In this document: piece by piece, positions 1 to 64,000 of the stretch
Position numbering within the stretch: position 1 is the stretch's first letter
Layout: each line of letters begins with the position of its first letter
From: Pirellulales bacterium
Lineage (GTDB): Bacteria > Planctomycetota > Planctomycetia > Pirellulales > JAEUIK01
Assembly: GCA_019745975.1 (NCBI GenBank)
Contig: JAIESQ010000019.1
Coordinates: forward strand, 62,001-126,000
Length of the DNA stretch: 64,000 nt
Direction of reading: 5' to 3'
The notes under the pieces: generated by a model
Told to the model about the DNA's origin: nothing
The model's database searches: none
What the model saw: only the letters and a program-made list of their open reading frames with translations
Translations under genes and position numbers: made by a program

Positions 1-470
1 TGAACGTCGATCGCACGACGGTGAGCAACCTGATCCGGCTGCTCGAGCTGCCGCCACGCGTGCAGGCCGCGGTGCGAGCCGAGCACATCAGCACGGGGCA
101 CGCCCGGGCGCTGCTGCCGCTGGAAACCGAACAGCAGCAGGTCGAGTTGTGCGAGCGCACGATCGCCGAAGGGCTAAGCGTACGTGCACTCGAAGCGGCC
201 GTGCAGGCGGTGCTAGCTGCCGATGATGGCGTTGCGGCACACACGGCGGTTGCCGGCGCGGTGCTGCCAATCACGCGCGGCAAAAGGCCTGCTCAGGTGG
301 TGGCGCTGGAGCTCGAACTGCGGCAAGCGCTGGGTACGAAGGTCGACTTGCGCGTCAACTCGCGGCAGCGCGGCAAGATCGTGATTCACTTCTCGAACCA
401 GGAGGAATTCGAGCGGCTCCGCGAAATGCTGGCCACGCCCATCAAAGGGAAGCGGCAGCAAGCGGGCTAG
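1..470 (+). CDS. parB: ParB/Spo0J chromosome partitioning protein, 5' end outside window
   Basis: The frame is open to the first base, so the start and the N-terminal CTP-binding/ParB-box domain lie upstream of the window. The visible ~155 residues start inside the central helix-turn-helix domain (DRTTVSNLIRLLELP followed by ISTGHARALLPL), the part that contacts parS sites. They end in a C-terminal dimerisation segment (VDLRVNSRQRGKIVIHF). ParB spreads from parS as a CTP-dependent clamp and works with ParA in origin segregation. A parA gene is expected just upstream, and the replication origin may be near. The HTH sequence is typical, so the family call is safe; only the first half cannot be judged. 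Confidence 0.93.
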   Translation, partial: NVDRTTVSNLIRLLELPPRVQAAVRAEHISTGHARALLPLETEQQQVELCERTIAEGLSVRALEAAVQAVLAADDGVAAHTAVAGAVLPITRGKRPAQVVALELELRQALGTKVDLRVNSRQRGKIVIHFSNQEEFERLREMLATPIKGKRQQAG

Positions 471-503
471 CCACTGGAGCGGCGGCCACGGAAAAAGGAA
501 CTT

Positions 504-645
504 TAGCCACAGAGGCCGCCGGGGGCACGGAGAAGACGAAGCAGAAGTAGGCCACGCAACGCTGCGGTGTTCGCTAAGTTGGATGAACATTCATAGCAAT
601 CTATCGCAATCCTCTCTCTGTGAGCTCCGTGCCCTCGGTGGCCAC
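504..645. repeat. Imperfect inverted repeat (GCCACnGAGG...GGGCACGGAG type)
   Basis: The left arm (504-540) holds GCCACAGAGG and GGGCACGGAG; the right arm (611-645) holds CTCCGTGCCC and TCGGTGGCCAC, which is largely its reverse complement. About 70 bp separate the arms. No protein is encoded. Repeats of this flavour are widespread between genes in planctomycete and other environmental genomes and behave like small non-autonomous or relic elements. Seen directly: the paired arms. Inferred: mobile origin. Confidence 0.5.
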
Positions 646-668
646 AATACGTTCTCGGTGGCAGCCAA

Positions 669-1283
669 ATGGAAATCATCGTTCGCATGCTCGCAGCCGA
701 CGAAGCCGATGTGTTGGCCAACGTGGCCGATGGAGTGTTCGATCATCCGGTACGGCCCGATCTCGCGCGCGAGTACCTGGCCGATCCGTGGCTGCACCTG
801 GCTGTCGCGCTCGACGGCGACCTGGTCGTCGGCACGGCGTCGGCCATCAGCTACATCCATCCCGACAAGCCGTCGCAATGGTTCATCAACGAGGTGGGAG
901 TGGCGCCAAGGGCAATCGCATCACAATGTGCGGGCTGGGACTAGTGCCAGCATCCCATCTGCTGGAAGAACATGTGGGCGTACACTTGTCCCACGTCGAT
1001 TTCTGCAAAAAATGGCCGCTCGCTTTTTCAATGATTCACCCTGTTGCAGCCTTTCGTCGCCCGCCATTTTTCGCGGTGACGAGCGCGCGACAAGTGGACA
1101 GAGCATCAAACTTGCGGCAAGGACCGTGCAAGCACTAGTCCTTGCCGTCAAAGCTTGATGCGATTGCCCTCGGTGGCCACCGAAGTCGATAACGCCGCGG
1201 CCAGGGCCCTGTACGCATCGACCGGCGGAATCGAAGACCCGACGCCGGCGATTGTGTATACCTATCGCTTGTCGGGCCACTGA
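669..1283 (+). pseudogene. GNAT N-acetyltransferase interrupted by a MITE-like insertion
   Basis: The first 80 codons read as a normal GNAT N-terminal half (MEIIVRMLAADEADVLANV, then LAVALDGDLVVGTASAI and WFINEVGVAP). The frame then enters the element at 909-1170 and stops at 942-944. Beyond the element the GNAT C-terminus resumes (VATEVDNAAARALYASTGG, ending YTYRLSGH and TGA at 1281-1283). The stretch normally between these blocks, the acetyl-CoA-binding motif A (Q/R-x-x-G-x-G/A, ~30-35 residues), is missing. The event was therefore insertion plus loss of roughly 100 bp. The remaining protein cannot bind acetyl-CoA and should be inactive. Confidence 0.8.
909..1170. mobile_element. 262-bp MITE-like non-autonomous element
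   Basis: The ends are perfect 14-bp inverted repeats, AGGGCAATCGCATC (909-922) and its complement (1157-1170). A second matched block, GACTAGTGC (939-947) and GCACTAGTC (1132-1140), is 16 bp from the first on both sides, so the terminal repeat is 39 bp with an unmatched centre. A further hairpin, GCATCAAA...GCAAGGAC with its partner (1103-1124 and 1138-1161), lies at the right end. No transposase is encoded. A clear target-site duplication was not found, probably because host sequence was deleted. The symmetric architecture and the position inside a gene argue for a transposable element mobilised in trans. Confidence 0.72.
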
Positions 1284-1448
1284 TGCGAACCAGGTCCATG
1301 TCGACCGGGTCAATTCAAACATGGGGGCATTCGGCCGCAGTGAATGGCAGCGCGCGTGAATCGATACGCGTGCCGCGAAGCGCGTTTGATTGCCGGCCCG
1401 TTGGCGGTTTTCGATCAACGGCCTTGCCGGTATGATAGGACGTTCGCG

Positions 1449-1523
1449 CGGAGCGTAGCTCAGCCTGGCTAGAGCACCTGCTTTGGGAGCAGGGGGTCGC
1501 AAGTTCGAATCTTGTCGCTCCGA
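1449..1523 (+). tRNA. tRNA-Pro (anticodon TGG)
   Basis: A full cloverleaf can be drawn. The acceptor stem is CGGAGCG/CGCTCCG, the D-arm contains AGCTCAGCCTGGCTAGAGC, the anticodon stem is CCTGC/GCAGG with loop TTTGGGA (anticodon TGG at positions 34-36), and the T-arm contains GTTCGAATC. CCA is not encoded. A terminator-like hairpin follows 15 bp downstream. Confidence 0.95.
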
Positions 1524-1537
1524 CTATTCCTCGAAAC

Positions 1538-1575
1538 AAGCCCTTCGGCCAAAACGTCGAAGGGCTTTCTTATTT
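1538..1575 (+). terminator. Rho-independent terminator after tRNA-Pro
   Basis: AAGCCCTTCG (1538-1547) pairs perfectly with CGAAGGGCTT (1558-1567) across a 10-nt loop and is followed by the T-rich TCTTATTT. Its place directly behind the tRNA fits transcription end of that gene. Confidence 0.75.
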
Positions 1576-2118
1576 GTGGGACAAGAGGTACGCCGTCGAG
1601 TCGGCAGTTCAAACGATTCGCCGAAAGCCAAGGGTTTTTCTCAATGTAGCTTCGCAAGTGCTTGATATAGAGTGAGATAGCATGGTTCAGAAACGGCTGC
1701 TGTTCCGGCCGAATCATTTCGGTAAAAGCTAATCACGACGCCGCTGCTGGTCAGCAAGTGGAGCCTGGGGTTCGCGGCCTTCAACTTTTGTGCAAACCGC
1801 TGATGGAGTCCTTGATCGCGATTTGACCATCTGTTGACGCCCACCTGAGTCCTCCGCACTCATGGGCTGCCACAAGATTCTGACCGCAGAAATTCCAGAG
1901 CGTTGCAACGTAGGTTTCAATCGCTCGAAGGGGAATGCGCAACGTGCCAGCGCCACCTCGCCGGTAGACGGCTGCGCCGCCGACCCCGGAAGCAAAAAAA
2001 GGCCCCGAGATCGGTTGCTAATGGACGACCCGGCACAACAATTGCGACTCCTTTGCACCACCGTTAAGCGCGCACGCGGTAGCCCTCTCTTGGAGGCTTT
2101 TTCCAGCACTCGTTCAAA
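1576..2118. other. 540-bp stretch without a supported gene
   Basis: Short frames run on both strands, but none has a credible start with ribosome binding site or a recognisable family. A frame on the plus strand runs into the next gene, but that gene has its own Shine-Dalgarno and signal peptide start at 2132. The location between a tRNA and an accessory-looking cluster would suit an integration junction, yet no repeat of the tRNA 3' end and no integrase was seen in the following kilobases. Confidence 0.4.
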
Positions 2119-2131
2119 ATGGAGGTGTTCC

Positions 2132-2596
2132 ATGCGACTGTTTGCCCTAATGATCCTCGCGGCCGGGCTGATCCTCGCCGCCGCCGGCACCGCCGCCGCC
2201 GACCACCTGACCAAGGTTCCGGGAACCTGGGAGATGGTTTCCGGCGAACGGGACGGCAAGCCCCTGCCCAAGGAGGATGTCGAGCACGTCATGCTGATCT
2301 GCAAGGCGGAAGGGAACGCGATCAGGATCGTCGTGAAGAAGCACGACAAGGTCGTGACCGAGGCGACGGCCAAGCTCGCCAAGGCGGGCGACAAGCACGA
2401 CCAGTACGACATCACCTACTCCAAAGGCAGCGATGCTAAGGGTGAGAGCCTGAAGGGCAAGACTGTTCACGGCATCATCGCTGTGGAGGGCGACACCCTG
2501 AAGGCCTGTTGGCATGGGGAGGAAGGTTTCCCGAAGGAATTCACCGGGGCCAAAGGTTCCGGCTGTGCTCTCCGGACCTACAAGCGTGTCAAATGA
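2132..2596 (+). CDS. Secreted TIGR03067-type (lipocalin-like) protein, single domain
   Basis: A 154-residue protein with an N-terminal signal peptide (MRLFALMILAAGLILAAAG, cleavage near residue 24) and one TIGR03067-type domain beginning VPGTWEMVSGERDGKPLP. This domain is frequent in planctomycetes, is related in pattern to lipocalin-like beta barrels and has no established function. Two cysteines near the end (LKACWHGEEG and GSGCALRTYK) recur in the next protein of the cluster. The ATG at 2132 was chosen because GGAGG stands 7 bases before it and the signal peptide starts there. The gene opens the cluster that contains the MNIO enzyme. Export to the periplasm or cell surface is likely; substrate unknown. 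Confidence 0.8.
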   Translation: MRLFALMILAAGLILAAAGTAAADHLTKVPGTWEMVSGERDGKPLPKEDVEHVMLICKAEGNAIRIVVKKHDKVVTEATAKLAKAGDKHDQYDITYSKGSDAKGESLKGKTVHGIIAVEGDTLKACWHGEEGFPKEFTGAKGSGCALRTYKRVK

Positions 2597-2728
2597 GGAA
2601 ACACGGTGCCCGACGGTGGGAACCGAGTAGCCCGAGTCGTTCTGCCCGCAAGCCCGCCGAGCGTCGAGATGGTCCCGCCGTCGCGCCGGCTTGCGAACCC
2701 TCACCAAGACAAGAAAAGGAGTGTCCTC

Positions 2729-2863
2729 ATGACTCTCATCACCAAACCCGCGGCCAAGAAGAAGGCCGTTCGTGAGTTGAAGAACCTGCGCACGTCGGCC
2801 CAGGTGCGGAAGCTGGCCTTCTGCCACGGCTGTCACGCCGCTCTCCGTGGCCGGAGCAGGTGA
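2729..2863 (+). CDS. 44-residue basic peptide with C-terminal CHGCH, candidate modified peptide
   Basis: A short gene with a good ribosome binding site (AAAGGAG, 8 bases before the ATG). The first ~30 residues are rich in Lys, Arg, Ala and Leu and look helical, with no signal peptide. The end carries FCHGCHAALRG, two Cys and two His in five residues. Size, leader-like front and Cys/His tail are what one expects of a ribosomally made precursor acted on by a DUF692/MNIO enzyme, and such an enzyme lies 1.3 kb downstream on the same strand. It matches no precursor family I can name (not methanobactin, TglA or bufferin). Alternatively it could be a small zinc-binding protein or a chance frame. The precursor role is inference. 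Confidence 0.5.
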   Translation: MTLITKPAAKKKAVRELKNLRTSAQVRKLAFCHGCHAALRGRSR

Positions 2864-2903
2864 ATCCCGAAGGGCACGGACGCTGCGTCAACAAATCCCC
2901 ACG

Positions 2904-2927
2904 CCCCGGCCCGCTTCCGGGCCGGGG
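2904..2927 (+). terminator. Strong GC hairpin, terminator or attenuator candidate
   Basis: CCCCGGCCC (2904-2912) pairs fully with GGGCCGGGG (2919-2927) over a 6-nt loop. No T-run follows, so it is not a textbook intrinsic terminator. It sits between the 44-residue peptide gene and the large TIGR03067 gene and could set their relative expression or protect the upstream mRNA end, as is usual when a precursor must be made in excess. Confidence 0.4.
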
Positions 2928-2967
2928 CCAGTTGTAGCCCCGTACCTTCCTTGCGAGGAGGTGTTTT

Positions 2968-4182
2968 ATGCGGCTGTATGCCTTGATCTGCGCGGTCGGG
3001 TTGTTCGTCACGGCCATCGGCGCAACCCCCGATCACCTAGACGAAAGTGGGGGGACCTGGAAACTGGTCAAAGCCGAACGGGATGGCAAGCCCCTGCCCA
3101 AAGAGCAATTTGACCACGACATCACGCTGATCGTCACCAGGACCGAAGGAGGTGGGATCAAGTACGTCGCGAAGAAAAGCTACAACGTTGTAACCGAGGC
3201 GACGGTCCAGCAGCACAAGGCGGGTGACAAGTACGACCAGTGCGACGTCACCTTCAGCAAAGGCTGCAGCCAGGGGAAGACACTGCGCGGTATTCTCGGG
3301 GTGGAGGGGGACACCATGACGGCCTGCTGGCACCGGGGCCAAGGGTATCCTAAGGAGTTCACCGGGGCTAAGGATTTCGGTTGTACTCTGCGGATCCTCA
3401 AGCGGATTGCCGACAACGATCTGGCGAAGTTGGCGGGCACCTGGAACCTGATCGCCCTCGAACGCGACGGCAAGCCCGCGCCCAAGGATAAGGTCGCCGA
3501 CAAACTCGTGATCACCCGCATCTCGGGCGCAAAGAGCGCGTGTCACGTCCTGGTGATGGACCGCGGCAAGGTCCGTGCCGAGGCGACAATTCAGCCCACC
3601 GACGGCGCGAAGGACGAGAAGCACGACGGGCTCACGTACACGAGGTTCAACGTCACGTATAGCAAAGGCCGCCACGCGGGCACGACTCTTCACGCCAGTA
3701 TCCACGTGTACGGCGACGCCCTGAAGGCATTTTGGACCATACCGGACGAAGGGGGCGAGGAAGCCACGAAGACCTTTCATACCTTCCAGCGCGCCGACGA
3801 TGACCTGGCCCAGCTGCCGGGGACCTGGAAGCAGGTGTCCGCCGAGCGGGATGGCAAACCGCTGTCCAAGGAGGAGTTCGCCAAGTACCCCAATGTCCTC
3901 GTGATCACCCGCGTCAAGGGGCAGGAGGGCGAGTGCAAAGTCGTGATGAAAATGGGCGATGAGGTTGTGGCCGAGGCGATGCTGAAGCGCTCCGCGGGTG
4001 AAAAGGGCGCCAAGCACAACCACTACGAGGCCGCCTATTCCAAAGGCCGCCATGCGGGCACGACGCTGCACGCCACGATCGACGTGGACGGTGATACTCT
4101 GAAGGCCTGCTGGACCAAACCCGACGAAGGAGGCGACGGCGCCAGCAAGACCTGCCACACCTTACAGCGGGTCAAGCAGTGA
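2968..4182 (+). CDS. Secreted protein with three tandem TIGR03067-type domains
   Basis: A 404-residue protein with a signal peptide (MRLYALICAVGLFVTAIGA) followed by three homologous domains. They begin near residues 29 (GTWKLVKAERDGKPLP), 152 (LAGTWNLIALERDGKPAP) and 277 (LPGTWKQVSAERDGKPLS), each ~120 residues. Domains 1 and 3 keep the Cys pair seen in the single-domain protein upstream (MTACWHRG/FGCTL and LKACWTKP/KTCHTL); domain 1 has two more Cys (YDQCDVTFSKGC). The middle domain lacks the ACW cysteine (LKAFWTI). GAGGAGG precedes the ATG by 7 bases. The stop is directly followed by the MNIO gene, so both are co-transcribed. It may be a substrate or carrier of that enzyme. Function is unproven. 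Confidence 0.8.
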   Translation: MRLYALICAVGLFVTAIGATPDHLDESGGTWKLVKAERDGKPLPKEQFDHDITLIVTRTEGGGIKYVAKKSYNVVTEATVQQHKAGDKYDQCDVTFSKGCSQGKTLRGILGVEGDTMTACWHRGQGYPKEFTGAKDFGCTLRILKRIADNDLAKLAGTWNLIALERDGKPAPKDKVADKLVITRISGAKSACHVLVMDRGKVRAEATIQPTDGAKDEKHDGLTYTRFNVTYSKGRHAGTTLHASIHVYGDALKAFWTIPDEGGEEATKTFHTFQRADDDLAQLPGTWKQVSAERDGKPLSKEEFAKYPNVLVITRVKGQEGECKVVMKMGDEVVAEAMLKRSAGEKGAKHNHYEAAYSKGRHAGTTLHATIDVDGDTLKACWTKPDEGGDGASKTCHTLQRVKQ

Positions 4183-5082
4183 ATGATCCCCATGATCGGC
4201 GCCACGAAAACCGCGTTCGAGAAAGCAAAACCACGACCACTCTCCGAGACTCGAAGCGTGCCCGCGATCGGTTACGCGCTTTTTGAGGAGAACCGCCACG
4301 TCCTCGACGACCCGGCCCTGAATGCCGTCGAGATCACCTTTGAGCGCGCCGCCGACCCGTTGCGCCTGGGCCGCTGCCTCGGCGAGCTTGATTTCGCCTA
4401 CGTCAGCGTCCACGCGTTGCAGCTTTCGCCGGCCAGCCCCGACCCGCCGGCGCGTGCTTACCTCGATGCCCTGCGGGCGCTTGCCGAGGAGAACGGGGCG
4501 GCCGCGGTCAGCGACCACCTCGGGTTCACGCGCGATGGCACCGGCGGCGTCGAGATGGGTCACTTCACCCCGCCTCCGTTCACCGCCGCTGCCCTGGACG
4601 CCACCTGCCGAAACCTCGACCTCATCCAGGACTATTTCCGCGGCCGGCCCTTCTTCCTGGAAAACATCGCCTCCCTGTTCCACTTCCGCGGCACGATGAG
4701 CGAGGCCGAGTTCTTGACCTGCGTGCTCCAGAGGACCGGCTGCGGCTGGCTGCTGGATGTCACGAACCTGTACGCCAACGCCCGCAATCACGGGTACGAC
4801 GCCTCCGAGTTCCTGCGCCGGGTGGTGCCCGCCGCCCGCCGCCTCCAGATGCACCTGTCGGGCGGCTTCTTCGACGCCGAGGCCGGCCTGTATATCGATA
4901 GCCATTCCCGGGCCGTTCCCGAGGAGGTTTGGGCCCTGTACCGCCAGGCTCTGGAACTGGGACGGGGGAAAGTGGCGGCGGTCTTCATCGAGCGCGACCA
5001 GGACTTCCCCGACGAGGCCGGCTGGCGTGCCGAGGTCCGCAAGGCCCGGCGGATTGCCGAAGAGACGGAGGTCAGAGCATGA
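4183..5082 (+). CDS. DUF692-family multinuclear non-haem iron oxidative enzyme (MNIO)
   Basis: A 299-residue TIM-barrel enzyme of the MbnB/TglH/BufB type. The family uses two or three irons to oxidise Cys or other residues in ribosomal peptides. The metal-binding set is present: H77 (VSVHALQLS), D111-H112 (SDHLGF), E160-N161 (FFLENIA), D192 (LLDVTNLYANARNHG), H224 (QMHLSGG), D239 and H241 (DSHSRAVPEEVW), and E270-R271-D272 (FIERDQDFP). Length is normal. It starts immediately after the stop of the triple TIGR03067 gene and overlaps the next gene by 4 bp (ATGA), so the partner below is translationally coupled. Family assignment is firm; the substrate is inferred from the neighbours. Confidence 0.93.
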   Translation: MIPMIGATKTAFEKAKPRPLSETRSVPAIGYALFEENRHVLDDPALNAVEITFERAADPLRLGRCLGELDFAYVSVHALQLSPASPDPPARAYLDALRALAEENGAAAVSDHLGFTRDGTGGVEMGHFTPPPFTAAALDATCRNLDLIQDYFRGRPFFLENIASLFHFRGTMSEAEFLTCVLQRTGCGWLLDVTNLYANARNHGYDASEFLRRVVPAARRLQMHLSGGFFDAEAGLYIDSHSRAVPEEVWALYRQALELGRGKVAAVFIERDQDFPDEAGWRAEVRKARRIAEETEVRA

Positions 5083-5837
5083 CTGATCTAACTGAGCCAG
5101 AATCACCTTACGCCGAACAGCTCCGCCGCTATGCGCGGGCCCTGGCGGCGGGCCGCGCCGACGACGTGAGCGCCGCCCTGGCCGAAGGCTCGTCGCCCGC
5201 CCACGTGATGCTGTTCACCGAGGGCAACCGCGCGAAACGGCACGAAAAGCTCCGGGCACAACTGGAGTTCGTGGCCGTGGCCTTTACCGGCTTCGAGAAC
5301 CTATTGGCGGCCTACCTCCGCGACCGACCGCCGGCCGCCTCTGACACGGGCGCCGGCGACGCGGACCGGTTCCTGGAGTGGCTGGGGAAGACCTGCGGCC
5401 TGACGCCCGAGCAGCACGACTACGTCGCGTGCCAGCGGGCGCGGCACGCTGTAGAGGCAGAGGCCTTCAGAAATCGCGCCGGTCACGTGCGCTTCCAGGA
5501 ACTCTGGGCCACGGCGCAGCGGCGGGCGGCTGCTCTGGACACGGACGCCGGCCTGCGGGTGCATCTGAACCCGATCCGCGCCTGGTCGCGGTTCGCCACC
5601 GCGGCACTACTGCATACCGAAAGGGTACTGCCGGCCGACGTGCTCTTTTTCGCGGTCGGGACCGAGATCTGCACGGCCGTACTAGAGCCTAAAGGCCGGG
5701 AACGGATCGAAGAGTTGGCCTCCTACGGCCCTTGCACGCTGAATCAATGGGCGGGACGGACCAGGCACGCCGACGGGGGAGAACTCGTTGAACTCTGCCG
5801 CGACCTGGCCGAGATGGGGCTCGTGGCGTTCAGTTAG
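5079..5837 (+). CDS. Putative MNIO partner protein
   Basis: A 252-residue soluble protein whose ATG overlaps the MNIO stop codon. MNIO enzymes nearly always work with a partner that binds the precursor (MbnC, TglI or BufC/DUF2063 type), and the position here is exactly where that partner is encoded. The N-terminal ~170 residues are helical and charged; a conserved-looking centre reads HLNPIRAWSRFATAALL. The last ~80 residues (FFAVGTEICTAVLEPKGRE to LCRDLAEMGLVAFS) have the length and pattern of a winged-helix or RRE-like peptide-binding domain. I do not recognise the family by sequence; the role comes from context. Confidence 0.6.
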   Translation: MTDLTEPESPYAEQLRRYARALAAGRADDVSAALAEGSSPAHVMLFTEGNRAKRHEKLRAQLEFVAVAFTGFENLLAAYLRDRPPAASDTGAGDADRFLEWLGKTCGLTPEQHDYVACQRARHAVEAEAFRNRAGHVRFQELWATAQRRAAALDTDAGLRVHLNPIRAWSRFATAALLHTERVLPADVLFFAVGTEICTAVLEPKGRERIEELASYGPCTLNQWAGRTRHADGGELVELCRDLAEMGLVAFS

Positions 5838-5894
5838 GCGGGCCTCAAGCATACGCGGGGTGCCGGAATTAGCGGGGGGAAGTTTCCAACGGCG

Positions 5895-6059
5895 GTGCTG
5901 AATGGTGTCATCGTGTTTGCAGACTGTTATGGCTGGGGAGGGCCGATAGAGCCGTGGGAAATTCACCCCGCGCTCAATCACTTTCCCATTGCATTCTTGC
6001 TCGGCGGCGTGGCCCTGGACCTCTGCGCCTGGTGGTGCGGGCGTTCGTGCCGCTGGTGA
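5895..6059 (+). pseudogene. Fragment of a DUF2231-type membrane protein
   Basis: The frame reads GVIVFADCYGWGGPIEPWEIHPALNHFPIAFLLGGVALDLCAWW (given here only by its key blocks: WEIHPALNHFP and FLLGGVALDL), the conserved opening of DUF2231 proteins with the first membrane helix. It breaks after ~45 residues and stops at 6057-6059. The rest of the gene is absent and unrelated coding sequence begins in another frame. Confidence 0.6.
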
Positions 6060-6463
6060 TCGACGGCGAGCCAACGCTTTTGGCCGGCTTCACCTGCACA
6101 CCGCTATTGCGCATTCCGATCAAGTCGCTGGAGCCAGGTGCGAAGGTGCGCGGCACCACGGTCGCCGAATTGGGCAATCGCAACCGCCCGCTCGACATGA
6201 TCGTCTACGAGAAAGACGGCGCGCGGTACGTGCTGATGGCCAACTCGGCGCGCGGCGTGATGAAGATCACACTCGACAAAGTAGGTGATAACCCGGGCCT
6301 GAGCGAACCGGTCAAGGGGGGTGGCACCCCCGGCCAGCCCTTCGAGACGATTGCCGAGCTGCCGGGTGTTGAGCATCTAGCCCAGCGCGACGACGCGCAC
6401 GCGATTGTTCTGGCCCGCGGCGAGAATGGCGCGCTCGACCTGCGCACGATCACGCTGCCCTAA
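6041..6463 (+). pseudogene. C-terminal fragment of an unrecognised secreted protein
   Basis: From about 6041 the frame reads FVPLVIDGEPTLLAGFTC, then NRPLDMIVYEKDGARYVLMANSARGVMKI, here noted only for the blocks DGEPTLLAGFTC and DMIVYEKDGARYVLMAN, and ends RTITLP. The composition is that of the tail of a beta-propeller-like exported protein. It has no start of its own: upstream in this frame lies the antisense-like reading of the DUF2231 fragment. A deletion has probably joined the front of one gene to the end of another. Expression is doubtful. Confidence 0.5.
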
Positions 6464-6523
6464 GGCGGGCAAGCATCCCCACTGACCGACATCATGCGGC
6501 CGTGACCGAACGGAATCGGTTGT

Positions 6524-7564
6524 TTAGGAATTCCCCGCACAGGCAGCACACAGCAGATTGACGGAGTCGTTTTCGAATGTCGCGGAATAGGTCGCACATC
6601 GGCAGCGGCTGCAAGCCAAAGGTTCGAGTCGCCTGAGAAGCGAATTCCAATACAAACGGTAGTTTTTGACCGCTTGTTTCCGCTGAATCACCAGGGGTAC
6701 GACAAGCGCCGGAAGACGGACTCTCGCCAAAGCCACCGGCCGCAGTGCCGCGCGCAAGGCATAGTTTTCGTCTAATTCTGCCAGCTTGCGACGCAGCTCC
6801 AAATCCACCGCCCGTTTCTTAGCCGCGATTTCGTCGGGCGAGAGGACGGCGTGGGTGCGCCGCTTCGAACCGTCGGCTTCGCGCAAGAGGGCTCGATAGT
6901 AGTCGTGTAGCCGCTTCTGGTCTCGCTGGAGCCGTTGCTCGATGCGGCGAACGAACTCGGCCGAGGCCGAGATTAGTTGGCGTTTTCCTTCCGCGATCGC
7001 CGTCTCGTAACTGGCAAGGCCCACGGCCGTGCTGACTGGTTCAGCGGCGCGGATATCAGGCTCGGCGAACACGTCCGGTAGCGCGACGATGGCCTGACTT
7101 TCGGCGTTCACGGCAAAACGGAGGATCGCTTCCCATGTCTCCTCGGACCGCAGTGATCCGAGCAGCGTCCACAGGTGGTATTCGATCAGGGCCGGTTCGG
7201 CGGCGCCATGTCGGGCACGCGCGTTCTGCCAGCCGAAGGTGCGTCCGATTTTTTCGCTCAGATCGCGGCTCGTGAGGTAACGATCCGGGATGCAAAACGA
7301 ACCGTCTCGGGGCACGGCGACGTCGAGTACGCGCGCCGCGATGTCGAGGAACTCGCCACCCAACCCAACTTGAAGCGCGCCGCTGGCCGGCGCAGTGCTG
7401 AGCAAGAACTCTTCGCCCGGCAATTGGGCCTGGGCCGCGATCTCCGGCGGCACCACGACCGACGCCGGGAGTTCCGGCGTCGGCCAGTCGGCAGCGCCAC
7501 CGCTGCGTTCAAAAAGTTCGACGGCAAACGCTTGTAGCTCGTGGTCCAGCGCGGTGACCGACAT
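6524..7564 (-). CDS. Zinc-ribbon, coiled-coil protein paired with SNF2 helicase
   Basis: A 346-residue protein of unknown family. Residues ~1-170 are globular. Residues ~195-275 form a long charged helical segment (EFVRRIEQRLQRDQKRL, then DEIAAKKRAVDLELRRKLAEL) that should be a coiled coil. The end is a four-cysteine zinc ribbon (CSRCRC ... LLCAACAG). Its ATG is 2 bp behind the stop of the SNF2 helicase gene, so the two are one operon and probably one complex, the small protein perhaps supplying nucleic-acid or partner recognition. No toxin, nuclease or methylase motif was seen. Confidence 0.75.
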   Translation of the reverse strand: MSVTALDHELQAFAVELFERSGGAADWPTPELPASVVVPPEIAAQAQLPGEEFLLSTAPASGALQVGLGGEFLDIAARVLDVAVPRDGSFCIPDRYLTSRDLSEKIGRTFGWQNARARHGAAEPALIEYHLWTLLGSLRSEETWEAILRFAVNAESQAIVALPDVFAEPDIRAAEPVSTAVGLASYETAIAEGKRQLISASAEFVRRIEQRLQRDQKRLHDYYRALLREADGSKRRTHAVLSPDEIAAKKRAVDLELRRKLAELDENYALRAALRPVALARVRLPALVVPLVIQRKQAVKNYRLYWNSLLRRLEPLACSRCRCATYSATFENDSVNLLCAACAGNS

Positions 7565-7566
7565 GT

Positions 7567-9483
7567 CTATTGAAAATCCTCGCCAAACAATGCGTCGTCC
7601 AGTTCTTTGGCTTGCACGTATTGTTCCTGGGCTTCGAGGAGCGTATCGCCCAACGCCGCAAACGACTGTTCGAGTTCGGTGTCGTCGCGCGAGCGGAGCC
7701 AGAGATTCAGCACCAGCGACTCGAACTGATCGCCATCCTCCAGGTTGCCCAGGATCGAGCCGACCTCGCCCACCACCAATTCAAACATCCGAATCTTCTC
7801 GTTGAGCACGTTCAGAATGCGTTCCTCCAGCGAGTTGGCGGTGCAGAGGTTGAAAACGAATACCTCGTGAGTCTGGCCGTAGCGATGAATGCGACCGATC
7901 CGTTGTTCGATTTTCATCGGGTTCCAAGGAAGGTCAAAATTGATCAGTGTATCGGCGAATTGCAGATTGCGTCCCTCGCCCCCCGATTCGGTACAGAGCA
8001 TGATCGGGACTTGTTCGCGAAAGGCCGTCACGGCTTCATCCTTTTCGAGAGCCGATTGCTCGCCGGAAAAGACCGAGAAGGCTAACCCTTGCGTGCGGAG
8101 TAGTTCGACCAGGTGCGTCATGGTACGGCGAAAATTCACGAAGATCAGCACCTTATGCTGGTGCGATGACTGGATCAATTCGAGCAAGCGCACGTCTTTG
8201 GCCGAGTGGTCAATCGAGGCCCCCAGACGCGCCAGCGCGGCCGCCTCGGAATCGGCGGAAGCAAGTCGCTCGAGCGCCGCCGCCGCGGTCATCGGGTGAC
8301 TCCCTGACGCCGCGAGCAAGCTGCTCAACTGCATTCGTGCCATCATGGCCGACTGGCCCACAACCGACACGTCGAGCTCGGCGCTTTGATCTGTCGTATT
8401 CGAATTATTCGTGGCCGCTTCGTCGGCTGGCGCGAGATTGTGGTGCGACCTGACCCCACGGCTGCGCAAGAATTGCGCCAGGCGCCGATAGAATTCGGCC
8501 TCGATCCCCATGGGGTTGGCCAGCACGGTTTGTGCATAACGCGGCGGTAGATCGAGTTGCACCAGGCTCCGCGTGTTGCGGACCATCACTTCGCCCAACA
8601 ACGATCGCAAACGTTGGCGGTTGAGTGCGTCACGTGGATTGCCCCGTTTGACATACTGCCGCTTGAAATCGGCCTCGGTCCGCAAATGGCCCGGAGCCAA
8701 CAGCGTGAGCAGGTTGTAGAGCTCAATCAGGTTATTCTGCACGGGTGTTGCCGAGAGCAGAAACATGTACCGCCGTTGCAGTGAATTGACGAGTTGCCAG
8801 TTCAGCGTGGCGCGGTTCTTGCAGTGATGAGCTTCATCGACGATCACCAGATCCCAGGCCTGTGCAGACACGTGCGCCGCACGCTTCTTATGCTTCACGA
8901 ATGGCAGCGATGCCAAGATGCGATCGTGCTGCCGCCAGAAGTCCGCGCGATCGGCCGCGACGCCACTGGGTGGCATGGAGAACGACAGGTCAAACTTGCT
9001 GCTCAATTCCTCGTGCCACTGCGAAACTAACGACGCGGGCGTGAGGATTAACACGCGACGCGCCATACCGCGCAGCAGGTATTCGCGGAGCAACAGACAG
9101 GCCTCGATCGTTTTTCCGAGGCCGACTTCGTCGGCCAGCAACACCCGGCCGCGAAAGTGCCGCAATACTCTGCGAACTGTGTCGATCTGATGCGGCAAGT
9201 GCTCGACGCCCCGCAGGCCTTCCAGGCACAGTAGCTCATCGAAGCCGCGGAGCAGGCTCAGCCGGGCATGTTCTTGATGTAGCCACAGGTCGCGCTGCCC
9301 CGCGCCGCCGCGACTCGGCGGCAGTGGTTCGGCACGGAAGATAACAGGAATTCCACCAGGAGTGATCCAACGATCCGCGTACGGTTCGACTGCGTCGGCA
9401 GACGAGATGCCGGCTAAACTGCTTACGCGTCCTTGCGAAACCTGCGGGGGCATGGAGTCCATTCTCTCGGGTAGCCGCTGCAA
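7567..9483 (-). CDS. SNF2/RapA-like DEAH helicase
   Basis: A 638-residue SF2 ATPase of the SNF2/HepA type. Motif I is DEVGLGKT (118-125), motif II DEAHHC (216-221), motif III SATPVQNN (~244). The C-terminal RecA domain has ESGGEGRNLQ (~508) and the arginine-finger motif QRIGRIHRYGQ (~535). It lacks the long N- and C-terminal domains of E. coli RapA. Such proteins translocate on double-stranded DNA and remodel protein-DNA complexes. Three ATGs are possible at the front (9483, 9462, 9453); the helicase core is unaffected by the choice. It forms an operon with the zinc-ribbon protein downstream. Confidence 0.9.
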   Translation of the reverse strand: MQRLPERMDSMPPQVSQGRVSSLAGISSADAVEPYADRWITPGGIPVIFRAEPLPPSRGGAGQRDLWLHQEHARLSLLRGFDELLCLEGLRGVEHLPHQIDTVRRVLRHFRGRVLLADEVGLGKTIEACLLLREYLLRGMARRVLILTPASLVSQWHEELSSKFDLSFSMPPSGVAADRADFWRQHDRILASLPFVKHKKRAAHVSAQAWDLVIVDEAHHCKNRATLNWQLVNSLQRRYMFLLSATPVQNNLIELYNLLTLLAPGHLRTEADFKRQYVKRGNPRDALNRQRLRSLLGEVMVRNTRSLVQLDLPPRYAQTVLANPMGIEAEFYRRLAQFLRSRGVRSHHNLAPADEAATNNSNTTDQSAELDVSVVGQSAMMARMQLSSLLAASGSHPMTAAAALERLASADSEAAALARLGASIDHSAKDVRLLELIQSSHQHKVLIFVNFRRTMTHLVELLRTQGLAFSVFSGEQSALEKDEAVTAFREQVPIMLCTESGGEGRNLQFADTLINFDLPWNPMKIEQRIGRIHRYGQTHEVFVFNLCTANSLEERILNVLNEKIRMFELVVGEVGSILGNLEDGDQFESLVLNLWLRSRDDTELEQSFAALGDTLLEAQEQYVQAKELDDALFGEDFQ

Positions 9484-9629
9484 TCACCTCATCATACCTG
9501 CTTTCAGCGGCGAGGAAAACTCACCCGAATTCCGGCCCAGGGCCCGTTACTTTTCCTCCCGAGGATATCGATCCCGCTGCGAAGCAAGAGAACACATTTC
9601 GCGAAGTAATTTCGCTGCAGGCGATCCTC

Positions 9630-9935
9630 GTGACGGCCACGATCGCGCTCGTGGCCTATGTGCAGAAGGAACCGCTGTTTCAAGAGCGCGCCGAACTGGT
9701 GTTCGCGCTCTTGGCCGGCATTCCACTGGTCGGCTTGTACAACGTCGTGCGCGGGCGGCGCAACACTCCCCAAGGCGAGATCTTCGTGTACACGCGACCG
9801 GTGCGCGTTTACGCGCGGCAAGTCCTGTTCTTGGCGCTATTCCTCGTATTAGGTGCTTCGTATCTGTATTGGCAAGAGTTGTTGCCAGGCCAGGCGACCG
9901 AAACTCCTGAGGTGGCGACGGCGATCCGGCGATAG
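9630..9935 (+). CDS. Small membrane protein, unknown function
   Basis: Read from a GTG at 9630 this is a 101-residue protein with two hydrophobic helices (TATIALVAYVQ is preceded in frame by more open sequence; LVFALLAGIPLVGLY; VLFLALFLVLGASYLYW). The frame stays open upstream (PEDIDPAAKQENTFREVIS), without ATG, so the real start may lie earlier or be non-standard. The coding pattern looks genuine. It stands divergent to the helicase operon. I do not recognise the family. Confidence 0.5.
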   Translation: MTATIALVAYVQKEPLFQERAELVFALLAGIPLVGLYNVVRGRRNTPQGEIFVYTRPVRVYARQVLFLALFLVLGASYLYWQELLPGQATETPEVATAIRR

Positions 9936-10108
9936 ACGAGTGGCTATGTGGCGAGCTGAATTCTGACAACTCCTCGCCCCCAGCTACGGACTTCGGGTTG
10001 ATCGAGACGGAGCCGTTGTTTAAGAAGGTGGCCAAATGTGAACGAGGTGTTCCGGCCAGCGTCCGAACAAGGCGATTGTCGCGCGCCAAGAACTGTCAAT
10101 CGGAACGC

Positions 10109-10981
10109 TTAACTTCGCGGCAAAAGCAACTGCGCCATTTCCTGGGCCAGGTTGCGAAATTCAGTCGGATTGGTCGGTGCTTGCGCCAGCCGCACATTCT
10201 CGTCCTTGCGCTGCATGCCGGGGTAGACCGGCATGCAGACCTGGTGGTTGCGGATGTCGTGCACGGCGTAGAGCACGTCGATTTCCCACTTGCCGTTGCG
10301 TTCGACTTCCTGCCGCAGGTCGAAAGCGGCTTGGGCGGCATTAATGCAGACGGCGGCCTCGATCAGGGCTTCGCGATAGCCAGGCATGTTGCGGGCGTCG
10401 GGCCCCCAGACTTCCTTCAGGCCGTTGGCGGCTTCGCGGACCGCGACGAAGATGCGCTGGATGATCGATCGCAGCATCGGCGAAAGTGACCGTGACCAGA
10501 ACTTTTGTGGTTGCAGATAGGCGTCGACGGCTCCCGTTACCGCGCCGCAACCACTGTGGCCGAGCATGACCACCAGTCGCACGCTGTCGCTTAGCGCGTT
10601 GAGCGCGAAGTCGACGCTCCCCATGCAGACGTCGCCCAAGACGTTACCCGCCACGCGGATCACGAACACATCGTTGAAGCCCTGGCCAAAGAGCATTTCG
10701 GTGGGCACGCGGGCATCGGAGCAGCCGACGACGACGGCGAACGGAGTTTGCCGCGGCATCGAGCCGTGTAAGCGCTGCATGCCGACTTCGAGGCCGTTGC
10801 AGGCGACGACGTAGCGCGGTTCGCCTTCGCTCGTGGTGCCGGTGCGGCAGCTTTCCATCCAGCGCGAGAACATGCGATTGCCGTCTTCGAGCGTGCGCCG
10901 CGCGTGGTCGGCATCGATCGGCAGCGGTTTGGCGGAGGGGTTCTTGGGATCGAAGCGGTAGATGTAGTCGATCGTGTTCAT
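10109..10981 (-). CDS. Beta-class carbonic anhydrase
   Basis: Interconverts CO2 and bicarbonate. With the start at MNTIDYIYRF the protein has 290 residues. The beta-class zinc site is complete: C87-S-D89-A-R91 (VGCSDARVP) with the Asp-Arg dyad, then H142 and C145 (LGHSGCGAV). A longer in-frame start at 11056 would add a low-complexity Arg/Ala stretch without support, so the inner ATG was preferred. It lies downstream of the DabA/DabB-type genes on the same strand, about 120 bp after the NuoM-like gene. DAB transporters themselves are thought to work as vectorial carbonic anhydrases; a soluble enzyme beside them may balance the cytoplasmic bicarbonate pool or serve carboxylases. Confidence 0.93.
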   Translation of the reverse strand: MNTIDYIYRFDPKNPSAKPLPIDADHARRTLEDGNRMFSRWMESCRTGTTSEGEPRYVVACNGLEVGMQRLHGSMPRQTPFAVVVGCSDARVPTEMLFGQGFNDVFVIRVAGNVLGDVCMGSVDFALNALSDSVRLVVMLGHSGCGAVTGAVDAYLQPQKFWSRSLSPMLRSIIQRIFVAVREAANGLKEVWGPDARNMPGYREALIEAAVCINAAQAAFDLRQEVERNGKWEIDVLYAVHDIRNHQVCMPVYPGMQRKDENVRLAQAPTNPTEFRNLAQEMAQLLLPRS

Positions 10982-11100
10982 GGTTGCATGCCTTGCCGGC
11001 GCACGCGCCGCGCTAGTCGCACCGTGGAGCGCGCTGGCTGCTCGACGTCGCGCCACTTGGCCGACTTCGCCGCAGCCGTCGATTAGGTTCCACGAGTATT

Positions 11101-12585
11101 CTACCGCGAAGATTTGGGCGAGTGTGGCGCGACGGGTTTACCGCGCCGGGCGGCCAGCGACGGGGCGGATTCGGGCCGGGCGGCCGTGCCGGCGCCAGAC
11201 GCGAGCCGCGCGCGTTGCTTGACGAGCTCGGCGGCCGCGGCGTAGCGCGACTGCACTCCCGGCTGAGGGAACAAACCACCCCCTAGGATGAGCACGGTTA
11301 GGACGAGAACTGCCACGCGCTCGGGAAGTCGCACCTGCAAGTCGATGGTGCCGCCGCGGCGAGCACCGGTAAAGACACGAAAGTACGCGTGCAGAATCGC
11401 CAAACCGTTCAGCGTGGCGGCCAGCACGATCAAAATGCCGAACAGTGAATGAACTTGCACGGCACCGTCAACCAACAGCTCGACGCCAATGAACCCGATC
11501 GTGCCCGGGAAGCCGATGCTTGCCAGACCCGTCAGCAGGAACAGGGCCGCCAGGCCAGGTGTCTGTTGGTACAAGCCGTAGAATCGATCTAGCTCAAGCC
11601 GCCCGACGCGGTGCTCGATCGCCCGTAGTGTCAGTCCGTAGCCCCCCAGTGCGAGAATGACCGAAATCCACAAGCACAAAGCGCCCGTCAAGGCGACGGG
11701 TGTGGCCGTCTCCAAGCCGACGAACACCAACGACGAGTTGCTCAGGAACAAATAGCAATAGAACCGGCGCGCGTCACGCTGCACGAGGGCCAGACAGGCG
11801 GCGTAGAGCGCCGTGATCAGGCTGATAATCGTGATGCCACGAAGTACCCAGTCGGGTGCGACCGGCAGCACAAGCCGCATGGCGGCATACGCACTGGCCA
11901 TCGGCACGAGAAAGACGAGTGAATTCGAGAACGAGCCGAATTCGCATAAATCGGCCATCCAGCCATGCAGCGGCACGATACCCGCACGCAAGAGCACAGC
12001 CATGGTCAGCAACAGCACGCCGACCAACCGTAGGTTTGCCGATTCGGACCACCCGACGAGCGCTTGCCCGGCCACGAGTAACGCGACGAACAGGAGCATG
12101 TGGATCGACAGGACGCGGGTCGAACATCCTTGCGAAAAGAGTCCGACCCACGGCGGAATCGTGCCGACGGCCAAGAGTACGACGATCATCGCAGGCTGTT
12201 GCGAGCTGATGGTCGCCAGCAGAATCGCCTCGGAAATCAATAACCAACCGAACGACATCAAGCGCAGCTTGGTGCGCGGTGTGGCCAGCGCAACGAGCAG
12301 GTAGAACATGGCCCCGACAGGAACCAAGGGTGCGCTCAAGGCGTCAATGGAGAAAAGTGCTCCACCTGAGACGACCTCGCCGAGATCCCAACGATCGACG
12401 GCCACTGGGCCGTCGACGAGAGCGAAGTTGATCCAGCCGCCGACCGCTGCGATCAGCGCTAGTGAGCAAGCCACGAGCGTGTGCCGCCGCGCGATATCCG
12501 AGTCGCGCTGCCAACCGGCGCGGAGAGCACCCAATAAGGGAAGGAGGATGGTCATTTGTAGCCAGGGAAGGGCCATGACGTTCAT
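11101..12585 (-). CDS. NuoM/MrpD-like proton-channel subunit of the DAB operon
   Basis: A 494-residue polytopic membrane protein with ~13 helices and the Proton_antipo_M pattern of complex I antiporter subunits ([16 protein letters not shown], with the lysine-free form of the usual PxHxW motif; [19 protein letters not shown]). It ends in a ~55-residue polar, Arg/Ala-rich cytoplasmic tail. Its ATG overlaps the dabB stop by 4 bp (ATGA). Standard DAB systems have only one such subunit (DabB); a second one is unusual. It may form a second proton path or stabilise the complex. Not a part of a true Nuo operon, since no other nuo genes are present. Confidence 0.85.
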
Positions 12586-13967
12586 AGCAATTCCTTGGGG
12601 TAGGCTGGCGCACCCTGACGATCGAATTCGGCGGCGGCGCCGCCACGCAGTTTGGCAGTCCAGCGCCGCTCAAGCCGATCACACCAGCGAAACGTGCGCA
12701 GAAATGGCCGCACGACGCAGCGATCGATCAACGCGTCGAGATAGCCGCGCTCCAGCGCCAAGCGATAGAGCCTGACTCCAAACCGCCCGGGGATGCGTCC
12801 TTCGAGCCCCGACGTGCCGGGCAGATGTTGCCCGATCGCATTCTCCAGCGAGTGATAATCGTGCAATAGCGTCGGCGCCCGCACGAGCTGCAGGGTGCGC
12901 AGACAAGCGTGGCCGATGATGTGGATCAGGGCGATATAGCGGAAGCCCAGCCCAATTTCGGCAGTGATGATGCCGACCTGCGTCAACGAGGCGAATGCCA
13001 GCGCGCTTTTGACGTCTGCTTGCACTCGGGCGGCCATGGCGGCAAATACTGCCGTCGTGGAACCCAGCAGCACGACGATCGTACACAACAGCCACGACTC
13101 GTCGAGGATTGGGCCGGCCCGCAACAACAGAAACGCACCCAAGTGCACCGACAGCGCGCCATAAAAAACAGCACTCGACGGGGTCGGGCCTTCCATCGCT
13201 CGGGGGAGCCATCCCGAGAAAGGAATCAGCGCCGATTTGCCGGCCGCGGCGACTACCAGCAACAAACCGACGAACAAGGCCTGGCTCGACGTCAGCGCGG
13301 CATGGCCGGCCGGCCAGGGGCCTTGTCCCATGAGCTTGATGAAATCGCCCTCGCCGGTGAGGTGGTGCAAGGCAACCGCGGCGATCAATAGAGCCGCGTC
13401 CGAAATTCGATACACCGACCACACGCGCTGACCATTAATGACAGGCGCGGGACGCTCATGAAAATAGGCCACTAACAACGCACTCGAAAGCCCGACCAAT
13501 TCCCAGCCGAGGAACAGCGTTTCGATCGTGCCGGCCAGACAAGCGACGATCATGCCCACGAGGAAGATCGCGTAGAGCAAGAAAAACCGATGGTAGCCCG
13601 GCTCGCGATGGAGGTATCGGTTGGCAAATGCCCCGATCGTGCCCACCAAGGTGAAGGTCAGAATCGCGAAGGGGACCGACAGACGGTCGAACATGAAGCT
13701 GAGGTGAAAGTGGAAGTGTTCGTGCGGGATCACGACCCAGTTGCCGAGTTCGATCGGTACGTGACGTTGGCCAGAGAAGAGCATCAGGCCGAGCACCGCG
13801 ATGGCAGCCAAGAGCCCCGCGACGACCGCAGTCTGGGTGGCACGGGCGGTGGTTTGCTCACTGATCGACCAGCCGACCAGCGAAGAGAGCCCAACCAAGA
13901 CCAGTAGCGCCGTTGGCGCGACGACCGTGGCCACGCCAAACGCCAGGTAGAACGCGTCGACATTCAT
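12582..13967 (-). CDS. dabB: DabB, NuoL-like proton-conducting subunit of inorganic carbon transporter
   Basis: A 461-residue membrane protein of the NuoL/NdhF family. Conserved blocks include [40 protein letters not shown] and [39 protein letters not shown]. It is shorter than true NuoL and lacks the lateral helix, as DabB proteins do. DabB passes protons and drives DabA, which hydrates CO2 at its zinc site. The start was set at the ATG overlapping the dabA stop (ATGA); a further in-frame ATG 36 bases upstream is less likely. Translational coupling through three genes indicates one complex. Confidence 0.9.
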
Positions 13968-16900
13968 GCGCGAGGCTCCGACGCGGCTGCGATCGAACCG
14001 CAAGATTCAGGAACGACTGAGGCGAATCCCAAGTGGTCGCGCCAGCCGCGGTACCAGTCGTCGGACGAGCCCACCACCGGTAATTCGGTTGTTTCCGGAT
14101 CGTAGGGCTCGAATCGCCCGCCGCGATAAAGCTGTACCACGGCAGCGTCAGGCGCTAGTACGGCCAGTTGCACCCAGTCCCGTTCGACCAGTTCGGACAA
14201 CGACGGGTTTCGCGCAAGTATCCGCAACATGGCCTCGGGCGTAGTCTCGATGACAAACACGATTCGCACGGGCTCGTGGATTTCAACCATTTGCCACGGG
14301 AGTCCCGAGCGCAGGTCGCTGGCGGCACCGTCCATGACTCCCAACAGCGACGTGATGTTGTGCGGCAGTTTGGTGTCGCAGCCGTAACCGCTGGGGTCGA
14401 CAAACGAGAAATAGTACTCGAGGTTGATCCCCGCGCAGACGGGAATCACCGCTTGCAGAATGCGCGTGAGCACGCGTTGGGAGTCATCGTCGAGCATAGG
14501 ATCATACGATGCGAGAAAGGTGCGGCGATCGAGGAACAATCCGCGGGTGCGCCAGCGTCGGCCCACGTAGCAGATTGCGTTCGTGGCGTGCCCATATTCG
14601 GGGCGGACTTGCGAGAGGTCCTCGGCGCGGCCTTCGACGTGACGCAAGGCAGCCTCGGGCGATAGGTCCATTTCGGCCGATTCGAATCGGCGGCAACGCT
14701 CGTGAGCGTTGCGGCGGCGGGCTTCGTCGATGGCAGCTTTCGCGGTTTCGAAGTCGTCGCGGTGCGAACTGGGGAGGCGATCGAGGTCGTAATACCGCAT
14801 GCTTTCGTCGCACGTATTGTGGTACGCGCCGACGAACACGGTTTCGCGGGGGATGTTCAGGCCGCGTTCGGCCAAGGTATAGCGGACGCGCGCGTCGTTG
14901 AGCATGAACGAAAAGGCGCGCGCGTTGGGTCCGCCTCGCCCGCCGCCACAAGCGCCGCAATCGTGGGCAGATTCGTGCGGGTTGTTAAGGCTCGACGAGC
15001 CGTGGCCGACGATGATCACCAGCCGCGAGAAGCGGGCCGTCAGGCCGATATCCTCAAGCACCCGCTGGGCTATGTCGGTCATTTCGTCGACAGAATAGCC
15101 GAGTTGCCCATTCGCGGGGCCAGGCTCGGGTCCGGTGCGTTCCAGCGACAGTCGCGTGATCGGAGGTGGTTGCACGAACTGCCCAAACAGCCGGCGGACT
15201 TGCGCGGTCAAGCGCGGGAAGAGGACTCGAGCCACCAACGGAATCGAAGCCAGACTGCCCAAGAGCGCCGCGATAGCGCCGCCAAGAACCGAGCGACTTT
15301 CGGTGTGCAGGCGGTGCGACGCATGTCCCAGCACGCGACGGGTCTCGCTGCGCCGGCGATGCGATTGTTCGAACGAGTAGACCACTTCCTCCTGCACGAA
15401 GTGCCGTGGCTTAACGACGACCGGGCAGAGCGGCACGTAGTGCGCTTCAGCCAGGCCACGGTAGTACATGGCAACCCCGAAGAAGCCGGCGACGCCGAAC
15501 GTCTCGCAAGGCGGCGCAACTTCTTCGAGGTGGCGGCGGAACGATTCCTCGCGTTCGTCGATGCAGCAGATGACTTGAAATCGCGGGCGTGATTCGGTGG
15601 GCCGTGCATGAGGCGCATGAGCAAGCCAGGCATCGAGCGCCTGATTGCGGTAACGGCGCTCAAAGGCCAGTTGATAGACGCGCCGTCGCTCGACATCGTT
15701 GAACGCTTCAATCTCCTTGATAAGCGTCAACCATTCGTCTGGGGTTAATCGCCACAGATCGGGAGGGTGCCAACCGATGGTCTGCGCAAGCTGAAAGATC
15801 ACGAATGCGCGCTGGTATTCGCTCGTGGCGGCGGGGACTACCGCACGCTGGCGCAGCCGCACGCGAATGGTGCCCAAGTCTCCTGGCGATTCATCGCATT
15901 CACGTGCCAGGTGCGCGATCGCCAATCGCTCGAGCAACAGACGCACGGCCATGTATTCGACAAGCGTCCCACGCGGCGCCGGCCGCGCGGCCCACTCGGC
16001 ATTTGTTTCCATTTGCCACAGCATGCCGGCCCAGCCACGCAATGCCAATAGCGTCCGTTCCAGGTAGCTGTCTTGCTCCTCAGCGGGCACGCCCAGCACT
16101 TGCAGACTCTCGGCAATCAACTCCAGCGGCCGCAGCCGCGCCGTCGCAATGCGGGCAAGCTCCGCGGGGAGTTCGCGCAACCAAGGCTCGACGGGATGGC
16201 TGTTGGCATAGAGGGCCGAAAACGACGCCAGAAAGCCATCGTCGGCCGCCGGCAACTGCCACGCGGCCAACCCTTGATCCAGAAAAGGCGCACAAAACCG
16301 AATCAAAACTTCGTTGACTAAGCGATCGCTGTCGAGGCCCGTTGCGGCCAACATGAGATCGCGATGCCTTACGGCGACGGCCACCGGGTTGCTCATCTGG
16401 GCGGCGTTTGCCGCCGAATCGTCGGACGATCGTGACTGGTCGCCAATGGGCAAGTCGCGAACTCCGCGGCGGCAAATATGCCACAATAGGTGGAGCGTGA
16501 ACGCTTCCCAGGTGCCAGTGTCCCACTGTTCGACGTTGCCCGATCCGAAGCGTTCGATGAGCGTTGCCGCCGCCGTGCGGATCGGTTCGTCGCTGCGCGG
16601 GCGACCAACACGCAGATCGCGCATGACCCAGTGCCGCGTGCGGTTGATCATCTGCTCGCGCACGCCTTGGGCCACTTCCGGACGGAAGCGGCGCAAGGCG
16701 TCGGTCTCGGCGATCCACCAGCGCAACTCGGCGTCGGGCCCGTGTCGCAGCGGATGTTCAAGCATGGCCAACCGCAGCCGGTAGCGTGTGCCGAGAAAGC
16801 CGATCAACCGGTCGGCGCTATCCGCCAGATCGTCGACCAGCACGGCCGACAGGTCTTCACGCAAAATCCGCCCCGATTCAAGCTTCGCGTGAAAGTCCTC

Positions 16901-17179
16901 CTCGCGCAAGTAAGGTCGGCACCCGTAAGTCCGACCGCCGCGTTCGACCCCCTCGGCAAAGGACAGGTGCTCGAAAGCGTGCAGCGTATTGTGGTGCACG
17001 AACACCTGGATTGGCGCTTGCGTGGGCAAGAGATGCGCCGCGTGTTCGATCGCGTGCTCAAGGTCGGCATGTCGATCGCTGGCCGCCAGAGATCGGGCGG
17101 GCGGAGTCGCGACCGCGGCGCCAGGATGAAACGCCGTATCGAATGGTGTCTTACCGTCGGCCACGAATCCTCGACTCAC
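13964..17179 (-). CDS. dabA: DabA, zinc-dependent inorganic carbon accumulation protein (DUF2309)
   Basis: A 1071-residue protein of the DUF2309/DabA family (formerly YbcC). The beta-carbonic-anhydrase-like zinc site is visible as C-x-D in [16 protein letters not shown] (~536-538), His in [13 protein letters not shown] (~725) and Cys in [13 protein letters not shown] (~740). Typical N-terminal text is [19 protein letters not shown]. It exceeds the ~830 residues of the Halothiobacillus protein, mostly through an expanded N-terminal half. DabA couples DabB-driven proton flow to one-way CO2 hydration and so builds up bicarbonate. It is the first gene of the operon dabA-dabB-nuoM-like, with carbonic anhydrase behind. 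No LysR regulator adjoins. Confidence 0.93.
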
Positions 17180-17428
17180 ACGCTAGGACATCCGCGGGCT
17201 GCGGTGCGGATACTCCAAGTCTACTAGACGGCCCCGAACAGGGGCCAGACACGTTTCTACGCGTGACGCTTCGGCTCCACCGCCGAACCGAATTGTGATA
17301 GCCTGATTTACGCGGCAGCGACGAATAGCTTGCGGAAAAGTAAGATAGTCCGGTGCGACGCGGGCGACGGTACGTGCGCCGCCAAGTGTTGCCGCCACCC
17401 GGCAGCTCTTTGCGAAGGACGACTTTTG

Positions 17429-18580
17429 GTGTTCTCCAGACTTCGCGACGCCTTGCGATCTGATTTGGAAACTCCGCGACACGAGCGGCCGTGGGGGACT
17501 GGTTGGATCAGCGGTGTCGCCGGGTTGTTGCTGGCCTGCGCCGGGCTGTTCTTCGTGCTGGAGCTGCACTTTCCGGCACAACTAACGCTGCCGCCGTTGC
17601 GCGAGTCGTACGGCTCGGCATGGTTCCGCATTGGCTTGCACCTCTTGCTCTTGGCGGCGTTCACGCTCTCGGCAGTGAGCCTGATCCTGCGCACGAACAA
17701 GGTTTTAGGGCTGACGGCGATGGTGATCACGCTGGCCGCCACGGCACTGGGGGGCTCGCGAGTCGATTCGCCTGAGGTTGGCGAAAGCGGTGTCTACCTG
17801 GGGCTCGATTGGTTCGTGCTCAACCTGGCCTTCACGGGGCTGTTGTTTGTGCCGCTCGAAAGGCTGTTTCCGCGGCGGCGCGAGCAGCAGTTGTTCCGTG
17901 CCGAGTGGCGCGAGGACCTGTTCTATTATCTAGTGAGCAGCCTGTTCGCGCAGGTGCTCACGCTGATTTCGATGGCCCCGACCACGGCGATCCTTGCCCA
18001 CACCCGGTGGACCGAACTGCGCGCCTGGGTTGGCGGGCAGTGGGTGTGGCTACAGGTGCTCGAAATCATGTTCCTCACGGATCTCGTGCAATACTGGGTC
18101 CACCGCATGTTCCACCAGGTGCCGGCGCTGTGGGAATTCCACGCCGTGCATCATTCGGCCACGAGCCTGGACTGGATGGCCAGCGCCCGGATGCACGTGC
18201 TGGAGATCATCGTGTTGCGCGGGACGACGGTCATCCCGATGTTCGTGCTGGGATTCACTGAGGTGGCGATTTACGCCTACCTGCTCTTGGTCTATCTGTA
18301 TTCGAGCCTGGTGCACGCCAATGTCGGTTGGAACTTCAATCGCATCGGCTGGCTGGTGGTGACGCCGCGCTTCCATCACTGGCATCACGGCATTGACCGC
18401 GAGGCGATCGACGTGAACTTCGCGATCCACTTTCCACTATTCGACCGCTTGTTTGGCACGTACTATCTGCCGCGTGACGCGTGGCCCAGCGGCTATGGCG
18501 TCGGCGGCCACCCAGTGCCGCGCGGCTATTGGCAGCAGTTCTTGCATCCATTTCGCCGAAAGACTCGATCGAATGATTGA
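17429..18580 (+). CDS. Fatty acid hydroxylase / sterol desaturase family membrane protein
   Basis: A di-iron membrane oxygenase of the FA_hydroxylase superfamily. The three histidine boxes are present: HRMFH, HAVHH and HHWHH, with more His (VHANVGWNFN) between. Four to six membrane helices lie before and around them (TGWISGVAGLLLACAGLFF, IGLHLLLLAAFTLSAVSLIL). GTG at 17429 was chosen because GAAGGAC stands before it; an open frame extends 33 codons further without support. The last codons overlap the next gene. Possible substrates are hopanoids, sterols, carotenoids or fatty acids; the sequence does not decide. Confidence 0.85.
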   Translation: MFSRLRDALRSDLETPRHERPWGTGWISGVAGLLLACAGLFFVLELHFPAQLTLPPLRESYGSAWFRIGLHLLLLAAFTLSAVSLILRTNKVLGLTAMVITLAATALGGSRVDSPEVGESGVYLGLDWFVLNLAFTGLLFVPLERLFPRRREQQLFRAEWREDLFYYLVSSLFAQVLTLISMAPTTAILAHTRWTELRAWVGGQWVWLQVLEIMFLTDLVQYWVHRMFHQVPALWEFHAVHHSATSLDWMASARMHVLEIIVLRGTTVIPMFVLGFTEVAIYAYLLLVYLYSSLVHANVGWNFNRIGWLVVTPRFHHWHHGIDREAIDVNFAIHFPLFDRLFGTYYLPRDAWPSGYGVGGHPVPRGYWQQFLHPFRRKTRSND

Positions 18581-19037
18581 AACACCTCAGATTACTGATT
18601 TGCCCGCGCGCCAGACCGCCACGATCCGCCTCACGATCCCAAGCGATCAGATTCAGCAGGAGATGGGCCCCGCCATCGGCGAGGTGATGCAGGCCATCGC
18701 GGCGCAGGGGATCGCCCCGACCGGACCGGTCTTTTCGCATCACTTCAAGATGAGCCCGGACCAATTCGACTTTGAGGTTGGCGTGCCGGTCCGCAGACCA
18801 GTGGCGCCGGCGGGCCGCGTGGAGCCGAGCAATCTGCCAGCCGCGCGGGTGGCGCGAACGGTTTATCGCGGAGGCTACGAAGGACTCGGCGGTGCCTGGG
18901 GCGAGTTCCATGCCTGGATCGGGGCCAATGGCCATCGGCCTGCGGCCAACCTGTGGGAGTTCTATGCCTAGGGCCCCGAGTCGAGCTCGAATCCCGCCGA
19001 CTGGCAGACGGAACTGAATCAGCCGCTGGATTCCTAA
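18573..19037 (+). pseudogene. GyrI-like effector-binding domain protein with amber stop
   Basis: Starting at an ATG inside the end of the desaturase gene, the protein reads TPQITDLPARQTATIRLTIP ... FEVGVPVRRPV ... YRGGYEGLGGAWGEFHAWI and NLWEFYA, the fold of AraC effector-binding/GyrI-like small-molecule sensors. A TAG at 18969-18971 ends it at 132 residues. In the same frame the family's conserved end follows at once: GPESSSNPADWQTELNQPL and a TAA at 19035-19037. The amber therefore removes the last ~21 residues, including the strand that closes the domain. It is either a recent nonsense mutation or a site of readthrough; no frameshift is needed to restore the gene. Confidence 0.7.
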
Positions 19038-19189
19038 GCGCACAGCGGCCAGTCTTGACGCACGCAGCTTTTGTCCCTTCAGGCGAATTCGTTGGCAAAT
19101 GGTTTGTTAGCTAATATGATTGCCGGTTAGCCGATAGCTAGCTTGGCGGATCAATCAAGCAACTCCTTGGCAAACAGATAGGGAAAGCC

Positions 19190-20608
19190 ATGCGCGGCCT
19201 TGCTTTGTGTCGCCTACTGCGTCGTGTCTCGCAGCCTGCTAGCCAGGTCCTGATCGCGATCGCGTTGCTGACCGGCGCGGCGGTGTCTGCCGTAGCCGGC
19301 GATCTCGAAGTTCCCGACCCTGGGCTGTCGCCGGCCGAGCGGGGCTACTGGTTTCTTCTTAATCGCCCCTATTTCAACAGCGATTTCAAGGAAGCCACGT
19401 TCGACGAACTGTGGACGGTGTGGGAAGAACCCGTCCGTAGCGAAGCCGAAAAGGCCGACGGCACCACGCGGCGCAAGCTGGCGCTGTCGCGCTATGGACT
19501 GATGGAACTCCCCGCGCGCGGGTCGAACGTGCCGCTGCAGTACGTCGCCGCGTCTAATGGCGGGTGGGTGACCAATTGCTTTTCGTGCCATGGTGGCAAG
19601 GTCGCAGGACGCGTGATCCCGGGCCTGCCGAATAGTCACGTGGCGCTTGAGAACATGCGCGAGGACTTGTATCGCTACCTGGAAAAGCATGGGCGGCTTG
19701 ATGAGTTGGCCGATAGCGGCATGCCAGGCGTGCCACTGGGGGGCTCGAACGGCACGACCAATTCGGTGATTTTCGGCATCGCGCTCGGCTCGCAGCGCGA
19801 CTTGCTGTTGAACTACGTGCCCCGCAAGACCTTCCCCAAAATGCTGCACCACGACCACGATGCTCCGCCGTGGTGGAACGTCAAGCACAAGAAGATGCTC
19901 TACGCCGACGGCTTCGCCCCCAAGGCGCACCGGGCGTTGATGCCCTTCCTGATGCTGCCGCAGACCGGGCCCGAGAAGTTCAAAGCCTGGGAGCCAGACT
20001 TCAAGGACATTCTGGCGTACATCGAGTCGATCGAGGCGCCCGAGTATCCGTTTAGTATCGATCGTGATCTGGCCGCGCGTGGGCAGGTTGCATTCAACCG
20101 CGTGTGCGCCGAGTGCCATGGGACGTATGGTGAGGGAGGCGAGTATCCCGAACGCAACGTCGATATCGAAGAAGTCGCGACCGACCCGCTGCGGTTTCAG
20201 GCGCTCTCCCCGTTGGCGCGTGGCGGGCATCAGATCAGTTGGTTCGGTGAACATGGCAAACATAAGGTAAATCAGTACCCGGCCGGCTACGTCGCGCCCC
20301 CCTTGGATGGGGTCTGGGCCAGCGGTCCGTATCTGCACAATGGCTCGGTGCCCACTTTGTGGCACCTGTTCCATGCCGACAAGCGGCCGGTCGTTTGGAC
20401 GCGCAGCGAGGATGGTTACGATCCGGCGCGCGTCGGCGTCGAGGTGACTGAACTGGCCGACGTGCCAGCCGAGGCCGATCTGCCGGTCGAAAGACGCCGC
20501 TACTTCGACACCCGCATTCCGGGCAAAAGTGCGGCGGGGCACGAGTTCCCCGAGCAACTGAACGAGGACGAAAAGACGGCGGTGATCGAGTATTTGAAGA
20601 CGTTGTAG
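19190..20608 (+). CDS. Secreted di-haem cytochrome c
   Basis: A 472-residue exported protein with a signal peptide (VLIAIALLTGAAVSAVAG) and two haem-binding motifs, CFSCH near residue 126 and CAECH near 306. The C-terminal half (PPLDGVWASGPYLHNGSVPTL) is the conserved pattern of DHOR/CcP-like cytochromes, in which a Met or His in the 'GPYLHNGS' region can ligate or face the haem. Such proteins act in the periplasm in electron transfer or peroxide handling. The gene has its own 150-bp upstream region and converges on the next gene with a 48-bp gap. Confidence 0.87.
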   Translation: MRGLALCRLLRRVSQPASQVLIAIALLTGAAVSAVAGDLEVPDPGLSPAERGYWFLLNRPYFNSDFKEATFDELWTVWEEPVRSEAEKADGTTRRKLALSRYGLMELPARGSNVPLQYVAASNGGWVTNCFSCHGGKVAGRVIPGLPNSHVALENMREDLYRYLEKHGRLDELADSGMPGVPLGGSNGTTNSVIFGIALGSQRDLLLNYVPRKTFPKMLHHDHDAPPWWNVKHKKMLYADGFAPKAHRALMPFLMLPQTGPEKFKAWEPDFKDILAYIESIEAPEYPFSIDRDLAARGQVAFNRVCAECHGTYGEGGEYPERNVDIEEVATDPLRFQALSPLARGGHQISWFGEHGKHKVNQYPAGYVAPPLDGVWASGPYLHNGSVPTLWHLFHADKRPVVWTRSEDGYDPARVGVEVTELADVPAEADLPVERRRYFDTRIPGKSAAGHEFPEQLNEDEKTAVIEYLKTL

Positions 20609-20656
20609 GGCGGCGGACCTCCTTTCGATTGCTCGATTCGGCGGCGAAGTAACGCT

Positions 20657-22030
20657 TCAATTCGCCTCGCGCGCGACCTGGGCCGTTTGCTTTTCCGGCG
20701 GAGGGTCGTAGCCGTCGTAGGCGTCGCTCTTGAGCCCGTACCATGGGTCGTCGAGCGGTGACAGGAAAACCTCGGCGTAGCACCAGCGGGTGAAGTCGGC
20801 CAGCGGCAGCTTGAGCGGTTCCGTGTTGCTTAGGTATTCGTGAATGCGGTAGTGCAGCGCGAATTCGTTGTAGACGCCGTCGATCGCGCGGTTGCGACTG
20901 AACTCCATCAAGGCGATGTTGGCGACCAGTGGGGCTTCAACGTCGAACTTCGGAAGCGCAACGCGATTGGCGCGCTCGGCGCGCCGCAGGCCGGGCGCGA
21001 CCACGCGCATGGCCTCGTCGTCAGCTTGCAAATGCTCGAAGTGGCGCGTGGCAAGCGCGCTCCAGATACGCCAATTCGGGTCTGGCAGTGGATCGGCCGA
21101 ATAGATCACGTCACGACGAACGGCAACTCGTGGAACAATATCGGCTGGAGTCGCCGGCGATTGCCCAGTTGGAAATTCGATTACCAGCTCGGGCGGGACT
21201 CGCGCAAGTAGCTCGGCGGCGCCGCTGAGACGCCCGGCCTTTGGGCCCAACAATTCCAGGTCTTGTTTCAAGCGAGCGTCGGCATCGCTGCGCTGCCGCT
21301 GGTGATACTCGGTCACCTGCCTGCAATAGTGCGGGCTGGCGAGCGCACCACATCGGGCCGCGGCCTCTTGCGCCGGACCCAACAGCGACAGGAACTGCTC
21401 TGGCCCGTACAGCCCCGGCAGGGCATCGACCAGGCGGCCGTGGCAATCGAGGACATAGTGCACGCTATTGCCGGTGATCGTCCGCTTGAGCTTGCGGCCG
21501 TCGCCGAAGTCGATCGTCACCGTCGGCACGGGGCGGACCGATTCCCAGTGCAAGACGAAGTTCTCGCGCAAGAAGTCGCCAACCGCCGCGCTGGGGTAAA
21601 GCGTCTTACGAAAATAGCGACTATTCGCACAACTGTGCTCGTCGGTCAGTCGGCCGAGCAGCCGCAATGAGAGAATCGGCTTGCCCGCCTTCGCGGCGGC
21701 AGATTTTGCGACTTCGAGATCGGTATACCAGTACAAGCGCGAAGCCCAGGCGTCGCGCTGGCCGGCCACGGCGTCGACCAGAGCTTTCCAATCGCGCAGG
21801 GCAGCCGCGCGATCGCCGGACATATTCAAATCGGCCTGCCGCTTGAACGCGGCGGTCAGACCCACGGGGCCCATTGCCCGGAGGCGCGCTGCCTCGCGGG
21901 CAATTTCTGGCGATGGCGTTTCGGCAGCGCTGTCGCTCGCTCCTCGCCCGGCACCTGCGACTAAGAGACCAATCGTCGCTAGAATCGCCATTGCCATGCC
22001 GAGGGCCGACGCTACGACTAATCGCTTCAT
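20657..22030 (-). CDS. Membrane-anchored protein with thioredoxin-like domain
   Basis: A 457-residue protein with an N-terminal signal or anchor (LGMAMAILATIGLLVAGAG). Residues ~100-220 have the order of a thioredoxin-fold domain (AKSAAAKAGKPILSLRLLG, FLRENFVLHWESVRPVPTV, YVLDCHGRLVDALPGLYGP) but lack a CxxC pair, so redox activity is unlikely. The C-terminal third is unfamiliar. A longer frame starts at 22123, but the ATG at 22030 begins the signal peptide. Function unknown; conserved style suggests a planctomycete surface or periplasmic protein. Confidence 0.75.
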   Translation of the reverse strand: MKRLVVASALGMAMAILATIGLLVAGAGRGASDSAAETPSPEIAREAARLRAMGPVGLTAAFKRQADLNMSGDRAAALRDWKALVDAVAGQRDAWASRLYWYTDLEVAKSAAAKAGKPILSLRLLGRLTDEHSCANSRYFRKTLYPSAAVGDFLRENFVLHWESVRPVPTVTIDFGDGRKLKRTITGNSVHYVLDCHGRLVDALPGLYGPEQFLSLLGPAQEAAARCGALASPHYCRQVTEYHQRQRSDADARLKQDLELLGPKAGRLSGAAELLARVPPELVIEFPTGQSPATPADIVPRVAVRRDVIYSADPLPDPNWRIWSALATRHFEHLQADDEAMRVVAPGLRRAERANRVALPKFDVEAPLVANIALMEFSRNRAIDGVYNEFALHYRIHEYLSNTEPLKLPLADFTRWCYAEVFLSPLDDPWYGLKSDAYDGYDPPPEKQTAQVAREAN

Positions 22031-22203
22031 GGAAAGCCCTTTCGCGTAAGAACTGACGGAAAAGCACGAGCCGACTGACTGTCCATCATCTGTTTGACGC
22101 AACGGCAGGGGCGATGGTTTCATTCCCCCGCCAATAATCCTGGCCCCTTTCGACTAGATGGCCGCGGGCCGCGCGCCCCCCCCAGAATAAATTGTTCTGT
22201 AAT

Positions 22204-22346
22204 TTTGCGTTCGGGTGCGTCCGGGTGTTTTGATATTGGAGCGTAAATCGATTAGACGGCACAGCTTGGGACGTGGGTAACATCGCAAGATTTGCGTCCG
22301 GGTGATCGTCCGGTTTGCGTCCGGCGCGGTGTTTTGCGTCCGGGTG
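22204..22346 (+). repeat. Short direct repeats of TTTGCGTCCGGGTG
   Basis: Near-identical 14-bp units stand at 22204-22217 (one mismatch), 22291-22304 and 22333-22346, with partial units at 22217-22227 and 22314-22324. Spacing is irregular (no constant spacer), so this is not a CRISPR array. It lies in the 690-bp gene-free stretch between two divergent genes and could be a protein-binding cluster or decayed repeat. Confidence 0.55.
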
Positions 22347-22554
22347 GGACGACCCTCGCAACTCGGCCACAGCGCGCAGGGCGGACGCAGCTCTCCGCTG
22401 GGGACTCTGACACACGATTCAGTGAATCGCGAAGTCCCTGGGCCGAGATGCGTGAGGCTAGGCTGCAGACTCCAGACCGCAGGCTGCAGAAACGAAGCAG
22501 CCGCGCGTACCGCGATCCCGCGGCCGTGGGGCAAATCTGATTGTAGCGAGCGGT

Positions 22555-22593
22555 GGTCATTTGTAAACCATTATTATGGTCATTTTTGTAGAC
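22555..22593 (+). promoter_or_regulatory. AT-rich direct repeat, possible operator or promoter
   Basis: GGTCATTTGTAAACC (22555-22569) is echoed by GGTCATTTTTGTAGAC (22578-22593) at a 23-bp period, in a conspicuously AT-rich patch. It lies 130-170 bp ahead of the exported hydrolase gene. The two-turn period suits binding of a dimeric regulator to one face of the helix. No regulator of this kind is adjacent. Confidence 0.35.
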
Positions 22594-22721
22594 TTGTGTT
22601 TGGCGGCCCACGCCGCCCAGCAAATGTGACGGAGTCGCGCGAGCCAGGGCGTGGAGCAAGCTCGACTCGAGGTTCGCGCCCGCCAGCTCAATTAGCAGCA
22701 ATCGTGCAGCGCGGGAGAAGC

Positions 22722-23423
22722 ATGCGAAGCGTGGGTAATTGCTGCCGCGAACGCCTCCTGCTCGGCATTGCCACGGCGCTACTGCTCTGGGCAGGTTTTT
22801 CCGAGCCGCAGGTTCTTGCGATCGACTTGTCGTACGGATTGACTGGCTCGTACCTCGTCGGCAACCGCCAGGTGAGCGTGTCGCGCACTGCCGGCGGCAG
22901 CGGTTCGTTCGACGCGCTGGTGTACTATCCGGCTACCGCCACTGGTCTGAACACTCCGCTTGACCTCTCCGGTGGAATGTATCCCGTGGTGAGTTTCGCC
23001 CACGGCTACACAACCGTCACGGCCAACTCGCTGCCTGCGAGTCTCGCACAGCTTGCCAGCCACGGCTACATCGTCGTCGCGCCGCAATCGTACGAATCGG
23101 TCCTCGATGTCTTTGAAACTGAGGCGCTGGGACACGATCAGGCGTCGGCCTACAACTATCTGGTCACGCAAAGCAGTAAAGTGTCGTCCCCCTTCTATCA
23201 ACACGTGGAGACCACCGGTTTCGCCGCGATGGGACACTCGACGGGAGGCGCGGCTAGCATCTCCGAGGCATCACAAAACGCGGCGGTAAAGACCGTCGTC
23301 ACCTGGGCCGCACAGAACATGAACATTCCGGTTCAAGCGCCGGAGCAGATCGCCGACGTGCACGTCCCCGTGCAGTTGATCGCGGGCACGGCCGACACGA
23401 CCGTGAGTGCCTCGACAACGTGA
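22722..23423 (+). pseudogene. Exported alpha/beta hydrolase (chlorophyllase/PET-hydrolase-like), 3' truncated
   Basis: The product opens with a signal peptide (LLLGIATALLLWAGFSEPQVLA), then FDALVYYPATATG, VSFAHGYTTV and YIVVAPQSYES. The nucleophile elbow is MGHSTGGAAS and the acid-strand region is PVQLIAGTADTTV. Directly after that Asp-bearing strand the frame ends, before the catalytic His and the last ~60-100 residues expected for this family. The DNA that follows belongs to a different gene on the opposite strand. The enzyme lacks a complete catalytic triad and should be dead. Confidence 0.72.
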
Positions 23424-23429
23424 CGATGG

Positions 23430-23684
23430 CGCTGTTGTGCGTTGAGCGGTCGCCTCGATTGCAGTCGGAACGATCATCACCGGGCTGAACGCGATGTGGC
23501 CGACAATCTGGTTGTCGATCACGGCCACCAGCGAGATCGTCAGCCAACCGGCGCGGCGCAAGTCGGCGACAAGCTGGCTTTCAGCCGAAGTCGGAAATGT
23601 GGCCAGATGAACCTGGGTGATGGCCGCTTCGTCGCCGATCTGTTCGGCGCGTACCACAAGGGAGCGAGTCGCGGGATTGGGCAT
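23430..23684 (-). pseudogene. GNAT N-acetyltransferase, 3' truncated
   Basis: From an ATG at 23684 the minus strand reads SLVVRAEQIGDEAAITQVHL, FPTSAESQLVADLRRAGW, LVAVIDNQIVGHIAFSPVMI, the N-terminal half of a GNAT enzyme. The part with the acetyl-CoA loop is missing: past ~23475 the frame reads into unrelated sequence and then antisense through the broken hydrolase. Both genes end against each other at one junction, which points to a deletion that removed both 3' ends. Confidence 0.65.
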
Positions 23685-23794
23685 CGTGGAAACCAGTCGG
23701 CGCGAATCGCGCGCCGCGAATCGTCAGCCGATGTTCTTAAGCCAGCTTCGCCGACCAACGTCAGGACGTCCCCGAATTGAACCGCGGCGACCGC

Positions 23795-24361
23795 CTACTT
23801 CGGGCGTTTTCGCTTCTTGCCTGCCGGGGCGGCGGCTTGCTGCGCGGCTCCTCCAACCGCTTCGGCGCCAGCCGCGGCGGCAGGTTGCGCGGCAGGATCG
23901 GCAGCGCCAGCGGCTCGCTCTTTGGCGAGTGTCGACTTGGCGACACGGCGTTCGGCCTCGCTGAGTTTGCCGTCGCCATTGGCGTCGAAGCGCTTTAAGA
24001 GCGCATTGTGCTGAGCTTGTCGGCCGCGAGCGCCGGTGGAGGGCTGGGGGGGCGGAGCGTTGGCGGCCTTGGCCGCTTCGGCCTGGAGCTGCTGTATGTA
24101 AGCCTGCTGCTGCCGCTGGAGATACTTTTGGTACTGCTTCTGTTGCGGACTCATTCCGGAACGACCTCGCCCGCCGCGCGGAATGCGCCGCGAGCGGACG
24201 AGGTGAGTTTGCACGGCGCCATTCGAACGCGACGTAGTGACCGCGGCATTCAACTCGGCGAGAAGCCCGGGCCTCGCCGCCCAAGCCGCAGAATCGGAGC
24301 GCACCAAAAGTGAAGCAAGGGCCGCGATAAGTGTCACGGCCGTCCTGACTAGCGATCGCAT
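23795..24361 (-). CDS. Exported EF-hand-containing low-complexity protein
   Basis: A 188-residue protein with a signal peptide (LVRTAVTLIAALASLLV). A Gln-rich helical stretch (QQKQYQKYLQRQQQAYIQQL) precedes one EF-hand loop, DANGDGKLSEAE, which carries the Ca2+-ligand pattern D-x-N-x-D-x-K-x-x-x-x-E. The tail is Ala/Gly/Pro-rich and ends in KKRKRPK. Single EF-hands in planctomycete exported proteins are common and probably bind calcium at the cell surface. The upstream in-frame ATG at 24427 adds an unlikely front; the ATG at 24361 starts the signal peptide. Confidence 0.72.
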   Translation of the reverse strand: MRSLVRTAVTLIAALASLLVRSDSAAWAARPGLLAELNAAVTTSRSNGAVQTHLVRSRRIPRGGRGRSGMSPQQKQYQKYLQRQQQAYIQQLQAEAAKAANAPPPQPSTGARGRQAQHNALLKRFDANGDGKLSEAERRVAKSTLAKERAAGAADPAAQPAAAAGAEAVGGAAQQAAAPAGKKRKRPK

Positions 24362-24561
24362 AGCCACAAGTCGGTCCCCGTCGCCGGATAAGCCATCAAC
24401 AAGGTGCTGTCCGGATCCTTTACGCATTATAGCCGTGCACTCACGCGATAGTTATCGAAGTGCTCGGCGAATTGCTGCTGCGGTTTCGACCGCTGAAAAA
24501 AGGACAACCAGGACACAGTCCTTTCGGTGGCGGCGTTCATGGCCTGGGAGATGTGACTGCC

Positions 24562-25548
24562 TTAACCGGCGGCAGGCAATTGCACCTTGGCCAGGTAGAT
24601 GCTCGTCTTCCGTTCGTGCGAGGAGTAGTAGCTGATCCAGAGCAGCCCCTCGTGCAGCACCAGGCCGGCGTAACTGGTGTCGCCGGCGGTAGGAAGGGTA
24701 AGGAATTCGTCGAGCTTGCCTGCCGAAGGATCGATCCAGACGAGCGACGTGCGAACCCGACCGTCGTAGAGCCGCACCGCCGCGACAAAGCGCCCGTCGG
24801 GTAGCCGCAGCATTTGCGGCCCGCCGATCCGCACGCCCAGGTCTTTCCACTCCCATTGGGTGTACGGGGGCTGCGAGCTGCCCACGAGCCCGCGGTTCGG
24901 CTCACCGTCGCGCCGCAGCAGGCAGTAGGCGGTGTCGCCGGCGAAGACCAGCGAAGTCTCGTTCGGATAACCGACGTCGAAGAGCCGCTCGACGAGCGTG
25001 TCGAAGCGCTTGCCGTCGTCGCTGGCGTAGAGCTTGATGAATCGATTTTCCCCTGTGCCATAGCCGATGCTGTAAGCTTTGCGGTCGTGCCAGGTGACGC
25101 GCCATAGCCAGAAGTCGGGATCGCCGATTTCGTGTTTGTCGCTCCAAGTGCGACCATCCTTGGAGAACCAGGCCAGCGATTGGTGCGTGTGCCGCGAACG
25201 GTCGTGCAGCGCTTCGGCCCCGGTGAGCATCAGTTGACCGTCGGGAGTGACGGTGATCTTGGCGTCGCGCAGGTCGGAATTGGGCGACGTGATCAGGGCC
25301 GCCGACTCCCACGCCTGGCCATCGACCGACGTGATCACGCGCAGCGCGCCGTCGGGCGAGACATGCCGGGCCCCTTCGCGAAACACGCAAAACCAACGGT
25401 CGCCGAACCGCACCAGGTCGGTGAAGGCGTTGTGCGGCGCCTGATCCCAGATGCGCCGAGCCTCGATCAGCCGGGCAGGTTCGGCCGCGCGCAGCGCACT
25501 GCCGCACAGCAGACAGACGAGGAGCGACCAGCGCAGCATGGGAAACAC
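24562..25548 (-). CDS. Secreted sialidase-like beta-propeller protein
   Basis: A 328-residue protein with a signal peptide (LRWSLLVCLLCGSALRA). At least two Asp-box motifs of the sialidase fold are visible, SVDGQAWES and SKDGRTWSD, and a degenerate third, SDDGKRFDT. The blade order and an early FRE (CVFREGARH) suit the six-bladed exo-alpha-sialidase family. Substrate could be a sulfated or sialylated glycan, but many such planctomycete proteins are uncharacterised, so glycosidase activity is not assured. It stands alone, with its own promoter region shared with the divergent cdsA. Confidence 0.75.
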   Translation of the reverse strand: MFPMLRWSLLVCLLCGSALRAAEPARLIEARRIWDQAPHNAFTDLVRFGDRWFCVFREGARHVSPDGALRVITSVDGQAWESAALITSPNSDLRDAKITVTPDGQLMLTGAEALHDRSRHTHQSLAWFSKDGRTWSDKHEIGDPDFWLWRVTWHDRKAYSIGYGTGENRFIKLYASDDGKRFDTLVERLFDVGYPNETSLVFAGDTAYCLLRRDGEPNRGLVGSSQPPYTQWEWKDLGVRIGGPQMLRLPDGRFVAAVRLYDGRVRTSLVWIDPSAGKLDEFLTLPTAGDTSYAGLVLHEGLLWISYYSSHERKTSIYLAKVQLPAAG

Positions 25549-25747
25549 CTCGGAGCGACTCGTTGAAGTGCTGGTGAAGTAGGAGCGCTAAAATCGTGGC
25601 GGCAGACTATTGCAACCGCGCGCCGTGGTCAAAGTGGGTCGCTGTGCGATGGCCACGACTTGTACAGTTTGCAGTATCGTCGTCGCTTCGAGTCAGGTAC
25701 AAGGAGAGGCGATCAAGACTGCTTCGAAGTTTGCGAGTTGAGATGCC

Positions 25748-26671
25748 ATGCTCCGTTGGCGGCTAGCGCTGGGCACCACGTTCGTTGCCACGTTGGCGGC
25801 GCTGTGTTGGCTCGATGCGCGAGCCGAAACGCCAGGTACTTGGCTGATGCCGCTGGCGCTGGTGCTCGCGGTTCTTGGCACGCAAGAACTGCTTGGTATG
25901 TGGAGCGATCGACCGCAGCGGCCGCTCGGCCCCGCGGTCTATCTCGGCAACATCGCGATCGTGCTGGCCAATCTGGGAACGATCTGGCGACCAGTGATGT
26001 TTGGCCCGCTCGGCTGGCCGGCAATTGGCTTGGCACTCGCGACCATCCTGGTGTTCTGGGGCGAAATGGCGCGCTATACCCGTCCGGGTGGAGTCGCCGA
26101 ACGCCTTGGACTGGCGGCCTTGGCCCTGACGTACATCGGGTTGATGATCAGTTTTCTGGTGCAGTTGCGATTGCTGGGCCCCGGCGGAAGCTGGGGACTG
26201 GCGGCACTGGCCTCGCTGGTGCTGATCGTCAAGACGAGCGATATCGGAGCTTACACCGTCGGGCGGTTGTTCGGGCGGCACAAAATGGCCCCGGTCCTCA
26301 GCCCCGGTAAGACGTTGGAAGGCGCAGCGGGCGCGTTAGCAGCCGCGCTGCTGGCCGCTTGGGTATCTCAAGCGTGGCTGATCCCAGCGATCGTAACGGC
26401 CGGTGACGAGGCTGCCACCGCGCCCGGCGATTCGTCGTCAGCCGCATCCGTAGTCCCCGACTGGGGTTGGATCGTGGCGGGGCTGTCGTTGTGCGTGGTG
26501 GGAATAGTGGGTGACCTCGCCGAGTCGCTATTGAAACGCGACGCTGGCCGGAAGGATTCGAGCAACTGGATGCCGGGCTTTGGCGGGGTACTCGACCTGA
26601 TCGACTCCCTATTGCTGACGGCTCCCGTGGCGTACCTACTCTGGTCGGCCGATTTGATGGGGCCTCGCTGA
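25748..26671 (+). CDS. cdsA: Phosphatidate cytidylyltransferase CdsA
   Basis: Makes CDP-diacylglycerol from phosphatidic acid and CTP in the inner membrane. The 307-residue protein has about eight helices. The C-terminal signature is recognisable: SLLKRDAGRKDSSNWMPG, then FGGVLDLIDS. In most CdsA proteins the latter reads HGGxLDRxDS; here His is replaced by Phe and Arg by Leu. The metal-binding Asp residues remain. Either planctomycete CdsA tolerates this or the substrate differs. A short TAG-terminated stretch precedes the ATG, so the start at 25748 is secure. Confidence 0.88.
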   Translation: MLRWRLALGTTFVATLAALCWLDARAETPGTWLMPLALVLAVLGTQELLGMWSDRPQRPLGPAVYLGNIAIVLANLGTIWRPVMFGPLGWPAIGLALATILVFWGEMARYTRPGGVAERLGLAALALTYIGLMISFLVQLRLLGPGGSWGLAALASLVLIVKTSDIGAYTVGRLFGRHKMAPVLSPGKTLEGAAGALAAALLAAWVSQAWLIPAIVTAGDEAATAPGDSSSAASVVPDWGWIVAGLSLCVVGIVGDLAESLLKRDAGRKDSSNWMPGFGGVLDLIDSLLLTAPVAYLLWSADLMGPR

Positions 26672-27060
26672 GCCGCGGCTGGATGACCGGGAAAATCTAT
26701 AACCGCCTATGTTCTAACGTCTTATGTGCCACCAACACGAGATCGCCCGGCCATGCTTGGGCAACTAGCGGGTATAGTTAGATGGATGGCTCTGGGCGCC
26801 CTCCAGTATGCTGCCGACTCAGTGCGACGCAGTCCGCGTCGCCCCGGCCGCCTGGGGAACGCACGCATCAACTTCGCGAGCCATCCTGGTAGAATGTTCC
26901 TTTCGCAGGCGACCACCATCGGCCGCCAAACCAAGCGATTGCGAGCGCGGCGCCAGTGGTGTCCGCCGCGCCGTGTGCCGAGGCCGCGAGACCTGAGCCC
27001 CGATCTGGAGAAACAACTGGGTACGCCAACACGTTTGGCTGCTTAATACCCAGCGCTTCG
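26672..27060. other. Gene-free stretch before phoH
   Basis: About 390 bp. Frames on both strands are short and lack family resemblance; one plus-strand frame runs into phoH, but that gene has a better start at 27061. I see no terminator or tRNA-like fold. The phoH operon promoter should lie here. Confidence 0.4.
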
Positions 27061-28020
27061 ATGTTTGAAAACACCATCTCGGTGGTTGATACGGATAGCC
27101 TGCTGTCGCTCTTCGGGCCGCGCGACCAGAACCTTCGCAAAATCCGCGAAGCGTTGGCCGTCGATATTTCGGCCCACGACCACACCATCCATATTGCCGG
27201 CGACCGCGAGGCGGTTTCGCAGGCGACCGAGGTGCTCGAGCAACTCAAGGCCCATGTCGATCGCAGTGGCCCACCGAGTCTCGATGAAGTCACCGAGGCG
27301 CTCACGTTGGTGCAAGCGGGGCGAACTCCGTCGGAAAGCCCTCCGATCGAGGTCCTCAGCCCCAACCGCAAGGTTCGACCGCGCACGCCGGGGCAGTTCC
27401 GCTACGTCGAGGCGATCCACAAGCACGACCTGGTGTTGGGAGTAGGGCCGGCGGGCACCGGCAAGACGTACCTCGCCGTGGCCATGGCCGTATCGGCCCT
27501 CAAGCAGGAACAGATACGCAAGATCGTGCTGGTCCGCCCCGCCGTCGAGGCGGGCGAAAGCTTGGGTTTCTTGCCGGGGGACATGCACGCCAAGATCAAC
27601 CCGTACCTGCGGCCGCTGCTCGACGCGCTAGCCGAGATGGTCGACTACGACCAGCTCAAGCGTTACATGGAAAGCGACGTCATCGAGGTGATCCCGCTGG
27701 CCTACATGCGCGGCCGCACGCTCAACGAGGCGTTCATCATTCTCGACGAGGCACAAAACACGACCGTGTCGCAGATGAAGATGTTCCTGACCCGCATGGG
27801 GCGCGGATCGAGAATCGTCGTCTCGGGCGACATCACGCAAGTTGACTTGCCGCCGCACACGCAAAGCGGCCTGACCGACGCGCTGGTCCGGCTGCGGGGC
27901 ATCGAGGGGACCGCACAGGTTCAGCTCACCAATGCCGACATCGTTCGCCATCGGCTGGTTCAAGAGATTCTGCGAGCCTACGAAGGCCCGCGCAAAGGGC
28001 GCAACGACGCCCAAAGGTAG
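27061..28020 (+). CDS. phoH: PhoH-family ATPase (PhoH/YbeZ)
   Basis: A 319-residue P-loop NTPase. Walker A is GVGPAGTGKTYLAVA, Walker B FIILDEAQNTT, and the usual SGDITQVDLPP follows. An N-terminal KH-like region (IHIAGDREAVSQATEVLEQL) precedes. YbeZ/PhoH proteins are linked to RNA metabolism and act with YbeY, which is encoded two genes downstream. ATG at 27061 matches the family's start; an upstream in-frame start adds 35 unsupported residues. Spacing to the next gene is 11 bp, so it heads the operon phoH-pgpH-ybeY-corC. Confidence 0.93.
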   Translation: MFENTISVVDTDSLLSLFGPRDQNLRKIREALAVDISAHDHTIHIAGDREAVSQATEVLEQLKAHVDRSGPPSLDEVTEALTLVQAGRTPSESPPIEVLSPNRKVRPRTPGQFRYVEAIHKHDLVLGVGPAGTGKTYLAVAMAVSALKQEQIRKIVLVRPAVEAGESLGFLPGDMHAKINPYLRPLLDALAEMVDYDQLKRYMESDVIEVIPLAYMRGRTLNEAFIILDEAQNTTVSQMKMFLTRMGRGSRIVVSGDITQVDLPPHTQSGLTDALVRLRGIEGTAQVQLTNADIVRHRLVQEILRAYEGPRKGRNDAQR

Positions 28021-28031
28021 ACGGCAGCACC

Positions 28032-29705
28032 ATGCCCAATGGCGGACGATCGCGAACCCGACTCGAACGGGTTTCTCGCATTGAGCTACCGCCCACGCGC
28101 CTGGAGCGCGTATGGGAGGAGCTGCAACGCCCCGTCGTGCTGATGCGACTGGCGATTTGCCTGGTGGCAGCACTGGCGATTGTGGGGCTGACGCGGGCCT
28201 GGGAGCCGCCGTTCTGGTATCGCGCGGAGTACGTGCCCGCCCGCCCGCTGTTGGCGCGAGTCGCCTTCGAAGTACCCGACGCCAACAATCCGAACAACGT
28301 GCAGAAGTTTGAGAACGGGGCGCTCTTGGCCGCCCTCAACAATCCGCTGCAGCCTGAAGACGTGCGCATCCTGCGCTACGAGCACGAAGCTTGGCTGGCC
28401 CAAATGACTTCCTTGCAGCGGGCCGCCCGCGCGGCCGCGGCGCTAGGGCTGGTGTTGGCGCTGTTTGGGCTCTGTGGCTTTTACCTCGTGTACCGCGAGC
28501 CGCGCGTGTTGCGCAGCCGCAACCGTTTCGCGTCGCTACTGCTCTTGGTAGTGCTCACTGTAGCGCTGTCGCGTTGGCTTTCGGTCGATCCGTACCGGGC
28601 GGAACTGGTGCCGATGCTACTGCTCGGATTTACGATTGCCATCGCGTACAGCCAAGAGCTGGCGCTGGTGTTGACCGCCGCGATCGCCCTAGTGCTGGTG
28701 ATGGGGAGTGGCCACGAGCTCGACGATTTCATCGTGTTGATGGGGGTGAACGCCACGGCGATTCTGCTCTGTGGTCGCATCCGCAGCCGCAACAAGCTGA
28801 TCAAGGTTGGCAGCGTGGCCGCGATCGCGGCGTTTCTGCTCTCGATCGGCGTGGGTGTTCTCAATGAGCAGCCGCTGGCCAAGGACCTCTTCTACACGGC
28901 CGCGCGCAACGCGCTATGGACGCTGGCGACCGGCTTCTTGATTACCGGGCTGTTGCCGTTCATAGAAAAGCGCTTCGGCGTGCTTACCGACATCAGCCTG
29001 TTGGAGATGGCCGACGTCTCGCACCCGCTCTTGCAGGAGCTCGTGCGGCGCTCGCCGGGGACGCACAACCACTCGATCAACGTCGCCTCGCTGGGCGAGG
29101 CCGCGGCCGATGCCATCGGCGCCAACGGGCTGCTGGTGCGCGTGGGGGCGTACTTCCACGATATCGGCAAGATGTTCAAGCCTGGCTACTTCGTCGAAAA
29201 CCAGCAGGACGTGAACCATCACGAAGCACTGGTCCCGGCGATGAGCACGCTGATCATCATCGCGCATGTCAAAGACGGCGCCGACCTGGCACGCCAGCAT
29301 CACCTGCCCGAGCCGATCATCGACTTCATCGAGCAGCATCACGGCACGACGCTGGTCGAGTACTTTTATCACCGCGCCAACCAGCAAAGTGAAGAGCATC
29401 CCGAGCAAGGTCACGTGCTCGAGAGCTCCTATCGCTATCCGGGCCCGAAGCCGCAGACGAAGGAAGCTGCCGTGCTGATGTTGGCCGACGCGGTCGAAAG
29501 CGCCAGCCGGGTATTGGTCGAACCCAACCCGGCCCGCCTGCAGGACCTGGTACACGAGATGGCGCTCAAGCGGCTGCACGACGGACAGTTCGACGAGTGC
29601 GGCTTGAACCTCCAGGAGCTGCGCACGATCGAAGACAGCCTGGTCAAGTCGCTGACGGCGGTCTACCACGGCCGCGTCAAGTATCCCAGCTCGCGCACCG
29701 CCTGA
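28032..29705 (+). CDS. 7TM-HD phosphohydrolase, PgpH-like c-di-AMP phosphodiesterase
   Basis: A 557-residue membrane protein: one helix (~38-57), an extracytoplasmic segment of only ~75 residues, about six to seven further helices (~135-320) and a cytoplasmic HDIG domain. The HD residues are visible in PGTHNHSINVASLGEAAA, AYFHDIGKMFKPGYF, NHHEA, IEQHHGTTLVEYFY and LMLADAVESASR. Family members such as PgpH hydrolyse c-di-AMP. The extracellular 7TMR-HDED part is much shorter than in Listeria PgpH, so ligand sensing may be reduced or different. The gene sits between phoH and ybeY as in other phyla. Confidence 0.88.
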   Translation: MPNGGRSRTRLERVSRIELPPTRLERVWEELQRPVVLMRLAICLVAALAIVGLTRAWEPPFWYRAEYVPARPLLARVAFEVPDANNPNNVQKFENGALLAALNNPLQPEDVRILRYEHEAWLAQMTSLQRAARAAAALGLVLALFGLCGFYLVYREPRVLRSRNRFASLLLLVVLTVALSRWLSVDPYRAELVPMLLLGFTIAIAYSQELALVLTAAIALVLVMGSGHELDDFIVLMGVNATAILLCGRIRSRNKLIKVGSVAAIAAFLLSIGVGVLNEQPLAKDLFYTAARNALWTLATGFLITGLLPFIEKRFGVLTDISLLEMADVSHPLLQELVRRSPGTHNHSINVASLGEAAADAIGANGLLVRVGAYFHDIGKMFKPGYFVENQQDVNHHEALVPAMSTLIIIAHVKDGADLARQHHLPEPIIDFIEQHHGTTLVEYFYHRANQQSEEHPEQGHVLESSYRYPGPKPQTKEAAVLMLADAVESASRVLVEPNPARLQDLVHEMALKRLHDGQFDECGLNLQELRTIEDSLVKSLTAVYHGRVKYPSSRTA

Positions 29706-29721
29706 GACGGTCGGACGACTC

Positions 29722-30201
29722 GTGCTAGCCATCGAAATCGCGAATTTGCAGAGTTTTGTCAGCATCGAGCCGCAGCGGCTGCGCCGCGCGGTGCGCATGG
29801 TGCTCGACGACGCCGGATTGCGCGACGGAGAAATCAGCGTGGCGATCGTCGACGACCAGCGGATTCGTGAGCTGAATCGCACTTACCTAGAACACGACTA
29901 CGCGACTGACGTGCTCAGCTTTTTGCTCGAATCGGCAGGGCCGCAGGGCCCGATCACAGGCGAGATTGTCGCCAGCGGCGAAACCGCTGCCAGCGAAGCT
30001 GCGCGATATGGCTGGAGACCCGCTGATGAACTGCTCCTCTACGCGCTACACGGGGCGCTGCACCTGACCGGGCATGACGACCGCACCAAGAGCCAGGCGG
30101 CCGCCATGCGTCGCGCCGAAAGCGAATACCTCGAGCGCCTCGGTATCGCGCAACAGCGTGCGGCTGGGGGCCGAGTAAAACGCGCAAAGGTGTGTTCATG
30201 A
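29722..30201 (+). CDS. ybeY: Endoribonuclease YbeY (rRNA maturation factor)
   Basis: A 159-residue metalloenzyme that matures the 16S rRNA 3' end and takes part in ribosome quality control. Family landmarks are RIRELNRTYLEHDYATDVLSF and the metal motif in LHGALHLTGHDD. In the usual H-x3-H-x5-H motif the third ligand is His; here the aligned residue is Asp, with an extra His one place before the first Asp (GHDD instead of GYDH). Start is GTG at 29722, 16 bp after pgpH. The stop overlaps the next ATG by 4 bp. Confidence 0.9.
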   Translation: MLAIEIANLQSFVSIEPQRLRRAVRMVLDDAGLRDGEISVAIVDDQRIRELNRTYLEHDYATDVLSFLLESAGPQGPITGEIVASGETAASEAARYGWRPADELLLYALHGALHLTGHDDRTKSQAAAMRRAESEYLERLGIAQQRAAGGRVKRAKVCS

Positions 30202-31493
30202 TCGCACTCTGGCTGGCATTGGCGGCACTCATGGGTGCGGGCTTGACCGCGTTGGCGGCGCATGCCCTCCGCGACCTTTCGAAGCACGAGCTCGAGCGCG
30301 TCGCCAACGAGCTCAAGGTCGCTCCAATTGCCTTGGAAGTCCAACAGCGCCGGCAAGAGGTCGCCCTCCTGGCGGAGACGCTGGTCGTCGTGCAAGTCAC
30401 GATTTTCGCGTTCTTGCTGGGAACGTTCTTGATCCTCCACGGCTGGTTTGCGGGCATGCGTTGGCCGGCGGGCGCCGCGATTGTGTTGGCTGCCGTCGCG
30501 GTCGCTTCCGCGCTCACCGTTTGGTTACCTGCCGCGTTCACTCCGACGTGGGCCACGCCCTTCCTGCTGCGCACCTGGCCTCTGTGGCGGCTCGCGCTTA
30601 CGGCTTTCGCGCCTTGCCTATCGCTAGCACACGGCGTGGCCTGGCTGGCAGCGCGTCTCTGGAAGCCGACTTCCACGGCTCCGACCGAGGAATCGCTCGA
30701 AGAGGAAATCCTGACGATCGTCACCGAAGGCCAACGCGAAGGCCTGCTCGAGGAAGAAGCCCGCGAGATGATCGAAGGCGTGATCGAAATGGGGGATGCC
30801 ACGGCCGGCGACATCATGACGCCGCGCACCGACATGAACGCGATGCACGTGGCGATCTCGCTGCGCGACGCGGCCGCGGCCGTGGTCGAAGCAGGGCATT
30901 CGCGCATCCCGGTATACGACAAATCGCGCGACGATATTGTCGGCGTTCTCTACAGCAAGGACTTGTTGGCCGAACTGATCAAACCGGAGCATGAACAAGC
31001 GCCACTCGCCTCGCTGATTCGCGCCCCGGCGTTCGTGCCGGAAACCAAGCCGGTGAGCGACTTGCTCGAGGAATTCCAGAAGTCGCGCAATCACATGGCG
31101 ATCGTACTCAACGAATTCGGGGGTGTGGCCGGGCTCGTGACGATCGAGGACGTGCTCGAGGAAATCGTCGGCGAAATCGTCGACGAGCATGACGAAGCGT
31201 TCGTCGATGGCCTCAAGCGTATCGACGACCACACCAGCGAGGTGAGCGCTCGCATGAGCATCGAGGAGTTCAACGAGCGCCTCGGTCTGCAGTTACCAGA
31301 AGCGGGGGACTTCGATACTGTCGGCGGGTTTGTCTTCAACGAAATGGGCCATTTGCCGGCGCCCGGCGACCAGGTCGCGTGGCGCACTCTGCGGTTCACT
31401 GTGCTGGATATCTCGCGGCGGCGGATCGAGAAGCTGCGCGTCGAAGTGCTCGACTCCGCGCCAAAGGAGCCGGTGAGCGAAGAGACTCGCTAG
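30198..31493 (+). CDS. CNNM/CorC-HlyC family transporter with CBS pair
   Basis: A 431-residue membrane protein. The N-terminal DUF21/CNNM-like part has about four hydrophobic helices (to ~155). A CBS pair follows (DIMTPRTDMNAMHV ... HSRIPVYDKSRDDIVGVLYSKDLL and NHMAIVLNEFGGVAGLVTIEDVLEE), and a CorC_HlyC domain closes it (DFDTVGGFVFNEMGHLP). Members export Mg2+ or Co2+ or modulate that export; the old hemolysin name is misleading. The ATG at 30198 overlaps the ybeY stop (ATGA), which is better than the GTG two codons earlier. Confidence 0.9.
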   Translation: MIALWLALAALMGAGLTALAAHALRDLSKHELERVANELKVAPIALEVQQRRQEVALLAETLVVVQVTIFAFLLGTFLILHGWFAGMRWPAGAAIVLAAVAVASALTVWLPAAFTPTWATPFLLRTWPLWRLALTAFAPCLSLAHGVAWLAARLWKPTSTAPTEESLEEEILTIVTEGQREGLLEEEAREMIEGVIEMGDATAGDIMTPRTDMNAMHVAISLRDAAAAVVEAGHSRIPVYDKSRDDIVGVLYSKDLLAELIKPEHEQAPLASLIRAPAFVPETKPVSDLLEEFQKSRNHMAIVLNEFGGVAGLVTIEDVLEEIVGEIVDEHDEAFVDGLKRIDDHTSEVSARMSIEEFNERLGLQLPEAGDFDTVGGFVFNEMGHLPAPGDQVAWRTLRFTVLDISRRRIEKLRVEVLDSAPKEPVSEETR

Positions 31494-31649
31494 CACGCGA
31501 CGTCGGCAACTCGGCACGTGCCGATGTAGGGACAAACCTGCAGCAAATAAGCACGCTGCGGAAACAGTTCAACATCCAACTTGCCGCGCCCGTTGACATT
31601 CGCAAGAATGGAACGAGCAGTTGCTTGGCGAAAAGGGGCATCGAAAGGA

Positions 31650-32117
31650 ATGCTGATCAACGTCGTGTTAGGCGACTGGAGCGTTTCACTGAGTGACGCG
31701 GGCTCGGTGGCTTCGCTCATTTCGCTGGTAATTTCCGTGTGCTCCTTTGCGGCGACGCTTTTCATTGCATCCAAAATCCGATCGATTACGAAGAACTTCC
31801 GCCAACTCGCACTTATACCGAAATGGCGGTCCAAACTTGTGGCATGCACCAAGAACCTCAAGAAATACCGCGGATCAAAAGATTGGTTGTCCTTTCGACA
31901 GCAGTGCGCCGCGATTCTGCCTGTGACGAGCGAGCTCGGAGTGCTGACCAGTGGTCCCGAGGAGAAATCGATCACTGCTGTACATTCGACCGCCGAGAGA
32001 ATAGTCCAGCATGCTGGAACAGGCTTTCCCGAAGAATTGCCCGACGCACTGCTCACACAGTTAGCCGAGTTGATGAGCCGGCTCGATACTTTCTTGGACA
32101 AGAAGCACTGGAAATGA
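31650..32117 (+). CDS. Membrane-anchored protein of unknown function, first gene of an orphan pair
   Basis: A ~155-residue protein: one N-terminal helix (SVASLISLVISVCSFAATLF) followed by a basic, helical cytoplasmic domain (LKKYRGSKDWLSFRQQCAAIL). The start could also be the ATG at 31608; GAAAGG lies just before 31650. Its last codons overlap the next ATG by 4 bp, so the two are coupled. Base composition is visibly more AT-rich than in the genes on both sides, and the pair interrupts the corC-recO neighbourhood, which suggests recent arrival. No family recognised. Confidence 0.6.
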   Translation: MLINVVLGDWSVSLSDAGSVASLISLVISVCSFAATLFIASKIRSITKNFRQLALIPKWRSKLVACTKNLKKYRGSKDWLSFRQQCAAILPVTSELGVLTSGPEEKSITAVHSTAERIVQHAGTGFPEELPDALLTQLAELMSRLDTFLDKKHWK

Positions 32118-32479
32118 ACGACATCAACGACACCCGTGTTTGGCAGCGCGTCGTCGAACGACTCGTTTCGATGACTTCCGCGGGAGAACTTGACTGGGAA
32201 GATTGGTCTGACAAGACCCATCGTCCCAACGCAACGTCGCCATTGTACGTGGCTGAATACAAGCAGTGGGACATTTTGATATACCGGACCAAAGAAAAGT
32301 ACTATTACGACGAAGACGTCTTTGAATGGCAATTCGACGTGTCAATGGAGATTGTTGAAGATAGCGGAGCCATCAAATGGACGCTACCGAAAGTGCCTGC
32401 TCGGAACCAGTTGATCGACTACATTGAGTACAAGCGCGCACATGTTGATCAGCTCGTAAATGATTTATTGAATAGCTAG
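32114..32479 (+). CDS. Small soluble protein of unknown function, second gene of the orphan pair
   Basis: A 121-residue acidic, Trp/Tyr-rich protein (LDWEDWSDKTHRPN, YKQWDILIYRTKEKYYYDED, FEWQFDVSMEIVED). It has no membrane helix or catalytic motif that I recognise. Translation is coupled to the membrane partner by an ATGA overlap. The arrangement (membrane protein plus small soluble protein, foreign composition, insertion between housekeeping genes) is the kind seen for accessory defence, immunity or toxin-antitoxin pairs, but there is no direct evidence for any of these. Confidence 0.6.
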   Translation: MNDINDTRVWQRVVERLVSMTSAGELDWEDWSDKTHRPNATSPLYVAEYKQWDILIYRTKEKYYYDEDVFEWQFDVSMEIVEDSGAIKWTLPKVPARNQLIDYIEYKRAHVDQLVNDLLNS

Positions 32480-32551
32480 TTCCATGTGTATGTACTCACG
32501 ACAGGGTGTTAGCTGTCCGGACATTGCCAGCGCTGCCAAAAATTACTAGCA

Positions 32552-33313
32552 ATGGCAGCAGAGAAAGCAGTTGGGCTGGTACTGCGGGTGATCGACTTCA
32601 GCGAGTCGAGCGCGATTGTCACGATCTTCACCCGCGAATTCGGCAAGATAAGCGGACTGGCCAAGGGGGGCCGACGGCTTAAAGGACCCTTCGAGTCTGC
32701 ACTTGACCTCCTCTCTCGCGTTCGAGTAGTGTTCCTCCGCAAATCGTCGGAGACGCTCGACCTCCTGACCGAGGCCAAGCTCGAACGGCGGTTCCGTGGT
32801 CGCGATCGCGATCTGGTCAGCCTGTACGCGGGCTACTACGTGGCGGAGCTGCTTCGGGAGCTCACCGACGACTACGATCCTCATCCGGAACTTTTCGACG
32901 TCGCCGATGAAACGCTAATTGCCCTGGCTCATGATCCTGCGACCGCGGCACTCGTCTTGCGGTTCGAGCTGGCGGCATTGGTTTTGTTGGGACATCTCCC
33001 TTCGCTGAAGTACTGCGCCGAATGCGGTCAACCGGTCACCCCCATCGCCGGGCGAATTTCGTTCTCCCAGCGCAGCGGGGGAGTGCTGTGTCGTCGTTGT
33101 CGGCCAGGCAAACCGCAGGTGGTCTCGGTCAGCGCCGGGGTCGTGCGGGTGCTGGAGCACTTCGCCGATCTCGAGTCGGACTCCTGGAAGCGGCTCGAAT
33201 GGGACCGCCGCACCCAGGGGGAGCTGCGGGCGGTGATGAACCACTATCTGGCGAACTTGCTGGGGCACCCGCCGCGCATGCATCGCTATTTGGGGCTGTT
33301 GCACGGTGGTTAG
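32552..33313 (+). CDS. recO: DNA repair protein RecO
   Basis: A 253-residue RecO: N-terminal OB fold (AVGLVLRVIDFSESSAIVTIF, GKISGLAKGGRRLKGPFES), helical middle, and zinc-binding cysteines in the C-terminal part (YCAECGQP and LCRRCRPG). RecO anneals SSB-coated DNA and helps RecR load RecA in gap repair. Full length. It follows the orphan pair after 72 bp and precedes the BamD-like gene by 62 bp. Confidence 0.92.
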   Translation: MAAEKAVGLVLRVIDFSESSAIVTIFTREFGKISGLAKGGRRLKGPFESALDLLSRVRVVFLRKSSETLDLLTEAKLERRFRGRDRDLVSLYAGYYVAELLRELTDDYDPHPELFDVADETLIALAHDPATAALVLRFELAALVLLGHLPSLKYCAECGQPVTPIAGRISFSQRSGGVLCRRCRPGKPQVVSVSAGVVRVLEHFADLESDSWKRLEWDRRTQGELRAVMNHYLANLLGHPPRMHRYLGLLHGG

Positions 33314-33375
33314 CGCTTTTCGCTGGCTGGTTGTTGCGAACGCGGCGATCGGCCAACACTCCCCGACCGGCGGCA

Positions 33376-34707
33376 ATGCAGGTAAGTCCATGCGTCGGAG
33401 CATTGCCGGACGCGGTTGCGCAGGCTGTGGCCGCCGCCGCAACAAGTGCTGACGACAAGCCCAGCTTCCAACGTTCGCCCAGCATCCCCGATCGCGAATC
33501 TCGCGAGCCGCTTGTCGAACGCCCCGACCAGCCCGGCTGGCGCTTGCCTGGCGGATCGCTGCTGTTGTGTGGTGCTTTATTGACGTTTTCGCTAGCCGGC
33601 GTGGGCTGCGCGTCGACGGCCAGCGCGCCGACTGCAAAGGAGATCTTGCCGGGCCAATCGCTCCCCGACGAGGTCGCACGCCAGAAGGTCGAGCTCTACG
33701 ACGACGAGCCGTTCTTCAAGCGCACGATGAGCAAAACGAAACTCGGGCTGCAAAAGCTCTTTGGCGTCGAGCCCAACGAAGCAATCGCACGGAAGCACTT
33801 CGGCGCCGGCGAAGCACTCTTTGAGCAGAAGGACTTCGACGCGGCTGCCAAACGGTTCCGCAAGGCGTCGAAGCGTTGGCCCGACTCGGCGCTGGAAGAA
33901 GACGCCATGTTCATGATGGCCGAATCGTGGTTCTTCGCCGAGCGCTACCCAAAGGCCAGCGACTCGTACATGAACATGATGAAGAAGTACGAGAATTCGC
34001 GATATCTCGACACGTCGGTCAGCCGGCAATTCGCGATCGGCCGCTACTGGGAAGAGTCGGACCGCGTGAAGCACAAGCCGCTCATGATTCCTAATCTATT
34101 TGACAAGACGAAGCCCCTATTCGACACCCAGGGGAACGCGCTGGCGGCGCTAGAGAGCGTGCACTTGAACGACCCCACCGGGCCGCTGGCCGACGATGCG
34201 CTCGTCTGCGTGGCGAACGCCCACTTCCTCGACGAGCGTTACGAGGATGCGGACTTCAACTACAACCTGATCCGCGCGCACTACCCACAGAGCGAGCACC
34301 AGCGCGTGGCCCACCTGCTAGGGCTGCGGGCGAAGATGCGCAAGTATCAGGGTCCGTACTACGACGGCAAGCCGCTCGATCAGTCGGAAGAACTGATTCG
34401 CCAGATCAGTGTACGCTTTCCTGACGAGGTTCCAGATGAACAAGCGCGCCTGCGCAATGCGTCGCGCGTGATCCACGCGCAGCACGCCCAGCGCGATTAT
34501 GAGACGGCCGAGTACTATGCCCGCACGCGGCACTACGGCGGGGCCCGCTATTACTACAAGCAGGTGATCGAGAACTACCCCGACACGCACTACGCCGAGC
34601 TGTCGCGGAAGCGCATCGACCAGTATCAGGGGCGGCCCGACAATCCGCCGAATCGGTTCAAATGGCTCGTGCAACTATTCCGCATGGGGCGCGATAACAA
34701 TAACTAG
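33376..34707 (+). CDS. BamD/YfiO-like outer-membrane assembly lipoprotein with TPR repeats
   Basis: A 443-residue protein. A signal sequence with lipobox (LLLCGALLTFSLAGVGC) ends near residue 75, behind an unusually long polar N-region of ~55 residues. Tetratricopeptide-like repeats follow (GEALFEQKDFDAAAKRFRKA, MFMMAESWFFAERYPKASDSY) and the C-terminal repeat ARYYYKQVIENYPDTHYA is typical of BamD. BamD assists BamA in inserting outer-membrane proteins. LptE is encoded next, so this is an envelope-biogenesis pair. The long front could mean that the true start is a later non-ATG codon. Confidence 0.78.
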   Translation: MQVSPCVGALPDAVAQAVAAAATSADDKPSFQRSPSIPDRESREPLVERPDQPGWRLPGGSLLLCGALLTFSLAGVGCASTASAPTAKEILPGQSLPDEVARQKVELYDDEPFFKRTMSKTKLGLQKLFGVEPNEAIARKHFGAGEALFEQKDFDAAAKRFRKASKRWPDSALEEDAMFMMAESWFFAERYPKASDSYMNMMKKYENSRYLDTSVSRQFAIGRYWEESDRVKHKPLMIPNLFDKTKPLFDTQGNALAALESVHLNDPTGPLADDALVCVANAHFLDERYEDADFNYNLIRAHYPQSEHQRVAHLLGLRAKMRKYQGPYYDGKPLDQSEELIRQISVRFPDEVPDEQARLRNASRVIHAQHAQRDYETAEYYARTRHYGGARYYYKQVIENYPDTHYAELSRKRIDQYQGRPDNPPNRFKWLVQLFRMGRDNNN

Positions 34708-34732
34708 CGCGCGGGACACGTTCCGCAGCTAA
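34705..34732. repeat. 28-bp palindromic repeat, copy 1 (degenerate)
   Basis: Core GCGCGGGACACGTTCCGC, two mismatches within the palindrome, flanked by TAGC on the left and GCTAA on the right. It shares the same layout with copies at 38791-38818 and 40217-40244 and overlaps the TAG stop of the BamD-like gene. Confidence 0.6.
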
Positions 34733-34762
34733 TGAAACTGATTTGTCGACCAACAGCAACCG

Positions 34763-35290
34763 ATGAACCGACCCTTGCGCATCACCGTGATCGGAATGCT
34801 CCTGGCGACGCTGCCCGGTGGCTGCACGCCCTATCGGTTCGGCATTCGCTCGCTGTATCCGCCCGATATCCAAACGGTCTATGTGCCGGTGTTCACGTCG
34901 AACAGTTTTCGCCCGGCGCTGGGCGAGCGCTTGACCGAGGCGGTCGCCAAGGAGATCGAGCTGCGCACCCCGTACAAAGTCGTCGGCTCCCCGGAGGCCG
35001 ACAGCATTCTTACGGGTCAGATCATCCGCGACACGAAACGGTTGACGATCGAAAGCCCAACTGATGAAGCCCGCGAGACCGAGATCGCCTTCGCGGTGCG
35101 CGTCACCTGGATCGACCGCAACGGCGGCATGATCCACGAAGGAAATGTGCCCTTGCCGCCGGCTAGCGTTGACATCATGCAAACGGCCTTCGTCCATCCC
35201 GAAGTCGGGTCGTCGATCGCCACGGGCCAGCAAGAAGTGATCGACCGGTTGGCGCGGCAGATCGTTTCGCTGATGGAGTCGCCGTGGTAG
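34763..35290 (+). CDS. lptE: LptE-type LPS-assembly lipoprotein
   Basis: A 175-residue exported lipoprotein with lipobox LLATLPGGC and the LptE hallmark CTPYRFG directly after the Cys. The rest (VYVPVFTSNSFRPALGERL, SILTGQI) is the two-layer LptE fold. LptE plugs the LptD barrel that delivers LPS to the outer leaflet. The presence of BamD- and LptE-like genes supports a diderm outer membrane. Located 55 bp after the BamD-like gene and 10 bp ahead of folP. Confidence 0.82.
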   Translation: MNRPLRITVIGMLLATLPGGCTPYRFGIRSLYPPDIQTVYVPVFTSNSFRPALGERLTEAVAKEIELRTPYKVVGSPEADSILTGQIIRDTKRLTIESPTDEARETEIAFAVRVTWIDRNGGMIHEGNVPLPPASVDIMQTAFVHPEVGSSIATGQQEVIDRLARQIVSLMESPW

Positions 35291-35300
35291 TCTCGGTCGT

Positions 35301-36188
35301 ATGTTGACCGAGCGTTTTGCTGGCCGAGCAAGTCACTGGCGATTGGCGCGGCGGACGCTTCAGTTTCCGTGCCGCCCGCTGGTGATGGGCGTCGTCAATG
35401 TGACCCCCGACAGTTTTTCGGACGGCGGGCGGTTCTTGGCCCCGCAAGCAGCGATCGACCTTGCGTTGCGGTTGGCGGCCGACGGCGCCGATCTGATTGA
35501 CATCGGTGGCGAGAGCACGCGCCCTTACAGCCAGCCGGTTTTGCCCGACGAGCAAGCGCGCCGAGTGCTGCCTGTAATTGAGGATCTTGTTGGCCGAGTC
35601 GGCGTGCCGATTTCAATCGATACCTCAAGCGCCGTTGTGGCGCGCGAGGCGCTGGCGGCCGGCGCCGAGATCGTCAACGACGTCACGGCCCTCGCGGGCG
35701 ACGAAGACATGCTCGAAGTCGTCTTGCGCAGTCGCTGCGGTGTCTGTCTGATGCACATGCAGGGAACTCCCGCCACGATGCAGGACAATCCTCAATACGG
35801 CGATGTCGTGGCCGAAGTGCTCGACTACTTGCGCTGCCGGCGTGACGCGCTGCTGGCCGCCGGCGTACCACACGATTCGATCGCGCTTGATCCTGGCATT
35901 GGCTTCGGCAAGACACATCAGCACAATCTCACGCTGCTGGCGTCGGCTTACCGGTTGCATGAGCTGGGCTGCCCGGTGCTAGTAGGCCACTCACGCAAGG
36001 GATTCATCGCCAAGGTGCTCGCCGACAAGGAGGTTGATCGAACCGCCGGCAGTATTGGCGTGTCTTTGTCGTTGGCGGCCCAGGGTGTCCAGGTTATCCG
36101 CGTGCACGACGTAGCGGCGGTTCGCCAGGCGGTTTTGCTATTTGAAGCCACCGGTGGCATCGACGGTCGCGCCGCAGTCGTGGAGTAG
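35301..36188 (+). CDS. folP: Dihydropteroate synthase FolP
   Basis: Condenses p-aminobenzoate with hydroxymethyl-dihydropterin diphosphate in folate synthesis. The 295-residue TIM barrel shows all signatures: VMGVVNVTPDSFSDGG, IDIGGESTRP, IVNDVTAL, LMHMQGTP, DPGIGFGKT and VGHSRKGFIA. ATG at 35301 is 10 bp after lptE. No folK or folB is adjacent. Confidence 0.95.
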   Translation: MLTERFAGRASHWRLARRTLQFPCRPLVMGVVNVTPDSFSDGGRFLAPQAAIDLALRLAADGADLIDIGGESTRPYSQPVLPDEQARRVLPVIEDLVGRVGVPISIDTSSAVVAREALAAGAEIVNDVTALAGDEDMLEVVLRSRCGVCLMHMQGTPATMQDNPQYGDVVAEVLDYLRCRRDALLAAGVPHDSIALDPGIGFGKTHQHNLTLLASAYRLHELGCPVLVGHSRKGFIAKVLADKEVDRTAGSIGVSLSLAAQGVQVIRVHDVAAVRQAVLLFEATGGIDGRAAVVE

Positions 36189-36293
36189 CGGCATTACACC
36201 GACGTTGACCCAACGCGGAATCTCGCGGATACTCTTGTGTAGCTTTCGCTTACGTCGATCAAACCTGCCTCGACCTTTGGCTTGAATACTTCG

Positions 36294-37568
36294 ATGGCCG
36301 TCGTCCACGAGAACGACCTCTGGACCTATTGCCACGACCTGGCCCGCCAGGCACGCGACGCCGCTGCCGAGCTGGCGAGCGTTTCGGGCGAGGTCAAGAA
36401 CTCCTGGGTACTGCGAGCTGCCAGCGACCTGAGACGCCGCGCCGTCGAGCTCGTTGCTGCCAACGAAAAAGATCTTGCCGCGGCCCCGGGCTTTGGGCTT
36501 TCGGCTGCTCAGATCGATCGGCTGAAGCTCACACCGGCCGGAGTCGAGAAGCTCGCCCACGCGCTGCATGAAGTAGTCGCCCTGCCCGACCCTGTCGGCG
36601 AGCTGATCGAAGGCTCGGTCCGCCCGAATGGCCTCGAAGTACAAAAAGTGCGCGTGCCACTGGGGGTGGTGTTCTTCATTTACGAGTCGCGCCCTGAGGT
36701 GACGGTCGACGCCGCGGCGCTGTGCGTCAAGAGCGGCAATGCCGTGATCCTGCGTGGCGGGAAGGAAGCTGCCCATTCGAACCGCGCCCTGCACGAAGTG
36801 CTGCTCGACGCGGCCCGCGCGACAGGCGTTCCCGAGCACGCCGTTCAATTGGTGACGACGACCGATCGCGACGCTGTCGGGCACCTGCTGAGCTTGTCGG
36901 AGTACATCACGGTTGCCATCCCGCGTGGTGGCGAAGGGCTGATTCGCCGCGTCGTCGATGAGGCGCGGATGCCCGTGATTAAACACTTCACTGGCAACTG
37001 CCACGTGTACGTCGATCGCAGTGCTGACCTGGCGATGGCCGAGCGCATTGTCGTAAATGCCAAGTGTCAGCGGCTGGGAGTATGCAACGCGGCCGAGTCG
37101 CTACTGGTACACGCCGACGTGGCGGCCGGGTTTCTGCCAGAGATTGCTCGGCGCCTGACGGATCGTGGCATCGAATTGCGCGGCGACGCCGCGACTCGCA
37201 AGCTCGTGGCGTCGGCCATCGCGGCCAGCGAGGAAGACTGGTCGACCGAGTACTTGGGGCCGATCCTGTCGGTCAAAGTCGTCGGGTCGCTCGACGAAGC
37301 GATCGCGCATATCAATCGCTACGGTTCGCAACACACCGACGCGATTGTCGCCACGGAATTGGCGGCTTGCCGCGAGTTCGCGCGGCGCGTCGATAGTTCT
37401 GCCGTGATCATCAACGCCAGCACGCGGTTCAACGATGGCGGCCAACTTGGCCTGGGCGCCGAGATCGGCATCAGCACCGACAAGCTGCACGCCCGCGGGC
37501 CTTGCGGTCTGAAAGAGCTGACAACGTACAAGTATGTCGTGTACGGAAGCGGACAAATCAGGCAGTAG
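36294..37568 (+). CDS. proA: Gamma-glutamyl phosphate reductase ProA
   Basis: Second enzyme of proline synthesis; reduces gamma-glutamyl phosphate to the semialdehyde with NADPH. The 424-residue aldehyde-dehydrogenase fold shows the ProA set: [31 protein letters not shown], the catalytic Cys in [18 protein letters not shown], and [21 protein letters not shown] at 36294 is preferred over a TTG four codons earlier. proB is not adjacent. Confidence 0.96.
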
Positions 37569-37646
37569 TGGCTAGTAGCCAGTCGTAAGTGGGTAGCTAA
37601 CCGCGGCAACCGACGAACTAACCACTAGCCACTAACATCTAGCCAC
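37567..37646. repeat. Inverted repeat of AGTGGCTAG type
   Basis: AGTGGCTAG (37567-37575) pairs with CTAGCCACT (37625-37633), and CTAGCCAC returns at 37639-37646; TAGTAGCCAG and GGGTAGCTAAC are further variants in between. The stretch fills the gap between proA and the next gene and overlaps the proA stop. It may end transcription or be a decayed repeat. Confidence 0.45.
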
Positions 37647-37658
37647 GACTTGTCACGG

Positions 37659-38600
37659 ATGACACCCGATCACTCGCCCGACAACGCCGGCAGCAGCAAC
37701 CTCGCGCAGCGCGACCAACTGCTTGCCTTGCGCGCGATGCACAAGTCGATCGCCGAGGCGCTCGCCGCACGGCTATCGCGGTTGCTGAATCACGCGATTG
37801 CCGTGCGCTTGACTGACGTTGATGCGACGACTCACCTGCAGTTCGTCAACAGCCTGGAGCGGCCGACGTTCGTCTGCCGCCTCGGGGCCGACGAGTCGCG
37901 GCACAAGCTGGCGCTGGAAATCAATCACTCGATTCTCTATCCGCTGCTCGATTGCCTGTTGGGGGGCGATCCGACAGCCCAGCGTGTTCACATCCCGCAC
38001 CGCCCGCTGACGGATATCGAGCGGCGCCTTGCCGCGCGAGTCGTTGGCGTGGCCGTCGAAGTGCTCACCGCTGGTTGGGAGAGCAATTCCCGCGAAGAGC
38101 GATTGGGTGCGAAGTGTCTGCCGATCGAGTGCGTCGCGTCCAATCCTGCCCAGACACGCGTCGCCGGCGACGACGAACAGGTCGTGCTGATCACGTTTGA
38201 AGTCGAACTTGGCCCGCGACGCGGCATGTTGAACTTGTGCCTCCCCTGGCCTGCGATAACTGCCTTCGTGGGTGAGTTGCCGCAGCCGTTTGTGCCTGAC
38301 GCGTGTGCTGCCGCGGCCGACTGCGCTGGCGACGATTCGCACCCTGCGCAGGCTTGCGGAGCCCTGGTCGAATTGGTCGTGGAGGTCGACGCCGGTCACA
38401 TCTCGCGGCAGGACTTGCAAGCCCTGGCCACGGGTGACATCATCACGACTTCGCAGGCCGCCGACGACCCATTGGTCGCTTCGGTCGACGGTAAGCCGGA
38501 GTTTCTCGTGCGTCCCGGCTCGCTCGGCGGGCAGCGAGCCATCGAAGTGATCCGCCCAGTGGGACCTCAAGAAGCCGACACAGCACGCCGCGCCGGTTGA
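37659..38600 (+). CDS. Orphan FliM/FliN-like (SpoA-domain) protein
   Basis: A 313-residue protein with the central FliM fold (LSRLLNHAIAVRLTDVD, YPLLDCLLGGD, LTDIERRLAARVVGVAVEVL, LNLCLPWPAI) and a C-terminal SpoA domain (LVELVVEVDAGHISRQDLQALATGDIITT, given by its core blocks). FliM forms the flagellar switch and binds phospho-CheY through an N-terminal EIDALL motif; that motif is not obvious here, and no flagellar gene is near. It may belong to a flagellum encoded elsewhere or to a repurposed switch-like complex. ATG at 37659. Confidence 0.8.
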   Translation: MTPDHSPDNAGSSNLAQRDQLLALRAMHKSIAEALAARLSRLLNHAIAVRLTDVDATTHLQFVNSLERPTFVCRLGADESRHKLALEINHSILYPLLDCLLGGDPTAQRVHIPHRPLTDIERRLAARVVGVAVEVLTAGWESNSREERLGAKCLPIECVASNPAQTRVAGDDEQVVLITFEVELGPRRGMLNLCLPWPAITAFVGELPQPFVPDACAAAADCAGDDSHPAQACGALVELVVEVDAGHISRQDLQALATGDIITTSQAADDPLVASVDGKPEFLVRPGSLGGQRAIEVIRPVGPQEADTARRAG

Positions 38601-38636
38601 GTGGCAGTCGATTGAAGCAGGAGTTAGCACCACGAC

Positions 38637-38726
38637 ATGTTCATCTCAGTTGTCGGAGTTCTGGTCATTACGTTGCTCGTATTCCTGGCGATAGGCCTGA
38701 CGGCGAAGATCGTTTTCGGCCCGTAA
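38637..38726 (+). CDS. 29-residue single-helix membrane peptide
   Basis: Translates to a peptide that is almost entirely one membrane helix (VVGVLVITLLVFLAIGLTA) with a short KIVFGP end. An AGGAG-like site lies about 13 bases upstream, a little far. It follows the FliM-like gene by 36 bp. Small membrane peptides like this often modulate a neighbouring protein. Its size makes the call tentative; hydrophobic periodicity and the start context support it. Confidence 0.42.
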   Translation: MFISVVGVLVITLLVFLAIGLTAKIVFGP

Positions 38727-38790
38727 GCATTCCTGTAAGTCGCGGAGCTTGCTCCGTGCGCTAGCTTGTGAGATTCCGCGTCGATCCCGC

Positions 38791-38818
38791 TAGCGCGCGG
38801 GATAAATCCCGCGGCTAA
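38791..38818. repeat. 28-bp palindromic repeat, copy 2
   Basis: Core GCGGGATAAATCCCGC within TAGCGC...GGCTAA. The best palindrome of the three copies. It sits in the 245-bp gap between the small membrane peptide and the HD-domain gene. Confidence 0.7.
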
Positions 38819-38971
38819 CTGAATGCGTGTGATGCGCGTCGGTTGGACCCTATCCCCCCGGCTGGCTGGTGCGTAGGATGGAAGCGAGCAGCCGGGCCTC
38901 GCACGGGGCATGAAACCAACGCCCGGCAACTCTCTTCCCCCGAGGCGCGCCCGAAAACCGCCTCGCATTCG

Positions 38972-39787
38972 ATGTCCAGCGACAAGCTTCGCCGGCGAAT
39001 CGCCTCGGAGGCCGCCCGACTGCTCTATACGCGGCAGGCGGGTGAGTATCACGCCGCCAAGCTCCGCGCCGCCCGCCAGTTATTGGGCGGTAACGTCCGC
39101 GCCGACGACTTGCCCACGAACCGCGAAGTGCTCGACGAGTTCAACGCCCGGGCGCTTGCGCACCAGGCGCGGCAGGACGCGGCCGAGTCCGCTGACCAAG
39201 TCGACGATTGGCGGCAGCGCATTCTGCCGATCGATGGCCGCCGGCCCGACGAGCTGCGGTTTGATACGCCGATTGATTTGCAAGCACACGTGGCAAGCGA
39301 GCCGTCTGGCACGGACGACGCCGAGCGACTGGATCGTTTCCACCAGTATCAATTGCTGCTGGCGCCGCTGGAGCAAGTGAAGCAGAACGCGAAGCGCCAT
39401 CCCGAGGGGGATGCTCTCTATCACAGCCTGCAGGTCTTTACGCTGGCGCGCGAGGCGCTGCCGTATGACGAGGAATTCCTGCTGGCGGCTTTGCTACACG
39501 ACGTAGGCAAGGCGATCGACCCGCAGGCGCCCGTCGTGGCGGGGCTCGACGCACTGGCGGGCTACATCACGCCGCGCACTGCCTGGCTGATCGAACATCG
39601 GCCCGACGCGCAGCAATGGCGCGAAGGGACGTTGGGGGCGCGTTGCCGGCGTCGACTGGCCGCGCACGAAGATTACGAGGAGCTGATGCTGTTGGCCGAC
39701 TGCGACCGCCGCGGCAGGCAGCGCGGCGCCGTAGTGCCCGATGTCGAAGAGGCGCTCGCGTATCTGCGCGAGTTGGATGAAATGTAG
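38972..39787 (+). CDS. HD-domain protein
   Basis: A 271-residue soluble protein. The C-terminal half has a metal-dependent HD phosphohydrolase core: GDALYHSLQVFTLA, LLAALLHDVGKAIDP, WLIEHRPDAQ and LLADCDRRGR. The N-terminal half is a helical, Arg-rich region (DKLRRRIASEAARLLYTRQA) that resembles a UvrB/UvrC-like or nucleotide-binding helper segment but is not assigned. Substrate could be a nucleotide or nucleic acid. ATG at 38972. Confidence 0.75.
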   Translation: MSSDKLRRRIASEAARLLYTRQAGEYHAAKLRAARQLLGGNVRADDLPTNREVLDEFNARALAHQARQDAAESADQVDDWRQRILPIDGRRPDELRFDTPIDLQAHVASEPSGTDDAERLDRFHQYQLLLAPLEQVKQNAKRHPEGDALYHSLQVFTLAREALPYDEEFLLAALLHDVGKAIDPQAPVVAGLDALAGYITPRTAWLIEHRPDAQQWREGTLGARCRRRLAAHEDYEELMLLADCDRRGRQRGAVVPDVEEALAYLRELDEM

Positions 39788-39817
39788 GGTGTGCGAAGCA
39801 CACCGTGAGCAGAAGCG

Positions 39818-40162
39818 ATGCACGACAATCCCTACGCGACGACGTGTGACATCAGCGCCGGTCGCGTCTCGACGGCGCCGAAGCTCGCTTTGTTCGCGGC
39901 GGCCTGGTTCGTGTGCGTGTGGTCGCAATCGGGGTTCTTTGCTTATTTGCACTTTTCGGAACATGAACCGCCAGGTACGAAGTTGGTCGTTCTAGTATTG
40001 TTGGGAACATCGCTCTTTGGCGGCCCGCTGTTTGCCATCGCGGCACCCTGGAATTGGACCGTGAAGGTTCTCCTCACGATCGTCACGCCAATTGCTATCC
40101 TTGCTCAATGGGTTCTGTTCACCTGGCTATCGTTGGAAACGCACGGGCTAAAGCTAGATTGA
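39818..40162 (+). CDS. Small membrane protein, unknown
   Basis: A 114-residue protein with three predicted helices (LALFAAAWFVCVWSQSGFFA, LVVLVLLGTSLFGGPLFAIA, VLLTIVTPIAILAQWVLFTW) and a short polar front. No motif recognised. It begins 31 bp after the HD-domain gene. Confidence 0.6.
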   Translation: MHDNPYATTCDISAGRVSTAPKLALFAAAWFVCVWSQSGFFAYLHFSEHEPPGTKLVVLVLLGTSLFGGPLFAIAAPWNWTVKVLLTIVTPIAILAQWVLFTWLSLETHGLKLD

Positions 40163-40216
40163 CGCCAATCTAACTTTGTCGTCGAACGAAGTACGTGCGC
40201 GTTTCGGTCTGGATCA

Positions 40217-40244
40217 ACGCGCGCGGGACAAGTCCCGCGGCTAA
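40217..40244. repeat. 28-bp palindromic repeat, copy 3
   Basis: Core GCGCGGGACAAGTCCCGCGG followed by CTAA. It differs from copy 2 in three positions, two of them a compensating-type change in the loop. It sits between two convergent genes and could act as a bidirectional terminator. Confidence 0.7.
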
Positions 40245-40266
40245 CGGGTCGAAGTAGCGCTGGCTT

Positions 40267-41085
40267 TCACTCCTCATCGCCCGCCAGCTTGATCGGCGGC
40301 AGTTCGGGGAACGCCGGAGCCGCGGGCGTCATCGGTCGCGATGAATCGTCGCCATTGCCGGCGCTTCCTTCCGTGGACGCGGTCGATGCCGAAGTGCTTC
40401 GCGGTGCGCCGGGAAGCAGGCTGTCGCGCTCCAGTCGCGCTCGGCGCAGTTCGCGCCGCGCCGCGTCGGCCAATTGCTCGCTGGGCATGAACAGGAACAG
40501 CTCGCCTTCTTCAACGCCCATGGTAGGGGCCCGCATTTCGGCAGCATGCTGGGGGCAGGTCCACATTTGCAGCTTGACGGTTTCAGGCCAACTCTTGACC
40601 CACAGCACGACTCCGCCGACCAGCAGGCTGAGAAAGTAAAGCAGCAGCATGCGCCAGGAACCAAACGCCCAAGCGAGAAACAAGAAGAACGCCGCCGCTC
40701 CCAACATGCCGGCCAGCACTTGCAGCGGATACTCGAAGGCGCGTACCTCAAGTTCGAGCTCGCGGTCCCAGAGCTTGTCGGTCGCGCCGCATTGCCAACA
40801 TTGCTTGGGCAAGTCGAGGGCCCAGCGCGTCCCTTCGCGATGCTCGCGCGGATGGTATTTCACGACACGCTCGCGCTCGGTGCGATTCTGCAAGATCGGC
40901 AGCCAGACCTGCAAGTTGATCCAGGCCTGACGCGCCAATGGCCGCAACCACACCCAGCGCTCGCGCAACCAGCCCTCAGCCGCGGCGCGCTTCGCCGCAA
41001 GATCCGCGCCGCGGCCGACGGGAGGCGGCTCCGATTGCGGCGCGGCGTCACGCGGCGGCAAGGGGGGTGAATCGAAACTGCTCAT
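40267..41085 (-). CDS. Membrane protein with two helices and a cytoplasmic CWQCG motif
   Basis: A 272-residue protein. The N-terminal ~110 residues are polar and Arg/Pro-rich with CWQCG near residue 108. Two helices follow (VLAGMLGAAAFFLFLAWAFG and MLLLYFLSLLVGGVVLWV), then a polar region (WTCPQHAAEMRAP, with a further Cys and His). Four potential zinc ligands in CxxC and CPQH suggest a metal site across the helices. Unknown family. The ATG at 41085 was preferred over 41163, which lies in an intergenic-looking stretch. Confidence 0.65.
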   Translation of the reverse strand: MSSFDSPPLPPRDAAPQSEPPPVGRGADLAAKRAAAEGWLRERWVWLRPLARQAWINLQVWLPILQNRTERERVVKYHPREHREGTRWALDLPKQCWQCGATDKLWDRELELEVRAFEYPLQVLAGMLGAAAFFLFLAWAFGSWRMLLLYFLSLLVGGVVLWVKSWPETVKLQMWTCPQHAAEMRAPTMGVEEGELFLFMPSEQLADAARRELRRARLERDSLLPGAPRSTSASTASTEGSAGNGDDSSRPMTPAAPAFPELPPIKLAGDEE

Positions 41086-41144
41086 CTCTGCAATCGTAAC
41101 ACATGGGGCGGTATTGCATGAATGCGTTTGGATCAACGTCGTTC

Positions 41145-41176
41145 GTAAGCCCAGGGGTTGCATCCGCTGGGCTTAC
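41145..41176. repeat. Perfect hairpin GTAAGCCCAG / CTGGGCTTAC
   Basis: A 10-bp perfect stem (41145-41154 and 41167-41176) with a 12-nt loop. Related hairpins with GCCCAGGG/CTGGGC occur at 57442-57465 and 59122-59186. It lies between two divergent genes. Confidence 0.65.
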
Positions 41177-41309
41177 GGTGAAGTGGCGTGCTTGGCCGGT
41201 ATCGCGACCGCGACGTGATCGGTAAAATGCTGCGGCGATACCCCTCGTCGAACGATCGCTACTTTTCCCGTGCCCGCACGGCGAGCGGCCGCCCAGGAGA
41301 ATCCCGTCC

Positions 41310-41873
41310 ATGACACGCCCCGATTTCGTCGTATTGTCAGCTTTGATAACGCTCGTTGTACTGACCAATGGCTCGCGGACGTTGGCCGAAGACGACGGCA
41401 CCCGCGACATCGTCTTTGACAAATACGTGGTAAAGGCGCCCGAGAAGTTCACACGTCAGACGCCCCGCTCGAAGATCATCGCGTACGAGTTTTCGGTGCC
41501 TGCGGCCGACGGCGATGAGCAACCCGGAAGGCTGACCGTGATGTCGGCCGGCGGCACGATCGAAGCAAATCTCGATCGCTGGTACGCCCAGTTCGCTCAA
41601 CCCGACGGCAGTAGCACGCGCAATCGCGCCAAGGTCGAAAAGAAGACGGTCGCCGGGCACGACGTGCACTTCGTGAACATCGCCGGCACGTACGACGACA
41701 AGCCGGCCCCTTTCGCGGCCCAGGGTGTCGCTCGCGAGAACTACCGCATGCTGGGAGCGATTGTGGTGTTGCCCGAGGGGAACGTGTACTTCAAGTTCTA
41801 CGGACCGCGGCAAACAATCGCCGACAATCAAGAGGCGTTTCGAAAGATGATCGAGGCGATGAAGACGAAGTAG
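41310..41873 (+). CDS. Exported conserved-type protein, unknown function
   Basis: A 187-residue protein with a signal peptide (VVLSALITLVVLTNGSRTLA). The mature part is a single alpha/beta domain (DKYVVKAPEKFTRQTPRS, LTVMSAGGTIEANLDRWYAQF, VYFKFYGPRQTIADNQEAF) of a type often seen singly in planctomycete genomes. No catalytic motif recognised. GGAGAAT precedes the ATG. Confidence 0.7.
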   Translation: MTRPDFVVLSALITLVVLTNGSRTLAEDDGTRDIVFDKYVVKAPEKFTRQTPRSKIIAYEFSVPAADGDEQPGRLTVMSAGGTIEANLDRWYAQFAQPDGSSTRNRAKVEKKTVAGHDVHFVNIAGTYDDKPAPFAAQGVARENYRMLGAIVVLPEGNVYFKFYGPRQTIADNQEAFRKMIEAMKTK

Positions 41874-41885
41874 TTTTCAGTTTTA

Positions 41886-41971
41886 GGTGTTCAGTGTTCA
41901 GTTAGCGAATCGCGACGTCGTGAGCTACCAGAGCCACATCGCGGAACACTGACAACAGAACACCGAACACT
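41886..41971. repeat. Inverted GTGTTCAGTGTTCAG-type repeat
   Basis: GGTGTTCAGTGTTCAGTT (41886-41903) faces AACACTGACAACAGAACACC plus GAACACT (41944-41971). The arms are imperfect and ~40 bp apart. It fills the gap ahead of the P-loop ATPase gene, like other decayed palindromes in this window. Confidence 0.5.
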
Positions 41972-41998
41972 CCGTCCACTGATCCACCGTACTTGCAA

Positions 41999-43492
41999 AT
42001 GAAAATTGAACAGCTTCTCCAGCACCACGGCATCGCGGTCAACCCGTTCGCCGACGAAGACGCGCAGACCGATCCGGTTTTCAAAGATCATTGCATCACG
42101 AGCACGCACCATCCGAGTTGGGGTAAGATCTACGGCGATCCGTCCGAGCCCGCCACGGCGCTGGTCTTCGGCGAGAAGGGGTCGGGCAAGACTGCGTTGC
42201 GGCTGCAGATTGTGCGCCACTTGTGCGAGTACAACGATAGTCACCCGGATGCGAAATTGTGGGTGATCGAGTACGACGACTTCAACCCGTTCCTCGATCG
42301 CTTCCGCACTCGCCTTAGCACGCGACGCCGCGAGCCGGCCAAGGCGCTCGAGCTGTGGAAACTGTGGGATCACATGGATGCGATCCTGTCGCTGGGAGTG
42401 ACCGGGCTTGTCGATAGTGCGCTGGGGCGCACGCGCGACTTGCGCGGCGACTGGGGTGCGACCGGGCCCTTGCCGTTGCGGTCGCTCGATCGTTCACAAT
42501 CGCGCGACCTGTTGCTCTTGGCCGCCTGTTATGACCAGTCAACTTCGGAGACATTCTTTGGCCGCTGGCAGCGTTTGCGCCGCAAGTTGCACTTCCGCAC
42601 TTGGCGCTCGCACGGCTGGAAACTGTTCGGGCTGATGGTGACCGCGCTAGTCACCGGCATCATCGCGGGGCAACAGAAGTGGGACTGGCTCGCCGCCCCG
42701 TGGCCGTATCTGTTTCTGATCGCCGGCTGGTTGCCCGAGGCGGTGCGTGCGGCGCGGCGCTACTGGCTGGCCCGTGGCATCGTGCGGCAACTGCGGGTGG
42801 TGAATCACGCGGCCGGTCCACTGTGGAAGGCGCTCTTACGATTCACCAGCGACGAACTGGCCAACCAGCCGCTGCCGAACAAGGAGCGGACCGACGATCG
42901 TTACGAACTGCTGGTAAAGCTCCAAGGAGTGCTCCGCACGCTCGGCTACCGCGGGATCATCGTGCTGGTCGATCGCGTCGACGAGCCGCACCTGATCACC
43001 GGCCGGCCGGAGCTGATGAAGCTCTTGCTGTGGCCGATGCTCGACAACAAGTTCTTGAAGCACCCCGGCATCGGCTTCAAGCTGCTGTTGCCGATCGAGC
43101 TGTCGTACTACATTGACCGCGAACAGGCCGAGTTCTACCAGCGGGCCCGGCTCGACAAGCAAAACCTGGTCGACTCGCTCGATTGGACTGGCGAGGCCCT
43201 CTACGACGTGGCCAACGCCCGGTTGCAAGCCTGCGCGAGCGACGGTCAGAAGCCCAAGCTGCGCGACTTGTTCGATCCGGCGATTGCCGATCGGCGCCTG
43301 CTCGACGCGTTGCGCTTGCTGCGGGTGCCGCGGCACATGTTCAAGTTCATGTACCGGGTGCTGATGGCACACGCCAATGCCCACACCGAGGACGTGCCGG
43401 TCTGGAAGATCGCTCCCGAGACGTTCGAATCGACGCTGGCCCTTTATCAGCGCGATCAGGAAGCCTTCGAGCGCGGGTTGGGCAAGGGCTAA
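41999..43492 (+). CDS. P-loop ATPase with internal membrane helices
   Basis: A 497-residue protein. Walker A is GEKGSGKT (58-65) and a Walker B-like strand is IIVLVDRVDEP (~325). Two hydrophobic helices lie between them (KLFGLMVTALVTGIIAG and WPYLFLIAGWLPEAV, ~205-245), so the nucleotide-binding domain is interrupted by a membrane hairpin, as in KAP-family NTPases. The C-terminal ~150 residues are helical. KAP proteins have been tied to phage exclusion and membrane signalling, but this one stands without partner genes of that kind. ATG at 41999 is preferred over TTG two codons earlier. Confidence 0.75.
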   Translation: MKIEQLLQHHGIAVNPFADEDAQTDPVFKDHCITSTHHPSWGKIYGDPSEPATALVFGEKGSGKTALRLQIVRHLCEYNDSHPDAKLWVIEYDDFNPFLDRFRTRLSTRRREPAKALELWKLWDHMDAILSLGVTGLVDSALGRTRDLRGDWGATGPLPLRSLDRSQSRDLLLLAACYDQSTSETFFGRWQRLRRKLHFRTWRSHGWKLFGLMVTALVTGIIAGQQKWDWLAAPWPYLFLIAGWLPEAVRAARRYWLARGIVRQLRVVNHAAGPLWKALLRFTSDELANQPLPNKERTDDRYELLVKLQGVLRTLGYRGIIVLVDRVDEPHLITGRPELMKLLLWPMLDNKFLKHPGIGFKLLLPIELSYYIDREQAEFYQRARLDKQNLVDSLDWTGEALYDVANARLQACASDGQKPKLRDLFDPAIADRRLLDALRLLRVPRHMFKFMYRVLMAHANAHTEDVPVWKIAPETFESTLALYQRDQEAFERGLGKG

Positions 43493-43729
43493 GCGACCTG
43501 ATGAGACGGAGCAACGCGTTTGCCGCCGTTGATCTGCTAGCACTCGCCGCGGATTTGGCCCGCATTCGCCTTGACCCCTTGGGGAAGAGTCGGCAAACTT
43601 TGCCCCCCGCATCGGCGTGCCGCTTGGGCCAGTTGCCGATCTTGGCCATGTCGGATGCGGGTTCCAGGGGATTCGCGCAACGTGCGGACGGTCCCCAAGT
43701 CACTCGCTGGGAGCCAGGAGTATCGCCCG

Positions 43730-44422
43730 ATGCGTCACGCCACTTTCGCCTTGAGCGCTGTTGTGATTGGGTTTTTCGTTTTGTCGGCAGGCTGCGGGCA
43801 ATCGGCGCCGCAAACTGGCCCCGCCAAAACAACTTCAACAGCGCCTGTCGGCGACCAGTCGATCAGCGCGCAGCACGCGGCGCAGGCCGTACGCGACTTT
43901 CTCGAAGCAGTTCGCACGGGGAGCGACGAAAAGGCCACCGCGATGTTGACTCCGCTGGCTCGCCAGAAGACTTCGGAGTCGAGTCGCGCCGTTGCTCCGC
44001 CAGCCAGCGATACCGCGAAGTTCTCGGTTGGCGAGGTGGAAATGATCGGGCCCGACGCCGCCCACGTAGCTAGCCATTGGATCGACCTCGACGAACAGGG
44101 CAAGCCGGTTACCGAAGTGCTGTTGTGGATCGTGCACAAATGCGACGAGGGTTGGCGCATCGCGGGCATGGCCGCCAAACCATTTCCTGATCAGGATCCG
44201 CTGGTGCTGAATTTCGAAGATCCTGAGGACATGGAACGCAAGCAGCAGATGGCGGCTCAAGAGTACCAGCGGCGCATGACGGCCCAGACGAAGGCGTCAA
44301 CCAACTCGCCTAAGGACGAGCCCGACGCCAAGGTGTCACGCGACAACGCGGCGCCAACCGCGCCAGCGACGCGCGCCGCGGCCAAGCCGGCACAGCCTGG
44401 CGTATCGTCAAAGCCGAAGTAG
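43730..44422 (+). CDS. Exported lipoprotein, unknown function
   Basis: A 230-residue protein with lipobox FFVLSAGCGQ. The folded part (~50-160) begins AAQAVRDFLEAVRTGSDEKA and has an NTF2/SnoaL-like layout (VEMIGPDAAHVASHWIDLD, ITEVLLWIVHKCDEGWRIAG). The last ~60 residues are Pro/Ala/Lys-rich and probably disordered. CCAGGAG precedes the ATG at good distance. No partner gene is coupled. Confidence 0.7.
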   Translation: MRHATFALSAVVIGFFVLSAGCGQSAPQTGPAKTTSTAPVGDQSISAQHAAQAVRDFLEAVRTGSDEKATAMLTPLARQKTSESSRAVAPPASDTAKFSVGEVEMIGPDAAHVASHWIDLDEQGKPVTEVLLWIVHKCDEGWRIAGMAAKPFPDQDPLVLNFEDPEDMERKQQMAAQEYQRRMTAQTKASTNSPKDEPDAKVSRDNAAPTAPATRAAAKPAQPGVSSKPK

Positions 44423-44480
44423 GCCGCCGATCTCGTTCGAGCAGGTGCGAGCTGCCAGGCGGCGATTAGGTTCTTTTTTT
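44423..44480 (+). terminator. Possible terminator after the lipoprotein gene
   Basis: GCCGCC (44423-44428) pairs with GGCGGC (44458-44463), and CTCG/CGAG pair inside; CTTTTTTT follows within 10 bases. The loop part is imperfect, so the strength is uncertain. Confidence 0.4.
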
Positions 44481-44822
44481 GGCAACGCGCTGGCTCCCGC
44501 TGGCCTTCGACGACAATGCGGTCCGAAATCTGAGCGGCGCGGCCTCGTGCGTCCACCTCTCGCGACTGGTGCCGTTATTAGGGGCGATTCGCGTTAGCGA
44601 CCGCTCCACGCCACGAATTCTTCGGACGACGTAATCGCTTATCACGATTGCGCTTCTAGCTTGCTGCTTGACGGTTTCGGCCGTGCTTCTGAGCGAGCTT
44701 CGACCTGCCGCGAAAAAAAATCTGCGCGCGTCGAAAACCTGACCTACAGTTGAGGCGGATGTGGCAAACACGCCACAGCCAGCCTGGATGACCCAAGGCA
44801 CGCAATTTATCAGTTGCCTGTC
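44481..44822. other. Gene-free stretch
   Basis: A minus-strand frame of ~110 codons crosses this part, but it has no ribosome binding site, no recognisable domain and irregular composition. I see no structured element apart from the promoter and palindrome annotated next. Confidence 0.35.
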
Positions 44823-44850
44823 TTGACAAGCACTTCATCCATGCTAACTT
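44823..44850 (+). promoter_or_regulatory. Sigma-70-like promoter candidate
   Basis: A perfect -35 TTGACA (44823-44828), a 16-nt spacer, and a weak -10 TAACTT (44845-44850). It lies ~230 bp ahead of the His/Cys-rich protein gene, the only gene it could serve. Confidence 0.35.
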
Positions 44851-44895
44851 AGCCTCCTAGTCTACGCATCCAGCTCATACTCCTTAAGCGGCAAG

Positions 44896-44917
44896 GATTT
44901 ACAAACAGGGGTAAATC
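44896..44917 (+). promoter_or_regulatory. Palindrome GATTTAC-N8-GTAAATC, possible operator
   Basis: A perfect 7-bp inverted repeat with 8-bp centre, AT-rich in a GC-rich setting, ~160 bp upstream of the metal-binding-type secreted protein and ~45 bp after the -10 candidate. The geometry suits a dimeric repressor such as a metal sensor, though the regulator is not adjacent. Confidence 0.35.
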
Positions 44918-45077
44918 TTCGCAGTCTAAGGGGCACACGCTGGGTGCCGCGGACTTAAGGATGCACGGTCCCCGATCTAGCCGCCGAGGCCGGGGGAGAA
45001 CCAAGCCATCGTGGCAAGGCGGCGACGGTCGTTTTTCGGAATTCCTAACCGTACCGTTTTGTGGGAGGAACCTCACG

Positions 45078-45476
45078 ATGAATCGTACTCTTGCTCTCGG
45101 CCTGGCGATCTTCCTCGCCGTGGCCGGCATCGCCCTCTTGGGCGGTGAACAGAAGGCTTCGGCCGGGCACTGTCATGGTTGCTGTGCGTGTGATTGTGGT
45201 GGCGATGATTGCAGCTCGTGCGGCTGCCACCATCGTTGCCATCGCTGCCATCGCTGCTTCCGTCGTTGCCATCGCTGCCATCGCTGCCACCATTGCCACC
45301 ATTGCCATTGCTCGAGCTGCCACAGCGCTTGCAACGGCTGCAGCAATGGACACGAGGCCGCTGAAGGCGACGCCGAGGGTGGCGAAGCCGAACCCAAGCC
45401 GACCGAAGACGCTGGCGCCGAGCCCGCCGCCAGCCGCACTCCGTTCGGTTTCCGTCAGGTCAGCTTCCGTCGCTAG
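45078..45476 (+). CDS. Secreted His/Cys-rich protein, probable metal binder
   Basis: A 132-residue protein with a signal peptide (LGLAIFLAVAGIALLGGEQKASA). The mature front, about 60 residues, is almost only Cys, His and Arg: HCHGCCACDCGGDDC, then runs of CHRCHRC, CHHCHHCHC and CSSCHSACNGC. The tail is acidic (EAAEGDAEGGEAEPK) and ends FGFRQVSFRR. The CH(R/H) triplet repeats would bind several metal ions (Cu, Zn or Ni), like metallothioneins but exported. GGGAGGA precedes the ATG; a strong terminator follows. The repeat arises from a 9-bp DNA unit, so it could expand and contract. Not assigned to a named family. Confidence 0.82.
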   Translation: MNRTLALGLAIFLAVAGIALLGGEQKASAGHCHGCCACDCGGDDCSSCGCHHRCHRCHRCFRRCHRCHRCHHCHHCHCSSCHSACNGCSNGHEAAEGDAEGGEAEPKPTEDAGAEPAASRTPFGFRQVSFRR

Positions 45477-45545
45477 ACGCTGGCTGATAACCCACGCTGG
45501 TCCCCTGTTACTTCCGGCGTGCGGTTACTCCTAATCGGATGAATG

Positions 45546-45577
45546 CCGGGCCTCGCATGGCGAGGCCCGGTTTTTTT
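45546..45577 (+). terminator. Strong rho-independent terminator
   Basis: CCGGGCCTCG (45546-45555) pairs perfectly with CGAGGCCCGG (45561-45570) over a 5-nt loop, followed by seven T. It ends the His/Cys-rich protein transcript. Confidence 0.92.
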
Positions 45578-45710
45578 ATGCGCGACGATCGCGCCGAAGA
45601 TTTGCGGATAGACAACTTCGGTAAACCTGGGAAACTCTAGTGTCCGATTTTGCAGTGATAGCAGCTGTCGCGCCACAGTCGCTCCCCCCAAACTGCCGCA
45701 GGCTGATTCG

Positions 45711-46649
45711 ATGAACTATCGCCCTGCCGATCCTTCCACGAACGTTGCCGACAAACCGACAATCGGCTCGGCACTGCAGACCGCCCTTACGTTGGCGCTC
45801 ATCGTGCACCTGGCGTCGATGCTCTTCGGCATCCTAGGCACGAACTACGTCATCGCCTCGAACGAAGAGTCGGCCGGCTTGGAACCGACGCAGCTCAGCT
45901 CCCGGCTTGAACGCCAGTTGGCCGCGAACATCCCCTTCCTGGGCAACTACCGCCAGTTGCTGTTCTTGAACCTGCCCTACGCCAACGCCCTGACACGCTA
46001 CGACGTACCCGACACAAATCACCGCGTCGAGGTTGAACTGCGCGATGGGCGAAACGGCGACCCCAATAGCCGCCAGGTAGCGAGCATCGTGCTGCCTCCC
46101 GCGGATATTGAAGGGACGGTCCGCCGCCATCGCTATGAGGTGCTGGCCAATAGCATCGCAAACATGGCCGGCAACGAAACGGCGGAAGCCGTGCTGCCGA
46201 CCGGCATTTCAGAAGGCCTATTAGCACGCTATGCCCCGGACGGCGCCACCTGGCTGACGGTTCGCTGCCTCGGCTTGTCGCCCTTGCAGACCCCTGAGCA
46301 ATTCGTGGCGGGCGAGAACCCTGATCGGCCTGAGTTGTGGCGTAACGTCTACGAAGCGCAGGTCTGGAAGAGTGGCGAGGTCACGCGCCTGATGAAACGC
46401 GAAACGGCGCGCGGCGACAACGCACCCGTGGTCGAAGCATCGGGCGCCGCGACAACTGCGCCCGCGCCAGGAACTCCCGCGTCTGGTGGCACCACACCCA
46501 CAAGCAACGATCCCGAAAGTAAGTCTCCCGCAAGCAGCGCCTCGGGCAACCAGCAACCGGGCAATGCGGTTCCCGCGGTCCCTGCTGTTCCAGGGACTGA
46601 TTCCACCATCCCCCGTGCACCGAACAGCGATGCTCAACCTCGCCCGTAA
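45711..46649 (+). CDS. Membrane protein partner of HTTM protein
   Basis: A 312-residue protein with one N-terminal helix (ALTLALIVHLASMLFGILGT) and a periplasmic alpha/beta domain (LPYANALTRYDVPDTNHRVEV, VRRHRYEVLANSIANMAG). The final ~80 residues are Pro/Ala/Ser/Thr-rich and disordered. Its end overlaps the start of the HTTM gene by 20 bp, so both are co-expressed and probably form one complex. In planctomycetes this type of gene often precedes an HTTM gene. Function unknown. Confidence 0.7.
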   Translation: MNYRPADPSTNVADKPTIGSALQTALTLALIVHLASMLFGILGTNYVIASNEESAGLEPTQLSSRLERQLAANIPFLGNYRQLLFLNLPYANALTRYDVPDTNHRVEVELRDGRNGDPNSRQVASIVLPPADIEGTVRRHRYEVLANSIANMAGNETAEAVLPTGISEGLLARYAPDGATWLTVRCLGLSPLQTPEQFVAGENPDRPELWRNVYEAQVWKSGEVTRLMKRETARGDNAPVVEASGAATTAPAPGTPASGGTTPTSNDPESKSPASSASGNQQPGNAVPAVPAVPGTDSTIPRAPNSDAQPRP

Positions 46650-47667
46650 CTACTTCGCCGAGCTGGCCGATCACATCGGCACGGCCTGGAACCGCTTCTG
46701 GTTCACGCCGTCGTCGCCGCACACGCTCTGCCTGGTGCGCGTGCTGGCTGGCGCGTTGTCGGTCTATTATGTCGCCAGCTTTGGACCCGACGTGGTGCAG
46801 TTTTTCGGCCCCGGCGGAATCGTCCCGGTCCAAACAGTGCGTGAGTGGACCGGTGGCGTCGTCACGCGATTCAGCTACTTCGACTACATCCAGGAGCCGG
46901 CCAGCCTGCACGCGGCGCATTACGCGGGCCTGGCGGTGGTGGCGCTATTCGCGGTCGGCTTCCTGACTCGGGTGACTTCGATTGCCGCGCTCGTCGTGCT
47001 CGTTTCGTACTTGCATCGGGCGCCGATGCTGGTCTCGGAAGCCGAGCCGGTGCTGGCGATGATCGTTTTATACCTCTGCCTGGGACCGGCGGGAGCCTGC
47101 TTCTCGGTCGACGCCTGGTTGCGCCGCCGCAAGCTGCGAGCCGCCGGCAACGACCCGGCCGAGACGGGTGTGCCGAAGTCGACTGCGGCCACGATCGCCA
47201 CCCGACTGATTCAAATCCACCTGGCCGCGATCTTTGTCGCCTCAGGCCTGGCCATGCTCAGCGTGCAAACTTGGTGGGCCGGCGACGCCGTGTGGTGGCT
47301 GGTCGCGCGGCCTCGGTCATCTGGGTTCTGGCTGGCGCGGCCGTTGAGTCGCATGCCGCTGGTGTTCATGGCGCTGACACACTTCATCGTGGCGTACCAT
47401 TTCCTGCTCCCGCTCCTGGTCTGGAATCGCCTGGCGCGGCCGCTGGTGCTGGCCGCCGGGCTGGTGATCTGGCCGATCGTTGCCGTCGCGTCTGGTCTCT
47501 ACCTGTACGCAGCCGTGATGCTGGCCGGCACGTGCATCTACCTGCCGCCGGCGTTCGTCGCACTTCTCGAGAGGCGTCGCACGGCTGCGCCGGATGCGGA
47601 GAAGGACGAAATCGCAGCGACACACAAGCCGTCGACGTCGGCCCAGCGAGCGACCGTGCGCGTGTAG
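46630..47667 (+). CDS. HTTM-domain (vitamin-K-dependent carboxylase-like) membrane protein
   Basis: A 345-residue protein with an HTTM domain: helices LCLVRVLAGALSVYYVASFG, YAGLAVVALFAVGFLTRVTS, LAMIVLYLCLGPAGACFSVD, LIQIHLAAIFVASGLAMLS and others to ~325. The block IQIHLAAIFVASGLAMLSVQTWW includes the 'YxxSGxxK/W'-like stretch common to these proteins. Gamma-carboxylation of Glu is proven only for the animal enzyme; bacterial HTTM proteins are mostly uncharacterised. The ATG at 46630 lies inside the upstream gene; the family match starts there. Confidence 0.85.
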   Translation: MLNLARNYFAELADHIGTAWNRFWFTPSSPHTLCLVRVLAGALSVYYVASFGPDVVQFFGPGGIVPVQTVREWTGGVVTRFSYFDYIQEPASLHAAHYAGLAVVALFAVGFLTRVTSIAALVVLVSYLHRAPMLVSEAEPVLAMIVLYLCLGPAGACFSVDAWLRRRKLRAAGNDPAETGVPKSTAATIATRLIQIHLAAIFVASGLAMLSVQTWWAGDAVWWLVARPRSSGFWLARPLSRMPLVFMALTHFIVAYHFLLPLLVWNRLARPLVLAAGLVIWPIVAVASGLYLYAAVMLAGTCIYLPPAFVALLERRRTAAPDAEKDEIAATHKPSTSAQRATVRV

Positions 47668-47803
47668 CTCGCTGCGGCGAGCCGACGATTCAATTCTTCA
47701 CGCCGCGTGGCTCCCTGCGAGCGCTCGCCTTTCGCGTGACCCGCGCGCAGCGGGCAGCTACACTACGCTCGATTGAGATATTCCCCAACGGTGAGGATGT
47801 TCG

Positions 47804-48742
47804 ATGAACGCGTCGGGCAACGTCAACTCAAGCTTCTCTTCGCGGCGGGCGTTTTTGGGTCGTTGCGCTACCGGTGCGACGGTCGGCCTAATGAGTTCTT
47901 TGGCCGGCGCGCCGCGAGCCAGCGCCATCGAACCGATCCAGCGCCAGGGTAAGCCCGCATTTCGCTTTAGCATGGCGGCCTATAGCTACCGCGATCTGCT
48001 CGAAGGAAAAAAAGCCAGCATGACGATGGAGGACTTCGTCAAAGCCTGTGCCATGCTGCCGCTCGAAGGTACGGAGTTGACGAGCTATTACTTTCCCAAG
48101 GAAATCACGCCTGACTATTTGCGCGGGCTCAAACAGCTTTGCTTTCGGCTGGGGCTCGACGTGTCGGGCACGGCGGTGGGCAACGAGTTCTGCTTGCCTC
48201 CAGGGCCGAAGCGCGACGCAGAGATCGCCCACGTCAAGCGCTGGATCGAATACGCCGAAATCCTCGGCGCGCCGGTGATCCGCATCTTTTCGGGCGCTCC
48301 GACCAGCGGGCAAGACCCGGCCGAGGCGCATCGCCTGGCGGTCGCAGCGATGGAAGAATGCTGCGCGTATGCCGGCCAGCACGGCGTTTACCTGGCCCTT
48401 GAGAACCACGGCGGACTGACCGCCACGGCCGACGGGATGCTCGGCCTGGTGCGTGACGTGAAGAGCCCTTGGTTTGGCGTGAATCTCGACACGGGCAATT
48501 TCTCCTCCGACGATCCGTATGCCGAGCTGGCGAAGCTCGCCCCGTACGCCGTCAACGTGCAGGTAAAAGTGTCGATCCGCTCAGGCGGCAAAGGCAAGCA
48601 ACCGGCCGATCTCGCTCGCCTGGCGCAGATCATGCGTGACGCTGGCTACCGCGGCTACATCGTGCTGGAGTACGAAGAGCCGGAAGACCCGCTGGTGGCC
48701 TGCCCGCGGTATCTCGACGAGATCAGGAAGGCGTTTGGGTGA
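47804..48742 (+). CDS. Tat-exported sugar phosphate isomerase/epimerase-like protein
   Basis: A 312-residue xylose-isomerase-like TIM barrel. The front has a Tat signal (SSRRAFLGRCATGATVGLM). Catalytic/metal residues are visible in ELTSYYFP, VIRIFSGAP, LALENHGGLTATA (Glu-His), VNLDTGNFSSDDP (Asp) and GYIVLEYEEPEDP (Glu). Planctomycetes carry many such exported proteins with roles in sugar or polyol processing; the substrate is not known. It stands alone. Confidence 0.85.
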   Translation: MNASGNVNSSFSSRRAFLGRCATGATVGLMSSLAGAPRASAIEPIQRQGKPAFRFSMAAYSYRDLLEGKKASMTMEDFVKACAMLPLEGTELTSYYFPKEITPDYLRGLKQLCFRLGLDVSGTAVGNEFCLPPGPKRDAEIAHVKRWIEYAEILGAPVIRIFSGAPTSGQDPAEAHRLAVAAMEECCAYAGQHGVYLALENHGGLTATADGMLGLVRDVKSPWFGVNLDTGNFSSDDPYAELAKLAPYAVNVQVKVSIRSGGKGKQPADLARLAQIMRDAGYRGYIVLEYEEPEDPLVACPRYLDEIRKAFG

Positions 48743-48813
48743 AAATCTCGCACGTCGGAGAAAGCTGTCCCGCGATTTGTTGTTGAGCCAGGCGGTATTT
48801 TATTGCATAAATT

Positions 48814-49080
48814 ATGGACTTTCGCTGGAACGAGTGGAACAGCGAACACATTGCCCGACACGGAGTATCGACGGACGAAGCAGAAGCGGTCGTGCAGCGA
48901 GCAACGCGTCCGTTTCCCAGAAGGATTGATGACGACAAATGGATCGTCTGGGGGTCTGGCGTCGGTGGACGACCGCTGCAAGTCGTGTTCGTGCTGGATG
49001 ACGACGACTCCGTTTTTGTTATCCACGCCAGACCACTAACCACTGGCGAAAAGCGCCGCTTTCGCAGAATCCGCAAATGA
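48814..49080 (+). CDS. brnT: BrnT-family ribonuclease toxin
   Basis: An 88-residue toxin of the BrnT (RelE-like RNase) fold. Matching blocks are FRWNEWNSEHIARHGVSTDE, DDKWIVWGSGVGGRPLQVVF and VFVIHARPLTTGEKRRFRR, the last carrying the conserved basic catalytic/rRNA-binding residues. In type II systems BrnT cleaves RNA and is silenced by BrnA. The gene starts ~70 bp after the isomerase gene and overlaps the antitoxin start by 4 bp (ATGA). Confidence 0.9.
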   Translation: MDFRWNEWNSEHIARHGVSTDEAEAVVQRATRPFPRRIDDDKWIVWGSGVGGRPLQVVFVLDDDDSVFVIHARPLTTGEKRRFRRIRK

Positions 49081-49376
49081 AAGCCAAGAAGCCTTACCAC
49101 GATATGACGCCCCGCGAGCTTGATGCTGCCACGCGCAAGTTCGATCAGCCGCTGGTGATCGACGAATCGCGCAGCATGTGCACCTCCGACCGCAAGCGTT
49201 GGCAAGCCGCCAAGAAGAAGCGCGGACGTCCCAAAATAGGCGCAGGCCATTGCCGCATCTCCGTGAGTCTGGAGCGCGGACTGCTCAAGCGGGCGACGGC
49301 ACTAGCGAAACAGCGCGGCGTGAGTCGCTCGTCACTGCTGGCCGAGCTCCTGGCCAACGAACTCGCCACGAAATAA
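49077..49376 (+). CDS. brnA: BrnA-like antitoxin with ribbon-helix-helix domain
   Basis: A 99-residue protein directly coupled to brnT. The front (YHDMTPRELDAATRKFDQPL) should wrap the toxin; the middle (KRWQAAKKKRGRPKIGAG) is very basic with an AT-hook-like GRPK; the end (CRISVSLERGLLKRATALAK) is a ribbon-helix-helix DNA-binding unit for operon autorepression. Typical BrnA is slightly shorter and lacks the GRPK motif, but location and layout leave little doubt. Confidence 0.85.
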   Translation: MKAKKPYHDMTPRELDAATRKFDQPLVIDESRSMCTSDRKRWQAAKKKRGRPKIGAGHCRISVSLERGLLKRATALAKQRGVSRSSLLAELLANELATK

Positions 49377-49433
49377 AACTACACGGCAGTGCGCTGGTTG
49401 CCTGCCTGCTGCGTGCTGGTGACGATTGGCTAG

Positions 49434-50567
49434 GTGCCCGCTATCTCAGACGCCTTCGTTTTCAAACCCACTGCGGGCGCGATTTACGCGACCTACAGGT
49501 ATTGCTCAGTGACCTCGGAGTCCTCTGTGGCCAACTGCATTGCTGGGGCGTTTCAGGCACCCTACGCGAAACGGCACGCACCCCAGCGGATCGCGGCGGT
49601 GTTTTCGGCGGCGCTATTGCTCGTCGCCGTGGCGTGCCAGCTCTCCGCGGCTGCCGATCCGCTGCCGAGCTGGAACGACGGGCCGGCCAAGTCGGCCATT
49701 GTCGCGTTTGTCGATCGCGTGACGCGCGAGGGATCGCCCGGTTTCGTCAGGCCCGAAGAGCGCATCGCCACGTTCGATAACGACGGCACGCTCTGGTGCG
49801 AACAGCCCAATTATGTACAGGTGATCTTTGCCGTCGAGCGGCTGAAATCGCTTGCCACGCGGCATCCCGAGTGGCGCGACGAGGAGCCGTACGCCGCAAT
49901 GCTCAAGGCGAACCCGGAGCAACCGCTCGGCGGGGGGCTCAAGGCCTTCGAGAAGCTGTTGATGGCCACGCACGCCGGCATGAGCACCACTGATTTCGAA
50001 CGCATCGTCAGCGATTGGCTCGCCCACGCCCGCCATCCGAAATTCGAGCGCCCCTACACGGCGTGCATCTACCAGCCCATGCTCGAAGTACTCTCGTTCT
50101 TGCGAGCCAGCGGTTTCAAGACGTTCATCGTGTCTGGTGGCGGGGCGGAGTTCATGCGCCCATGGACCGAGCGCGCGTACGGCGTCCCGCCAGAGCAAGT
50201 CATCGGCAGCACCGTCAAAACCGAGTTCAAGCTGATCGACGGCCAGCCCGCGCTGATGCGATTGCCTGAGGTAGATTTCGTCGACGACGGGTTGGGCAAG
50301 CCGGTGGGGATCGGCAAGTACATCGGGCGGCGACCGATCGCCGCCTTCGGCAATTCCGATCACGATATACCGATGCTCGAGTGGACGACGGTCGCCGACG
50401 GCCCGCGATTGGGGATGCTCGTGCATCACACTGATGCCGAGCGTGAATACGCCTACGATCGCAATTCGCACGTCGGACAGCTCGACAAGGGGCTCGACGT
50501 CGCCCAAGCCCGGGGCTGGACACTCATTGATATGCGCCGCGATTGGAAAGTAGTTTTTCCCGAGTAG
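49434..50567 (+). CDS. Exported HAD-superfamily phosphatase
   Basis: The enzyme portion spans ~280 residues: motif I FDNDGTLWCEQP, motif II IVSGGGAEFMRPW, motif III/IV FGNSDHDIPMLEWT, typical of HAD phosphatases. A signal peptide (FSAALLLVAVACQLSAA) precedes it. The start is doubtful: the GTG at 49434 gives a long odd front that overlaps decayed repeat sequence (CTCGGAGTCCTCTGTGGCC), and there is no ATG in frame; GTG codons near 49509, 49530 or 49599 are as likely. It probably acts as a periplasmic phosphomonoesterase. Substrate unknown. Confidence 0.75.
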   Translation: MPAISDAFVFKPTAGAIYATYRYCSVTSESSVANCIAGAFQAPYAKRHAPQRIAAVFSAALLLVAVACQLSAAADPLPSWNDGPAKSAIVAFVDRVTREGSPGFVRPEERIATFDNDGTLWCEQPNYVQVIFAVERLKSLATRHPEWRDEEPYAAMLKANPEQPLGGGLKAFEKLLMATHAGMSTTDFERIVSDWLAHARHPKFERPYTACIYQPMLEVLSFLRASGFKTFIVSGGGAEFMRPWTERAYGVPPEQVIGSTVKTEFKLIDGQPALMRLPEVDFVDDGLGKPVGIGKYIGRRPIAAFGNSDHDIPMLEWTTVADGPRLGMLVHHTDAEREYAYDRNSHVGQLDKGLDVAQARGWTLIDMRRDWKVVFPE

Positions 50568-50673
50568 TCGCCGGCGTTGATGGCACAATGCTTGGCGAAT
50601 CGCTGACGCCATTGTCACCGGCAGCTACACTGGAGGCTCTCTTCGACGAGCCCGTCGACGAAGGTGGCCCGAC

Positions 50674-53600
50674 GTGACGCGAACCGACGCCAGAACTGAC
50701 GCCGCGGCTTCGAAGCCAGCCAGCGATCCGTTAATTACCGCGCTCGATGCCTTGGTCGAAGATCCCCGCGTCGACCGTGCGCAGTTCTTCACGTCGGCCG
50801 CGGCGGCAGCGCGCGATGCGGCTTTTGCGAGCAGGTATCGCATCCTCGGCGTGCTCGGACAAGGCAGCATGGGCCTGGTTTGCGATGCCGAAGACTTGCG
50901 CTTGCACCGCCGCGTGGCAATCAAAGTCATCGCTACCCGCGACGCCACGACGGCCGCCCTCATGCGACGCGAGAGCGAAGTGCTCGCGGCCCTGAGGCAT
51001 CCCGGAATCGTTGCGGTTTACGACTGCGGCGAATTGGCGGACGGCCGCCCTTACTTCGTGATGGAGCAAGTGCCAGGTGAGAGCTTGCTGGATTTTTGTC
51101 GCTCGCATGAGCTGGGCATGCGCGGCAAGCTCGAGTTGATGCGGGGAATCGCTCGCTCGGTCGGCATGGCCCACTTGTTGTCGATCGTGCATCGCGACCT
51201 GAAGCCGACGAATCTTCGTGTGCGTCCCGACGGCGAACCGACGATTCTCGACTTCGGCATCGCGAAATTCGGCAATCTGCCGGACGAGACGATTCCCGAT
51301 TGCCTTGCGCCACAACCCTACGAAACGGCGGTTTTTGGTGGCGTCAAGGGTACACGGCGCTACATGAGCCCCGAACAGGCTGCCGGCGAAGCGGTCGACG
51401 TCCGCAGCGACGTCTATGCGCTGGGCCTGATACTGTTCGAGATGCTGACTGGCACGCTGCCAAACGACGAGTCATCGCCGGAGGCTTCGGACGTAACGAA
51501 AGCATCCGCGGCGCGCCGACTACGCGACCTGGCGCCGCGCGTGCCAACCGATGTGGCGGCGATTGTCGAAAAGTGCCTGGCTCTTCTGGCCGATGGTCGC
51601 TACGCGACCGCCAACGAATTGGCCGACGACATTGATGCCTACCTTGCGGGGCTACCCGTTGTGGCCGTGACGAGACATCGCACGTGGTATTCGACCATTA
51701 AGCTCTGGCGACGGCATCGGCCGGCCACGGCACTGGGAGGGGCGGCCGCGATCGTGCTCGTAGTTGTCATTGCCGTTTCGTTTCTCCGGATCCGGCAGGA
51801 ACGGAATCTTGCCCGTGAACATGCTCAGCGCGCGGAAGCGAGCTTGCGCGTGGCCGCGGCGGAGCGCGCCCGGGCCGAGCAGAACCTGCTCGCGGCCCAG
51901 CGCGAGCAGCGCCGCGCCCGCGAGCGCGAGTTGGCCACTGAACGGCATCTCTACACGCAACAGATGGGACAAGCCAAAGCGTTGATCGATGCCGGCAATC
52001 TGTTGCAGGCCGATTTGCTGCTCGATCACTTTATTCCAGTGGAGAGCGGCGCGGCGGCTGCTTCGGTCGGTGGCGACGGCGCGTTGACTGCGACCGCCGA
52101 CCATCGCAGTTTCGCCTGGCACTACCTCAAGCGCCTGTGCCGGGTTGATCATCGATGTCTTTCGGGGCACCGGGCATTGGTCAATTGCCTTCGGTATTCG
52201 CGCGACGGCAATCTGTTGGCTAGTGGCGATCGGGACGGTCGCGTGCGCATATGGCAAGTCGCTGGCGGCGATCAACTCATCGCGCTCGACGCACATCGCA
52301 ATGCGGTGATCGATGTCACTTTCAGTGCCGACGGCCGCCGGCTGGCCACGATCGGCGAGGATCACACCTGCCGGGTGTGGGACGTGTCGAGCGGGTCGCG
52401 CTTGGGTGAGTTACGTCACGCAGTCAATCCATTGGCAATATCGGGTCTGACCGGAGTCGCCTTGTCGAGTGACGGTAGCCGCTGCGCGACGGCCGACGAT
52501 CGCGCCCGCGTGACGCTGTGGGATGTCGCGACTGCCGCAGGGCGGACGCTGGCCAATGCTCAAGCCCGGCCTGGCCCGTGCTTTGTCGCGTTCACGCCCG
52601 ACGATCGGATGGTATTTGTTGCCGGCAAGGGGCACCACGTGCGGATGTTCGACGTGGTAAGCGCGCAACGCGTCGCACAATCTCCCACGCTGGCTGGGCC
52701 GGTGACTCGAGTCTGTGCCGGACCGACCGCAAGTATCCTCGCCGCCGGCGACATTTTCGGTTGCGTATACGTCCTGCGCCACGCGGTGGACAAGCTCGAA
52801 TGCCGTGCGCCGCTGTCGATTCTTAGCGGACGCATTCGCGATCTGTCGTTCACCGCCGATGGCCACACCGTCGTCGCGGTCTCGGAGTCGGGCGGGGCGG
52901 CAGCCATCGACATTGATTCGGGACGCGATGTCACCAAGCTGACCGCGATGGCGCGTGCGACGCGTGGCATCGCGGCACACGTCGGCGCCGACCGGCCGAG
53001 TATCGCCTGGAGCAACGACGATACCACGATCGACGTCTACGGATTCGCCAAGACGCGCGGTTACGATCGCATCGTCACGACCGACGCGCCCACCTGGATC
53101 GACTTGTCGCCCGTCGGCAACCGGCTGGCCGTGGCCTACAGCGACAAGCACTATTTCGATGTGCTCGATGCCAGCAGTGGAGCACGTTTTGCTCGCTTTG
53201 AGGACCATCGTGGCCCGATCTCGGCCGTTTGCTTCTCGCGCGATGGCCGCCTGCTCTTGTCGACCGATGGCCTTGGCCTGGCCACGGTGCACGACGCGTC
53301 TGGTGGCCCTGGCGCCGTAGTCGATAAGCATGAGTTCGGTTGGGCCAACAGCGTCAGCGCGACGTTTGGGACGGACGCGAAGTGGGCGTTCGTCGCCGGC
53401 TTGCAGGGCGTGGTGCGTGTCTGGCAACCCGGTTCGTCACGAGTCGAGACATTGCGGGACGGACATGGGCCGCTGCCGGTTCTGTGCCTGGCGGCATCGC
53501 CCGACGGCAGCCGGGTAGTTTCCGGCTGCTTCGATGGCAGCCTGACGATTTGGGACGGCTCGCGGCGGAAGTTGCTTGCGAAGCTCGCTGGGCATCGTCA

Positions 53601-54048
53601 CCAGATCAATCGCGTCGCGATCTCTCCGGACAGCTCGTTGGCGGCTACGACCTCGCTCGATTCGACGGTCCGCTTGTGGGACCTCGCCACTCCGTGCGAA
53701 CTGGCAACCTTACCGTGTGAACGACCATCGTGGGCGAGCGCGTTTTCGCCCGATGGCCGCACGCTGGCCACGAGCCACGACATCGGCGAGCCGGGCACCG
53801 CCTACATTCAACTTTGGGACGTGATCACGCGGCGCGAGCTGTTTCGCTTGCCGGCACCGGCCGTCAGCCGCTGGCACGCACTGAAGTTCTCGGGCGATGG
53901 AACGCGGCTGTACGCCAGCGGCGGCGTCGACGGCTCCGCGGGAATCTATCTGTGGTGCACCGAGGACTTAGCAGTCGAAGCGCTCACGGCCACGGCGGAG
54001 GCCTCGACATCAGTCACCGATAATCACTTGCCGGACGCGGTGCCGTGA
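50674..54048 (+). CDS. Ser/Thr protein kinase with C-terminal WD40 propeller
   Basis: An 1124-residue membrane protein. The kinase domain (~54-320) has GQGSMGLV (63-70), the Lys in AIKV (84), HRDLKPTN (173-180), DFG (193-195) and the APE-equivalent YMSPEQA. A membrane helix (TALGGAAAIVLVVVIAVSFL, ~352) and a coiled coil (RAEASLRVAAAERARAEQNLL) follow. From ~500 to the end are WD40-type repeats with clear units such as LLASGDRDGRVRIW, LATIGEDHTCRVW, VVSGCFDGSLTIW and AATTSLDSTVRLW. The start is GTG. The stop overlaps the following ECF-like gene by 4 bp (GTGA). Likely a signalling receptor read out by the sigma factor. Confidence 0.93.
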   Translation: MTRTDARTDAAASKPASDPLITALDALVEDPRVDRAQFFTSAAAAARDAAFASRYRILGVLGQGSMGLVCDAEDLRLHRRVAIKVIATRDATTAALMRRESEVLAALRHPGIVAVYDCGELADGRPYFVMEQVPGESLLDFCRSHELGMRGKLELMRGIARSVGMAHLLSIVHRDLKPTNLRVRPDGEPTILDFGIAKFGNLPDETIPDCLAPQPYETAVFGGVKGTRRYMSPEQAAGEAVDVRSDVYALGLILFEMLTGTLPNDESSPEASDVTKASAARRLRDLAPRVPTDVAAIVEKCLALLADGRYATANELADDIDAYLAGLPVVAVTRHRTWYSTIKLWRRHRPATALGGAAAIVLVVVIAVSFLRIRQERNLAREHAQRAEASLRVAAAERARAEQNLLAAQREQRRARERELATERHLYTQQMGQAKALIDAGNLLQADLLLDHFIPVESGAAAASVGGDGALTATADHRSFAWHYLKRLCRVDHRCLSGHRALVNCLRYSRDGNLLASGDRDGRVRIWQVAGGDQLIALDAHRNAVIDVTFSADGRRLATIGEDHTCRVWDVSSGSRLGELRHAVNPLAISGLTGVALSSDGSRCATADDRARVTLWDVATAAGRTLANAQARPGPCFVAFTPDDRMVFVAGKGHHVRMFDVVSAQRVAQSPTLAGPVTRVCAGPTASILAAGDIFGCVYVLRHAVDKLECRAPLSILSGRIRDLSFTADGHTVVAVSESGGAAAIDIDSGRDVTKLTAMARATRGIAAHVGADRPSIAWSNDDTTIDVYGFAKTRGYDRIVTTDAPTWIDLSPVGNRLAVAYSDKHYFDVLDASSGARFARFEDHRGPISAVCFSRDGRLLLSTDGLGLATVHDASGGPGAVVDKHEFGWANSVSATFGTDAKWAFVAGLQGVVRVWQPGSSRVETLRDGHGPLPVLCLAASPDGSRVVSGCFDGSLTIWDGSRRKLLAKLAGHRHQINRVAISPDSSLAATTSLDSTVRLWDLATPCELATLPCERPSWASAFSPDGRTLATSHDIGEPGTAYIQLWDVITRRELFRLPAPAVSRWHALKFSGDGTRLYASGGVDGSAGIYLWCTEDLAVEALTATAEASTSVTDNHLPDAVP

Positions 54049-54680
54049 GCGATACAACGTATCCCAACTTGCTCCGCGCGGTACGCACCTACTTGCAAAA
54101 GGCGGTCGACGAGCATACAGCCCTGGACGCGGCCGATCGCCAGGCCTGGGAGGATTTCTACGATCTCTATAGCGGCATCCTGCTGCGCTTTGCCGACAAG
54201 CTGCGGTATCCGGAACAGGAAGCAGACGACTTGTTGCAGGAGGTTTGGAAGGAGATTCTTCGTCAACTTCCGCGCTTCGAATACGATCAGGCCAAAGGAG
54301 GCTTCCGCCGCTGGCTGTTCACGCTCGTCGAACGCCGCGCGATCGACTTTGCCCGCGCCCGCGGCCGGCGAGTCGAAGGTGCGTTTTCGCTCACGCACGA
54401 CGTACCCGACCGACTTGCTCCCCTACCCGAGGAAGAGCTGAATCGCCGGTTTCACGCCGAAGTGGTTCAGGACGCGATCGCGCGGTTTCGGCAAACCGCC
54501 AAGGCGCCGTCGTGGCAGGTCTTCGAACTGTGCCGGCTGCGCGGAATGACTTCGGTCCAGGCGGGCGAGATTCTGGAAATCACGCCCGAGGCGGCGCGCA
54601 AACGTTTGGAACGAGCCACCAAGGAATTTCGCGACGTGCTCACCACGATCGTGGGCACATTATTTGAGGAGAGTGATTGA
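54045..54680 (+). CDS. ECF-type RNA polymerase sigma factor coupled to kinase
   Basis: A 211-residue sigma factor. Region 2 is recognisable (LYSGILLRFADKLRYPEQEA then DDLLQEVWKEILRQLPRFEY, a good match for the DDLLQEVW -10-binding helix), region 4 is the HTH (RLRGMTSVQAGEILEITPEAARKRL, given by its core VQAGEILEITPEA). It begins with GTG in the stop of the kinase gene, which couples the two. Planctomycete ECF groups that sit with Ser/Thr kinases are thought to be controlled by phosphorylation in place of an anti-sigma factor; that mechanism is inference here. Confidence 0.85.
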   Translation: MSDTTYPNLLRAVRTYLQKAVDEHTALDAADRQAWEDFYDLYSGILLRFADKLRYPEQEADDLLQEVWKEILRQLPRFEYDQAKGGFRRWLFTLVERRAIDFARARGRRVEGAFSLTHDVPDRLAPLPEEELNRRFHAEVVQDAIARFRQTAKAPSWQVFELCRLRGMTSVQAGEILEITPEAARKRLERATKEFRDVLTTIVGTLFEESD

Positions 54681-54744
54681 GCAGGCCGCGCAACGCGAGC
54701 CTTGCGTGCGCAAGATGCCGATGCACCGTCGGTTGGTACGAATC

Positions 54745-56133
54745 CTACTCGGCCGCGGCCTTGGCGTGTGGCAGATCTTCGAGGCCCAACCGCTTCATCT
54801 TCTTGTAGAGCGTGGTGCGGTTGATGCCCAATTGTTCGGCCGTTAATTGCCGGTTCCAGTGGTGGTTTTCGAGCACCTCGAGGATGATCTGCCGCTCGGG
54901 TGCTTCAAGAGCCTGCTTGAGGGTGCGTGCCCCCAGCGGCTCGATCGGCATCGGACTGGCCGCCAGCACCGCCGGCGGCAGGTCTTCGACGCGCACCATG
55001 TCGCTCTTTCCCAAGAGTACCGCGCGCTCGACAACGTTCTGCAATTCTCGCACGTTGCCGGGCCAACGGTACGCCTGCATGGCGCGCAGGGCTTCATCGG
55101 AGAAGCCGCGTACCTTTTTGCCCGAGTCTTCGCAGACCCGCGCCAGGAAGTGCTTGGCCAGGAGCGGAATATCCGAGATGCGGTCGCGCAGGCTCGGCAG
55201 CTCGATGTTGATGACGTTCACGCGGTAATAGAGGTCTTGTCGGAAGCGGCCTTCGGCCACCAGTCGGGCTAGATCATCGTTGGTCGCCAGGATCACTCGG
55301 GCGTCGACTCGAAAGGTCTTGGTGCCGCCGACTTGCTCGAACTCGAAGTCCTGCAGAACTCGCAGCAGCTTCACCTGCAGACCGGGACTGGCCGTGCTGA
55401 TTTCGTCGAGAAAGATGGTGCCGCTGTCGGCTTGTTTGAACTTGCCCTGCCGATCGCCGAGCGCACCGGTAAAGGCCCCGGCCACGTGCCCGAACAGCTC
55501 GCTTTCGAGCAGCGTTTCGGGAAGTGCGCCGCAGGCGACTTCGACGAACGGTTGATCACGGCGCGAGCTACGGCGATGAATGGCTCGAGCGATCATCGAC
55601 TTGCCGGTGCCGCTTTCGCCGGTGATCAGAATCGTGGTCTTGGTATCGGCGACACTCTCGATCAGGTCGAAGATGCGGAGCATGCGGCGGTCGTGGCCGA
55701 TGACGTTTTCCAGACCGAAGCGCAGATCGAGCTGCGACTTCAGGCTCTGGTTTTCCTCTAGGACGCGGCGCTGCCCCAGCGCGCGTTCGATCGACATTTC
55801 GAGCTCATCGTCGATCAGCGGTTTGGTAAGGAAATCGAAGGCCCCCTGGCGGATGGCGTCGACCGCCATGTCGGCGTTGCCATAGCCGCTCATTAAGACG
55901 ACGGCCAGCTTGGGGTGCGCCTGTCGACAGGCTGCCAGCAGCTTGAAGCCGTCGTCATCACCCAAACGCACGTCGATCAAGGCCAGGTCGAAGCGTTTGC
56001 GTTCGAGGAACTTCAGTGCCTCGCGCTCGTTGACGGCCGTTTCGACCGTATAGTCCTGGTCGCGGAGCCAGTCGCCCATCGACGCGAGCAGGTGGCGGTC
56101 GTCGTCGACCAAGAGGAGCGAGCCTTTCGTCAT
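54745..56133 (-). CDS. NtrC-family sigma-54-dependent response regulator
   Basis: A 462-residue regulator. The receiver domain has DDD near residue 10 and the phosphorylation Asp54 (ALIDVRLGD), with K104 of FLTKP. The AAA+ domain has GESGTGKS (172-179) and the sigma-54-contact loop GAFTGA (219-224). The Fis-type HTH closes it ([20 protein letters not shown]). It activates sigma-54 promoters in response to a sensor kinase, which is not adjacent. It is convergent with the ECF gene, 64 bp apart. Confidence 0.95.
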
Positions 56134-56789
56134 GACACAAGACCTTTCTCGATCTCAACTCCGCCTGGCGTGCTGAAAATGCGTCATGCCCCGGCGGCAT
56201 GGCCCACATAGTCGTGCCAGGCCGGCCAGTCCAAGCGCGCTCGGCCGTAGCAAGCAGCGTCTTGGGCGACTCAGCAGTGGGCGGCTGGCGCCTCGTAACC
56301 GTCGACACCGTCACGGTTGGAACCAATCGGGGACGCCACGGGTCGACTGGCCGCGGGATATCTACGTTACGCGATGCCGGCAGTCAACTTGCGCCGCTCA
56401 CAGACGACAACCGTTGCGCCTTGCCGCCACAGCACACGGAGGCCATCAGTAGGGGCGGTCGCAGGGCACCCAAGAACGTGCTCTTGGCGGACCGAAACGG
56501 GCCTGGTCGGCGATTGGCCGTCGCTCCGTACGACGCCAAGCGGCGCGAGAAAATCGCTACGCCCGCCGTGTTTGACACAACCGTAACAAGCCCTATTCGT
56601 AGCCCAGCGGCGCGCCTAGTATGGATGCAGGTAACTGCAGGAATCACCTCGACGGGCGGAAAGTTCTCGGTTTGCGGCGCTTGGTATCCCAGGCTCGTAT
56701 GAGACAGAGCGACATGAGGCTCTATCGCCGGACCGCCAGGAGGATCCGGGTCTGTCCTGCCACGATGTTTCGAGAGAGGTCCGATAGCC
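56134..56789. other. 655-bp gene-free stretch between two response regulator genes
   Basis: Divergent promoters for the NtrC- and NarL-type genes are expected here. A -35/-10 candidate on the plus strand is TTGACA (56572-56577), a 16-nt spacer, TATTCG (56594-56599), ~190 bp before the NarL-type gene. A 167-codon frame at 56199-56702 is judged non-coding because of its composition and missing start site. No sigma-54 site was recognised. Confidence 0.35.
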
Positions 56790-57422
56790 ATGGCCATTCG
56801 CATGCTGATCGCGGACGATCATCAGGTCGTCCGTTCGGGACTTGAGAGCCTGTTGGCCGGCACCGAATTCAAGATTGTCGGCCAGGCGACCAACGGCGAC
56901 GAACTGCTGCGGATGGCCGAACAGTCACGGCCCGACATCGTTCTCTTGGATATTCGCATGCCCGAGAAGGACGGCCTCGACACGCTCGATCAGTTGCGCG
57001 ACCGCTTCCCCGACATCAAGGTGCTAATCCTCTCGAACTACGATAACCCGACGTACATCGCGCGTGCGATCACGTTGGGGGCCGGCGACTATCTCTTGAA
57101 GGGATGCACCGGCGAGGAGCTGATTGCTGCGCTGCGCTCGGTCGCCGCCGGCGACACCTCGCGGCGCTCGGCCACTTTGCGGCGCGTGGCAGGCGTGCTG
57201 CGCAACGCCGGTGTGCCTGTCGACGACGACGTGACGCTCACGGTGCGCGAGAATCAGGTGCTGCGGCACCTCGCTCTGGGGCTGAGCAACAAGGAAATCG
57301 CCCGTTCACTCACCATCAGCATTGAGACTGTCAAGGAGCACGTGCAGAACGTGCTGCGCAAGATCGACGCGGTCGATCGCACGCAGGCGGCCGTGTGGGC
57401 GGTGCGCAGAGGGTTGGTTTAG
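56790..57422 (+). CDS. NarL/FixJ-family response regulator
   Basis: A 210-residue regulator with receiver domain (LIADDHQVVRSGLESLLAG; phospho-acceptor Asp54 in VLLDIRMPEKDG; switch Lys in YLLKG) and a C-terminal LuxR-type HTH (LTVRENQVLRHLALGLSNK then IARSLTISIETVKEHV). Binds DNA as a dimer on phosphorylation. AGAGAGGT precedes the ATG at 56790. The cognate kinase is not in the neighbourhood. Confidence 0.94.
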   Translation: MAIRMLIADDHQVVRSGLESLLAGTEFKIVGQATNGDELLRMAEQSRPDIVLLDIRMPEKDGLDTLDQLRDRFPDIKVLILSNYDNPTYIARAITLGAGDYLLKGCTGEELIAALRSVAAGDTSRRSATLRRVAGVLRNAGVPVDDDVTLTVRENQVLRHLALGLSNKEIARSLTISIETVKEHVQNVLRKIDAVDRTQAAVWAVRRGLV

Positions 57423-57441
57423 CCTCTCAGCCGCGCAATAC

Positions 57442-57472
57442 GCCCAGGGATTGCTATCCCTGGGCTTGTGTT
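57442..57472 (+). terminator. Rho-independent-like terminator, GCCCAGGGAT hairpin
   Basis: GCCCAGGGAT (57442-57451) pairs perfectly with ATCCCTGGGC (57456-57465) over 4 nt; the tail TTGTGTTTG is moderately T-rich. It stands between convergent genes and belongs to the same hairpin family as 41145-41176. Confidence 0.65.
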
Positions 57473-57496
57473 TGAATGCACACTGTGGTTCGCCAA

Positions 57497-58396
57497 CTAT
57501 CGCGCTCGCGGATGGGCGCGCTCGTAAACCTGCCGCAGGCTGGCGGTGCTGACGTGCGTGTAAATCTGCGTGGTCGTGAGGCTCTTATGGCCCAATAGCT
57601 CCTGCACGCTACGGATGTCGGCGCCGCGATCCAGTAGATGAGTGGCGAAGCTGTGTCGCAAGGAGTGCGGGGTCGTGCGGCCGTCGAGCCCGGACGCTTT
57701 CAGGTGTTTTTCCAGCAGGCGAGCGACACTGCGCGTGGTTAGCCGCCCGCCCAACCGGTTCGTGAACACGGCCCGTCGCGCCGGCGCGGGTTGGGACAAT
57801 TCGGCTCGCACCTTCTGCCAGGTGCGAAGGGCCCGGGCGGCGAACGATCCCAGTGGAGCGAGTCGCTCGCGTTTGCCTTTGCCGCGCACCGTGATGAGTC
57901 CCCCTGAGAAGTCGAGGTCGTCGTCGTCGAGACCGACCACTTCGCTCACCCGCAGCCCCGCCGAGTACATCGTTTCGAGAATAGCCCGGTCTCGGGCAGC
58001 CAACGGATCGCGTGCGGACGGCGCGCTTAGCAACCGACCGATTTCTTCGGTCGAAAGAAAGTGCGGTAGCCGGCGGGGCTTGCGCGGCGTACGCAGCGGC
58101 CGGGCTGGGTTACCTTTCGTCCAACCTTCGCGCTGTCCGAAACGGAAAAAGCTGCGCAACGAGGCCAGGCGGCGTGCGATCGTCGTGGCGGCATAACCGG
58201 CGTCGTGCATGCCAGCCAGGTAGCCGCGCAGCAATTGCGTGTCGATGCCTTGCGGCTCGGGCAACTGCTCACCGTAAATGTGACCGAGGTATTCGGCCAG
58301 CGCGGTCAGATCCTCGCGATAGCTCTTGAGCGTCAACGGCGAAGCGTTTCGCTCGACGCGCAAGTAATCGAGAAACCGATCCGCGGCGGCGTGCAT
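57497..58396 (-). CDS. xerC: Tyrosine recombinase XerC/XerD
   Basis: A 299-residue tyrosine recombinase that resolves chromosome dimers at dif. Catalytic residues are all present: R149 (SAGLRVSEV), the beta-hairpin Lys (GKGKRERL), H244 and R247 ([12 protein letters not shown]), H270 (ELLGHKSL) and Y279 (QIYTHVS). The N-terminal SAM-like core-binding domain is complete ([20 protein letters not shown]). Length matches XerC/XerD housekeeping enzymes, not phage integrases. A small conserved-type protein is encoded 10 bp upstream. Confidence 0.93.
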
Positions 58397-58406
58397 GGCC
58401 GGTGGG

Positions 58407-58664
58407 CTAGCTGAGCTCTTCCGAATTGTTCGCCAGCGGGATGTCGAATCGCCGCTGTGGCCCGCGCGGCGCCTGCTCGTCTTGCCGAATCTTCTGGCTC
58501 AGCACGGCAGCGTCGTACCAGGTAAAGCTAAGCTCGGGGTTCGACGCGAAGCGGCCCAGCATGCGCAGCGCTTCGGCGCGGCTGGCGTCGTCGTACAAGA
58601 AGACGTAGCGTTCCTCGCCCTTGACCAGAGCCAAGACGTTGATGTCCTGATTCACAGCCTTCAT
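58407..58664 (-). CDS. Small protein upstream of xerC, unknown
   Basis: An 85-residue soluble protein ([41 protein letters not shown]) with a charged, probably disordered end. The inner ATG at 58664 is preceded by AAGGAG (close to the start), and the sequence before it in the longer frame is low-complexity, so the short form was chosen. It is in one operon with xerC. No domain recognised. Confidence 0.6.
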
Positions 58665-59120
58665 GCTCCTTCTGGCGGCGCCCGTTCGGCAGATAGCGCC
58701 GCTGTGGTTCCGTCCGTTGTTGTGTTTCGTACACGCGCGGCTGGCGTCGTTTGCGCGGTCGCCTGGGTCGGGCGAACCGTCTGGGGTCGCGTTTCGAAGT
58801 GCCGCCGCGGAAAGCTCCTTCTTTCCAGTCGCACTGCGGGCGCGCTCGGTGGCGCGTGCCGCTGCCGGCTGCAATCCCGTTGGCAGACTGCTAGCGGGCA
58901 TCTGCTAAGCTTGTCAAAAGAGGCAAGCAGTAGCGTGTCAGGTGCCTGCAGGGTTGTTATCGGCTCCCCAGGCTGCCCGACACCACTTCTGGCCGCAATC
59001 GGCGCGGTCGCTAACGCTAGCGGCGCCACAGTCAATGCGGGCGCCCTTTATCGGAAAGTATCCCCCAGCTTCAGCAGACGAAATCAGAGATCAGCGGCTG
59101 GAGATTGGAGAAAGTGTTGG
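58665..59120. other. Gene-free stretch
   Basis: About 450 bp without a supported gene; frames here are short and Ala/Arg-rich. The promoter of the small protein-xerC operon should lie at its left end. Confidence 0.35.
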
Positions 59121-59121
59121 A

Positions 59122-59186
59122 AAGCCCAGGGTAGCTGGTCGCTCCGGCCGCAAACTAGGAAGCGAACGACCAGCTACACTGGGCTT
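59122..59186. repeat. Long hairpin with AAGCCCAG ... CTGGGCTT ends
   Basis: AAGCCCAG (59122-59129) pairs with CTGGGCTT (59179-59186), and inside TAGCTGGTCGCT (59132-59143) pairs with AGCGAACGACCAGCTA (59161-59176, 2-nt bulge). Loop 17 nt. It lies before the stop of a minus-strand gene and may serve as its terminator; it also fits the window-wide hairpin family. Confidence 0.6.
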
Positions 59187-59207
59187 GTGAGATAGAATCC
59201 CGCGGCA

Positions 59208-60233
59208 CTATTGGGGCGCCGTCACTTTGCCATCGATCATGGCGTCGAGCACGTAGGTAAGGTTGTCGAGGGCATCCCCTTGTAGGCCGGCGCTGGCCAC
59301 GAACTTATCGAGCTCGGTCATGGGGAGTGACAAGCGCTCGTTGACTGAAATAAAGCGCACCACCTTGGCCGACGGCGATTGCTTGGCCACAGTGTATTCG
59401 GTGAACAGCATGGTGCTCTTCACGCTGCAATCGTCGGGGCCGGTGGGTGGCGAAAACGGCTTTACGTAGCGCAGTTGCTGGCGATCCTGATCGGTCACGA
59501 AGGCGTGCAGCACCAGGCGGTCGCCGTCGGCGCGACCTCGGACGATGAAGAACTCGTAGTTCACGCGCTCGCGCGGTTTGGGAGCGTCGCGGTCCTCGTC
59601 GACCACGGCCATGGTCTTGCTCACGGCCACGAAGGTGCGAAACGCCTCGGCCGATAGCGGCGTGCCCGGTTTCACGAACAACCCGATGCCGCGGCAATCT
59701 CGCACCGAGTCTTCCATCAGCGGCGTGAATTCTTGGGTCCCGGACTTCGTGTACGAACCGACGGCTGCCAGCGGCTTGTAATACAAGTACACCGCTCCTG
59801 TCGTCATGTCGCGATGTACACGAATCTGCATGCAGATGTAGTTGTCGCCGATCCGCTCGAGGATGGTGCCCTTGCTCACCGCCGGCAAGTTTTGTTGATC
59901 GGCCTCGGTCAGCGCCAGGCCGTAGGTAAAGACGGGGATGCGGGAGTACTGAAAGCGCGCCTTTTCCTTCTTCCCGGCGACGGTGACGTCGTAAGCAGTT
60001 TCCTGGTCGAAGCCGGGCAGTTCCATCGGATCGCCGACCGCCACTTGCACGCTGGCATTGCGGCTGGCGTCGAAAGCGGCCGCCACTTCCTCTTCGGTAT
60101 GTGGCACGCGCCGCAATACCTGGGCGACCCAACGCGGCGGCTCGGCGGCACGACTGGTGGGCGAGCTCGCGACCCCCAGACAAAGTGCCAGGCTGAAGAA
60201 GTAGGTCACTAGTGCTCGACCGGCAAGGTGCAT
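59208..60233 (-). CDS. Exported protein of unknown function
   Basis: A 341-residue protein with a signal peptide (ALVTYFFSLALCLGVASSPTSRA). The mature domain (VRRVPHTEEEVAAAFDASRN, PVFTYGLALTEADQQNLPAV, YICMQIRVHRDMTTGAVYLYY) shows no motif I know. The ATG at 60233 was preferred because the frame upstream lacks a ribosome binding site and reads through the divergent promoter region. The gene is divergent from the next exported protein. Confidence 0.7.
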   Translation of the reverse strand: MHLAGRALVTYFFSLALCLGVASSPTSRAAEPPRWVAQVLRRVPHTEEEVAAAFDASRNASVQVAVGDPMELPGFDQETAYDVTVAGKKEKARFQYSRIPVFTYGLALTEADQQNLPAVSKGTILERIGDNYICMQIRVHRDMTTGAVYLYYKPLAAVGSYTKSGTQEFTPLMEDSVRDCRGIGLFVKPGTPLSAEAFRTFVAVSKTMAVVDEDRDAPKPRERVNYEFFIVRGRADGDRLVLHAFVTDQDRQQLRYVKPFSPPTGPDDCSVKSTMLFTEYTVAKQSPSAKVVRFISVNERLSLPMTELDKFVASAGLQGDALDNLTYVLDAMIDGKVTAPQ

Positions 60234-60496
60234 GATAGAACTCTCGATCTGCTCACGAACTGGGAAAATCGCCAGCGGTTCGTGTGTACCATGCTCCCCC
60301 GCGGGCGTCCAGTGGCGACGAAATTGTCGTCGCTCTTGGCGAAATCCCAACGGGTTGGCTAGCCCTGCGATGCGATCGGGCTGGGCCGCGAGCTGCAGTT
60401 TTCTGGGCCCCTGGTTCAATTCGGGCGATTGACTCGTATGGCGCAAGCCAGCGACATATATTTGGCCATAGGGACACTGTGACGAAGGATTCCACG

Positions 60497-61699
60497 ATGC
60501 GACGCAATCGACAACTACTTACAACGATTGTCCGCGGCCGATTGCGGCCGGGCAGTCGCGGATCCCTTGGACTGCTGGCGACGCTCGGCACGGCACTGCT
60601 GAGCTCGGCGATGCAGCTCAATGCTTGCGAGGATCCTGCCGACGCCGAAGCGGCGGTTGTCGTCGAGGAAGGTACTGTCGCCGACGAAGGCGAGGCAGCG
60701 GTTGTCGAAGTCGGCGCGACGACTGAATGGAGCGCCAGGCCGATTCGTCGGCGCGAGGTGGGCGATCAAGCCGCGTTCGTCCGCCAGTCGAGCGACGCCT
60801 TCGAGAACCCCGACGCCCGCGGTTCACTCGAGATCAAATACTATTTCGAGGTGCCAGAACCGCTTGCCGCGGCAGTAAGCCTGGACCGCCACCAAGGCGC
60901 ATCGGTTCCTCAGCGGATCGAGCTGGACGATCCCGCGATGCTGGGTGATCTGGCCGAGCGCTTTCCGCTGGATTTCAGCAACTCATCGACAGCCTCTGAA
61001 ACTGGTTCTGGGACTGAAGCACAGTGGCTCGACTATGTCGCAGGCGATCGCGCGAAACTTGTCGCGGTGCTATTGCCACCCCTGCCTGACGCCGACAAGA
61101 GTGACGATGCCGCCGGCGCGCACGATGCCGACGGCGCGTGGCTCCTGGTGCTCCGTCTCAAGCTGGCGGGTGACCGTTGGGTGGTCGATAAGAAGGTGGC
61201 CGCGCGTGCGATCGACGGCCGTGAGTTGGCCCCAGCATCGCCCGGGCGCATGCGGCTCGACACCTGGGATCGGCCGCTCGGGTTGGGCAGCAGGGCGGTG
61301 TTTGTCGGTCGTCTGATCGGTGTGCTGAAGCTGGTTGACGGACGCTACGCCGTCGATTTTTACGGTGAAGCGCTCCATCCTGACAGTGATTGCCGCGTAT
61401 GGCTGGCTCCGCCGGACCACAGTTTGGGTACGCCGCAGGGCATCCACTTTAGCGAATTGCCGGTGCGCAAGGGCGAAGATCGAGTCGCCACGGCCTGGGT
61501 GCTCTCGGTCGACTACGAAGCGACTGATGGCACTCGGGCGACGATCGCAATCGACTATCCACTTTGTCGCCCCGCGATTATGGCTGCCATGTCGAAGGTT
61601 TCCGACCCGCGCAAGCCGGGCCCCGACCTGCAGAAGCTGCTTGGCGATGACCTGCTCGACGAGTTTACGCGGCGGATTGTCGACGGGTCGTACAAATAG
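60497..61699 (+). CDS. Exported protein of unknown function
   Basis: A 400-residue protein with a long basic signal region (RRNRQLLTTIVRGRLRPGSR then LGLLATLGTALLSSAMQLNA). The mature front is acidic and repetitive (VVVEEGTVADEGEAAVVEVG). The folded part continues WSARPIRRREVG, LAGDRWVVDKKVAARAIDGRE and VFVGRLIGVLKLVDGRYAVDF. No family recognised. The promoter region is shared with the divergent gene at 60233; the stop converges on the ArsR-type gene with 15 bp between. Confidence 0.68.
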   Translation: MRRNRQLLTTIVRGRLRPGSRGSLGLLATLGTALLSSAMQLNACEDPADAEAAVVVEEGTVADEGEAAVVEVGATTEWSARPIRRREVGDQAAFVRQSSDAFENPDARGSLEIKYYFEVPEPLAAAVSLDRHQGASVPQRIELDDPAMLGDLAERFPLDFSNSSTASETGSGTEAQWLDYVAGDRAKLVAVLLPPLPDADKSDDAAGAHDADGAWLLVLRLKLAGDRWVVDKKVAARAIDGRELAPASPGRMRLDTWDRPLGLGSRAVFVGRLIGVLKLVDGRYAVDFYGEALHPDSDCRVWLAPPDHSLGTPQGIHFSELPVRKGEDRVATAWVLSVDYEATDGTRATIAIDYPLCRPAIMAAMSKVSDPRKPGPDLQKLLGDDLLDEFTRRIVDGSYK

Positions 61700-61714
61700 T
61701 CCGACGGTAAAGAA

Positions 61715-62230
61715 TCAATCGCCGGTGATCTGCGGAGCGTACTTCAGTACGTAGTCTTCGAAACGGATCTGCCGCTCGTCGCTGGGCACCGCCTCGAACA
61801 CGGTGTCGAGCAATTGCTCGAACCGCTCCGGCAACAGGTGGTAAAAATTGTGCTTGCCTTCGCGCCGGCACTCGATCAGCCCTGCCACCCGCAGGAGGGC
61901 CAGGTGGTGGCTGACCGCTGGCTGGCTCTGCCGCAACTTGTCGCAAAGCGCCCGCACGTGCAGTTCCGGGCGCTGGGTGAGGTAGAGCAGAATGCGCAGC
62001 CGAGTCTCGTCGGAAAGCAGCTTGAACACTTTGACCAGATCGCGCACTCCGGTGGCCGAAACATCGGCCAGCCGAGCCGCTTGCGCGACCGACGGTGCCG
62101 GCCGGAGGGAGCCCTCGATCGGGGTTGCAGCCGCCACCACTGCGTCCGGCGTGCTGGCAAGCTGATCGCACACCGGAGAGACTTCGTCGACGACCGCCGT
62201 ATCCGCGATCTCGGTAAGCTGACTGATCAT
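61715..62230 (-). CDS. ArsR/SmtB-type winged-helix regulator
   Basis: A 171-residue protein with a long N-terminal extension (~60 residues of low complexity) and a classic ArsR domain: FKLLSDETRLRILLYLTQRP, LCDKLRQSQPAVSHHLALLR and VAGLIECRREGKHNFYHL. The metal-binding ELCVCDL motif of ArsR proper is absent (it reads ELHVRALCDKL), so it probably senses something other than arsenite through that site, or works without metal. No target gene is obvious. Confidence 0.87.
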   Translation of the reverse strand: MISQLTEIADTAVVDEVSPVCDQLASTPDAVVAAATPIEGSLRPAPSVAQAARLADVSATGVRDLVKVFKLLSDETRLRILLYLTQRPELHVRALCDKLRQSQPAVSHHLALLRVAGLIECRREGKHNFYHLLPERFEQLLDTVFEAVPSDERQIRFEDYVLKYAPQITGD

Positions 62231-62618
62231 GGTTCTGTTCCCGCGAATCTAAGGCTGCCCTGTTCGATTGACTGACCCAAATATCGACCGCCGAGGTACA
62301 CAATGCCTGGTGCGTGTGGCGGCCACCGTGAGCGCCACGCGTGCGATGGCACTGCGCAACGGCACGCGCATCAACACAACACGAGCGCTACATACTGACC
62401 AAAACACCGCGCACTTCCGCGCTAGACATGTAGTAAGAAACGCTGCCGCGCGCTCCTCGCGCCAAGAATGGGATGCCGTCTGGCCCGCCGCAGAACACGG
62501 CCGGCACTTGATGGTAAGACGGCCCTCACTTCCTGTCAGGGGCATTCTAAACGGCGCCGCGGCATTTTCAACGTCGTTTTGACAGATTCGCCCGTACGTG
62601 CGCGGCAACCGTCGCAGG
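62231..62618. other. Gene-free stretch
   Basis: About 390 bp with only short frames and irregular composition. TTGACAGATTC on the plus-strand complement side and CGTTTTGACAG near 62575 are weak promoter-like strings. Nothing else is visible. Confidence 0.3.
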
Positions 62619-62960
62619 CTATCGGGCACGCTGCCGATCCGCTCCGCGCCACATACCCAGCAGCACCAGCGCCAGAAACGCGTACAGGCTGGTCGCCAGC
62701 ACCAACGTGCTGGCAAGCACCCCGGCGAACCGATCGCGAAGCAGGATCAGCGTCGGCGGCTCGTCGCTCTTCGGAGGACGGCGGCCTTGGGCGGTGACGG
62801 CTCGTTTGTACTCTTGCCAGTGTTGGCGTGCCCCGGCCGTTCCCAGGTCAGCCAGAGCCCAGCGCCGTGCCGCTTGCATGCCGGCGGCGACGAGCAACAT
62901 GGTTGCGAGCCAACCGGCGACCACCATCAGCGCGGTCCAGCGTGTGCGGTTCAAACCCAC
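62619..62960 (-). CDS. Small membrane protein, unknown
   Basis: A 113-residue protein with two helices (WTALMVVAGWLATMLLVAAG and VLASTLVLATSLYAFLALVL) and a polar loop. It starts 3 bp after the stop of the amidohydrolase gene and is in the same operon. No family recognised. Confidence 0.62.
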   Translation of the reverse strand: MGLNRTRWTALMVVAGWLATMLLVAAGMQAARRWALADLGTAGARQHWQEYKRAVTAQGRRPPKSDEPPTLILLRDRFAGVLASTLVLATSLYAFLALVLLGMWRGADRQRAR

Positions 62961-62963
62961 CTC

Positions 62964-64000
62964 CTACTTGGCCTTTGGCAACAAGTCGAGCACGGCACTG
63001 GCCATCGTGGTCACGCCAACGGTAAGCGTCTCCCGCGGTTCCGGGTAATAGAGGGCCGAGTGCAGGGTCGGGGGCTCGGTACCCAGTTGCCGGTAGCGGT
63101 CCAGCCTCGGCTGCTCGACCGATCCCAAGCGGTACATAAAGATGGGTACGCCTGCCCGACCGTACTCGCTGAAGTCCTCTCCCCCCATGGTCTGCTCTGC
63201 CAAGACGACGTTCTCCTCTCCCAGCACCCGGCGAAACGTCGGCGTCACGCGTTCGACCAGCGCCGGGTCGTTGCTCAGGGCCGGAGTCCCTTCCGATAGC
63301 GTGATGACTGGCTCGGGAGCCCGAAAGCTGCGGGCGACAGCCAGGCTCTTGCGGCGAATCGCCCCCAGCAGGTGCTTGCGAACCTCGTCGTTGTAGCTGC
63401 GCACGGTGAGCTGCAAATGGCAGGTATCGCTAATCACGTTGTGCTTGGCGCCGCCGTGAATCGAGCCCACGGTGATTACCGCCGGCTCGGTGGGACCGAC
63501 CTCGCGGGCGACGATCGACTGCAAGTCGACGATCAAGTAGGCGGCCATGACCACCGGATCGACGGTCAGATGCGGATAGGCGCCGTGGCCACCCCGACCT
63601 TGCAGCGTGATATCGACGCTATCGACGTTGGCCATGTTTGGCCCAGGGCGCACACCAATCTTGCCTGTCGGCAGCGAACTGTCGACATGCAGCGCCAGCG
63701 CGAGGTCGGGCTTGGGGAACCGCGTGAACAACCCATCTTCGAGCATGGCACGAGCCCCGGCGCCGCGCTCCTCGGCCGGCTGCCCGATAAATATCACGGT
63801 GCCGCTCCACTGGTCGCGGTGCGACGCCAGGTAGCGGGCGACGCCGACCAGGTTCGTCATGTGAATGTCGTGACCGCAGGCGTGCATCACGCCTACTTCG
63901 TTCCCCTGTTCGTCGCGCACTCGCACCTTCGAGGCGTAGGGGACCCCGGTTTGCTCGGTCACCGGCAGGGCATCGAGGTCGGTACGCAGCATCACGACCT
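62964..64000 (-). CDS. M20-family amidohydrolase, 5' end outside window
   Basis: A zinc peptidase/amidohydrolase of the M20D type (IAA-amino acid or hippurate hydrolase-like). The frame is open to the window end; the visible 345 residues start MMLRTDLDALPV and have the metal motifs HACGHDIHMTN and EERGAGAR, then HGGAKHNVI and TMGGEDFSEY. It likely removes amino acids or acyl groups from conjugates. The missing front is only ~70-90 residues. A small membrane gene follows at 3 bp. Confidence 0.9.
   Translation of the reverse strand, partial: VVMLRTDLDALPVTEQTGVPYASKVRVRDEQGNEVGVMHACGHDIHMTNLVGVARYLASHRDQWSGTVIFIGQPAEERGAGARAMLEDGLFTRFPKPDLALALHVDSSLPTGKIGVRPGPNMANVDSVDITLQGRGGHGAYPHLTVDPVVMAAYLIVDLQSIVAREVGPTEPAVITVGSIHGGAKHNVISDTCHLQLTVRSYNDEVRKHLLGAIRRKSLAVARSFRAPEPVITLSEGTPALSNDPALVERVTPTFRRVLGEENVVLAEQTMGGEDFSEYGRAGVPIFMYRLGSVEQPRLDRYRQLGTEPPTLHSALYYPEPRETLTVGVTTMASAVLDLLPKAK

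Follow-up and report, generated by a model that had tools for sequence, protein, structure and literature searches.

Which product of a five-gene planctomycete cassette is the substrate of its MNIO enzyme? The modifications that MNIO enzymes make to peptides are unusual, and the discovery of new products is limited by the supply of precursor families; planctomycetes are, to our knowledge, otherwise poor in characterised RiPPs. The cassette lies in a 64,000-nucleotide stretch of a Pirellulales genome, here called the window, for which a sequence-only reading had described a block of two TIGR03067 proteins, a CHGCH peptide, a complete MNIO and an ATGA-coupled partner. All of these genes were found on the forward strand at 2132-5837, with the claimed spacing at the MNIO gene of 0 bp upstream and -4 bp downstream (Table 1). 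We consider it likely that the cassette is an MNIO-type RiPP cluster, in which a 44-aa precursor would be presented by the partner and modified by the MNIO, with barrel-shaped TIGR03067 proteins binding the product. Its product is probably a small, enzyme-modified Cys/His peptide, one of a family of such peptides in planctomycetes.

Table 1. Genes and conserved limits of the MNIO cassette (window coordinates).
Feature	Position	Strand	Evidence
TIGR03067 protein, single-domain, 154 aa	2132-2596	+	NCBIfam 49.0 bits, cut-off 40.15
44-aa precursor peptide (putative), MTLITKPAAKKKAVRELKNLRTSAQVRKLAFCHGCHAALRGRSR	2729-2863	+	ORF; G040 conservation, leader-family alignment, Shine-Dalgarno aaggag
Triple TIGR03067 protein, 404 aa, three stretches	2968-4182	+	NCBIfam 80.5 bits, cut-off 40.15
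MNIO (DUF692/PF05114), 299 aa	4183-5082	+	PF05114 193 bits, cut-off 25
MNIO partner, 252 aa, helical domain and RRE-like C-terminal domain (predicted)	5079-5837	+	AF2 model, PDB fold matches
Conserved cassette extent	2113-5848	+	DNA similarity limits vs G040 (blastn)

The start of the MNIO gene adjoins the stop codon of the triple TIGR03067 gene, and the partner start overlaps the MNIO stop (ATGA). A Shine-Dalgarno-like sequence was seen ahead of both TIGR03067 genes, of the peptide gene and of the partner gene, but not 5' of the MNIO gene, which abuts the preceding stop codon. Because all four TIGR03067 matches of the 7-Mb genome and all three of a second genome, G040, fall in the cassette, the block is not a chance arrangement. 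No LanM match was obtained for any of the five products, which places the cassette outside the class II lanthipeptides, and no exporter was recognised among them. A tRNA-Pro gene is located at 1449-1524, about 600 bp 5' of the cassette, and no exact 13-base direct or inverted repeats linking the two flanks were found. On the reverse strand at 7567-9483, a SNF2-type helicase gene has DISARM DrmD and RapA as its best matches, far under the equivalog cut-offs, and is possibly a remnant or relative of a defence system.

The identical gene order was found in G040 (JACPPG01), a genome from another family of the same order, as a single-domain TIGR03067 protein, a 46-aa peptide, a TIGR03067 protein with two domains (the counterpart of the triple protein), an MNIO and a partner. 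The two MNIOs are about 80% identical, the TIGR03067-MNIO spacing in G040 is -4 bp, and the DNA of the two genomes is 68-80% identical across the conserved extent, with zero similarity in the flanks. The peptide counterpart (L035:8193-8333) retains an identical KLAFCHGCHA core, with a dN/dS of 0.43. The recurrence of TIGR03067 next to DUF692 across planctomycetes, proposed earlier as a check, was thus seen once, in one other genome, and lineage-wide synteny was rejected on the grounds that only two genomes show the arrangement. Outside these two, no TIGR03067 gene beside an MNIO was present among the matches listed, and no relatives were found on viral contigs. We found no earlier report of a TIGR03067-MNIO linkage, and the family name was not matched in the searched literature. 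Close relatives of the cassette TIGR03067 subtype occur in the window genome and G040 only (397 genomes of the order), and the family as a whole in 105 of 197 related genomes.

What, then, do the TIGR03067 proteins do? Both exceed the curated cut-off of the family, and both carry a signal-like hydrophobic N-terminal segment, signal peptides being assessed by hydrophobicity only. The AF2 model of the single-domain protein (pLDDT 91.7) is a calycin-type barrel, resembling fatty-acid, retinol and bile-acid binding barrels in Foldseek, a marginal likeness (best E 6e-4, TM about 0.5). The genes could be hitch-hikers in a mobile cassette, with no role in the peptide pathway. Such passengers would explain why TIGR03067 occurs at only 2 of 29 clade loci and why the family is MNIO-free in many relatives, and the loss of similarity beyond the cassette limits suggests that the genes moved together. 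However, their order with the MNIO is kept in two families of the order, with a coupled or overlapping start; the single-domain gene is under purifying selection (dN/dS 0.28), and neither genome has a further TIGR03067 copy, so that we regard hitch-hiking as rather unlikely. As neither genome has TIGR03067 genes outside the cassette, these proteins plausibly have a functional tie to it, perhaps by binding the product. The reading that we favour is that they are exported accessories, more likely helpers than substrate.

The properties of the enzyme and its partner bear on the choice of substrate. The MNIO clade is supported at 98/97 in the tree, apart from other planctomycete MNIOs; the window and G040 enzymes group together in it (100/99), and the clade also contains a nested lanthipeptide-type group. 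The site-3 iron ligands of HvfB, N175/D242/H244 (PMC13419390), correspond via the 3bww alignment to N195, D239 and H241 of the window MNIO, assuming that the HvfB and 3bww numbering agree, and these columns are invariant in the MNIO alignment. The best curated NCBIfam match is BufB, at 162.4 bits, below its equivalog cut-off of 310; the MbnB equivalog score is 35.8 bits, below 325. The partner has no Pfam or NCBIfam match, hence no DUF2063 signature. Fold comparison of its AF2 model (pLDDT 88.9) places TglI (8hi7/8hci) and NGO1945 (3dee) at the top of the PDB matches, so that by predicted fold and the missing DUF2063 signature it is a PME-type 2 partner. Partners of this type are associated with precursors lacking signal peptides (PMC12452194), which favours the 44-aa peptide, whose N terminus is not hydrophobic by the same hydrophobicity-based judgement, over the TIGR03067 proteins as substrate.

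The sequence-only reading had named either the TIGR03067 proteins or the small peptide as substrate, and only the second half of this proposal stands. Were the TIGR03067 proteins modified by the MNIO, cysteines of the folded exported domain would be oxidised before export. Their genes are translationally close to the MNIO gene in both genomes and encode cysteines, the cassette holds every TIGR03067 gene of either genome, and long protein-like precursors have been reported for some MNIOs (PMC12452194). Against this, TIGR03067 is absent from the other 27 of the 29 clade loci, most of which have short precursors, and the partner type predicts a signal-less substrate. The cysteines, moreover, differ between domains. 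Among the seven TIGR03067 domains of the two cassettes, two cysteines are jointly present or jointly absent: the triple protein lacks both in domain 2, and the G040 double protein lacks both in its first domain. This pairing, over few domains, resembles that of a structural disulfide. Given the absence from 27 loci, the exported appearance, the FABP/lipocalin-like barrel fold and a family spread over so many relatives, the TIGR03067 proteins are an improbable substrate, and we rejected this as the main reading because of their limited recurrence, their likely export and the pattern of their cysteines.

The 44-aa peptide, by contrast with the TIGR03067 proteins, has relatives beside the MNIO at most loci of the clade. 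A scan for the MNIO clade over 84,980 species genomes returned 27 loci, all in Planctomycetota. A precursor was found upstream of the related MNIO at 21 of 29 loci, with MTTLSKTKKAIRELTELRTDDSLKKSAERHRCCRCCRCCRGGR, ...TVREVTKLRSGQGQPAARCCRYCRSCRSCYSCRSCRSCRSCRSCGCH and ...SVREIMAFHAADNDGLERCGRLERCGR... as examples just upstream of it. Behind a shared leader, KK[AV]VREL..LRTS, the family has a core that is rich in cysteine and variable, in most cases (CCR)n; repetitive cores of the clade include CCRCCRCC, CRSCRSC and ERCGRLERCGR. The window peptide (...KKAVRELKNLRTSAQVRKLAFCHGCHAALRGRSR) aligns with its relatives across the leader, in an alignment that took in 12 further precursors besides that of G040. 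It carries the defining leader [VI]RE[LIV]..LR[TS] and, after it, a core with cysteines, its own leader being KKAVRELKNLRTS and its putative core lying around AFCHGCHA. A short Cys-rich ORF with the leader motif was present within 500 nt upstream of the MNIO at 18 of 29 clade loci and in 0 of 17,660 random windows, a comparison that measures specificity rather than independent discovery since the motif was defined on the same loci. In the window, L045 and L058, the ORF with leader and cysteines lies farther than 500 nt upstream. Since ten (CCR)n loci are close relatives in one tight tree group, the 21 loci represent only some ten independent lineages. At four clade loci the MNIO has no adjacent precursor; none was found locally at L060-L063, and the genome of L062 (G450) carries one in trans. 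In G172 (L036/L060), neither precursor nor partner was detected anywhere in the assembly, and its clade MNIO is possibly a relic or a solo enzyme.

A precursor profile was also run over 392 planctomycetotal genomes, independently of MNIO position. Matches with E<1e-10 were obtained in G000, G083, G450, G459 and G507 only, and these five are the genomes carrying close clade MNIOs; a sixth genome has a 41% MNIO relative and no precursor. The match to the window peptide in its own genome has an E of 1.1e-11, the window row itself being part of the profile. The chance of such a coincidence is about 1e-11 for the five genomes, an optimistic value because three of them supplied profile sequences, and about 1e-4 for G450 and G459, which supplied none. 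In the latter two, precursor and MNIO lie on separate contigs, and precursors can therefore act in trans. Two weak matches elsewhere (E 0.002 and 0.009) cover mainly the core and were taken as chance. The recurrence of the leader beside or in trans to the MNIO clade supports the 44-aa peptide as the substrate. That the ORF is spurious, or encodes an unrelated small metal-binding protein, is suggested by its shortness and by a core unlike that of most family members, but is extremely improbable given its Shine-Dalgarno sequence, its conservation in G040, the leader family and the genome-wide co-occurrence.

How far does this system differ from those already described? Like the bufferins (BufA/BufB/BufC, PME-type 1 partner), the cassette has an MNIO and an RRE-containing partner adjoining a Cys-containing precursor. 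However, bufferins combine a Sec-signal precursor with a DUF2063 partner, and here the partner lacks DUF2063, the precursor has no signal-like N terminus, and leader and core are different. The TglH/TglI system (3-thiaglutamate/pearlin) shares the PME-type 2 partner, closest in fold to TglI, and the signal-less precursor, but, by gene content, no other pearlin genes were recognised in the cassette. With methanobactin MbnB/MbnC it would share an MNIO and partner acting on cysteines of a short peptide, and possibly metal chelation; unlike there, the MbnB cut-off is not reached and no MbnA-like peptide was recognised. Oxazolins and Buf_EGKCG peptides resemble the relatives with (CCR)n cores in having repeated short Cys motifs in the precursor, but they carry Sec signals, go with partners of the DUF2063 type (PMC12452194), and are unlike the (CCR)n family in motif and leader. 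The tested precursors match no NCBIfam or Pfam model. No mention of VREL/CCR precursors was found in the searched paper texts, although the supplement of PMC12452194 may still list them, and no MNIO or RiPP paper was among the matches listed for the string CCRCCR. Both the class of the enzyme and the fold of the partner have been described before, and the precursor family, absent from every library and paper text that could be searched, is new. The earlier claim of a new peptide-modifying pathway is reasonable in this sense: the precursor family is new, and the pathway is a variant within a known enzyme class.

In the pathway that we propose for the 44-aa peptide, the partner would bind the leader KKAVRELKNLRTS through its RRE-like domain and present the Cys/His core AFCHGCHA to the iron centre of the MNIO. 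The enzyme would then oxidise one or both cysteines of CHGCH, with a heterocycle or a group of the thioamide type as the likeliest outcome; as this core is strongly unlike the (CCR)n cores, the chemistry may differ from that of the relatives. The finished peptide would probably bind metal and serve outside the cytoplasm. The TIGR03067 barrels, presumably exported and added to the cassette in this lineage, would be likelier to bind or hold the product there than to be substrates. The fullest version, a Cys/His metallophore modified by the MNIO and served by its own secreted FABP/lipocalin-like TIGR03067 carriers, within a wider and so far unrecognised planctomycete family of (CCR)n RiPPs, is one that we offer tentatively. 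The cassette may give planctomycetes a metal-handling peptide, and this would, if true, be the first role assigned to TIGR03067 domains. With a recognisable leader, repetitive Cys cores, minimal two-enzyme clusters and some precursors in trans, the clade is directly testable in E. coli.

Additional observations concern related loci. A membrane protein of about 312-337 aa is encoded downstream of the partner at L047, L048, L053, L054, L055, L059, L069 and L070; that of L053 matches PF13748 (ABC_membrane_3, E 3e-53) and has no ATPase domain. It is a candidate exporter of (CCR)n peptides and is not present in the window cassette. Another MNIO of the window's own genome shares 57% identity with that of the cassette and likewise has a partner (L004:8068-12698, contig C124). 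A mersacidin/lichenicidin-type precursor (TIGR03898) ending in GKLALAGCSGCHGSRVCARVFLG lies 3' of that partner, and a LanM assigns this sister locus to the class II lanthipeptides; the LanM matches positions 2-684 of 932 only, with no LanC cyclase domain detected. Similar hybrids of an MNIO and a dehydratase-only LanM occur at L038/L067, L039/L068, L040 and L066, some with a C39 exporter. CusA/CzcA-family heavy-metal RND efflux genes are located directly 5' of the sister MNIO-LanM cluster (L004:3218-7884), near the MNIO-LanM cluster of L040 (L040:1016-5986) and near the sister-type MNIO locus of G006, which hints at a metal-related role.

Follow-up and report, generated by a model that had tools for sequence, protein, structure and literature searches.

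A 44-aa open reading frame in the window (the whole 64,000-nucleotide stretch of planctomycete DNA that was analysed) very probably encodes a RiPP precursor belonging to an MNIO system with a PME-type 2 partner, and the peptide is most probably the substrate of the neighbouring MNIO enzyme, judging from sequence comparisons. The preliminary description had proposed the frame as a candidate precursor, and this proposal is now supported by a conserved leader, a variable core, and co-occurrence with the MNIO across genomes.

A conserved small gene upstream of an MNIO enzyme

The frame translates as MTLITKPAAKKKAVRELKNLRTSAQVRKLAFCHGCHAALRGRSR and contains the core stretch LAFCHGCHAALR (Table 1). 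Neither Pfam nor NCBIfam returned a match for it at E 1. Read by eye, its basic N-terminus contains neither a signal peptide nor a hydrophobic stretch, and the maximal hydrophobic moment of the front is 0.41. The preliminary description had reported a ribosome binding site, FCHGCH near the end of the frame, a position two genes ahead of the MNIO enzyme, and the lack of a signal peptide, unlike bufferin precursors. All of this holds: the binding site lies ahead of the ATG, FCHGCH occupies residues 31–36, the MNIO gene is the second gene downstream, and the absence of a signal peptide by reading is accompanied by the absence of DUF2063 from the partner protein.

Table 1 Features of the precursor gene and its cassette in the window
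Feature	Position	Strand	Basis
Cassette extent common to L136 (G722)	2113..5848	+	blastn
Secreted TIGR03067 protein, one domain	2132..2596	+	TIGR03067 5.2e-13 over 2150–2593; signal peptide by reading
Ribosome binding site AAAAGGAG of the 44-aa precursor	2714..2721	+	Read before ATG
MNIO RiPP precursor (probable)	2729..2863	+	ORF from ATG through stop, 44 aa; homologues; pN/pS
Conserved leader motif VRELKNLR, residues 14–21	2768..2791	+	Alignment A3
Core motif C32-H-G-C35-H36	2822..2836	+	Same in L013; aligns with CCRCC of relatives
Hairpin behind precursor, 11-bp stem and 4-base loop	2903..2928	+	Folding
Secreted TIGR03067 protein, three domains	2968..4182	+	TIGR03067 9.7e-23, three stretches; signal peptide by reading
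MNIO enzyme (MbnB_TglH_ChrH)	4183..5082	+	PF05114 7.4e-57; fold; iron ligands
MNIO partner, PME-type 2 (helical and RRE-like domain; as modelled)	5079..5837	+	Model; Foldseek

A precursor family with one kind of leader and variable cores

A scan with the MNIO protein recovered nine planctomycete loci (L013–L021) whose enzymes are 62–80% identical to that of the window; 20 further loci at ≤46% identity lay outside the precursor survey. The earlier suggestion to look for small frames near other planctomycete MNIO genes and to align their fronts proved productive, as an upstream frame with the same kind of leader was present at all nine loci and the aligned fronts share that leader. Small conserved frames stand ahead of MNIO genes of this subfamily throughout the class, and the outcome named beforehand as refuting the proposal, a lack of such frames at homologous positions, was not observed. 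The precursor of L013 (MTVVTKPAAPKKAIRELKNLRTSTRGQSLKLAFCHGCHAVHPDRSK, 46 aa) sits at the equivalent place in a different planctomycete family, and KLAFCHGCHA is identical between it and the window precursor. The remaining loci of this set have CCRCCRC-type cores, save L019 with CRSCRSCYSC repeats, and L020 holds three precursor copies. Since a homologous frame with KLAFCHGCHA is found at L013, and kin of the leader at 9/9 planctomycete MNIO loci, a chance frame is unlikely, and the 44-aa frame is by these comparisons a genuine conserved gene rather than a random one.

Searches with the precursor alone brought in G257, G266 (two copies), G315, and G353, followed by 13 more genomes. Across the fetched loci, 30 distinct peptides including that of the window were recognised by the precursor HMM (a weak match at L147 was left out), and three diverged precursors in G642, G426, and G560 bring the family total to 33. 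Homologues of the window precursor were located at L013–L021, L003, L054–L058, and L130–L146. Beyond the window and L013, the family comprises 31 frames in related planctomycetes, most of which carry the leader [VI]-R-E-[LIV]-x-x-L-R, while their core endings differ: (CCR)n, (CRS)n, or (CxRG)n. In a 17-row alignment (A3), R15, E16, R21, and C35 are invariant and L20 nearly so; the VRE motif is broken in later-found members, for example at L145 and L146. The C-H-G-C-H of the window stands in register with the C-C-R-C-C of relatives in this alignment, so the cores look like C-x-x triplet repeats. The window core has two cysteines only, most relatives at least five, and the leader and triplet register are all that the window precursor and most relatives have in common. 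This planctomycete family is apparently undescribed, with a conserved front half and a Cys-rich end that varies between species.

A single-sequence search of 392 genomes of the phylum with the 44-aa query returned mainly weak chance matches, and among those read only that in G257 (L003) was real; the gene after this precursor resembles a Fic-type protein by reading. Weak HMM matches in G156, G203, G208, G210, and G211, none of them better than E 8e-4, were kept out of the family count, and those in G399 (frame unrelated by reading) and G639 (internal stops in the frame) were rejected. At L153 and L154 (G426 and G560), a diverged 65-aa precursor with period-four CxRG repeats lies upstream of the MNIO. 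Family precursors were also observed at a distance from any MNIO, at L054 (G257), L055 and L056 (G266), L131 (G613), and L132 (G484), where modification would be in trans.

The MNIO enzyme and its partner protein

The model of the window MNIO (pLDDT 85) has TglH (8hi7_B, 6.9e-15) and MbnB as its nearest folds. The iron ligands of TglH given in the available part of PMC10880893 (His71, His107, Glu151, Asp184, Asn187, His216, Asp229, His231, and Glu258) match H77, H112, E160, D192, N195, H224, D239, H241, and E270 by order and spacing (9/9), and these nine residues are invariant among the 14 MNIOs compared. The precursor is therefore linked to an MNIO with an intact predicted active site.

The partner gene overlaps the MNIO gene by four bases. 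Its product has no relevant Pfam or NCBIfam match and no DUF2063 signature, and a PDB sequence search with the partner alignment likewise returned nothing relevant, whereas the fold search did find matches: the best Foldseek hits of the model (pLDDT 86) are TglI (8hi7_A) and NGO1945 (3dee), with prob 1.00 and E ~1e-3. An RRE-like domain is predicted from this TglI/NGO1945-like fold. In the accessible part of PMC12452194, PME-type 2 partners are linked to precursors without a signal peptide, and the window partner, as modelled, fits PME-type 2 as described there. PME-type-1 enzymes are said in the portion of PMC12668002 consulted to yield 5-thiooxazole broadly; we predict no product here, because TglH performs a reaction other than 5-thiooxazole formation.

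Precursor and MNIO co-occur across genomes

One set of 397 genomes of the class was searched for both the precursor HMM (strong match, <1e-8) and the MNIO subfamily (≥400 bits). MNIO scores were bimodal, with 27 genomes at ≥416 bits, three at 254–320, and the rest at ≤180 among the matches listed. A strong precursor match was present in 22 of the 397 genomes, and 21 of these 22 also encode the MNIO subfamily, against 6 of the 375 others (p 1.5e-28); because some loci had come first through the enzyme, the count was repeated on the 17 genomes found via the precursor alone, with the MNIO subfamily in 16 (p 1e-22), both p values inflating the number of independent events, as the genomes are related.

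The sole genome with a strong precursor match and no MNIO of this subfamily is G610. Precursor and MNIO lie about 1.5 kb or less from each other in 17 of the 22 genomes and are apart in G257, G266, G484, and G613. Six MNIO genomes have no A3 match: G642, G426, and G560 carry diverged upstream Cys-rich precursors, G609 and G611 LanM-linked ones, and in G615 no candidate precursor was found despite the MNIO subfamily. Adding the three diverged and two LanM-linked cases to the 21 gives a candidate precursor in 26 of the 27 MNIO genomes.

Selection on the precursor and a hairpin behind it

The window and L013 precursors differ by 9.5 synonymous and 14.5 non-synonymous differences over 44 codons (pN/pS 0.50), the ratio being higher in the leader (0.74) than in the core (0.27), on few differences. 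Six pairs of CCR-type precursors gave pN/pS of 0.11–0.23, and two pairs of copies within L020 gave 0.45 and 0.12. By these ratios, the precursor appears to be under purifying selection.

The strong hairpin already noted behind the precursor is a perfect one that begins 39 bases past the stop, and the 90 bases 3′ of the stop fold with a z of −4.5 relative to dinucleotide shuffles. It is a family-wide feature: a stem-loop occurs within 90 bases of the stop in all 16 precursor genes folded (of 33 known), with z of −2.0 or lower in 13 and −1.7 to −1.9 in the weakest three. The stems share their place behind the precursors but not their sequence, from which we argue that the structure is kept.

The cassette and its variants

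DNA similarity to G722, the genome of L013, stops at both cassette ends, and no blastn match was found between the flanks, compared over the initial 14 kb of the window and 13 kb of G722. A transposase-like frame, identified by reading, lies directly past the cassette at L013 (6817–7290), which fits a mobile cassette. In both the window genome (G000) and G722, TIGR03067 was found only within the cassette (E 1e-5), and tblastn of both window TIGR03067 proteins against 17 loci matched L013 only. The name of this protein family refers to planctomycetes, yet both genomes carry cassette copies only.

A PF13748-type membrane protein without an ATPase domain is encoded behind the partner at 18 of the 28 distinct testable loci, that is, those with sequence beyond the partner (L134, L135, L136, and L138 being merged with L015, L014, L013, and L018, and L016, L018, and L139 being excluded as their contigs end there). 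The bearers are L014, L015, L017, L019–L021, L057, L071, L130, L133, L137, L140, L141, L143–L145, L153, and L154. The protein is absent behind the partner in the window and at L013, L058, L072, L073, L142, L149, L150, L151, and L152, and PF13748 was not found across the whole genomes G000, G722, and G353. It is a candidate exporter of the product, and the TIGR03067 proteins and PF13748 may be alternative routes of product handling.

Neighbouring genes were scanned for metal-related functions using 76 of the 115 listed frames around subfamily loci; 39 were dropped by hand, comprising every frame at L149 and L151 and individual frames elsewhere that looked doubtful or were judged to overlap, or lie opposite, genes for a precursor, MNIO, or partner. 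PF13748 alone recurred in more than four members, and no recurring metal-handling family was found among these neighbours. In the window cassette, no transporter and no protease were found. Elsewhere in the window (45078–45476, forward strand), a secreted 132-aa protein with a signal peptide by reading carries dense CHRCHRCHHCHHCHC repeats; binding of metal, or modification in trans by an MNIO, is conceivable for it.

A second MNIO cluster with LanM in the same genome

A second cluster of the window genome (G000:C124, L073 718–10198) encodes a CusB-like protein, a CusA/CzcA pump (TIGR00914), an MNIO 57% identical to that of the window, a partner, a precursor, and a LanM (TIGR03897). The precursor is a 69-aa mersacidin-type peptide (TIGR03898) whose core C-S-G-C-H-G is nearly identical to the C-H-G-C-H-A of the window. 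The MNIO–partner–precursor–LanM order recurs in G609 (L149) and G611 (L151, with two precursor copies), the MNIOs of these three clusters form one clade in the tree (100/100), and the LanM-linked precursors carry C-S-[GS]-C-H-G, similar to the window core motif. This precursor type is present in 4 of the 397 genomes, in one of them weakly.

When all loci were read in six frames (approximately 2.07 million residues, overlapping copies included), the pattern K[LIV][AS]-x(0,3)-C-x-[GS]-C-H-[GA] matched only LanM-linked precursors and the window type, a result that is suggestive only, since the pattern was drawn from the matches themselves; the shorter C-x-[GS]-C-H-[GA] matched two further places. 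It is possible, if rather doubtful, that one planctomycete MNIO clade serves two unrelated leaders (VRE-type and mersacidin/LanM), the C-x-[GS]-C-H-[GA] core having been passed between them or having arisen twice. If so, this genome would make two products with one metal-binding core chemistry, the window cassette giving a plain MNIO peptide and the CusA-linked cluster an MNIO–lanthipeptide hybrid.

Alternative explanations

The C-H-G-C-H of the core could instead be a CXXCH haem-c site, with the frame a fragment or a small c-type cytochrome; the letters fit, as do those of L013 and of the precursors linked to LanM. Haem of c-type cytochromes is attached outside the cytoplasm, however, and the precursor has no export signal by reading. 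In other family members, a leader of the same kind is followed by CCRCC, CRSC, or CNRGC, and the precursor gene remains tied to the MNIO, which makes a haem site very improbable. Somewhat less remote, and still unlikely, is a small protein that regulates or binds metal, stays unmodified, and has a gene that simply travels with the cassette: the peptide is small, basic, and contains Cys and His, and relatives lie away from the MNIO in four genomes. Against this, the leader is conserved while the core changes, and the MNIO accompanies the precursor in 16 of the 17 genomes reached through the precursor alone.

The TIGR03067 proteins might be the real MNIO substrates and the 44-aa frame degenerate, as the frame lies between two secreted proteins that contain Cys in each lineage, TIGR03067 was found nowhere else in either genome, and MNIOs could modify proteins according to the review PMC12452194. 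Yet the small precursor is present at loci where tblastn found no such protein, and KLAFCHGCHA is identical in both lineages; we give this reading a similarly small chance. A chance frame without function is exceedingly improbable given the same start, leader, and core in L013, the pN/pS of 0.5, and 31 further family members. The reading as a precursor modified by the adjacent MNIO is thus preferred.

Proposed mechanism and implications

Under the precursor model, the leader (VRELKNLR and its surroundings) would be bound by the RRE-like domain of the partner, which would pass the peptide to the multi-iron MNIO for oxidation of C32 and C35 in the C-terminal core. The hairpin 3′ of the precursor gene would make the precursor mRNA more plentiful than the enzyme mRNAs. 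After a putative cleavage and export, the product may be transported or retained outside the cytoplasm by the two secreted TIGR03067 proteins, which are lipocalin-like; in place of this pair of the window lineage, most relatives encode PF13748, a membrane protein of ABC type. The modified peptide may bind metal, with copper as a first guess. We put this role forward tentatively; it is favoured because genes of CusB/CusA type precede the sister MNIO of this genome, and the heavy-metal pump adjoining the LanM-linked cluster makes it directly testable.

The cassette provides a predicted set of defined substrate, enzyme, and partner for an MNIO clade with no described precursor in the literature searched. 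The family, in which one kind of leader precedes four or more types of core, lends itself well to studying which leader features MNIO enzymes recognise and how they alter cysteines that stand close together. The sister clusters with LanM suggest that a single peptide can receive both MNIO and lanthipeptide chemistry.

Comparison with known systems

The pearlin/3-thiaglutamate system (TglA–TglH–TglI) shares with the window the nearest solved MNIO fold (8hi7_B), a TglI-like partner, the nine iron ligands, and a precursor without a signal peptide. TglH reportedly modifies a Cys that is appended to the C-terminus of TglA, whereas the cysteines of the window peptide are encoded inside the core. Methanobactin precursors have a short leader and a core with CxxC-type cysteines, a layout shared with the window along with the MNIO fold (MbnABC), but the window MNIO scores 35.8 bits against an MbnB cut-off of 325 and an MbnC match is absent. 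The bufferins and captophorins (BufABC, oxazolin, fontiphorin) show the same precursor–MNIO–partner order, Cys-rich cores, and proposed metal handling. They differ in that the window precursor has no Sec signal peptide by reading and the partner no DUF2063, the mark of PME-type 1, and the window MNIO, at 162 bits, stays below the MNIO_BufB cut-off of 310; of the bufferin signatures, DUF2282 was not matched (Pfam/NCBIfam, E 1) and EGKCG is absent from the 44-aa precursor. Class II lanthipeptides (TIGR03898, TIGR03897) are represented by the precursor of the second MNIO cluster, with its C-S-G-C-H-G core, but the window precursor has another leader and LanM is absent among the cassette genes.

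The adjamnio families -1, -2, -7, -I, and -IV are likewise MNIO-linked candidate precursors, of which, in the available part of PMC12452194, -1, -2, and -7 have no signal peptide, -7 has a CxxC, -I and -IV are 119–293 aa long, and the examples come from Massilia, Hahella, and Novilysobacter. None of these, by the descriptions in that part, is a 40–65-aa planctomycete peptide with a CCR or CHGCH core. The literature searched gave no description of this family of precursors, the variety of its cores, its link with TIGR03067, or the LanM hybrids. In kind, the window system is thus an already known one, an MNIO RiPP, with a precursor family that is apparently new.
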